Source: Anaeroplasmataceae bacterium
Lineage (GTDB): Bacteria; Bacillota_I; Bacilli_A; Acholeplasmatales; Anaeroplasmataceae
Assembly: GCA_029067355.1 (NCBI GenBank)
Contig: JAIEEQ010000052.1
Span: 1 to 32,163, forward strand
Direction of reading: 5' to 3'
DNA length: 32,163 nucleotides
Below are positions 1 through 32,163 of this stretch, piece by piece (positions within the stretch are counted from its first letter, which is position 1; every line of letters begins with the position of its first letter). The notes under the pieces were generated by a model. It saw only the letters and a list, made by a program, of their open reading frames with translations, was not told the DNA's origin and ran no database searches. A program made the translations under genes and the position numbers.

Positions 1-3000
1 GCTACACCCCTAGCTACACCTCCAGCAACACCAACAGTCAAATGGATAGGAACTGGGGAGTATCAAGCCATTGCTAAATCTGATTTTGTCTATTCTATTG
101 GAAATGGATTGTCTACTTCAGTAGATACTTCCTATGGCGTCGCTAGATTTGATTCCAGCTCAGCCACTGCATATGGAAGTAAAATTAAAAAGCAGATAGG
201 TCTTTATGTAGGAGAATATGTGACCTATAAGTCAGAAATTATTCTGCCTGCCAAAACAAAGTATGAAGTAACATATGAGGCGTTTATGCATCTAGGGCTA
301 GTTTGTTCTTCCTCTAGTGGTTCAGGAGCTGGAACTCTTGACTTCTATCATATGGGGGATACTGATCATTCAGCAGAAATTCAGATGTCAAATGCACAAA
401 ACACACCCACAGTAAATGGTGTATCTCAGTGGAGACTAAGATTAAGCCCTAGAGGAAACAAAAATCAAACTCAAACCATAACAAAAACGTATGAAAATGA
501 TACAACTGCTGATAAAAAATTTACAGAATATTTTGCTATGCACAGTGGTAGCTCAGTGGGGTCCTCATACACTTATACGTATGATGATTATATAGCAATG
601 TCAAGTACAGTAACATTTTCTGATTATATAGGACCTGATAAACCAACAGTACCTGTTCAATCAAGGGTTTTTAATGGAGAATTGCAGGATTTTGTCATCA
701 ATGATTTAAATATTGACTTTTTAAAAGAAGTCGAATTTAGTGCTGGAGGAAAAAAGGAAATATTATATCAGGCAGATCCAGCAAATCCAGCTACGCCGAT
801 TGTTGGAAATAGTCATATTGCAAATGGAGCATTGCGAGTAAAAGATGCAGGAATCTATAAATTAACCTTTTCACTTACGAGCGATGAAGAGTGGTGGTAT
901 GACGGAAGTACATCAGAAGTGTCGTTATCCGTAGAGATTACTCCTAAGCCTATACAAATGAATTGGTCTAGTCAGGAATATAACCAAGGTGCAGGAAATG
1001 AAGATAATTTCTTTTTTATGCTACCAACACCAGATGTAACCTTAGGGGTAAAAGATCTTTTAGATGAAGTAAAATATTATCTAGCCAGTGATTTTGATGC
1101 AGGAACGGGAAACATAGTAGCAGGAGCTACTGCGGTTAAGCTAGCAGATATAGAAGAAGGAAAAAACTATTATGCAGTTGTAGAGCTTAATCCTGAAAAA
1201 GCAGGATATAACTATGTCTTATCTGGAAATACATTTTGTGCCTTTTCTACGAAAGACAATAGAGAAATTATAATCATCAGCATCAAAAACTCTGGAGAAG
1301 TATATGATGGTAATTCGCATAATGCTGAATTAAATGTTGAAACCTCAAAAGGGCAAACGCTTGTTGTAGGAAAGGATATTGACTTCAAATATACCTATTA
1401 TCTAGCAGGAGATTCTCAATATGACGCTGGGTCAGCAGTCCCTCCAATCAATGCAGGAACCTATAAGCTAATCGTTTCTATAAAGCCAACATATAATGAA
1501 GATTATCGTCCTGCTGATAAATGTGAATTCAGTTTTGTAATAGAACAAGCCACCCCTATTCTTAAGCCTATACTGGTAAATCCAAGTGCTAAGCTATATG
1601 CAGGAGGAGAATGTCCAGCCATAGTAGCTGATGAGGTCAATGGCGGAACAGCAGGAACCTATATGTGGGATGCTGGGCAGAAATTACGTTCAGGTATCCA
1701 AAAGTATAGCTATACATTTACCCCAAGTTCCAGTAATTATAAAAAAATGACAGGAATGATGGAATTAGCAACAGAAGATGCTAAAATGAAGGAAATTTCT
1801 GCAACCATTACTCTACCAGAGGGATTTACAATCTATGATTCTATGAATTTAGAAGATTTAAAGCAATATATTACAGTATCTGGAGTGTACAATAATGGAA
1901 ATACAGCAGACAACGTTGCGGGATATACCATAACAGGTACACTTACAGCAGGAAATAGTACTCTCACAATACATTATGGAACAGGGAGTGATGAAGTTAC
2001 TTGCAACCTAACCTTACAAGATATTGTTGCCTCAAAATTAGAAAAAATTACTGCTGATTTTTCTCAAGATGGAAATGTTTTTACCTCATCAAATCTTGAA
2101 GATTTAAAGAAATGGTTAGAAGTAAAAGGCGTATATAATGATGGTGGAAAGCATGGAGAAATTCCTGCATCATCTTACGATCTTAGTGTAGATGGAAATC
2201 AAGAAAACGCAACCTTATCTGAGGGAGTTACCACAATCAAGGTAAGCTACTGGCATGAAGGACAAGAGTACACAACAACGTTTTCTGTTAATGTGAAACC
2301 TGTTGTTTTGGAAAGTATAACTGCTCTGTTTGAGCCAGGACTTAATGAAATAAAAAGTACAACCTCTTTAAAGAAATTGAAGGATTGGCTTACCATTACA
2401 GGAACTAATAATGATGGAAGTGCATACGATACAATAATTTCCCCAGAGGATTATACCCTTTCAGGTAAGCTCATACCAGATTCAACTTCAACAATCACAG
2501 TAAGATATCAAGGAAAGACTACAACCTTTGAAGTTTACGTTGTTCCTTCAATAAATGGTGGAAATAGAATACTTTTACCTCTTCCAGAGATTGCGACTTC
2601 TTTGAAGTATATAGGAACAGAAATTGACATTTTAGCAGACTGGAAGCATAAAGATTTGGTTGAATGTGTTGGAAATCTAGGTACAATCGTGGGAAAATAT
2701 AAGCTTGTTCTAACTATAAAAGATTATGATAGCTATGAATGGGATATGCAGGGTCTTCCAGCAGTAGATGGATCTGCTCCTTTAGGAAGAGAAGCTCAAC
2801 AAATCTCTTATACCATAGATGAAGATATGCTTACTGTTGAATGGGAAATAGTACCTACTGAACTACAAGGTGTGTGGAATGATCAAGGAACACTTGATCT
2901 TATCACAGGAAGTGATTTTAAAGGAAATTTAGAAAATATAATTGAATATAAGTACTATGACACAGATGGAAATGAGGTGAATTCTCTTGTTGAAGGACAA

Positions 3001-4212
3001 ACCTATACCGTCAAAGCTGTACTTTTAGATACCAAAAATTTTGTTATGGATGAAAAAACTACAAATCTTTTAAATGAATCACATGAATTCAGTGTTCCAG
3101 AAAGAGAACCAAATAAAATAGTTGAATTTTTTAAAACAATATGGGATTATATTTTACTTTATTGGCTATGGTTTTTAATTGGACTTATTGTATTCTTATT
3201 CTTGCTTATTCTTATCATTATTTTAGTAAAACGGAAAAAGAAGAAAAAAGAACAACAGATTAATGAAGACAAGAAAGAAATTAAAGAAGAAATTCAGACT
3301 CAAGCCCATGCTATTCAGCAACCATTAGTACAGTCAATTCCAGCTGTAAATAATGAAGCAGAAATTGCAAGGATTAAAGCAGAAAAGGATGCTGAGATAG
3401 CTAAGATAAAGGCCGAGGCAGAAATTGCAAAAGCAAAAGCTGAACTATCCGCTCAAGCTCAAGCCCAGCCAGTTCAGCAACCAATAGTACCACCAATTCC
3501 AGCTGTAAACAATGAAGCAGAAATTGCAAGGATTAAAGCAGAAAAGGATGCAGAAATAGCAAAGCTTAAGGCTGAGGCAGAAATTGCCAAAGCAAAGGCA
3601 GAAATGGCCTCTCAAACTCAAGCCCAGCCAGTTCAACAATCTGTAACTCCATTATCTACAATTAATGCAGAGGCTGAGATAGCAAAAATCAAAGCTGAAA
3701 CAGAAGCTCAAATGGCTAAGATAAAGGCTGAGGCTGAAATTGCAAAAGCGAAAGCGGAACTATCTGCTCAGACCCAAGCACAAATAGTACAACAACCGAT
3801 TTATACATCAAGAATGTCAGTCCCAGTAAATCCTTTAGAGGATTCTGAATCCTACTATCGATTACGAGAATATGAAGATAGATTACGCAGTATGGAACGC
3901 GAAATGCAGGAGCAGAGAGTAGTCGCTATGGTTAAAGAAGAAAATGAGAAAACCAGGAAAAATCTTGAGGAGAAGCAAAGAATTCGCCAGTATGAAGAGG
4001 AAATGCGATATTTACAGGATTTGAAAAATTTAGAAGCTCAAAGACGACAAGAGCTTTCCAATCAGGAGCAATCAAGTCATCAAAATGTGGAAAAGCTTGA
4101 AAAAGAAAAACTAAGACTTTTACAAGAGCAGTTAAGACAAAAACAAATTGAAAATCAACTTTTACAAGAACAAATGGAAATTGTGAACAAAGAAAAAGAA
4201 GCCAAGAGGTGA
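1..4212 (+). CDS. Giant membrane-anchored surface protein with Ig-like repeats and coiled-coil cytoplasmic tail (5' end missing)
   Basis: The frame is open from the first base, so the start and any signal peptide lie outside the window; 1403 codons are visible. Numbering from the window edge, it opens with a Pro/Thr-rich linker. A beta-rich ectodomain follows, including an MBG-like module near nt 1290-1545 (YDGNSHNAELNV) and three related Ig-like repeats at about nt 1786-2015, 2030-2300 and 2308-2550, each with a conserved LEDLK..L.V.G.YN.G pattern. One strong membrane span lies at nt 3145-3231, followed by a KRKKKKK stop-transfer. The remaining 320 residues are predicted cytoplasmic coiled coil: three 52-53-residue A/E/I/K repeats, then a Glu/Gln/Arg-rich helix. 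There is no LPXTG sorting signal. Two further coiled-coil genes follow at once. A role linking the cell surface to an internal scaffold is inference; adhesion would be the conventional guess for the outside part. Confidence 0.85.
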   Translation, partial: ATPLATPPATPTVKWIGTGEYQAIAKSDFVYSIGNGLSTSVDTSYGVARFDSSSATAYGSKIKKQIGLYVGEYVTYKSEIILPAKTKYEVTYEAFMHLGLVCSSSSGSGAGTLDFYHMGDTDHSAEIQMSNAQNTPTVNGVSQWRLRLSPRGNKNQTQTITKTYENDTTADKKFTEYFAMHSGSSVGSSYTYTYDDYIAMSSTVTFSDYIGPDKPTVPVQSRVFNGELQDFVINDLNIDFLKEVEFSAGGKKEILYQADPANPATPIVGNSHIANGALRVKDAGIYKLTFSLTSDEEWWYDGSTSEVSLSVEITPKPIQMNWSSQEYNQGAGNEDNFFFMLPTPDVTLGVKDLLDEVKYYLASDFDAGTGNIVAGATAVKLADIEEGKNYYAVVELNPEKAGYNYVLSGNTFCAFSTKDNREIIIISIKNSGEVYDGNSHNAELNVETSKGQTLVVGKDIDFKYTYYLAGDSQYDAGSAVPPINAGTYKLIVSIKPTYNEDYRPADKCEFSFVIEQATPILKPILVNPSAKLYAGGECPAIVADEVNGGTAGTYMWDAGQKLRSGIQKYSYTFTPSSSNYKKMTGMMELATEDAKMKEISATITLPEGFTIYDSMNLEDLKQYITVSGVYNNGNTADNVAGYTITGTLTAGNSTLTIHYGTGSDEVTCNLTLQDIVASKLEKITADFSQDGNVFTSSNLEDLKKWLEVKGVYNDGGKHGEIPASSYDLSVDGNQENATLSEGVTTIKVSYWHEGQEYTTTFSVNVKPVVLESITALFEPGLNEIKSTTSLKKLKDWLTITGTNNDGSAYDTIISPEDYTLSGKLIPDSTSTITVRYQGKTTTFEVYVVPSINGGNRILLPLPEIATSLKYIGTEIDILADWKHKDLVECVGNLGTIVGKYKLVLTIKDYDSYEWDMQGLPAVDGSAPLGREAQQISYTIDEDMLTVEWEIVPTELQGVWNDQGTLDLITGSDFKGNLENIIEYKYYDTDGNEVNSLVEGQTYTVKAVLLDTKNFVMDEKTTNLLNESHEFSVPEREPNKIVEFFKTIWDYILLYWLWFLIGLIVFLFLLILIIILVKRKKKKKEQQINEDKKEIKEEIQTQAHAIQQPLVQSIPAVNNEAEIARIKAEKDAEIAKIKAEAEIAKAKAELSAQAQAQPVQQPIVPPIPAVNNEAEIARIKAEKDAEIAKLKAEAEIAKAKAEMASQTQAQPVQQSVTPLSTINAEAEIAKIKAETEAQMAKIKAEAEIAKAKAELSAQTQAQIVQQPIYTSRMSVPVNPLEDSESYYRLREYEDRLRSMEREMQEQRVVAMVKEENEKTRKNLEEKQRIRQYEEEMRYLQDLKNLEAQRRQELSNQEQSSHQNVEKLEKEKLRLLQEQLRQKQIENQLLQEQMEIVNKEKEAKR
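3343..3807 (+). repeat. Three tandem 53-codon repeats in the cytoplasmic tail
   Basis: Copies begin near nt 3343, 3502 and 3661. The first two are offset by exactly 159 bases (53 codons) and the third by 156 (52 codons). Each encodes an AEIARIKAE..AEIAK.KAEAEIAKAKAE helix followed by a Gln/Pro linker ending VQQ. Copies 1 and 2 share long identical nucleotide stretches (the segment around AEIARIKAEKDA), while copy 3 is more diverged. This suggests recent duplication and possible copy-number variation between strains. Confidence 0.85.
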
Positions 4213-4217
4213 TAAAG

Positions 4218-4445
4218 ATGGTTGAAAGAAAAGAAATTAAGAAAGAAATTGAAAAGATTAAAAAGGAAATTAAGATTTTAGAAGAAAAGAGATTAAGATC
4301 TCAAGGGAATTTGCTTGAGGCTTATGTTGATCAGAAACAACCTGCAAAAAGTGATATTGATTATTTTAAAACATTATCTTCTCTTATAAAATTACAACGT
4401 GAAAATTTACATTTATTAGAAGAAGAACTTGCAAAGGAAAAGTGA
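4218..4445 (+). CDS. Small coiled-coil protein of the surface-protein locus
   Basis: This encodes a 75-residue, highly charged helical protein (MVERKEIKKEIEKIKKEIKI...LLEEELAKEK). Its two heptad-rich halves flank a short AYVDQKQPAKSDIDYF turn, which suggests a helical hairpin. There is no membrane segment or signal peptide. ATG 4218 is chosen over an in-frame GTG at 4209 because the Shine-Dalgarno AGAGGTGA at 4205-4212 sits about six bases before 4218 and would include the GTG. The gene begins six bases after the stop of the giant surface protein, so the two are almost certainly cotranscribed. I recognise no family. A partner of the coiled-coil tail of its neighbour is a reasonable inference. 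Confidence 0.7.
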   Translation: MVERKEIKKEIEKIKKEIKILEEKRLRSQGNLLEAYVDQKQPAKSDIDYFKTLSSLIKLQRENLHLLEEELAKEK

Positions 4446-4495
4446 AAATCTTTTTTGAAGTTACGGCTTAAATTAGAAATAGGAGTGAAATAAAT

Positions 4496-5608
4496 ATGAC
4501 TTCTCGAGATATAATAAATGAATACGAAAGCCGTATACGGGCAATGGAAAAAGAACTAGAGGAAAAGCGTTTGAGGAATCTTTGTCGCTCAGAAAATGAA
4601 GATTTGCAAAGGAAATTAGAAGAAACAGAACGTATTAGGCGACAAGAAATGGAAGCATTACGTCTTAGAGTATTACAAGAGGAAGTTGAAAGGAAACATC
4701 AAATGATGCTAGCAGAACACCAAAGAAGTAAGGAAGTATATTATCATTCTTCTATGGAACAAGATGTTTTCCAAAGAACAGAAGATACCCTTCAGCTTAG
4801 ATACTTACAAGAACAAATTAGGCAACAGGAATTAGAAAATGAGCGATTAAAACTCCAGCTTCAAATGCCTTTTCCATCTTTGTATTCTTCTACACCAACC
4901 TTCCATCAGCCAACAGGTTATTCATCCCCAAATATTTACGTAACACAAAATTCAGGTATGCCAAATCAAGCGTCAATGCCTTTACCCCCTTTAGAGGAAG
5001 AGGTAGATTGCAAGTGTGAAGATTTGATACCAGAAGAAAAGGATTTAGCCCCAAGAACTTTTATGGAACAAATGATTCAGCATCCCTTTGAGGTAAATGA
5101 CGGATTTAAGGATATTATTAAGCCAAGGCGTCTTACCTTTGCTGAAAGCTATGAGATTCTTAATAAAACACAAAAGAAATATTGCGACAGCCTACGGGCC
5201 TATGCCATATTAAAAAGTGGAGCTAAGGAGTCTTTAGCTAAATATCATTTATCTATTGGAAGTGCTTCAAAGCATATTATCAAGTTTATGATTAAAAATG
5301 GAACGGTCATTACGCTATTCCGTTTAGAGGACGAAAGACTAAGAAGACTAAGAAAAAGTGCGAATTCTGATGGTGCAGAAATTAAAGTCAAGGAAACAGA
5401 ACTTGCGATTGTAGATGATGTTTCTTTCCAAACGGCCACAGAAATGATAGATTTACGATTGGTACAATTAGAAGAAGACAAGGAATATCAAAAAAATCGT
5501 GCCTCTAATCGCAGGAAAACCTTGAAAGCCCCTGCTTCAACACTTCAGCCTTTGGATAAGGCAAGTATGGAAAAGCAAATTGCCAAAATTGCAGCCAATT
5601 TAGCATGA
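4496..5608 (+). CDS. Coiled-coil protein, N-terminus paralogous to the tail of the upstream surface protein
   Basis: This encodes 370 residues and is probably cytoplasmic, with no signal or membrane span. Residues 1-125 are coiled coil and align almost without gaps to the end of the protein encoded at 1-4212: EYESRIRAMEKELEEKR against EYEDRLRSMEREMQEQR, and LRYLQEQIRQQELENE against LRLLQEQLRQKQIENQ. Residues 126-190 are a Pro/Ser-rich linker with a CKC pair. Residues 205-340 form a compact alpha/beta-looking domain (RRLTFAESYEILNKTQKKY, then SIGSASKHIIKFMIKNGT). From memory this resembles an uncharacterised domain common in gut Firmicutes, but I cannot confirm it. SD AGGAGTG precedes the start. 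It is the third gene of the cluster, 50 bases after the small coiled-coil gene. Function is unknown; interaction with the membrane protein tail is inferred. Confidence 0.8.
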   Translation: MTSRDIINEYESRIRAMEKELEEKRLRNLCRSENEDLQRKLEETERIRRQEMEALRLRVLQEEVERKHQMMLAEHQRSKEVYYHSSMEQDVFQRTEDTLQLRYLQEQIRQQELENERLKLQLQMPFPSLYSSTPTFHQPTGYSSPNIYVTQNSGMPNQASMPLPPLEEEVDCKCEDLIPEEKDLAPRTFMEQMIQHPFEVNDGFKDIIKPRRLTFAESYEILNKTQKKYCDSLRAYAILKSGAKESLAKYHLSIGSASKHIIKFMIKNGTVITLFRLEDERLRRLRKSANSDGAEIKVKETELAIVDDVSFQTATEMIDLRLVQLEEDKEYQKNRASNRRKTLKAPASTLQPLDKASMEKQIAKIAANLA

Positions 5609-5703
5609 GTAATGGCTACCTCTTTTTTTAAAAAGAATACTAAAGAATAATTTGATCCTTTTTCTAGTTTGTTTAAAAAGCTTTTTCCTTATATGATCAA
5701 AAT

Positions 5704-5738
5704 GTCTATGCGACCATTTTTAGTCCATAGACTTTTTT
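5704..5738 (+). terminator. Rho-independent terminator of the coiled-coil locus
   Basis: GTCTATG (5704-5710) pairs with CATAGAC (5726-5732). GAC/GTC extends the stem inward past a bulged C, and six T follow. It lies about 95 bases after the stop at 5608. The 5609-5811 interval otherwise holds only AT-rich sequence and no gene that I can see. Confidence 0.8.
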
Positions 5739-5811
5739 ATTTGATTTAAAAAAATAAAAAAAATAAGCGTATGAATCAATCTTAACATATCATAGGATTA
5801 GGGAGGGTATT

Positions 5812-6444
5812 ATGCGTGCTTTAATTTGTTTGCATGGACTTTTGTCAACTAGGGCTGATTTTACTGCCATTACAATTAAACTGAAAAGAAGATATGATAA
5901 GATTGTATGCTATGATTTGCCAGGGCATGGAACGAATGCTCTTAAGTATAATACAAAAAATGTAAAAAAATTTGTAGTAGATATTTATGATTCTTTGGCA
6001 TCTCAGTATGAAATCATAGATGTTATTGGATATTCTATGGGTGGGGTTATGGCTTGCTATTTACAAAGTGTTAGAAAGGTTCACAGACTTGTATTATTGG
6101 CACCAAGCTATCGATATTTGAATTTAAAAAATTATCATTACACAAAAACATCCTCTGGTGGGAAAAATAAAATTTCAGCTGTTTTTCCTAAAAAGAACTA
6201 TCTTCATATTTTTCGTTTTGCCAAAATTATGTTTGATCTTTCAAATGAATTTAGCATCATTTATCCAGAAACTTTAATTCTTTGGGGAAAAGAAGATTAT
6301 CTTGTAAAAGAAGAATCAGGTATTCTTTTGTTTGAAAAAATTAAAAACAAGAATAAACGACTTATTCAATTAGAAAGACATAACCATTTTAATATTTTGA
6401 ACAGTCCGCAGGTTTTAAATTATGTAAACGACTTTTTGGTATAA
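5812..6444 (+). CDS. Alpha/beta hydrolase (small esterase/lipase type)
   Basis: This is a 210-residue cytosolic alpha/beta-hydrolase with no signal peptide. The N-terminal LICLHGLLS is the oxyanion-hole strand-loop (HG motif). GYSMGG at residues 73-78 is the nucleophile elbow with Ser75. The acid is probably Asp162 (LILWGKEDYLV), and His192 in RHNHF near the C-terminus completes the triad. The LPGHG motif at 36-40 is typical of the family. The protein is short, with a very small cap region (about residues 100-135). It could be a carboxylesterase, a monoacylglycerol lipase-like enzyme or another ester hydrolase; the substrate cannot be read from sequence. GGGAGGG lies just upstream of the ATG. 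It lies between the terminator at 5738 and the rubrerythrin-like gene, which starts about 40 bases after its stop. Confidence 0.85.
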   Translation: MRALICLHGLLSTRADFTAITIKLKRRYDKIVCYDLPGHGTNALKYNTKNVKKFVVDIYDSLASQYEIIDVIGYSMGGVMACYLQSVRKVHRLVLLAPSYRYLNLKNYHYTKTSSGGKNKISAVFPKKNYLHIFRFAKIMFDLSNEFSIIYPETLILWGKEDYLVKEESGILLFEKIKNKNKRLIQLERHNHFNILNSPQVLNYVNDFLV

Positions 6445-6484
6445 AATTCCAATTTGGCAGCAAAATAAAGATAGGGTGATAGGA

Positions 6485-6928
6485 ATGTTTGAAAATCAAA
6501 GTATTACAAAATATCCAACGCATACACTAGGTCTTGCAAATAGTGAGGAATTAAAATATGAAATTAAAAAATATTTAGATAATAAAACTCATAGTTCTGC
6601 ATATATCAAGGTGTGTGCAATGGAACTAAAGCGATTAGGATGTATGGAACTTAGCGTGGCGCTAGAAAAAATAGCAGAATCAAAAATGAATTTTGAAGCA
6701 GTGCTAATGGAGGCCTTTGGAATCAAGGATGACATTCGGTTGAATTTAAATAATGTTTTAATTCGTGCAGAAGAGGATGTTGTTTTTGCAAGAAAAATAG
6801 AGCTTATGGCTAGAGATCATAATGAGCATGAGGTTTATACGTTGATGCATGAGCTTGCTAAAACGGAGGCAGAAAACTTAGCTGCTCTTATGGGAATTGT
6901 GAATCGTGTTATTGAAGATAGGATGTAA
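6485..6928 (+). CDS. Rubrerythrin/ferritin-like helical protein
   Basis: This 147-residue all-helical protein is read from ATG 6485. AGGGTGA at 6474-6479 is well placed as its ribosome binding site and overlaps the alternative GTG at 6476. Two helix pairs have the spacing of a ferritin-like bundle: MELSVALEKIAESKMNFEAVLMEAFG and HEVYTLMHELAKTEAENLAALMGIV. The second has the EVYTLMHELAKTEAEN pattern that resembles rubrerythrin ligand helices. The usual ExxH ligand histidines are incomplete, since the first helix has NFEA where H is expected. It may therefore be a degenerate or non-metal member. Oxidative-stress protection would be the family role, but this is a weak assignment. It is probably cotranscribed with the hydrolase upstream and ends at a terminator. 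Confidence 0.5.
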   Translation: MFENQSITKYPTHTLGLANSEELKYEIKKYLDNKTHSSAYIKVCAMELKRLGCMELSVALEKIAESKMNFEAVLMEAFGIKDDIRLNLNNVLIRAEEDVVFARKIELMARDHNEHEVYTLMHELAKTEAENLAALMGIVNRVIEDRM

Positions 6929-6938
6929 ATCCTGTTTT

Positions 6939-6975
6939 GACTGTTGACAAAGTAAGATTTGTTGGCAGTCTTTTT
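6939..6975 (+). terminator. Rho-independent terminator
   Basis: GACTGTTGACAAA (6939-6951) pairs with TTTGTTGGCAGTC (6958-6970) through three G-U wobbles, with a short loop, followed by TTTTT. It ends the hydrolase/rubrerythrin-like unit. Confidence 0.8.
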
Positions 6976-7015
6976 ATTATGCCTAAGATAAAAAAAGGTA
7001 TAATAAATATGTAAA

Positions 7016-7276
7016 TTGCATGAAAAAATTAATGAAGTAAGGAAGCGTGATGGTAAGAGGTCATTAGATTTTAAGGAAACAAAAACAGAATATAAATCTA
7101 AGACTGACCCTGAATGTGGAATGTTTCACAAGGCTGAAAAGGAAAGACAACTTACCTATTCTACTCAGGTAGCCTGTGATGAGGTTGGGTGGGTAACAAA
7201 CGCTAAAGTATATCTAGAGATTATGTATGATAATAGTGGAATAGACTTTTCATATCCTCTAATTCCAATCAATTGA
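7016..7276 (+). pseudogene. IS1182-type transposase fragment
   Basis: The visible reading frame of about 86 codons begins with a weak TTG and no convincing ribosome binding site. It encodes KTDPECGMFHKAEKERQLTYSTQVACDEVGWV, which matches the well-known central region of IS1182-family DDE transposases (consensus of the form TDPECG.F.KGE....YS.Q.ACD..G.V). Complete enzymes are about 450-550 residues, so both ends are lost. After residue 60 (NAKVYLEIMYDNSGIDF) the usual V.PGN.HDS motif has decayed. It is a relic between two terminators and is not expected to be active. I found no inverted repeats that would define the original element. Confidence 0.75.
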
Positions 7277-7315
7277 AAAAGGCACTTACTCAAAAGCGCC
7301 TTTTGGTATCACTCT

Positions 7316-7349
7316 GAGAACTAGATGATTCTGGTTCTCTTTTTCTTTT
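7316..7349 (+). terminator. Strong rho-independent terminator
   Basis: GAGAACTAGA (7316-7325) pairs with TCTGGTTCTC (7330-7339) around a TGAT loop (one G-U pair), followed by TTTTTCTTTT. It insulates the TetR/ABC operon from upstream transcription. A weaker hairpin, AAAAGGC/GCCTTTT at 7277-7304, directly follows the transposase relic. Confidence 0.85.
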
Positions 7350-7392
7350 GAATCATTCAAACTGAAGATGAATAAAAACAATAAAATTTTTC

Positions 7393-7421
7393 TTGCTAAT
7401 CTTTTTTTAATAGGATATAAT
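7393..7421 (+). promoter_or_regulatory. Sigma-A-type promoter of the TetR/ABC operon
   Basis: TTGCTA at 7393-7398 and TATAAT at 7416-7421 are separated by exactly 17 bases. Transcription would begin near 7428, just upstream of the palindromic operator. Confidence 0.75.
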
Positions 7422-7440
7422 TAATATGTGTATATAAATG

Positions 7441-7458
7441 AATGAATATTTATTCATT
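7441..7458 (+). promoter_or_regulatory. TetR-type palindromic operator
   Basis: AATGAATA-TT-TATTCATT is a perfect 8-base inverted repeat with a 2-base spacer. It sits at about +13 to +30 from the predicted start and 15 bases before the regulator's ATG. The GAATGAATATTCATTC-like form is typical of operators bound by AcrR/TetR regulators, so autorepression of the regulator and exporter is likely. The palindrome overlaps the alternative ATG at 7438, which argues against that start. Confidence 0.7.
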
Positions 7459-7473
7459 GAAAAGAGGGCGAAT

Positions 7474-8076
7474 ATGGGTAGAAATGAAGAAGTAAACCAA
7501 ATTTTAAGAAAAAAGAGAATGGAAGAAATTGAAGAGGGAGCCTTATATTATTTCGCAAAGTATGGTCTTAGAGGAGCGAAAATCAGTGATTTATCTAAGT
7601 ATTTAGGTATATCACAGGGACTGATTTATCGCTACTATGCCTCTAAGGAGGAATTATTTAAGGTTGTATCTTCTAAATGGATTCAAAATCGAGATACAAA
7701 TTTTCAAGGATTAGTAGAGGCCCCTATTTCAAGTGTTGAGAAAATAAAGTTTTTGACAAAGCATGTTGAAACAAGCATTAGAGCGGATAAGAAATTTGCT
7801 GCCTTTTTTACAATATTTGAAAATGAAAGTCTTACTTCAGGGACAAAGGAAGGAACAATGTTCTATGATTGGAGCAATGAGCCAATTACAATGCTTGCTA
7901 CTATCATTCGACAAGGTCAGGAAAATCATGAGCCAATTCACGAAGGAGATCCTTTTCAAATGGCAGTTGGTTATTGGGGATATGTATTTGCAGTAAGTCA
8001 CAACTATATTTCTACGGATAGTCTGGCATGGTATGACTTAAATATACTTAATCGTATGTTAATTAAAAATATGTAA
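7474..8076 (+). CDS. TetR/AcrR-family transcriptional repressor
   Basis: This encodes 200 residues from ATG 7474, with AGAGGG five bases upstream; the in-frame ATG at 7438 would lie across the operator. The N-terminal DNA-binding domain is at residues 12-62: ALYYFAKYGLRGAKISDLSKYLGISQGLIYRYYASKEELF, with the helix-turn-helix at about 33-56. The remainder is the helical ligand-binding and dimerisation domain. It is the first gene of a four-gene unit whose other members form an ABC-2 exporter, with 12 bases to the ATPase start. Repression of its own operon, relieved by a compound that the pump exports, is the standard model; the ligand is unknown. Confidence 0.9.
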   Translation: MGRNEEVNQILRKKRMEEIEEGALYYFAKYGLRGAKISDLSKYLGISQGLIYRYYASKEELFKVVSSKWIQNRDTNFQGLVEAPISSVEKIKFLTKHVETSIRADKKFAAFFTIFENESLTSGTKEGTMFYDWSNEPITMLATIIRQGQENHEPIHEGDPFQMAVGYWGYVFAVSHNYISTDSLAWYDLNILNRMLIKNM

Positions 8077-8088
8077 GGAGAAGAGAAG

Positions 8089-9015
8089 ATGATTGTACAA
8101 GTAAAGGATTTAGAAAAAACGTATAAGAATGGACTTAAGGCTTTAAATGGTTTATCCTTAGAGGTTAGAGAAGGAGAGATTTTTGGATTGCTTGGCCCTA
8201 ATGGTAGTGGTAAGACAACAACCATCAATTGCATATTACAGCTCTTAAGCTTTGATAAGGGAGAAATTATACTTTTTGATGAGGAGATGAAGCCTAGTCG
8301 TTTAGATTTAAAGTCTAAGATTGGACTTGTTCCTCAAAATGTTGCAGTATTTAATGAGCTTACTGTATATGATAATATTGATTTCTTTTGTGGATTATAC
8401 ATCAAGGATAAGAAGCTTAGAAAGCAATATGTTGAGGAGGCAATTGAATTTGTTTCTCTAGAGGATTATAAAAAGTTTTATCCAAAAAAGCTATCTGGTG
8501 GCTTGCTAAGACGGTTAAATATTGCTTGTGGAATTGCGCATAAGCCATCCTTAATCATCTTTGATGAGCCAACGGTTGCTGTTGATCCACAAAGTAGAAA
8601 CAAAATCTTAGAGGGGATTGTAAAATTAAAGGAGGCAGGAGCTACAATCATTTATACCTCTCACTATATGGAGGAAGTTGAGCAGATTTGTTCTTATATT
8701 GTCATTATGGATAAGGGTGAAGTGATTGCTCATGGGACGAAGGAAAAATTAAAGGAATCCATCAATTTAGGCTCTAGAATTACTATTGAAACTTCTAGCG
8801 AGGCCCTCTCTTTGTTTGAGGGAAAGGAATATGTTATGGAGATATCCTACAAGGATGGAGAGCTGATTATTCAAACGATTCGAGGAGATTCTTATTTACC
8901 ACTAATATTAGAAGCCTTGCAGAGTAAAAAGTTTCCTATTGGAAGAATTTATTCAGAAGTCCCAACATTGAATGATGTTTTCTTAAAGCTGACTGGAAAG
9001 GAATTGCGTGATTAA
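8089..9015 (+). CDS. ABC transporter ATP-binding protein (ABC-2 exporter)
   Basis: This 308-residue protein has all nucleotide-binding motifs: Walker A GPNGSGKTT (36-44), the Q-loop in VPQNVAVF, signature LSGG (135-138), Walker B LIIFDEPT (Asp159/Glu160) and the H-loop in YTSHYMEE. It is slightly longer than a bare ABC domain (about 230 residues), with the C-terminal extension usual in DrrA/NatA-type drug and sodium exporters. It energises the two permeases that follow and works on the cytoplasmic face of the membrane. The start ATG has AAGGAG (8075-8080) overlapping the stop of the TetR gene. The 3' end overlaps the next gene by eight bases, which implies translational coupling. Confidence 0.93.
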   Translation: MIVQVKDLEKTYKNGLKALNGLSLEVREGEIFGLLGPNGSGKTTTINCILQLLSFDKGEIILFDEEMKPSRLDLKSKIGLVPQNVAVFNELTVYDNIDFFCGLYIKDKKLRKQYVEEAIEFVSLEDYKKFYPKKLSGGLLRRLNIACGIAHKPSLIIFDEPTVAVDPQSRNKILEGIVKLKEAGATIIYTSHYMEEVEQICSYIVIMDKGEVIAHGTKEKLKESINLGSRITIETSSEALSLFEGKEYVMEISYKDGELIIQTIRGDSYLPLILEALQSKKFPIGRIYSEVPTLNDVFLKLTGKELRD

Positions 9016-10174
9016 TATGCTTTTTTTAACACGTTTAAAAGTATTATTAAAAAGAAAATCTACCTTGTTTTGGGTATTCCTATTTCCTTTATTGCTTGCC
9101 TCTGCGGAATATTTTGCGTTTGGAAAATTTATTCATTCCACTCCAATTGATACCATTTCTATTGGAGTCATAGAAGAGGAAACACCCTCTTTGTTAAAGA
9201 CTATCTTCCAAGAGGCTATGCTTGATGAGGATATCCATTTATATGAGGTTAAGGTTTATTCCACTCTTGAACTTGCAAGAAAGGCCTTGGAGGATGATGA
9301 AATTAAGCATTACGTCTATGAGAAGGATGAACAAATAGAAGTACTGGCTAAAACTAATGGAATAGAACTTTCCATAACCAGTTCTATCATTGAACAAGCT
9401 AAAATTATAGAAACAACAATCATAAAGGCGTATCAAATATATTATGAGGAGCTTGCATCTGGTCATCATCCAGAAGAAGTTAATGAAGAAGCCATTATTC
9501 AAAATTTAACGCAGGAGGTATCATATTTTAAGGATAACTCAAATAATAAGACAGCCACCTTCTATACCTTTTATTTTTATTCTTTGATGGCAATGTCTTG
9601 TCTATATGCAGCGTTATTTGGAGTTAGTATTATACAGGACGTTCGAGCGGATCGTTCTAGTCTGGGTATTCGGATTTCTTCTAGTGTGGTGTCTAAGGGA
9701 AGGCTAATCCTATCCTATTTTTTAGTAAGTTGTTTTTTACAGATTATTTCTTCTAGCGTGCTCTGTCTGTATTTTGTGTATGTTTTGAAAATAGGTCTGG
9801 GAGGAAATATTGGACTGATTCTGCTTACTCTTATTTTAGGAGGCTTTGCAGGAATTACAATAGGAATGCTGATTGGAACACTCTGTAAAGGAGGAGAAGC
9901 TAAGGCTGAAGGAATTGTTACAGCGGTTACCCTTTCTCTTTCCTGCCTATCAGGTTTGATGTCTATTGATGTAAAGCATTTAGTTGATCAGTATTTGCCC
10001 TTCATCAATTATATTAATCCAGCTTCTTTAATTTCCAATAGTCTTTATGCTCTTTACTATTATGATACCTATACGGCCTATATGACATATTCCTTTATTC
10101 TTGCAGGCTTTTCTATCCTTGCTGTGGGAATTGTAATATTTAAGATGCGAGGTGAGAAGTATGCAAGTTTGTAA
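9008..10174 (+). CDS. ABC-2 type permease, first subunit
   Basis: This 388-residue integral membrane protein has ABC-2 architecture. TM1 is at about residues 15-37, an extracytoplasmic domain of about 140 residues follows (38-180), and a cluster of about five or six spans lies from 183 to 380. GTG 9008 is used because AAAGGA lies five bases before it and it overlaps the ATPase gene; an in-frame ATG at 9017 is the alternative. The sequence NPASLISNSLYALYYYD near the end is typical of drug-type ABC-2 permeases. It probably pairs with the second permease as a heterodimer. Substrate is unknown; an antimicrobial or toxic amphiphile is the usual guess given TetR control. Confidence 0.88.
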   Translation: MINMLFLTRLKVLLKRKSTLFWVFLFPLLLASAEYFAFGKFIHSTPIDTISIGVIEEETPSLLKTIFQEAMLDEDIHLYEVKVYSTLELARKALEDDEIKHYVYEKDEQIEVLAKTNGIELSITSSIIEQAKIIETTIIKAYQIYYEELASGHHPEEVNEEAIIQNLTQEVSYFKDNSNNKTATFYTFYFYSLMAMSCLYAALFGVSIIQDVRADRSSLGIRISSSVVSKGRLILSYFLVSCFLQIISSSVLCLYFVYVLKIGLGGNIGLILLTLILGGFAGITIGMLIGTLCKGGEAKAEGIVTAVTLSLSCLSGLMSIDVKHLVDQYLPFINYINPASLISNSLYALYYYDTYTAYMTYSFILAGFSILAVGIVIFKMRGEKYASL

Positions 10175-11294
10175 ATTATTTTTAAAGATTTTAAGAAAGA
10201 ATGCATTTCTGTTACTTCTTTATTTTACTATTTTTACAGTAATTAGTATATTTTTGATTCAAGGTCAAAAAACAGAAACAGAGTACAAGGAGCAAAAAAT
10301 TGCTACTACAATTGTCCTTGAGGAGGAAAGTATAGAGGCAAGCGAATTTATTTCTTTTTTAGAATTATATATAGAGCCTGTAAAACTAAAGGATAGTCAA
10401 AATATAGCTGATGCATTGTTTTGGGATGATATTGATTTGTATCTTTTTATTCCTAAGGACTTCTATAATAAATTGTTAGAAGGAGCAGAAGGAATAGAAA
10501 TGCAGGCAAGCCCAGATTCATTAGAGGCAACTGCCTTAATCTCTACTGTAACCTCCTATCTAAATACGGTAAGAGAGTCCATTCGATTGGGAGTTTGTAG
10601 TAAGGAGGACGCGTTTTCCTATACGACTCAGCTTTATAAAGATAATCTAGGTGTTCATATTGACCTTACCTCAAAGGAGTCAACAGGAGGTATTCGAGGT
10701 GTCTTTGATATGTCCGTTTATGTCATTTGCGCATTGATTTTATCTATTGTAGGTATTATCTCCTTTGAGATACGTACAACAGATATCAATCGAAGATTAA
10801 GAATTAGCTCCTATTCAACTGGAAAAAGGAATATAATGCTGGCTATTTGTTATAGTGCAATTTCAATTTTATTTGTTGGGATTGTTACAAGTCTTGCAGT
10901 GGCTTTATTTCCCCAACAGATAAATAGTAGAATTATTTTCTATATTATGAATGCTATCCTTTTTGCACTGATTGCTGTATTTATGGCACTCTTTCTGTCT
11001 AGTCTATTTAAAAATGATATGGCGTACAGCTGTGTTGCAAATGCATTCCCTTTAGCAACTGCCTTTCTATGTGGATGCTTTATAAGTCTAGATCTTTTAC
11101 CATCTGCCACAAAGACGGTTGCCCACATATTCCCTCAGCTATACATTGTTATGGCAAATAACTATATTCAAACAGCAACAGAATTTCATTTTATAGAATA
11201 CCTAAAAATTGTATGGCCTTGTTTCCTATTTATAGGTGCATTTATTATAGGAAGTATTCTTGTGACAAATCATATTGCAAAATCAGAAAGCTAA
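10161..11294 (+). CDS. ABC-2 type permease, second subunit
   Basis: This encodes 377 residues from ATG 10161, preceded by AGGTGA with a five-base gap; it overlaps the first permease gene by 14 bases. Topology matches its neighbour: TM1 at about residues 10-30 (LLLLYFTIFTVISIFLI), a large external domain, then five or six spans from about 180 to 370. Sequence similarity to the first permease is low but the layout is the same, consistent with an ancient duplication and a heterodimeric channel. It is the last gene of the TetR/ABC unit; the first clear terminator downstream is at 11554. Confidence 0.88.
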   Translation: MQVCKLFLKILRKNAFLLLLYFTIFTVISIFLIQGQKTETEYKEQKIATTIVLEEESIEASEFISFLELYIEPVKLKDSQNIADALFWDDIDLYLFIPKDFYNKLLEGAEGIEMQASPDSLEATALISTVTSYLNTVRESIRLGVCSKEDAFSYTTQLYKDNLGVHIDLTSKESTGGIRGVFDMSVYVICALILSIVGIISFEIRTTDINRRLRISSYSTGKRNIMLAICYSAISILFVGIVTSLAVALFPQQINSRIIFYIMNAILFALIAVFMALFLSSLFKNDMAYSCVANAFPLATAFLCGCFISLDLLPSATKTVAHIFPQLYIVMANNYIQTATEFHFIEYLKIVWPCFLFIGAFIIGSILVTNHIAKSES

Positions 11295-11577
11295 AAAAAT
11301 ATGAAAAATTTATCTACTATTTAATGAGGAAATGGCCTTTGGTGCAAAATCAGAACTTGTCTGTTTAAAAATCATTGAAAATGCCATACTTGTTGGGAAA
11401 CATAGTAAGGGCTGTTTTTCGTGTGGTAATTGTACACGATAATATACCCAACTATAAAATTCCAGTGTGTTTTGAAACTGGGATTGTAAAATAGGAATAT
11501 TGATGTAGAGGGTGGTTTTACAGGGAATTTCACCTTTGAAACAATGATGAAAGTAAGAGCAAAGGCTCTTATTTTTT
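11295..11577 (+). other. Gene-free stretch, possible decayed coding remnant
   Basis: This is 283 bases without an intact gene. Protein-like but broken segments can be read on the plus strand in shifting frames. One around 11323-11439 reads NEEMAFGAKSELVCLKI and continues to CFSCGNCTR. One around 11380-11490 contains DNIPNYKIPVCFETGIVK. One from 11492 to the stop at 11577 contains NIDVEGGFTGNFTFETMM. Frameshifts and stops separate them. I do not recognise the family. Reverse-strand reading frames here have no ribosome binding sites and look like antisense shadows. Confidence 0.3.
11554..11577 (+). terminator. Rho-independent terminator
   Basis: TAAGAGC (11554-11560) and GCTCTTA (11565-11571) flank an AAAG loop and are followed by six T. 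It ends the exporter operon, or the decayed gene behind it, before the nusB promoter. Confidence 0.85.
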
Positions 11578-11616
11578 GATACAAAATAAAAAAATGTCGT
11601 GGATTTCATTTAAAAA

Positions 11617-11645
11617 TTGAAGAACGTACTTTTTTATGGTAAAAT
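11617..11645 (+). promoter_or_regulatory. Promoter of the nusB-recN operon
   Basis: TTGAAG at 11617-11622 and TAAAAT at 11640-11645 have a 17-base spacer. It lies 36 bases upstream of nusB. Confidence 0.65.
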
Positions 11646-11681
11646 GATATAAAAAGATAAAAGATTGTTGAGGTACGCTTT

Positions 11682-12071
11682 ATGAAAAGAGAAGCACGAA
11701 TTAAGGCGATGCAAATTTTATATACCTGTGATTTTCAAGGCATTGGTGTAGAAGAGGCTCTTCTTATGGAAGAAGAGGAGGACCAGCTAGCAAAATCCTT
11801 AGCACAATATTGTTATGAAAATTTAGGAAAAATTGATGAATTGATTTCTTCAACAATAGAACGATACACCTTAGATCGTTTGAATATGGTGGATCGGGCA
11901 ATCATTCGATTGGCTGTTTCTGAAATGCTAGAGGGAAGTCAGCCTAGAGAGGTAATAATTAATGAGGCTCTTGAAATTACGAAGGGATTTTCAGATTTAG
12001 GAGATCATAAGTCTGTAAGCTTTAATAACCGCTTGCTAGATAACATAAATAAGAAAATGAAGGCAGACTAA
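11682..12071 (+). CDS. nusB: Transcription antitermination protein NusB
   Basis: This 129-residue small all-helical protein has the NusB signature throughout: MKREARIKAMQILYTCDFQ at the start, then LDRLNMVDRAIIRLAVSEML and EVIINEALEITKGFSD near the end. NusB joins NusE (ribosomal protein S10) on boxA RNA to prevent early termination in rRNA operons. Length is normal for the family. GAGG lies eight bases before the ATG. It is the first gene of a compact block, with one base separating it from xseA, which is the usual order in Firmicutes. Confidence 0.95.
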   Translation: MKREARIKAMQILYTCDFQGIGVEEALLMEEEEDQLAKSLAQYCYENLGKIDELISSTIERYTLDRLNMVDRAIIRLAVSEMLEGSQPREVIINEALEITKGFSDLGDHKSVSFNNRLLDNINKKMKAD

Positions 12072-12072
12072 T

Positions 12073-13290
12073 ATGGAAGAGCGTTATTTGACTGTTACCG
12101 CCTTGACCAAATACATTAAGTATAAATTTGACCACGATCATCATTTAGAAGAGGTTTTATTAGAAGGAGAGATTTCTAATTTTAAACATAACTCTCGTGG
12201 GCATTTTTATTTTACATTGAAAGATGAAAATGCTTCAATATCTGTTACTATGTTTTCAAGCTTTGCACGGCTTGTGAAATTTGAGCCTAAGGATGGAATG
12301 AAGGTTTTTGTCAAAGGGAATGTGACTGTATATGAACCCTCTGGAACCTATCAGATCAATATTAAGGAAATGAAGAGTGATGGAGTTGGAGATTTATATC
12401 TTGCATTTCAAAAGCTTAAGGCAGAACTAGAAAAGGAAGGGCTGTTTGCAGTTGAGCACAAAAAGCCACTACCTCCATTTCCACAATGCATTGGTGTAAT
12501 TACTTCACCTACGGGAGCTGCCATTCGAGATATCATTCATACGGTTGAGCGTAGATATCCTTTGACAAGAATAATTCTTTATCCTGCGATTGTTCAAGGA
12601 GAGGAAGCCAAATTAGATGTAGCTAGACAAATTAAGCTAGCCAATGAACAAGGGCTATGTGATGTACTAATTGTAGGTCGTGGTGGAGGATCTATTGAGG
12701 ATTTATGGGCATTTAATGAACGTGTTGTTGCAATGGCAATTTATGAAAGTAAAATTCCTATTATTTCTGCAGTAGGTCACGAAATTGATTTTACAATAGC
12801 TGATTTTGTTGCTGATATGCGTGCTGCAACACCAACGGCAGCTGCTGAAATAGCTACCCCATCCATAGATGTATTACAAGGGAATATAAATTATTATATA
12901 GAACGAATGACAAAACTTTTAAAGCAAAAGATAGAAAACGCAAAGCTATATTTAGCCAATATGGACCAAAGACTTGATGCCTTGAATCCAATGACTATGC
13001 TAAATCATAAGAAACAAATTTTAAGAGAATATTCAAAACAGCTTACTCTATTAATTCAAAGAATTCTATTAGAGAAGAAGAGCCGTTTTACAATATTAGA
13101 TAGTAAGCTTGGAGCTTTAAATCCTCTTGCCATTATGGATAAGGGATATTCTATCAGCAGTGTAAATGGTGAAATTATTACAAGTGTTTCACAGGTACAC
13201 AAGCATGATATTCTTTGTACTCAAATGAAAAATGGCGTAATTAAGAGTGAAATTTTGGAGGTTGAAGAAAATGGAAACAAAATCGTTTGA
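12073..13290 (+). CDS. xseA: Exodeoxyribonuclease VII large subunit
   Basis: This encodes 405 residues. The N-terminal OB-fold (1-100) contains LEGEISNFKHNSRGHFYFTLKDE, and the catalytic domain contains PTGAAIRDI, RGGGSIEDLWAFNE (from Arg203) and PIISAVGHEIDFTIADFVAD. A coiled-coil region follows and the end carries LAIMDKGYSI, the usual last motif. XseA with XseB degrades single-stranded DNA from both ends into oligonucleotides, in repair. It is somewhat shorter than the roughly 450 residues of well-studied relatives, mainly in the coiled-coil region. It overlaps xseB by 20 bases. Confidence 0.95.
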   Translation: MEERYLTVTALTKYIKYKFDHDHHLEEVLLEGEISNFKHNSRGHFYFTLKDENASISVTMFSSFARLVKFEPKDGMKVFVKGNVTVYEPSGTYQINIKEMKSDGVGDLYLAFQKLKAELEKEGLFAVEHKKPLPPFPQCIGVITSPTGAAIRDIIHTVERRYPLTRIILYPAIVQGEEAKLDVARQIKLANEQGLCDVLIVGRGGGSIEDLWAFNERVVAMAIYESKIPIISAVGHEIDFTIADFVADMRAATPTAAAEIATPSIDVLQGNINYYIERMTKLLKQKIENAKLYLANMDQRLDALNPMTMLNHKKQILREYSKQLTLLIQRILLEKKSRFTILDSKLGALNPLAIMDKGYSISSVNGEIITSVSQVHKHDILCTQMKNGVIKSEILEVEENGNKIV

Positions 13291-13489
13291 AGAAAATTTA
13301 AGGAAGCTTGAGGAAATTGTACGTAGTCTTGAGAATAAAGAGATAACGCTAGAGGACGCTGTTAAAAATTATACTACTGGGCTAGAGCTTTCTAAATCCT
13401 GCTATGATATTTTAAATGCAAATGAAAAGCTTGTTGTAGAAAAGATGACAGAAAGTGGACTAGTTGCCTTCGCAAGTGATAAAGAATGA
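13271..13489 (+). CDS. xseB: Exodeoxyribonuclease VII small subunit
   Basis: This encodes 72 residues from ATG 13271. A strong GGAGGT (13257-13262) inside the xseA 3' end lies eight bases upstream; a GTG at 13247 would give an uncharacteristic N-terminal extension. The sequence FEENLRKLEEIVRSLENKEITLEDAVKNYTTGLELSKSC is the family signature. Many copies bind the helical arms of XseA. It overlaps xseA by 20 bases and tlyA by an ATGA junction, so the three are translationally coupled. Confidence 0.93.
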   Translation: METKSFEENLRKLEEIVRSLENKEITLEDAVKNYTTGLELSKSCYDILNANEKLVVEKMTESGLVAFASDKE

Positions 13490-14238
13490 GACTAGATCTT
13501 TTTCTGGTAGAAAATAATTATTTTGAAAGTCGGACTAAGGCAAAGGTGGCAATAGAGGCAGGAGCTATTTGTGTTGATGGTAATATCATTTTAAAATCAA
13601 ATTATGAGGTAAATCAAAGCTCCCACATTGACATCGTAAAATCAGTTCATCCTTATGTATCTAGGGGAGGACTTAAGCTAGAAGCTGCAATTCAAAGCTT
13701 TCAATTAGATTTTAAGGATAAAACAGTATTAGATGTTGGTGCCTCAACTGGAGGATTTACTGATTGTTCTTTAAAATTTGGTGCTAAGCTTGTATATGCA
13801 GTTGATGTAGGAACAATGCAGTTAGATTCATCCTTAAGAGGACGAGATGATGTTATTGTTCTAGAACAGACCAATATAGCAGAGGTAGAAGCTTTTCCTG
13901 TTTCTTTTGATTATATCGTTATGGATGTTTCCTTTGTCAGTATAGAGAAGCTTCTTCCTGCAATTCATCGATTTTTGGCAGAAGAAGCCATCTGGATTTG
14001 TCTAATCAAACCACAATTTGAGGTTGGTAAACGATATTTAAAAAATGGAATTGTTAAGGATAGAGCACTTCACATTAAAGTTTTGGAGCAGATTTCATCT
14101 GCTTTAGAACAATATCAAATGGGAATTTATAAGCTGATTCCTTCTCCCATTTTAGGCGGAAGTGGAAATAAAGAATTCTTAGCTCTAATTAAAAGAAATA
14201 TTCCAACTAGAGTGAATCTTATAGAAGTATGTAAGTAG
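13486..14238 (+). CDS. tlyA: TlyA family rRNA 2'-O-methyltransferase
   Basis: This 250-residue protein has an N-terminal S4 RNA-binding domain (1-60, MRLDLFLVENNYFESRTKAK) and an FtsJ-type methyltransferase domain. Its SAM-binding motif LDVGASTGGFTDC starts at residue 82, and VMDVSFVS and LIKPQFEVGK follow. TlyA methylates 16S and/or 23S rRNA riboses; the hemolysin name is historical. In most Firmicutes ispA and dxs lie between xseB and tlyA; here they are absent and tlyA starts inside the xseB stop (ATGA). ArgR, usually next, is also absent before recN. Confidence 0.93.
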   Translation: MRLDLFLVENNYFESRTKAKVAIEAGAICVDGNIILKSNYEVNQSSHIDIVKSVHPYVSRGGLKLEAAIQSFQLDFKDKTVLDVGASTGGFTDCSLKFGAKLVYAVDVGTMQLDSSLRGRDDVIVLEQTNIAEVEAFPVSFDYIVMDVSFVSIEKLLPAIHRFLAEEAIWICLIKPQFEVGKRYLKNGIVKDRALHIKVLEQISSALEQYQMGIYKLIPSPILGGSGNKEFLALIKRNIPTRVNLIEVCK

Positions 14239-14246
14239 GTGAGAAA

Positions 14247-15929
14247 ATGCTGAAAAGCCTGAGTGTAAAAAATTTTGCAATCATAGAAGATATTCATATT
14301 GAATTTCAGGAGGGAATGACTGTACTCACTGGTGAAACAGGAGCTGGAAAATCCTTGATTATTGATACAATTTCTCTTCTCTTAGGACAAAGAGCTGACA
14401 CAGATATGATTCGTTATGGACAAAAAAAGGCAACTATATCAGGTGTGTTTTCCTATAAAAATTCACAGCTTGATGAATTATTAGAGCGTTTTGGTATCTC
14501 AAAAAGAAATGAGGTAGTGATTACCCGTGAGATTCAGGAAAATGGTAAGAATTCCATACGGATTAATGATAGCGCAGTTAGTCTTACGATGCTAAAGCAG
14601 ATTTCTTTAAAGCTTGCAGATATCCATATTCAAAATGATACGTTTCGTCTGTTGAATCCTGATACCTATTTATCTATGATATCGCCTCTAGATGATTTGA
14701 TATATGATAAGCTATGTACTTCATATACTCTTGCCTATGCAAAATACTTAGAGGGGATTAAAAGATATGATCATATCTTAAAGGGACAGAAGGAGAGTCA
14801 GGAGCGATTGGAATTTATGCTCTTTGAACAGCAGGAGCTTAATAATCTTCATTTGGAATCTGGCATTGATGAACGATTGTCCTCTGAAATATCAAAATTA
14901 GAAAACTATGATAAAATTTTCACAAATTTGAATGAAGCCTATGAGAAATTAGAAAATGAGTATTTCTCAATTGATCAAATCTATGAATCAGCTTCCTATC
15001 TAAAAAAAATTGCAGATTTAGATCCTAGTTATCAGAATGCCTATGATCGCTTTTTAGACTGCTATTATACACTAGATGAAATCAAAGGAAATTTATCTCA
15101 GCAAATTCGAGAGCTGGATTTTGATCAAGAGGAGTTAAATCGTAAAGTTGAACAGCTTCAAATGATTGATAAAGCAAAAACAAAATATAAAAAGAGTGTA
15201 GAAGAATTAATTTCTTATTTAGAGTCTATTACCCTAGAAATTGATATGGTTCATCATTTTGATGAGGTTTTAGAACAGGCGAAAAAGGAGGTCATTGTTA
15301 CCTATGAGACTCTTAAGAAGCAGGCACTAGAATTGTCTTCTTATCGTAAAAGGCTTGCTTCTAAGATAGAAAAGGGCATTCTTAAGGAATGCTTTGATTT
15401 GGATTTAGAAAATACTCGCTTTGAAATTCGTTTTCAGGATATCCTTTTAGAGGATCCTTTTCAGTCCTCAGTGTTCTTAGAAACTGGAATTGATATTATA
15501 GATTTTATGATAAGCTTTAATCCAGGAGAGCCTTTAAGACCCTTATCAAAGGTGGCCTCTGGTGGTGAGATGTCACGTATTATGCTTGCCTTTAAGAGCT
15601 ATTTTGCTGGCACATCAAACTTGTCCTTGATGGTATTTGATGAAATAGATACAGGAGTTTCAGGAGCCACAGCTAAAAAGATTGCAGTTAAGATGAAGGA
15701 AATCTCAACAATAAATCAGGTACTCTGTATCACTCATCTTCCGCAGGTAGCCTCTATTGGAGATCAGCATATCCACATTTATAAAGAAATTGTCAATCAA
15801 AGAACGACGACTCATTATAAGCTACTCACTCTAGAGGAGCGTATAGAAGAGGTTGCTATGATGATGACAGGAGATAAAATGAGTCTATATGCCCTAGAAC
15901 AGGCTAAGGAAATGATAAAGGGAAAATAA
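14247..15929 (+). CDS. recN: DNA repair protein RecN
   Basis: This 560-residue SMC-like ATPase has Walker A GETGAGKS (29-36) and a long central coiled coil (about 155-370) with the hinge region. The C-terminal signature is VASGGEMSRIMLAFKS and Walker B is LMVFDEIDTG (Asp465/Glu466). CITHLPQVASIGDQHIHIYKE follows. RecN acts early at double-strand breaks. The length is the normal 550-575. AGGTGAG precedes the ATG, eight bases after the tlyA stop. It is the last gene of the nusB operon and runs into a terminator shared with the convergent phosphatase gene. Confidence 0.95.
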   Translation: MLKSLSVKNFAIIEDIHIEFQEGMTVLTGETGAGKSLIIDTISLLLGQRADTDMIRYGQKKATISGVFSYKNSQLDELLERFGISKRNEVVITREIQENGKNSIRINDSAVSLTMLKQISLKLADIHIQNDTFRLLNPDTYLSMISPLDDLIYDKLCTSYTLAYAKYLEGIKRYDHILKGQKESQERLEFMLFEQQELNNLHLESGIDERLSSEISKLENYDKIFTNLNEAYEKLENEYFSIDQIYESASYLKKIADLDPSYQNAYDRFLDCYYTLDEIKGNLSQQIRELDFDQEELNRKVEQLQMIDKAKTKYKKSVEELISYLESITLEIDMVHHFDEVLEQAKKEVIVTYETLKKQALELSSYRKRLASKIEKGILKECFDLDLENTRFEIRFQDILLEDPFQSSVFLETGIDIIDFMISFNPGEPLRPLSKVASGGEMSRIMLAFKSYFAGTSNLSLMVFDEIDTGVSGATAKKIAVKMKEISTINQVLCITHLPQVASIGDQHIHIYKEIVNQRTTTHYKLLTLEERIEEVAMMMTGDKMSLYALEQAKEMIKGK

Positions 15930-15952
15930 AAAAATAGGTTTTTTCCCTATTT
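15923..15952 (-). terminator. Terminator of the minus-strand HAD gene
   Basis: AAATAGG (15932-15938) pairs with CCTATTT (15946-15952) around a TTTTTTC loop. On the minus strand the stem is followed by TTTTATTTT, so it best fits the HAD gene, whose stop lies within the stem. It also sits just after the recN stop but lacks a T run in that direction. Confidence 0.7.
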
Positions 15953-16756
15953 CATAATTACAAATTGATTTAAGGCTTTGGCAACTCCAGAGTTCTCATT
16001 AGAGGTAGTGATAAAATTCGCTACCTTTTTTATTTCTGGAAATGAATTTTCCATAGCTACACCAATGGCAGATCGCTCAATCATAGCTAAATCATTACCT
16101 GCATCTCCAATAGCCATAGTTTCTTTCATTGAAATTCCTAAATATCTTGCCAGAGCCTCTAAGGCAGAGCCTTTATTGGTAGAAGGATTTAAGAATTCAA
16201 GAAAAATTGGAGAAGAACGAACAACACAATAGGATAAGTTATACATCGGATTTAGATGCTTCATAGCTTGCGTGATGTCCTCGTCTTTCCCTACCATCAT
16301 GCATTTTAAAAATTCCACTTCATCCTCTAACTGTGTAAAATCAACAATGTGATCCTCTATTTTATTTATTCTTACCTCTACATCCGTATAAGGATTATGC
16401 TGGTCTGTAAGAAGTGCCTCGTTTTTCTGGAAAGCATGAAAAAAAGTTTTAAGTCGTTTTGATTCCTGATAAAGCTTTTTTATGTCTAAAGCAGTAAGGG
16501 TTGATGAAAAGACAATCTCTAAAGTTTTTGTGTTAAACACCTTAGCACCATTATAGCAAATCACATAGTCCTCTTCTGAAATGAGATTTAACTCTTCTAA
16601 AACAGGACGTACTCCTGCATAGGGTCTTCCTGTCGCAATGACAATTTTACATCCATTCTTTTTAGCCTGCTCAATAGCTAATTTATTTTCTTCTGAAATT
16701 CTTTTTTGATTGTCAAATAGAGTACCATCTAAGTCAATCGTACAAAGCTTTATCAT
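15947..16756 (-). CDS. HAD-superfamily (Cof-type IIB) sugar-phosphate phosphatase
   Basis: This encodes 269 residues. Motif I is CTIDLDGTLFD (nucleophile Asp8, acid Asp10), motif II IVIATGRP, and motif IV AIGDAGNDLAMI. A C2B cap between II and IV holds the substrate. Family members dephosphorylate sugar phosphates, FMN/PLP-type compounds and related molecules, with broad specificity; the exact substrate cannot be assigned. The length matches the family. It is transcribed opposite to its neighbours and separates recN from spoIVB, which are adjacent in many spore formers. Confidence 0.9.
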   Translation of the reverse strand: MIKLCTIDLDGTLFDNQKRISEENKLAIEQAKKNGCKIVIATGRPYAGVRPVLEELNLISEEDYVICYNGAKVFNTKTLEIVFSSTLTALDIKKLYQESKRLKTFFHAFQKNEALLTDQHNPYTDVEVRINKIEDHIVDFTQLEDEVEFLKCMMVGKDEDITQAMKHLNPMYNLSYCVVRSSPIFLEFLNPSTNKGSALEALARYLGISMKETMAIGDAGNDLAMIERSAIGVAMENSFPEIKKVANFITTSNENSGVAKALNQFVIMK

Positions 16757-16777
16757 AAAATCACCATTCCTATTATA

Positions 16778-16805
16778 GCATAACTGGTAAAAATTGGGTA
16801 TATTA
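16778..16805 (+). promoter_or_regulatory. Candidate forespore-type (sigma-G/F-like) promoter of spoIVB
   Basis: GCATA at 16778-16782 and TATATTA at 16799-16805 are separated by 16 bases. They resemble the sigma-G pattern (GNATR and CATNMTA). The predicted start near 16812 leaves a leader of about 37 bases. The match is partial and no good sigma-A -35 box is seen here. Confidence 0.35.
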
Positions 16806-16848
16806 TTCTTTGAAAAATGAAAAGAATAAGGAATGTGGAGGTGTAAAA

Positions 16849-17847
16849 ATGAAAAAAATAATAACCTTTATAAGTATTTTATTCGTTATGCTTGGTTTAT
16901 TCACTGCAAATGCCTATGAGCTTGCGAAGGATGACAAAATTTATGTTGGTGGACAGGCAATTGGAATTAAGCTAAACACAGGTGTTGTTGTCGTTGGCTC
17001 CTATGGTATTTTGGAAAATGGTAAGGTTCATAAGCCATGGGAAAGTGCTGGAATAATAGAAGGTGATCAAATTACTCGTTTAAATCAATCTCAGATAACA
17101 GATATCAAGAGTCTTTTAAGAGCATTAGAAAAGACAAATGGTAAGGAATGTGAAATTGAATACAAAAGAAAGAATCAAACCTTTGAGAAAAGAATTACTC
17201 CGGTTTTAACCGCTGATAGCTATTCTTTAGGGCTTTATGTCAAGGATTCTATTTTGGGTGTTGGAACATTAACTTATTATATTAAAGAAATCAATGCCTA
17301 TGGTAGCCTTGGACATCAAATAACCTCAAAGGATTATTATGCTGGTGAAATCTATGAGGCAAAAGTAAATCAGATCATAAAGCCTACTCGAACAGAAGCA
17401 GGGGAAAAGCGAGCTAGTATTGATAGTAAATCTATTGGAACTGTTGAACAAAATACGAATACAGGAGTTCATGGATATACAAATTCCAATTTTAATTATG
17501 ATAAAATGGAAGCCTTAGAGATGAAGACACGAGATGAAATTCGTTTGGGTGAAGCAGAAATCTGGACTTGTATTAAAGGAACTTCAGTAGAAAAATTTAA
17601 AATAAATATAACTTCCCTAGCCAAGCAATCAACCAAGGATATCAAAGGAATAACATTTGAGGTTGTGGATGAAGCACTTTTAGAACAAACAGGCGGAATC
17701 ATTCAAGGAATGTCAGGCTCTCCTATTGTTCAGGACAATAAAATTATTGGTGCAGTAACCCATGTACTTATCAACAACAGTAAAAAGGGTTATGGTATAT
17801 ATTTAGAGTTCATGCTAGAGGATATGGGAATAACCATCCAAGAATAA
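16849..17847 (+). CDS. spoIVB: SpoIVB signalling peptidase (S55 family)
   Basis: This encodes 332 residues from ATG 16849, with a perfect GGAGGTG (16837-16843) five bases upstream; the TTG at 16810 is rejected. An N-terminal signal/anchor (KKIITFISILFVMLGLFTANA) leads to a PDZ domain (about 35-115; AGIIEGDQITRLNQ). An S55 serine peptidase domain follows, with His156 (YGSLGHQI) and Ser289 in IIQGMSGSPIVQD, then KIIGAVTHV and KGYGIYLE. In sporulating Firmicutes SpoIVB crosses into the intermembrane space and cleaves SpoIVFA to trigger sigma-K activation. It is shorter than the roughly 426 residues of the Bacillus protein. The usual downstream spo0A is missing; a small minus-strand gene follows instead. 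Confidence 0.93.
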   Translation: MKKIITFISILFVMLGLFTANAYELAKDDKIYVGGQAIGIKLNTGVVVVGSYGILENGKVHKPWESAGIIEGDQITRLNQSQITDIKSLLRALEKTNGKECEIEYKRKNQTFEKRITPVLTADSYSLGLYVKDSILGVGTLTYYIKEINAYGSLGHQITSKDYYAGEIYEAKVNQIIKPTRTEAGEKRASIDSKSIGTVEQNTNTGVHGYTNSNFNYDKMEALEMKTRDEIRLGEAEIWTCIKGTSVEKFKINITSLAKQSTKDIKGITFEVVDEALLEQTGGIIQGMSGSPIVQDNKIIGAVTHVLINNSKKGYGIYLEFMLEDMGITIQE

Positions 17848-17872
17848 AAAAAAGATGCCTAAAAAGCATCTT
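17846..17872 (-). terminator. Terminator of the 60-residue membrane protein gene
   Basis: AAGATGC (17852-17858) and GCATCTT (17866-17872) form a perfect seven-base stem. On the minus strand it is followed by a T run (the complement of the A run at 17846-17851). It lies directly after the spoIVB stop and may also stop convergent transcripts. Confidence 0.75.
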
Positions 17873-17880
17873 AGATGGCA

Positions 17881-18063
17881 TTATACCTTTTGTGCCAAAA
17901 TGACAATATAATAAATTAAAGTAGCAACAGAGGCTAAGGCCATTGCTGCTGTAAGAATAAGGATAATGATTTTCCCCCAGTGTGTATCTGTTGGATTCTT
18001 ATATCCTTTTTTCTTTAATTCATTTTTAGCTTGCTTTGATTTTTTATTTTTATTTTGTGCCAT
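17881..18063 (-). CDS. Small single-span membrane protein
   Basis: This encodes 60 residues: a Lys-rich, hydrophilic N-terminus (MAQNKNKKSKQAKNELKKKG), a conserved-looking NPTDTHWGK segment, then one membrane span at about 31-57 (IIILILTAAMALASVATLIYY). It has a good ribosome binding site (AGGTGAAG) and its own terminator, so it is a real gene despite its size. Predicted topology puts the basic end in the cytoplasm. I recognise only a general resemblance to small membrane proteins of low-GC Gram-positives; function is unknown. It is divergent from dinB across an 87-base AT-rich gap. Confidence 0.75.
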   Translation of the reverse strand: MAQNKNKKSKQAKNELKKKGYKNPTDTHWGKIIILILTAAMALASVATLIYYIVILAQKV

Positions 18064-18150
18064 ATCTTCACCTACTTCAATAAAAATGCTATAATATATA
18101 CATATAGATTTATTATATAATATTTTTTAGAAAAAGGAAAGGATTTTTTT

Positions 18151-19341
18151 ATGAGCAAGCAAAATAATGTAAAAATTATACTTCATGTTGATATGAATGC
18201 ATTTTTTTGTTCTGTGGCTTGTCTTTTAAATCCCTCCTTACGAGGAAAGGTTTTTGCTATTGGAAGAGAAAATAGCTATCGAGGAGTGATATCCTCTGCT
18301 AGCTATGAGGCTAGAGCCTTAGGAATTCATTCAGCACAAAGTCTTAAGGAAGCATACAGCTTGGTTCCTGATTTGATTGTGGTTCATCTAGATTATTCTC
18401 ATTATATTGATTACCACAATCGATTTTTAAATGTTTTAAAGCAGTATTCTTCCTTAGTTGAGGTTGCTTCCATAGATGAGGCCTATTTAGATATCACGCA
18501 GGTTTCGTTAACAAGACATCCTTTAGTTATCGCAAAGGAAATTCAAAAGCGTATTTTAAAGGAGGTTGGCTTGAGTTGTTCTATTGGAATTGCTCCAACG
18601 CTGTTCTTGGCTAAAATGGCATCAGATATGAAAAAGCCTCTTGGAATAACAGTATTAAGGAAAAGAGATGTAAAGCAGATGCTTTATCCCTTATCTGTAT
18701 CTGATATATATGGAATAGGTAAAAGAACGTATCCAACCTTGATTAAAAATGAGATTAAAACGATAGCTGATTTTATGAACGAAGAAAATAAGGAAAAAAT
18801 TATACGTCTTATAGGTAGTAATTCTTATGAGAGTGTGTATTCCCATATTTTAGGAAATTCAACAAATATTGTAGTACCTAATCGAAGAGGTGAGTCTGAA
18901 AGCATATCTACCTCTCAAACCTTTGACCGAGTTATCAATTCAAGCATAGAAGCCTTATATGAGCTTAGGAAAATGACAAGAGAGCTTGTAAATAAATTAA
19001 AAAAAATGCATGCTTTTACTAAAACGATTACCATAACCCTAAGAAATATTGATTTTAAGACCATTACAAGAAGCAAAAGCATTGATTATACTGATGACTT
19101 TGATGAGATATATGAGGTAGTTGTAGATCTGATAGATGAGCATTATCATAATGAATATTTGCGTCTTTTGGGGATTGGACTTTCAGGGTTAAAGGAAGAA
19201 AAGGATTTACCCAAGGAATATAATTTATTTACAATTATGGATAAAGATGAGAAACAATCTGCAATAAATCAAATGATAGAAGAATATCAAAAAAAATATG
19301 GAGAAAGTGCCTTATTTTGGTCAAAAAAGAAAAACTTGTAA
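18151..19341 (+). CDS. dinB: DNA polymerase IV (Y-family translesion polymerase)
   Basis: This encodes 396 residues. Catalytic metal ligands are present: Asp14 in LHVDMNAFF and Asp109/Glu110 in ASIDEAYLD. YEARALGIHSAQSL is the conserved fingers motif, CSIGIAPTLFLAKMASDMKKPLG the thumb region and IYGIGKRT the helix-hairpin-helix. The little-finger domain covers about 240-350. DinB copies damaged DNA without proofreading. A C-terminal EYNLF could be a weak clamp-binding peptide. AAAGGAAAGGA lies upstream of the ATG. The next gene begins about 40 bases after its stop. Confidence 0.93.
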   Translation: MSKQNNVKIILHVDMNAFFCSVACLLNPSLRGKVFAIGRENSYRGVISSASYEARALGIHSAQSLKEAYSLVPDLIVVHLDYSHYIDYHNRFLNVLKQYSSLVEVASIDEAYLDITQVSLTRHPLVIAKEIQKRILKEVGLSCSIGIAPTLFLAKMASDMKKPLGITVLRKRDVKQMLYPLSVSDIYGIGKRTYPTLIKNEIKTIADFMNEENKEKIIRLIGSNSYESVYSHILGNSTNIVVPNRRGESESISTSQTFDRVINSSIEALYELRKMTRELVNKLKKMHAFTKTITITLRNIDFKTITRSKSIDYTDDFDEIYEVVVDLIDEHYHNEYLRLLGIGLSGLKEEKDLPKEYNLFTIMDKDEKQSAINQMIEEYQKKYGESALFWSKKKNL

Positions 19342-19380
19342 TTTTATTTTAATAATGGTATGATACAAGAGGTGATGAAA

Positions 19381-20682
19381 ATGATCTTTGATGGTGTAGA
19401 GCTTAAAAGCTATATTGGAAAAGCCTTACTTGATTTGCAATTTAAGGAATTTAGTCCTGTTCAACGTGAAGTAATGCAAGTAGTTAAAAATAATAAAAAT
19501 ATTTTAGTTAAATCAAAAACAGGAAGTGGAAAAACACATGCCTTTTTGATTCCTATTTTTCAAGAGCTTGATGAGGACGATCATTCTGTTTTTGCAACAA
19601 TTATATCTCCAACGAAAGAGCTTGCTATGCAAACCTATAAAATGGCACAGCATATAGCCTCTTTTTCAGATAAACGAATTGATATAAAGCTTTTTTCAGG
19701 TGGGACGGATCGATTAAAGGAAATTGAAAAATTAAAATCAACTATGCCACAGATTGTTATTGGAACGCCAGGTAAAATCAAGGATTTAGCTATTGTAGAA
19801 AATGCTTTAAAAATATATACTTCAAAATATTTTATTGTAGATGAGATGGACATGGCTTTAGACGGAGGATATGAGGAGGATTTGGATGATATTTCAAAGA
19901 TATTAGCTAATTCAAAGATGATGTTTTTCTCTGCGACTATGGAGGACAGAATTCTTCATTTTGTAAAAAAATATTTAAGCAATCCTTTTATGATTGATAT
20001 AAAGGATACCAATGATTTGCAAATTAAGCATATTTGGATTCCTTTGAAGCATAAGGATAGACAGGAGATGCTTTTATCTCTTCTTACAACCATTCAGCCT
20101 TATTTTGCTATTATATTTGCAAATACAAAGGAACGGGTTATGGAACTTTCTAATCTTTTGGCAAGTCAAGGCTATTTTGTTGCACAAATGCATGGTGATT
20201 TGACTCCGCGAGAGCGTAAAAGAGTGTTAAATGATTGTAAGGCATTAAAGCATCAGTATCTTGTAGCAACTGATTTAGCAGCCAGAGGTTTAGACATTGA
20301 GGGTGTTACACACATTATCAATTTTGAGCTTCCTTATAATTATGAGTTTTATCTTCATCGTAGTGGAAGAACAGGCAGAATGCACCGTGATGGAATTGTA
20401 TATTCCTTTTATGAAGAGATTGATGATGACTATTTAGATAATCTTTCTAAGAAAAAAATCAAGCCTGTATATTTTGAATTAAAAAATGGTGAGCTTCTTC
20501 CTTATAAGGGAAGAGGAACCCGTCAGGCTCGTAAGAAGCCAAAAACAGACTTTCAGAAGGAAGCCTCTAAATATGTACCAAAGCCAACAAAGGTTTCTCC
20601 AGGCTATAAGAAAAAAAGACAAGCTCAAATTGATGAGCTTGCTGAAAGATTAAAACGAAATGCAAAGAAGAAAAGAAGATAA
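19381..20682 (+). CDS. DEAD-box RNA helicase (CshB-like) with DEMD motif II
   Basis: This encodes 433 residues from ATG 19381; AGAGGTG at 19368-19374 is spaced for this codon rather than for ATG 19360. Motifs include the Q-motif region FKEFSPVQ, I SKTGSGKT (45-52), Ia PTKELA, Ib GTPGK, III SAT (184-186), V TDLAARGLDIEGV and VI HRSGRTGR (326-333). Motif II reads DEMD (154-157) instead of DEAD. The C-terminus is a Lys/Arg-rich tail, KRNAKKKRR. The DEMDMALD.G context resembles the CshB branch, which acts in cold adaptation and RNA or ribosome metabolism. The change A to M in motif II is uncommon but keeps the catalytic Asp and Glu. Confidence 0.9.
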   Translation: MIFDGVELKSYIGKALLDLQFKEFSPVQREVMQVVKNNKNILVKSKTGSGKTHAFLIPIFQELDEDDHSVFATIISPTKELAMQTYKMAQHIASFSDKRIDIKLFSGGTDRLKEIEKLKSTMPQIVIGTPGKIKDLAIVENALKIYTSKYFIVDEMDMALDGGYEEDLDDISKILANSKMMFFSATMEDRILHFVKKYLSNPFMIDIKDTNDLQIKHIWIPLKHKDRQEMLLSLLTTIQPYFAIIFANTKERVMELSNLLASQGYFVAQMHGDLTPRERKRVLNDCKALKHQYLVATDLAARGLDIEGVTHIINFELPYNYEFYLHRSGRTGRMHRDGIVYSFYEEIDDDYLDNLSKKKIKPVYFELKNGELLPYKGRGTRQARKKPKTDFQKEASKYVPKPTKVSPGYKKKRQAQIDELAERLKRNAKKKRR

Positions 20683-20683
20683 G

Positions 20684-20721
20684 AAAAAACCACATTTCAA
20701 ATGGAATGTGGCCTTTTTTTT
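20684..20721. terminator. Bidirectional terminator between helicase and glgC
   Basis: CCACATT (20690-20696) pairs with AATGTGG (20705-20711). There are eight T on the plus side and an A run (T run on the minus strand) on the other side. It serves both convergent genes. Confidence 0.9.
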
Positions 20722-21949
20722 ATTGCAAGGTTTCTCCTGAGGTGATGTGCTTCTCAGATACATTTTTTACATTTGTAGAAGAGAATATTCTTACATTACG
20801 TTCTACAACTAAATCTTCAGGTAAAATTAATTTTTTACCAATAACATTAATTCCGCTAGATAAAATTTTTGGTTTATCCTTATTTGGTTGATAGTCATTT
20901 CCAGAACCAATGATGGAATTATCACCAACGATAGTTTCCTTATCAATTATAGTGTTTTCAATATGACAATTCTTACCTATAACAACATCATTTAGGATAA
21001 CAGAATCCTTGATAATTGAGCCTTCTCCAACCTGTACTCCAGGTGAGATGACAGAATGCTCAATCTTTCCATCAATTTGACAACCATTGGATATAAGAGA
21101 TCTCTTAATTTCAGCATTTTGACCAACCTTTACAGGAGGAAGATCCTCACTTTTTGTATAAATTTTCCAAGATGGGTCATATAAATCTAAGGCAGTATCT
21201 TCAATCAGCTCAAGATTTGTTTCTAGATATGAATCATAGGTACCAACGTCCTTCCAGTAGTCATAATATTCATAGGCATATACCTTTTGCTCTTTAATCA
21301 TATCTGGAATGATATGCTTTCCAAAATCAAGATCAATGATATCTGGATGAGCTTCTATTGCGTCAATTAAAGCCTGAGTAGAAAATACATAAATACCCAT
21401 AGAAGCCTTATTTGATTTTGGCTCTTTTGGTTTTTCAACAAACTTGTTAATTTTTAAATTTGAATCTGTTTCCAAAATTCCAAAACGATCCGCTTCCTCA
21501 ATAGGAACGATTTTGGCTGCGATTGTTAAATCGGCACCCGTTTGCTTATGCTGTTCAATCATCTTAGAGTAATCCATCTTATAGACATGATCTCCTGAAA
21601 GAATAAGAACATATTTTGATGCATAGCGCTTTACGAATTCAAGATTCTTGCGGATGGCATCAGCAGTCCCCTCATACCAAGAATTGCTTGGCTGAAGAAG
21701 GGTTACAAATGAATCACGACGGTCTAAGTCCCAAGGCTTACCAACACCAATGTGTTCATTTAAAGAAAGGGGCAGGTACTGGGTTAAGATACCTATTTGG
21801 AAAATTCCTGAATTACAGCAATTGGATAGTGCAAAGTCAATAATTCTAAATTTTCCTGCAAATGGAACAGCTGGCTTGCTTCGTTTTTCAGATAGAATAT
21901 CCAAACGTGAGCCACGTCCACCCGCTAAAATTAAAGCTAAAGTTTCCAT
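20720..21949 (-). CDS. glgC: Glucose-1-phosphate adenylyltransferase
   Basis: This encodes 409 residues. ALILAGGRGSRL at the N-terminus is the nucleotide-binding pyrophosphorylase motif. SKPAVPFAGKFRIIDFALSN, LSGDHVYKMDY and EKPKEP are typical of the catalytic domain. The C-terminal third (about 290-390) is a left-handed beta-helix with hexapeptide repeats (VISPGVQVGEGSIIKDSVIL). GlgC makes ADP-glucose from glucose-1-phosphate and ATP, the committed step of glycogen synthesis. AGGAGG lies upstream of the ATG, and the gene follows glgA after 17 bases. No glgD, glgB or glgP is in this window. Confidence 0.95.
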   Translation of the reverse strand: METLALILAGGRGSRLDILSEKRSKPAVPFAGKFRIIDFALSNCCNSGIFQIGILTQYLPLSLNEHIGVGKPWDLDRRDSFVTLLQPSNSWYEGTADAIRKNLEFVKRYASKYVLILSGDHVYKMDYSKMIEQHKQTGADLTIAAKIVPIEEADRFGILETDSNLKINKFVEKPKEPKSNKASMGIYVFSTQALIDAIEAHPDIIDLDFGKHIIPDMIKEQKVYAYEYYDYWKDVGTYDSYLETNLELIEDTALDLYDPSWKIYTKSEDLPPVKVGQNAEIKRSLISNGCQIDGKIEHSVISPGVQVGEGSIIKDSVILNDVVIGKNCHIENTIIDKETIVGDNSIIGSGNDYQPNKDKPKILSSGINVIGKKLILPEDLVVERNVRIFSSTNVKNVSEKHITSGETLQ

Positions 21950-21966
21950 ATTATCTTCCTCCTAAC

Positions 21967-23382
21967 TTATAGCGTAATTTTTTTGTATATATCTAAGTAT
22001 TTTGCAGCAGAAGAGGACCAACTATAATCCTTTTCCATTGCTTGCTTTACTAAGGTATTCCAAGCTTTTTTATTATGGTTATATGTATTTAAGGCTAAGA
22101 ATATAACATCCTTTAATTCTGTTGCATTAAAATTTGCAAAGCTGAAGCCTGTACCCTCATTCGTAAACTCATTATAAGGTTGAACAGTGTCCTTTAAACC
22201 ACCAGTTTCCCTTACTAATGGAAGTGTACCATATCGCATAGCAATCATCTGACCTAAACCACAAGGCTCAAATTTTGATGGCATCAAGAAAATATCACAG
22301 CCAGCATAAATTTTTTGAGCTACTGGATCAGAATACCCAATATAGCATTTAAACCGATCAGGATACTTAGCTTCCATAAAGCGGAAGAAGTCCTCATATT
22401 TAGAATCGCCTGATCCCATCAATATGAATTTTGCATTACTATATTGTATGACATCATCAAGAATTGGCATCAGTAAATCAATTCCCTTTTGATCGACCAG
22501 ACGAGAAACTAATCCAAATAGTGGTACATCCTCAGTTGATAATCCAAATTCCTTTAATAAAGCCTCTTTGTTGGCTTTTTTACCAGAGGTAACGGTTTTT
22601 AAAGAATAAGTAGAATAGATATGCTTATCTGTTTGAGGGTTATATTTTTCATCATCAATTCCATTGATTATGCCATAAAAATCAAAATAGCGTAATCCTA
22701 ATATATTATTTAATCGATAGCCATAATAATCCGTAAGAACCTCATCCTTATAGGTTTGAGATACAGTTGTTACAACATTTGATTCTAATATTCCAGCTTT
22801 CATAAAATTGATACAGCCATCAAATTCCAAGGAAGAAGAATAGGGCATAAATAAAATTCTCATCATATCCATAGGGAAATTTCCTTGATACTGAATATTA
22901 TGAATACTATAAACAGTTTTTATTCGATTATACTCTGAATAAAAGTGATAATTGGATTTCAAAATATAAGGAATTAATCCAGTCTGCCAGTCATTTAAAT
23001 GAAGGACATCAGGGAAAAAGTTAATAACCTTTAAAGCCTCTAATACAGCAAAATCAAAGTATGCAAAGCGTTCTCCGTCATCGCCATAGCCATAAAGTCC
23101 ATCTCGATTAAAATATCGATCACTATCAATAAAGTAAAAATCTACTCCTTCATGGACAGCATGAAAAACTCCTACATATTCCATTCGTTCTGCTATTTTT
23201 ATATAAGCATAACCACAATATTCTGCGATATTTTTTTCCTTTATTCTTTTGTAGTAGGGCATAATAACTCTAGCATCACAGTTTTTCCCCTTCAATGCTT
23301 TTGGTAATGCACCTATTACGTCAGCTAAGCCACCTGTTTTTGCGTAGGGAGCACTTTCACTGGCACAAAATAAAACTTTCAT
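21967..23382 (-). CDS. glgA: Glycogen synthase (ADP-glucose, GT5)
   Basis: This encodes 471 residues from the ATG at 23382, preceded by AGAGGTGATG. A longer reading frame to 23439 starts inside the -35 box of the promoter, so it is excluded. MKVLFCASESAPYAKTGGLADV carries the conserved ADP-glucose site K15-T-G-G. HLNDWQTGL and the C-terminal PSKFEPCGLGQMIAMRYG are the family signatures. GlgA transfers glucose from ADP-glucose to growing glycogen. It is upstream of glgC in a two-gene minus-strand operon; the reverse order (glgC first) is more common. Confidence 0.95.
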   Translation of the reverse strand: MKVLFCASESAPYAKTGGLADVIGALPKALKGKNCDARVIMPYYKRIKEKNIAEYCGYAYIKIAERMEYVGVFHAVHEGVDFYFIDSDRYFNRDGLYGYGDDGERFAYFDFAVLEALKVINFFPDVLHLNDWQTGLIPYILKSNYHFYSEYNRIKTVYSIHNIQYQGNFPMDMMRILFMPYSSSLEFDGCINFMKAGILESNVVTTVSQTYKDEVLTDYYGYRLNNILGLRYFDFYGIINGIDDEKYNPQTDKHIYSTYSLKTVTSGKKANKEALLKEFGLSTEDVPLFGLVSRLVDQKGIDLLMPILDDVIQYSNAKFILMGSGDSKYEDFFRFMEAKYPDRFKCYIGYSDPVAQKIYAGCDIFLMPSKFEPCGLGQMIAMRYGTLPLVRETGGLKDTVQPYNEFTNEGTGFSFANFNATELKDVIFLALNTYNHNKKAWNTLVKQAMEKDYSWSSSAAKYLDIYKKITL

Positions 23383-23410
23383 TTCATCACCTCTGTATAT
23401 CATTACTTTC

Positions 23411-23439
23411 ATTTTACCATAGGTAAAGCGTTTTCTCAA
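23411..23439 (-). promoter_or_regulatory. Promoter of the glgA-glgC operon, with a cre-like core
   Basis: On the minus strand TTGAGA (23439-23434) and TAAAAT (23416-23411) have a 17-base spacer. Within and just before the spacer AGAAAACGCTTTAC matches the inner core of the CcpA cre pattern (GWAANCGNTNW) but misses both outer ends. Catabolite control is therefore only a suggestion. Confidence 0.7.
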
Positions 23440-23481
23440 GGATTTTTCAAAAGAAAAAATAAATAATTTATTCTTTTTTAC

Positions 23482-23510
23482 TTGCGTATTAATACTAGTT
23501 TTGATATAAT
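23482..23510 (+). promoter_or_regulatory. Promoter of the thioredoxin-fold protein gene
   Basis: TTGCGT at 23482-23487 and TATAAT at 23505-23510 have a 17-base spacer. The start would be near 23517, about 50 bases before the ATG. It is divergent from the glg promoter. Confidence 0.7.
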
Positions 23511-23567
23511 AAAATATGCGTATTTCGTAATAATTTAATTCTTAATAAAGAAAGGATTTAATCTCAT

Positions 23568-24206
23568 ATGGCTAGAACAACAGGAAGAAGAAACAAAACA
23601 AAATTTATATTACGTAAAGAGCTAATTATATTGGTATTTGTCCTAGTGGCAATGATTGTAACAACAATTTGTCTATCCATCCCTTCTGAATCAGATAGAA
23701 GATTAGAAGAGATTAATACAGCAATTACTGATTATAATAGTGCAAATAGTACATCCTATTCTACATTAGAAAAGGAAAATGTAATTCGTAAGGCCTCCTT
23801 AAAGCAGGTTGAAGGACATCTTAAAAGCTCTGCAAATGGCTCTGAGGAGCATCCGGTTTACCTCTATATTCTTTATGGGAGTTTAACAAATGCAACTGTT
23901 TGTCAGTATTTATCTGCAATTGATACAGAAGCAAGAAATCGAGAGGTAAAAACAGTATATCTTTATGATTCTGCTAAGGTAGATAATCAAGAGGATAAGG
24001 AAGACGCTTCCTTCTTAGCAGAGCTAGAGAATGATGAAGCAATCTTTAATGCTGATATTTTAGAGGGTGTTCAAGAGGTGGATTTGTTAAAAACACCAGC
24101 TCTGCTTGTTTATAAAAATGGAGAACTTATCTTTAACTCAGTTGAAATTGAAGAGGATGGTTCTTATAATTGGACACAAATTATCAACAAAGCCTTTTCA
24201 TTATAA
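23568..24206 (+). CDS. Membrane-anchored thioredoxin-fold protein lacking CXXC
   Basis: This encodes 212 residues: a basic N-terminus, one membrane anchor at about 18-38 (ELIILVFVLVAMIVTTICLSI), a helical linker (42-90), then an extracytoplasmic domain. HPVYLYILYGS is a beta strand followed by a helix that carries the only Cys (112). KTPALLVYKNGELIFNS (175-191) is the cis-Pro strand pair of the thioredoxin fold. The active-site CXXC is absent, so a redox role is unlikely; a chaperone or structural role at the cell surface is more plausible. It has its own promoter and terminator. AAAGGA lies 12 bases before the ATG, slightly far. Confidence 0.7.
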   Translation: MARTTGRRNKTKFILRKELIILVFVLVAMIVTTICLSIPSESDRRLEEINTAITDYNSANSTSYSTLEKENVIRKASLKQVEGHLKSSANGSEEHPVYLYILYGSLTNATVCQYLSAIDTEARNREVKTVYLYDSAKVDNQEDKEDASFLAELENDEAIFNADILEGVQEVDLLKTPALLVYKNGELIFNSVEIEEDGSYNWTQIINKAFSL

Positions 24207-24231
24207 TTTAGGTCTAAAAATATAACATAAG

Positions 24232-24259
24232 ACTGAGATAATTTTTTATCTCGGTTTTT
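24232..24259 (+). terminator. Terminator/possible attenuator before argS
   Basis: ACTGAGATA (24232-24240) pairs with TATCTCGGT (24247-24255), with one G-U pair, followed by TTTT. It ends only 25 bases before the argS start and no promoter is visible between, so argS may depend on read-through or on an unseen promoter. Confidence 0.65.
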
Positions 24260-24283
24260 ATTTCATTTAAGGAGAAACGAAGA

Positions 24284-25984
24284 ATGATTGAAGCAATTAA
24301 AGAACAAATCAAATACACCTTAGAAAATTATTATAAAGATACCCATCAGCAGGAAATTTCTATCGTTGTAGAGGAGCCTAAGAACCCTCAGCTTGGAGAC
24401 ATTTCCATTCCTTTATTTAGTGTGGTTAAGGCACTTAGGAAGCCTATGCCAGAAATTGTATCAGAGGCAATTCCTGTGATTCAGTCAGCTTCAGAGGCTA
24501 TCTTATCCATAAATAATGTTGGTGCCTTTGTAAATTTAATGATTGATAAGAAGCTTTTAGCAAAGAATGTTTTAATAAAAGCAATTAATGAAGAGGAAAA
24601 TTATGGAGCCTCACAAATAGGCAAGGGAAAGAAGATTACTCTAGATTACTCAGCTCCTAATATTGCAAAAAGCTTTTCTATTGGACATTTGCGCTCAACA
24701 ATGATTGGAAATTCTTTAAGACTTATTTTAAATAAATGTGGCTATGAAACCTTCTCAATTAATTATCTAGGAGATTGGGGAACTCAGTTTGGAAAGATGA
24801 TAGTTGCGTATAAAAAATGGGGGAATTATGAGGATATCAAAAAGGACCCTATTCATAAGCTAACAGATTTATATGTCAGATTTCATGAGGAAGCAAAGAA
24901 CAATCCCTCTCTTGAGGAAGAAGCTAGAGAAGCTTTTAGAAGGATGGAGCTTAAGGATCCTGAGTATCTTGAATTATGGCGTTGGATTCGTGAGGAATCC
25001 TTAAAGGAATCTGCTCAGATTTATGACCTACTTGGAATCAGCTTTGATTCTTATAATGGAGAAGCATTTTATAATGATAAGATGGATTCTATTGTAGCAG
25101 AACTTAAAGAAAAGAAACTACTTAAGGAGGATCAGGGAGCACAAATTGTGGATTTAGGTGAGGCAATGCCTCCTGCTCTCATTCAAAGAAGTGATGGTGG
25201 TTCCTTGTACATAACAAGAGATTTAGCTGCTGTATTTTATAGAAAAAAGGAGTATCAGTTTGATGATATCTTATATGTGGTTGGAAATGAGCAAAAGCTT
25301 CATTTTCAGCAGTTAAGAACGCTGATTTCCTTAATGGGCTATGATTTTGCATCTCATATTGAGCATATTAATTTTGGTCTGTATTTGACAGATGGAAAGA
25401 AAATGTCTACACGCAAAGGTGGAGTGGTCAAGCTATATGATGTTTTAATGAAGGCAATTGATATGGCTTATACTCTTGTCGTAGCCAAAAACCCTGATTT
25501 GCCTAACAAGGAAGAAATAGCGAAGGCGGTTGGTATTGCAGCCATTGTTTTTGGTGATTTGAAAAATCATCGTAGCCTAGATATTGAATTTAATCTTGAG
25601 CAAGCTGTAAAATTTGAGGGACAGACTGGCCCCTATTTACAGTATACTGGAGTTAGAATTGCTTCTATTTTAAAGAACAAGGGATTTGATTTTAAAAAGA
25701 TGGATATAGATGTATTTGAAAAGCCACATTATTTTGATCTTGTTAAGCAGATTTCTTTGTTTAAATCTACGATTGAGAGGGCTGCTATTGAGCGTGCACC
25801 AAGTGTGATTGCAAAATATTTGCTGGGATTAGCTCAGAGCTTTAATAAATTTTACTCTGTTGAAAAAATAAATGTGGAAGAAGAAACGATTAGAAACTCT
25901 AATTTTGTATTAGCAAAGGCGACACGAAATGTTATCAATGAGGGATTACGACTTTTAGGAATTCAATATGTTGATGAAATGTAG
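24284..25984 (+). CDS. argS: Arginyl-tRNA synthetase
   Basis: This 566-residue class I synthetase has an N-terminal additional domain (1-95), the HIGH motif as SIGH (132-135, within SAPNIAKSFSIGHLRS), the KMSK region as KMSTR (373-377, followed by KGG) and an anticodon-binding helical domain to the end (NVINEGLRLLGIQYVDEM). It charges tRNA-Arg with arginine and needs the tRNA for activation. AAGGAG lies nine bases before the ATG. Length is standard. Confidence 0.96.
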   Translation: MIEAIKEQIKYTLENYYKDTHQQEISIVVEEPKNPQLGDISIPLFSVVKALRKPMPEIVSEAIPVIQSASEAILSINNVGAFVNLMIDKKLLAKNVLIKAINEEENYGASQIGKGKKITLDYSAPNIAKSFSIGHLRSTMIGNSLRLILNKCGYETFSINYLGDWGTQFGKMIVAYKKWGNYEDIKKDPIHKLTDLYVRFHEEAKNNPSLEEEAREAFRRMELKDPEYLELWRWIREESLKESAQIYDLLGISFDSYNGEAFYNDKMDSIVAELKEKKLLKEDQGAQIVDLGEAMPPALIQRSDGGSLYITRDLAAVFYRKKEYQFDDILYVVGNEQKLHFQQLRTLISLMGYDFASHIEHINFGLYLTDGKKMSTRKGGVVKLYDVLMKAIDMAYTLVVAKNPDLPNKEEIAKAVGIAAIVFGDLKNHRSLDIEFNLEQAVKFEGQTGPYLQYTGVRIASILKNKGFDFKKMDIDVFEKPHYFDLVKQISLFKSTIERAAIERAPSVIAKYLLGLAQSFNKFYSVEKINVEEETIRNSNFVLAKATRNVINEGLRLLGIQYVDEM

Positions 25985-25993
25985 CATATCCTC

Positions 25994-26023
25994 TTGCATT
26001 TAAGGTGCGATTTGGTGTAAAAT
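25994..26023 (+). promoter_or_regulatory. Promoter of the glycosyltransferase gene
   Basis: TTGCAT at 25994-25999 and TAAAAT at 26018-26023 have an 18-base spacer. It lies immediately after argS. Confidence 0.55.
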
Positions 26024-26080
26024 AATAAAGCATAGAAGAATATTTGGGAAATAAAAGAATCGCTAGGGGCAATTGTAATC

Positions 26081-27280
26081 ATGAGAATTGGTATATTTAC
26101 TGACCAGTTTTATCCATATATTAGTGGTGTGGTCACTTCCATAAAAATGTTATATGAGGGATTAACAGCTTTAGGACATGAGGTCTATATTTTTTCAAGT
26201 CTTGATGACGAGAAGGTTTTTACTTGTGAAGAGTTAAAGCATTTTAATTTTATTAATCTTCCTGGAAAGCCTTGGCCTTTTAAGGGCTTAAGGGATTATA
26301 GAAGAACCCCTCATCCTAAGCGCTATTTAAAGCAAATTGCCACCTACAAATTAGATATTATCCATATTCATACAGAATATAATGCAGCAACTCTTGCCAA
26401 AATGGCATCTAAAAAACTTCATATTCCTATGGTGTATACTCTGCATACCTTGTATGAGGATTATATTAAGTACTTATCTCCCTTTTTTGATAAGCATTTC
26501 CATACGCTTACCTTTAAAATTTTAGCACATATTTTTATGGGCTCTGCATCTAAAGCTTCTGTAATTAAAATCGTTCCAACAAAGAAGGTTTTAAAACTGG
26601 CTTCAAAATATTATTTAAAGGGAGATATTCGTGTTATCCCAACTGGAATTGAGCTGAATCATTTCTATGAACAAAACTTTTCAACTGAAGAGAAAAACAC
26701 TTTGAAGAAAGAAATTGGAATCCCTTTAAATCAATTTGTCTTTGGATATATAGGAAGAACCTCTCCTGAAAAGGATATTAAAACAATTCTACATGCCTTT
26801 TCTAAACTAGAATATAAAGATAATGCAGTCTTGTTAATTGTTGGTGGAGGTCCACAATTTGATGAATTAGTAGAGTATGCAAAGGTTTTAAGAATAAAAA
26901 ATAAGGTTTATTTTACAGGATTTATTGACAATGAGCTCGTTCCGATGTATTATCATATATGTGATATTTTTGTTAATGCCTCAAAATCAGAAACACAAGG
27001 CTTGACATATATTGAATCTTTAGCTTCTTCATTGCCTTTGCTTGTTCAAAGAGATGAATGCATTGAGGATGTCATTGAGGACTATTACAATGGAATATAT
27101 TTTGATGGAGAAGAAGATTTAATCCTTAAAATGGAGGAAATCCAAAAAGCTCCATCTACCTTGAGTAATATCAAAGCAAATACACAAAAATCATGCGAAA
27201 AGTATTCAAAGGAACACTATGCTGCAAGTGTAGAAGCAATCTATCAAACTGCAATAGATAGATACAAACAAAAAAGGTAG
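26081..27280 (+). CDS. GT4 glycosyltransferase, probable diacylglycerol glucosyltransferase
   Basis: This 399-residue cytoplasmic, membrane-associated GT-B enzyme has the N-terminal signature MRIGIFTDQFYPYISGVVTSI, typical of 1,2-diacylglycerol 3-alpha-glucosyltransferases in streptococci and acholeplasmas. IPTGIEL and FGYIGRTSPEKD mark the nucleotide-sugar domain. The EX7E retaining motif is Glu304/Glu312 (SKSETQGLTYIESLASS). The product is probably monoglucosyl-diacylglycerol for membrane glycolipid or lipoteichoic acid anchors; other GT4 acceptors cannot be excluded. A short hairpin (AAAGGTAG/CTACCTTT, 27273-27293) overlaps the stop without a good T run, so read-through into the tRNA gene is possible. 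Confidence 0.85.
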   Translation: MRIGIFTDQFYPYISGVVTSIKMLYEGLTALGHEVYIFSSLDDEKVFTCEELKHFNFINLPGKPWPFKGLRDYRRTPHPKRYLKQIATYKLDIIHIHTEYNAATLAKMASKKLHIPMVYTLHTLYEDYIKYLSPFFDKHFHTLTFKILAHIFMGSASKASVIKIVPTKKVLKLASKYYLKGDIRVIPTGIELNHFYEQNFSTEEKNTLKKEIGIPLNQFVFGYIGRTSPEKDIKTILHAFSKLEYKDNAVLLIVGGGPQFDELVEYAKVLRIKNKVYFTGFIDNELVPMYYHICDIFVNASKSETQGLTYIESLASSLPLLVQRDECIEDVIEDYYNGIYFDGEEDLILKMEEIQKAPSTLSNIKANTQKSCEKYSKEHYAASVEAIYQTAIDRYKQKR

Positions 27281-27299
27281 ATATACTACCTTTATATAT

Positions 27300-27384
27300 G
27301 GGGGAGTGATGAAATGGTAGACATAGTTGACTCAAAATCAACCGCCCTTAAAGCGTGTGGGTTCGAATCCCATCTCCCCTACCA
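27300..27384 (+). tRNA. tRNA-Leu(CAA)
   Basis: This 85-base tRNA has acceptor arms GGGGGAG and CTCCCCT. The anticodon stem GTTGA/TCAAC encloses loop CTCAAAA, giving anticodon CAA (codon TTG). A class II variable arm CGCCCTTAAAGCGTG follows, then the T-arm GTGGGTTCGAATCCCAT and an encoded ACCA end. It marks the edge of the accessory region. Confidence 0.95.
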
Positions 27385-27396
27385 TCTTAAGAGAAC

Positions 27397-27428
27397 ACAG
27401 ATAATACGTTGTGATTATCTGTTTTTTT
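27397..27428 (+). terminator. Terminator of tRNA-Leu
   Basis: ACAGATAAT (27397-27405) pairs perfectly with ATTATCTGT (27414-27422), followed by a T run. Confidence 0.9.
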
Positions 27429-27624
27429 ATACCTGAATTCACTTGATTTAACCTAATTCAACCGAATTATGCGGATTTAAGCAAAAATATAATTTTGATA
27501 AAACTAGAGAAAAAAGTGCGTTTTATTGATATTTAGAAAAAATATTTTATCAAAATATATCACAGAGTGAAAGTTCGCACCACCCACACAGTGTAATAGG
27601 GGATGTGAACTCACACAAGATAAT
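27429..27624. other. Gene-free interval with inverted repeats after the tRNA
   Basis: I see no gene. TTTTGATAAAA (27493-27503) and TTTTATCAAAA (27545-27555) form a perfect 11-base inverted repeat 41 bases apart. Downstream, GTTCGCA and TGTGAAC form a possible stem. The stretch lies where integrated elements often carry an attachment site, but no copy of the tRNA 3' end is visible in the window. Confidence 0.4.
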
Positions 27625-27646
27625 AAAAAAGACCAATTAAATGGTC
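27625..27646 (-). terminator. Minus-strand terminator beyond the IS end
   Basis: GACCA (27631-27635) pairs with TGGTC (27642-27646). On the minus strand it is followed by TTTTTT (27630-27625). It would stop transcripts leaving the transposase fragment. Confidence 0.65.
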
Positions 27647-27653
27647 CTTTAAA

Positions 27654-28196
27654 TAGTACCCCAAGTCAAGGACACAAATAAAAAAGGTGTATTATTTAAT
27701 TGGAATGTTCAATCCCCTAGGGGATTCGCGATTAAAATTTAATCATAATGAAGCTGACTGTACTACTGTACTCTCAGCTTTTATTATTTTGTTTTGTAAT
27801 GGTTTTCCACCTTCAAGTAAGTATATCCTATATTCAACAGGTGTCATTTTATTTAAAGTCCATTGATATCTATAATTATTATAGTAATCCATATATTCAT
27901 CAATTTCATTTTTAAGTTCTTCAAAGTCAAGACATTCTTTTAAATGTAATTCATCCTTCATATGGCCAAAGAAGGATTCTTGAGGAGCGTTATCCCAACA
28001 ATTCCCTCGTCTTGACATGGATTGAATTATTTTTAAATCCTTTAATAGCCTTTGATAAGCTAAAGCTGTATAATGACATCCTTGGTCAGAATGTAATATT
28101 GTATCTTCCGTGATGGGTACTTTCTTTTCATCAATGAATTGTTTTACTGTATCTAACACAAATTGTTCATCTAAAGATAAGGATAACTTATATGCC
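27654..28196 (-). mobile_element. Truncated IS3-family (IS150-like) element
   Basis: One end is recognisable: TAGTACCCCAAGTCAAGGACA (27654-27674) has the form of IS150-type terminal repeats, with GTACCCCAA and GGACA. The element ends abruptly at about 28195 inside the transposase gene, with no matching inverted repeat. Roughly half the expected 1.3-1.5 kb is left. Confidence 0.65.
27711..27726. repeat. 16-base perfect palindrome inside the IS end
   Basis: AATCCCCTAGGGGATT is a perfect 16-base palindrome, conspicuously G/C-rich for this AT-rich region. It lies between the IS end and the transposase stop. It may be a transcription stop or a transposase/host-factor site; no function is shown. 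Confidence 0.7.
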
Positions 28197-28207
28197 ATAC
28201 CAAACAA
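27743..28207 (-). pseudogene. IS3-family transposase, C-terminal half only
   Basis: About 150 residues of the integrase-core domain remain. LHSDQGCHYTALAYQRLL carries the second catalytic Asp, and NCWDNAPQESFFGHMK the catalytic Glu; YYNNYRYQWTLNKMTPVEYR is the family's C-terminal motif. The first catalytic Asp and the helix-turn-helix are missing because the frame is cut just before AYKLSLSLDEQFVLDTV, at about 28195. The apparent first residues MFG come from unrelated sequence. It cannot transpose by itself. Confidence 0.88.
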
Positions 28208-28236
28208 CAGATATTACATTAAGGTGCTATTCTATT

Positions 28237-28551
28237 ATGCATTATTTTATAACATTGCTTCAAAACGATGCACATAATGAAATAATGCTTGTTTTAAATA
28301 ACTGGGAGAGCGGTCCTGAAATTATAAATCATGTGTCTGCCATAGTAGGAATTATTGTCTCATATAAGACAGGAGTCAAAGAAAAAATGTTAAAAGAGTC
28401 GTTAAAACATAGATTAGAAAAAGATGTAGATGTCAAGAGTATTTTTGACAAACTTTATTATAAAATACCTCTTTCTAAAAGTTTTAATGAGGGAAATATA
28501 TACTTTTATTTAGATTTAATAAAAGCAAAAGTTGAAATTTGTTGGTATTAA
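28237..28551 (+). CDS. Unknown protein at the broken IS junction, possibly truncated
   Basis: From ATG 28237 this encodes 104 residues (MHYFITLLQNDAHNEIMLVLNN...NIYFYLDLIKAKVEICWY), predicted mixed helix/strand with no signal or span. AAGGTG at 28220-28225 is a possible but distant ribosome binding site. The frame extends upstream to an ATG at 28192, but those first codons lie at or inside the IS fragment. The gene may therefore be the 3' remnant of a longer gene cut by the insertion. A strong terminator follows at 28568. I recognise no family. Confidence 0.5.
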   Translation: MHYFITLLQNDAHNEIMLVLNNWESGPEIINHVSAIVGIIVSYKTGVKEKMLKESLKHRLEKDVDVKSIFDKLYYKIPLSKSFNEGNIYFYLDLIKAKVEICWY

Positions 28552-28567
28552 TTAGTTTATTTGGTAA

Positions 28568-28604
28568 AATGTTATCGTTGCCACAAAAACGATAGCATTT
28601 TTTT
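28568..28604 (+). terminator. Strong rho-independent terminator
   Basis: AATGTTATCGTT (28568-28579) pairs with AACGATAGCATT (28588-28599), 12 pairs with one G-U, followed by a run of T. Confidence 0.9.
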
Positions 28605-28644
28605 GTTATGCCAAAAATTTCTATTCTATAAATGGCAATGCAAT

Positions 28645-28673
28645 TTTACAAGCAAATAATTAAGTGATATGAT
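28645..28673 (+). promoter_or_regulatory. Promoter of the small A7-frameshifted gene
   Basis: TTTACA at 28645-28650 and TATGAT at 28668-28673 have a 17-base spacer, 27 bases before the start codon. Confidence 0.6.
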
Positions 28674-28699
28674 ACCTCCATGAAGGGAGGATAATTGAA

Positions 28700-28887
28700 A
28701 TGAAGAAGTTAGTAAAAAAATGTTCGTTCTATTGGCCATTGCAGTTACAGCATTTGTTATTACATTAATTCCTATGGAGCGAAGCCGTCAAGATCGTAAT
28801 TCCAATATTGTTGCTTTATGGGAAGGTGGAAATAGCCGTGAAGGTATTGTTTCATTATTTGTTCGTGAACTTCCATCAAAACGTTAA
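28700..28887 (+). pseudogene. Small hydrophobic-leader peptide gene, frame broken at an A7 run
   Basis: AGGGAGG (28684-28690) precedes ATG 28700, which encodes MKKLVKK and then runs out of frame at seven A (28714-28720). One more base would join it to the 55-residue frame at 28720-28887, giving a 62-residue product: MKKLVKK, a hydrophobic segment MFVLLAIAVTAFVITLIP, then MERSRQDRNSNIVALWEGG and SREGIVSLFVRELPSKR. The downstream frame even has its own ATG overlapping the A run (28720-28722). A private promoter and terminator show that it is a true transcription unit. It may be a sequencing or assembly error, a phase-variable gene, a slippage site, or a dead gene. The product would be a small secreted or membrane-anchored peptide of unknown function. 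Confidence 0.6.
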
Positions 28888-28895
28888 CAGGATGA

Positions 28896-28936
28896 AGAAA
28901 TTTTAGAGAATTTATTACCTCTGAAATTTCTTTTTT
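28896..28936 (+). terminator. Terminator of the small frameshifted gene
   Basis: AGAAATTTTAGAG (28896-28908) pairs with CTCTGAAATTTC and the first following T (28919-28931) with one G-U pair, followed by a T run. Confidence 0.85.
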
Positions 28937-28985
28937 CTTTTTTCTATTTTTTGGTTGTGGATTGAGAGCATCTAACAGATTAATT

Positions 28986-29052
28986 TTATAAGGAATAGTG
29001 CGTAGTATGGATAATTATAGAAAGAGGATAATTAATCCTGCGTTCCTTATAA
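28986..29052 (+). repeat. Nested inverted repeat in the sigma-like gene leader
   Basis: TTATAAGGAA (28986-28995) and TTCCTTATAA (29043-29052) form a perfect 10-base outer arm. Inside, GGATAATTA (29009-29017) and TAATTAATCC (29029-29038) form an inner arm with one bulge. The 607-base interval 28552-29158 contains this structure, two terminators and the small frameshifted gene. Confidence 0.75.
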
Positions 29053-29129
29053 TCGGTTTGCTTTAGATATAAAAGAGTAACTAAAGGAAACTATGAAAAT
29101 TGGGAGTAATGTAGATTTTAGTTTTCTTC

Positions 29130-29158
29130 CTTGCTTCCTAATAATTTGGGAGGCGAAG
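29130..29158 (+). promoter_or_regulatory. Hairpin sequestering the ribosome binding site of the sigma-like gene
   Basis: CTTGCTTCC (29130-29138) can pair with GGGAGGCGAAG (29148-29158) with small bulges and a G-U pair, burying the Shine-Dalgarno GGGAGG right before ATG 29159. Translation may be controlled by opening of this hairpin. Confidence 0.5.
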
Positions 29159-29899
29159 ATGTTAAAAATAGTGGACTTGATTCTAGAGTATAAAACTTCT
29201 CATAGTGAAAGAACTGCAGAAGGAATAATGAATATTATTTTGCCAATGATTATGAATAAAGTAAAATTAATTAGATCAGATTATAAGGCGGATGTTATAC
29301 AGGATTTAAAAATGAGTTTGTTTTCAATTATTAACATTGCTGTCTTCAAAGATGCTGACATACCAGAATCATTATTTTGTAAGGACAAGCTCAATTTTCT
29401 TAGAACAAATAATTTTTCAAGTGAAAGCATAATAAAACTGTTTAATAATAAATACATCAAGAATTTCATTGATGAAGCTGGTATAGAAGTTTTAGAGAAT
29501 GCTTTTGTAGATAAGAATAGTTATATGGAATTTAAAAGTAATTTTGCCAAATTTAATTTTAGAAATCAATTTTTTAATTTACTAGAGAAAAGATTTGAAT
29601 CAGTTTTGGCATCATTTTATAGAAATAATATGAACTATTTTACAAAAGAACAAACGATTCTTAATAGATTTACCAAGGAAGGTGATGAATATATCAATCT
29701 CATTCCTGATAATTCTCCAAAGAAAATTGATTTTGAAAAACTTGGTATGACTAAGAAAGATATAGAATTTTTAAACTTATTTATTGATGGTAATAAAGTC
29801 TATTCACAAACTGAGGTGGCTAAAATGCTTGGAACTTCACAACAATATATTTCTAAAAGAATCAGAGAAATTCGCGATAAGTATAAAGGAAGTTTCTAA
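29159..29899 (+). CDS. Sigma-70-like regulator with C-terminal region 4-type helix-turn-helix
   Basis: This encodes 246 residues from ATG 29159, next to GGGAGG; an in-frame ATG at 29093 has no such site and would add an untypical segment. Residues 5-60 (LILEYKTSHSERTAEGIMNIILPMI...YKADVIQDLKMSLFSII) resemble sigma region 2 in the small sigma-like regulators of Firmicute mobile elements. The central 60-180 part is unlike standard sigma domains. Residues 195-240 are a clear region 4 helix-turn-helix (DIEFLNLFIDGNKVYSQTEVAKMLGTSQQYISKRIREIR). It could be an alternative sigma factor or a sigma-like activator. It lies in the accessory region between the small frameshifted gene and the lipoprotein unit and may control one of them; this is inference. 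Confidence 0.6.
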   Translation: MLKIVDLILEYKTSHSERTAEGIMNIILPMIMNKVKLIRSDYKADVIQDLKMSLFSIINIAVFKDADIPESLFCKDKLNFLRTNNFSSESIIKLFNNKYIKNFIDEAGIEVLENAFVDKNSYMEFKSNFAKFNFRNQFFNLLEKRFESVLASFYRNNMNYFTKEQTILNRFTKEGDEYINLIPDNSPKKIDFEKLGMTKKDIEFLNLFIDGNKVYSQTEVAKMLGTSQQYISKRIREIRDKYKGSF

Positions 29900-30016
29900 G
29901 AATTAAGATGATATAAATTATTTGGAAAAGTCAAATATATATGTATTAAAATAAATTAAATTTAGAAAAATAAAAAAATATGGGTAAATAGTGATTAGAA
30001 TATATTTTTCTTAAAA

Positions 30017-30114
30017 TTTGGCAATTTGTCTTTTATTCTGTATTTTTTAAAAAATGCCAATAGATTATGAATTGTTATTGATATAAAAAGTTATATCCTA
30101 TGCAAATTGCCAAA
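30017..30114. repeat. Widely spaced 12-base inverted repeat upstream of the lipoprotein promoter
   Basis: TTTGGCAATTTG (30017-30028) and CAAATTGCCAAA (30103-30114) are perfect inverse copies 74 bases apart. The second ends 20 bases before the -35 box. A further TGCCAA half-site lies at 30055-30060. They could be paired binding sites of a regulator. The gap 29900-30192 otherwise holds very AT-rich DNA and the promoter. Confidence 0.65.
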
Positions 30115-30134
30115 AAAAATATGGTGAAATGAGT

Positions 30135-30163
30135 TTGACATGGATTGCTTTTTTTTATATAAT
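30135..30163 (+). promoter_or_regulatory. Perfect consensus sigma-A promoter of the lipoprotein/lipase unit
   Basis: TTGACA (30135-30140), 17 bases, TATAAT (30158-30163): every position matches the consensus. The start would be near 30170. Strong transcription is expected unless repressed. Confidence 0.85.
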
Positions 30164-30192
30164 AATCCAAAATATAAAAAAGAGGTATAAAA

Positions 30193-30729
30193 TTGAAAAA
30201 AATTAAATTATTAATGACAATACTCATTATATTAATTTTATCTAGTTGTAAGATTGAATCAAAAATCAAAAATGAATTTTTTAGTGAAACTACATTACAA
30301 AAATATAAATTAGAAAATCTGCCAGAATGCAATTGGATGGATTGTGTTGTTTGGGGAGATTCCTTTTATTTCAACATAGAAAAAGAAAAATTTGAAAATT
30401 GGATACTTTCTATTGTTGACTATATAGACAGTAGAGAAGATATCACTTGCTGGGGTTTTGCTGAACAATTTCATAGTTCTGGTTCTAGAGACTATCCAGT
30501 AACATTATATGAATCTTCGAATGATTATCTTAAAGATCATAATTGTATTGCAATTGCATTTACTACTATGCCTTTAGAAGATAATACCTTTCAAAATTGT
30601 TATTATATTCAGGCTTATTCTGGATACGATGCAACATTAGATGTGAAAGGCGCTAGCTACCATTATGGATATTATATGTCATTACAAGATAGATCCTCTT
30701 ATGCAAATAAATATCATGTTTCAAATTAA
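30193..30729 (+). CDS. Lipoprotein of unknown function, partner of the adjacent lipase-like protein
   Basis: This encodes 178 residues starting at TTG 30193, with AGAGGT six bases upstream; no ATG fits, and TTG gives a perfect lipoprotein signal. Residues 1-19 are KKIKLLMTILIILILSSC with lipobox LSSC (Cys19 lipidated). The mature domain of about 160 residues is rich in aromatic residues (NWMDCVVWGDSFYFNIEKEKF, WGFAEQFHSSGSRDYP, YYIQAYSGYDATLD) and is acidic. I recognise no family. It would sit on the outer face of the membrane. It is transcribed from the consensus promoter, with no terminator before the lipase-like gene. A role protecting the cell surface from a lipase is a hypothesis only. 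Confidence 0.7.
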   Translation: MKKIKLLMTILIILILSSCKIESKIKNEFFSETTLQKYKLENLPECNWMDCVVWGDSFYFNIEKEKFENWILSIVDYIDSREDITCWGFAEQFHSSGSRDYPVTLYESSNDYLKDHNCIAIAFTTMPLEDNTFQNCYYIQAYSGYDATLDVKGASYHYGYYMSLQDRSSYANKYHVSN

Positions 30730-30829
30730 AATAAATTTTTAGTTGTAGAATTGAAACTTATAGCGGATTATTTAGATGAGATCTCAAAAAAAAGAAAGGA
30801 TATTGGCTAAAAAAAGCCAAGGGTATATT

Positions 30830-32095
30830 ATGTCAGAAATAGTAAATAAAGGTAGTGGAAGTTCAGAGGCATCTTCATTTAATGGATCTATTGTTATTTA
30901 TCAGCATGGAATCGGTGGAAGCGAAGATGACTTATATGAGACTATTAGAAGACTTGTGCAATCTAATACATTTAGAAATCAGGCATATTTAGATGATTTT
31001 GTGAATATGAACGATTTTAATGTAAGCACAAAAAAATTCAATTCTAATAGTGAAAAAGAAAAAGCAGAAAATATTTTGGATGAAATTGTTAGAAGAATTG
31101 AAGAAACGCCTACTAAAAATATTCATTTTAGAACTAGATTAGGTGGATTTAGATGTTATGACTCTATTGATAATCAAGTCGAAAAACTAATCTATATTAT
31201 TAAGTATCTTGTGGATGTTAAGAAGGTTAATAAGAAGATTGTTTTGGTTGGCCATTCTCAGGGTGGATTGGTTAATATCAAAACCGCTATTGCGTTAGAA
31301 GGTTATATTGACCAATTAATATCTATATCAACACCTTATGACCCAGTTGATATGGGAGCATCATTGCTTACCCTTTATAACATTGCTAAATTTTTTAACA
31401 TCCCAGGAGTAGAAAAAATATTGACTCAAAGTGATGTAGATATGGATGATCCAAATCAACAAGCGTTGATAAAAGAAATTAAAACTGGAGCTGAGGTTTT
31501 AACCAATCGTAATTATTTCAAGAAGATTCATGAAGATTGGAAAAATGCTAAAAATAAACCAAAACTCCATGTAATAAGTGGAACGGCTGGTACTTATAGG
31601 AAGTCAATAGTTGTTCCTTCTTCAGGACTTGGTTCATCACTCTCACCATCATATGGAACGGATTTAGAACTTACAGTTAAATATCTGAAAACCCCATTTG
31701 ATGGAATTGTTATGACAAGTGAACAGTACAATATAGAATATGACACATATCATCCTTTATGTGATATATCATTGCCATGCATTAAAAATGGAACCTACAA
31801 ATTCAAAAGTTATTGTGGTGAGTGCTATCTTGGATGTCCGCTATCTAGTTTTGATTTGGAAGACACAGTGATAGATGCTTTCTTTACTGGATTATCTAAT
31901 TGGATTAAAGGAAAGGGATTCCAAATTGATGCTAAAGCAGATGATTTAACAAGAGCATTAGTGGCTGGTATGAACAGAAGTGAATATAGTGGAAATTATA
32001 CTAATGTATATAGAATTCTTAAAAATTCACATAGTCATATGTGGTTAAGATACAATGAAACTGCTTTGTATTGTGTTAGAAGCCATATAGAATAA
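30830..32095 (+). CDS. Lipase-like alpha/beta hydrolase without signal peptide
   Basis: This encodes 421 residues from ATG 30830 (AAGGG six bases upstream); ATG 30776 is possible but has no good ribosome binding site and adds a basic 18-residue segment. IVIYQHGIGGSEDDLYETI is the oxyanion region. VLVGHSQGGLVN carries the nucleophile Ser143. ISTPYDPVDMGASL is typical of PGAP1-like and bacterial lipases. KTPFDGIVMTSEQ has the probable acid Asp291, and NSHSHMWLRYNE near the end gives the His (401 or 403). A Cys cluster (CGECYLGCP) lies between. There is no signal peptide or membrane span, so it either acts inside the cell or leaves by a non-Sec route. The downstream end of the window cuts the locus soon after its stop. 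Confidence 0.78.
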   Translation: MSEIVNKGSGSSEASSFNGSIVIYQHGIGGSEDDLYETIRRLVQSNTFRNQAYLDDFVNMNDFNVSTKKFNSNSEKEKAENILDEIVRRIEETPTKNIHFRTRLGGFRCYDSIDNQVEKLIYIIKYLVDVKKVNKKIVLVGHSQGGLVNIKTAIALEGYIDQLISISTPYDPVDMGASLLTLYNIAKFFNIPGVEKILTQSDVDMDDPNQQALIKEIKTGAEVLTNRNYFKKIHEDWKNAKNKPKLHVISGTAGTYRKSIVVPSSGLGSSLSPSYGTDLELTVKYLKTPFDGIVMTSEQYNIEYDTYHPLCDISLPCIKNGTYKFKSYCGECYLGCPLSSFDLEDTVIDAFFTGLSNWIKGKGFQIDAKADDLTRALVAGMNRSEYSGNYTNVYRILKNSHSHMWLRYNETALYCVRSHIE

Positions 32096-32163
32096 TGAAA
32101 GTAGACAACACATTTAAAAGATTTATTCCTAATGCTTAGTATTACCAGTTCATGATTTTAAAT

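Follow-up and report, generated by a model that had tools for sequence, protein, structure and literature searches.

RESULTS

A surface protein and its soluble neighbor share a duplicated helical module

At the left end of the window, the 32,163-nucleotide contig C48 from the genome of an Anaeroplasmataceae gut bacterium (G000; 1.79 Mb in 89 contigs), we found three consecutive genes on the (+) strand, encoding a type I surface protein (S), a small helical protein (m), and a soluble protein (K). Judged by their sequences, the end of the S tail and the N-terminal ~125 residues of K are true paralogues. We give a probability of about one-half, only just in favor, to the reading that K docks on the S tail via this duplicated module, by which its C-terminal domain, named SF here, would be brought under S with m assisting.

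The S gene (positions 1 to 4212) was assigned from the open reading frame (ORF) list, Pfam, and its paralogues on C35 and G003:C45, the gene for the conserved, helical-hairpin-like, 75-aa m (4218 to 4445) from the ORF list and family comparison, and that for K (4496 to 5608; 370 aa without a transmembrane helix) from the ORF list and hydropathy. All three are present in the order that an earlier note on this DNA had given. The order is operon-like: at the loci with this cassette, S and m are 5 nt apart and m and K 50, 47, 44, and 29 nt, and an alternative GTG start of m at 4209 overlaps the S stop codon. A scan of promoters and terminators gave no more sites than shuffled sequence.

The contig start cuts off the 5′ end of S and leaves 1403 aa visible; the C35 paralogue has 1470 aa including its signal peptide, and alignment to it puts the part absent from the C48 copy at only ~35 aa (signal peptide included). 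Pfam matched Big_3 in two stretches of S (E = 3e-5), the best Ig-like one at aa 797 to 847 (2389 to 2541). Hydropathy placed a single transmembrane helix near aa 1046 to 1081 (3136 to 3243), and the lysine run after it (KRKKKKK) predicts, by the positive-inside rule, that the last ~320 residues are cytoplasmic. From the membrane to the module, S carries three E/A/K-rich helical repeats (3346 to 3786; pattern NEAEIA[KR]IKAEKDAEIAK.KAEAEIAKAKAE), which have no similarity to the K module (Smith-Waterman [SW] scores of 30 to 33); the range for these membrane-proximal repeats against K is 30 to 74. These repeats in the S tail are nearly identical to one another, the C35 copy has a gap of Ns here (L011, about 8690 to 8950), and the G003 S gene is broken within S between the ends of contigs C45 and C33; this gap and this split mean that tail lengths need to be read with care. 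S had been called giant, which is true in a relative sense only, as it has about 1.44 kaa compared with 4.8 to 16 kaa in neighboring systems. Its Big_3 Ig-like ectodomain and the Gram-positive-type cell liken S to sortase-anchored LPXTG surface proteins, but it differs from that class in having no LPXTG ahead of the transmembrane helix and an inner tail of about 320 aa.

Coiled coils look alike through composition alone, and the S tail module (3838 to 4209) was therefore scored against K alongside shuffled sequences, by SW alignment at four loci with 1000 shuffles each. In a BLASTP alignment, the C-terminal 120 residues of S matched residues 7 to 124 of K at 38% identity (E = 2e-13), and the tail encoded by 3850 to 4209 had 45/120 identical and 76/120 similar positions with K. 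The shared module proposed earlier was thus recovered, but it is not almost gap-free beyond its first ~50 residues, with 15 gap positions falling in mid-alignment. The observed tail-K scores (144 to 210 across the four loci) exceeded 1000/1000 shuffles that kept composition, mod-7 phase, or hydrophobic pattern, with z values of 7 to 15 at all four loci; when the class at each position (hydrophobic, positive, negative, or polar) was kept, z was 3.6 to 6.0 and at most 1/1000 shuffles reached the tail-K score. Searching the 1.79-Mb genome with K returned K copies and S tails only, and searching 435 ORFs of related loci with the S tail returned only S tails and K proteins, besides one stray (E = 0.026). 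AlphaFold2 modeled K residues 3 to 122 (4502 to 4861) as one continuous helix, with pLDDT mostly at 86 to 97 and a dip to 69 to 75 around residues 81 to 100. The coiled-coil character claimed for the module holds at its two ends, where S and K keep heptads and LQEQ.RQ..EN..L motifs, but not in the middle: the heptads are clear over just ~35 residues at the start and ~28 at the end and are poor between them in both proteins.

The cassette recurs as one lineage

Within 160 genomes of the order, the S-m-K cassette is confined to four loci with identical gene order and orientation, three in G000 (C48, C35, and C70) and one in its congener G003 (C33; labeled "uncultured Mollicutes bacterium"). The earlier expectation that the neighbors accompany the surface protein was borne out, m and K standing beside every copy of this type (type C) with an assembled 3′ end. 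About 300 bp separate the G003 S gene from an unrelated upstream gene, so that S-m-K looks like a self-standing unit. The C48 K is 65% identical to that of C35 and 59% to that of G003, and the C70 K is far more divergent. Among 60 relatives, the S ectodomain is found at C48, C35, and G003 only; C70 has a different one.

At C48, C35, and G003, the S tails score higher against each other (SW of 338 to 446) than against the K of their own locus (163 to 210), which places the module duplication before the duplication of the cassette. This order of similarity is also expected if the two subunits have been kept distinct. The exception is C70, whose S tail is as near to the K modules of the other loci as are those modules' own S tails. 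The four cassettes are one lineage. Taken together, the modules of S and K are paralogous, encoded near each other in operon-like order, and recurrent, in agreement with the earlier note.

The C70 copy adjoins a diversity-generating retroelement (L012, 1 to 7614), which has a reverse transcriptase (Pfam RVT_1) and a bAvd-like accessory just under the cutoff. Its template repeat (TR; 1296 to 1415) and variable repeat (VR; 2783 to 2902) are 89% identical, differing almost entirely at TR adenines. The retroelement targets a secreted protein with a terminal dockerin (Dockerin_1, E = 1e-10), encoded upstream of and adjoining the long-tailed surface protein of the S family. A cohesin in that surface protein was considered and rejected: there was no Pfam cohesin match in G000 and none by PDB search, so that any cohesin-like fold there would have to be a remote one. 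Both repeats contain an in-frame TAA stop (near 1346 in TR and near 2830 in VR), the adenines of which are open to adenine mutagenesis; the stop may be an off state, a defect, or an assembly error.

m is a separate, widely kept family

The gene between S and K had been taken for a small coiled-coil gene. It is present and its product is helical, but it lies outside the module paralogy: m does not resemble the S tail or K (SW of 38 to 60, and of 38 to 49 for K), by which we ruled out a third coiled-coil paralogue. Matches to DUF5660 were below the cutoff, and this assignment was dropped as well. The family pattern is LE.KR.RSQ..LL.A......P...DV.YF......I.LER..L..L. G000 has five m copies, of which that on C73 is solitary. 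m is also located upstream of giant surface proteins at G000:C89, G005:C9, and G006:C41, and in G438 and G206 it is flanked by a SipW-like signal peptidase on one side and a GGDEF/EAL membrane protein on the other. From its sequence and neighbors, m is best seen as an independent family, a putative helical-hairpin accessory of membrane-surface systems.

The C-terminal domain of K is a divergent SF domain

K had no Pfam or NCBIfam match, its C-terminal ~130 aa included, and in its strict form the C-terminal domain is found at the four cassette loci only among the 160 genomes. We suspected that this was a common Bacillota domain. The sequence of that domain, used as a query, was present in 26/41 relatives, and the K profile, when searched across the class, reached the same domain in the proteins L041 to L043. 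A comparison of smaller profiles (A1 to A4) was weak, but it became strong once the set was extended to 31 SF sequences plus two bridging ones: with the bridging sequences included, hhalign matched the K domain to the SF profile at 97% probability (E = 5e-11), whereas 30 column-shuffled profiles gave E values of 0.1 to 0.93 and a reversed profile 0.19. Reciprocal hmmsearch between K and SF gave E values of 1e-6 to 1e-13. By these profile comparisons, the C-terminal domain of K (residues 211 to 339; 5126 to 5512) belongs, as a divergent member, to an unnamed domain that is widespread in Bacilli (pattern LIQS..LK..YSELKN.LLSYK..K...W..E....GR..LA...IRGKTL.L.LALDP).

One of seven SF members matched Pfam YjbR (PF04237; E = 2e-4 to 7e-4) under the gathering score, but K had no such match. 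The AlphaFold2 model of the K SF domain had a pLDDT of 54, and Foldseek gave no meaningful match to a model of such low confidence. We found no K, m, or SF domain in viral contigs and no K on plasmids.

A long S tail goes with the absence of a membrane anchor from K

We surveyed the neighborhoods of 49 SF-domain genes, counting in the K copies. At 11 loci, the preceding gene encodes a protein whose C terminus consists of a transmembrane helix plus a tail of 13 to 70 residues, and the start of the SF gene lies at -23 to +17 nt relative to where that gene stops; L045 (G222:C62) is a twelfth such locus. An N-terminal transmembrane helix is part of the SF protein itself at 12/12 of these short-tail loci and at 0/4 cassette loci, where the S tail is long and helical (its full length is not measurable in the truncated G003 copy) and where K and its three homologues carry the tail-like module at the N terminus instead. 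The nearest SF outgroups, L039 and L040, also have an N-terminal transmembrane helix. The association between tail and anchor had a Fisher p of 5e-4, which is overstated since the test assumes independent loci and the cassettes are one lineage, the swap of tail and anchor being one evolutionary event. Its simplest reading suggests that tail pairing may replace the membrane anchor of the SF partner.

Many other SF genes lie away from surface proteins and encode soluble proteins, multi-transmembrane proteins, or fusions to an L15-like or EAL domain. In the products of L073:2181-3326 (-) and L031:1063-2277 (+), a membrane-anchored SF protein is joined to a domain resembling ribosomal L15/L18e/L27A (Pfam E = 7e-13 and 2e-12); this unusual fusion is kept across the genus.

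DISCUSSION

We take S to be an Ig-like surface protein that is secreted, spans the membrane, and extends a 320-aa tail into the cell; K would be its cytoplasmic partner. Duplicated once, before the cassette multiplied, the helical module would pair the K N terminus with the S tail and so keep the SF domain under S; the E/A/K-rich repeats of S would serve as a spacer from membrane to module. At related loci the SF domain is held by its own transmembrane helix, and in the cassette lineage the paired helices would take over. The small helical hairpin m would be an accessory, probably binding the bundle. The S-K complex may relay contact at the cell exterior to a response within the cell, or it may position the surface protein.

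S and K would be just as likely to share a module if each paired only with itself, S clustering by its tail and K forming its own dimers or higher oligomers, with nothing in common except ancestry and pathway. Self-association is frequent for paralogous coils, and the S tails group with S tails and the K modules with K; however, it leaves unexplained why K has lost an anchor that every other surface-protein-adjacent SF protein keeps, and we regard it as rather unlikely. The poor heptads in the middle of the module count against docking in another way, as they are more like those of charged single helices. The modules could be such single alpha-helix spacers with no specific pairing, K being a cytoplasmic protein tied to S by coexpression only, and their E/K/R/Q-rich, proline-free sequence and the single unbroken helix modeled for K fit this explanation. 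It is less probable still, since the identities between S and K are above what the class pattern predicts and heptads and motifs are kept at both ends.

That m is a true linker bridging S and K, the shared module being its docking site on both, is quite improbable. In favor of it, no other part of the cassette is kept as widely as m, which also accompanies the type-A giants described below and module-free GGDEF/EAL membrane proteins; but its occurrence without the module (it is even solitary on C73) indicates that its partner is probably something else. Docking of K on the S tail through the paired modules, which the earlier note suggested and which the comparison supports in part, is the reading we prefer.

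Two other kinds of loci in the same genus resemble the cassette in having a surface protein with a C-terminal transmembrane helix and an adjacent SF gene: type A (G006:C41, G005:C9, and G000:C89), where m is likewise upstream, and type B (G000:C4 and G003:C3). They differ from it in that the SF protein has its own transmembrane helix and the tail of the giant is short. Type B differs further in its EAL domain and its dockerin-bearing giant of 12 to 16 kaa. The EAL domain of the type-B SF partner (E = 1e-41 and 1e-53), which K does not have, hints that some SF partners signal through cyclic-di-GMP. L073:14032-17001 (-) and L074:12991-16005 (+) each encode a membrane protein with an EAL and a C-terminal SF domain, right after a surface protein and downstream of a giant dockerin gene. 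Dockerin-bearing open frames reach 16,337 (G003:C3), 16,208 (G005:C8), 16,498 (G006:C11), and 12,480 residues (G000:C4); these are surface-type proteins of extreme size in a genome of 1.8 to 2.1 Mb.

Mycoplasma terminal-organelle adhesins with their coiled-coil cytoskeletal partners, and linkers of the integrin and cadherin type, are possible analogues, in which the inner tail of a surface protein would contact a helical partner in the cytoplasm. The likeness drawn here is a functional one, and the partner domain is different from SF. A bacterial transmembrane linkage of integrin- or cadherin-like kind, in which giant surface proteins would each have a cytoplasmic SF partner held by a transmembrane helix or by duplicated coiled coils, with EAL outputs and with C70 in series with a retroelement-diversified dockerin adhesin, is a doubtful extension of the proposal.

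To our knowledge, how very large surface proteins are coupled to the bacterial interior is mostly unknown. Within the open-license papers covered, we found no description of S-K pairing, and as far as that literature shows, the cassette is a previously undescribed version of a two-gene arrangement of surface protein and cytoplasmic partner. Its natural swap of an anchor for a paired coil would offer a pair of modules that are defined, soluble, and testable. For the giant surface proteins of gut Bacilli in general, the unnamed SF domain is now a candidate partner on the cytoplasmic side.
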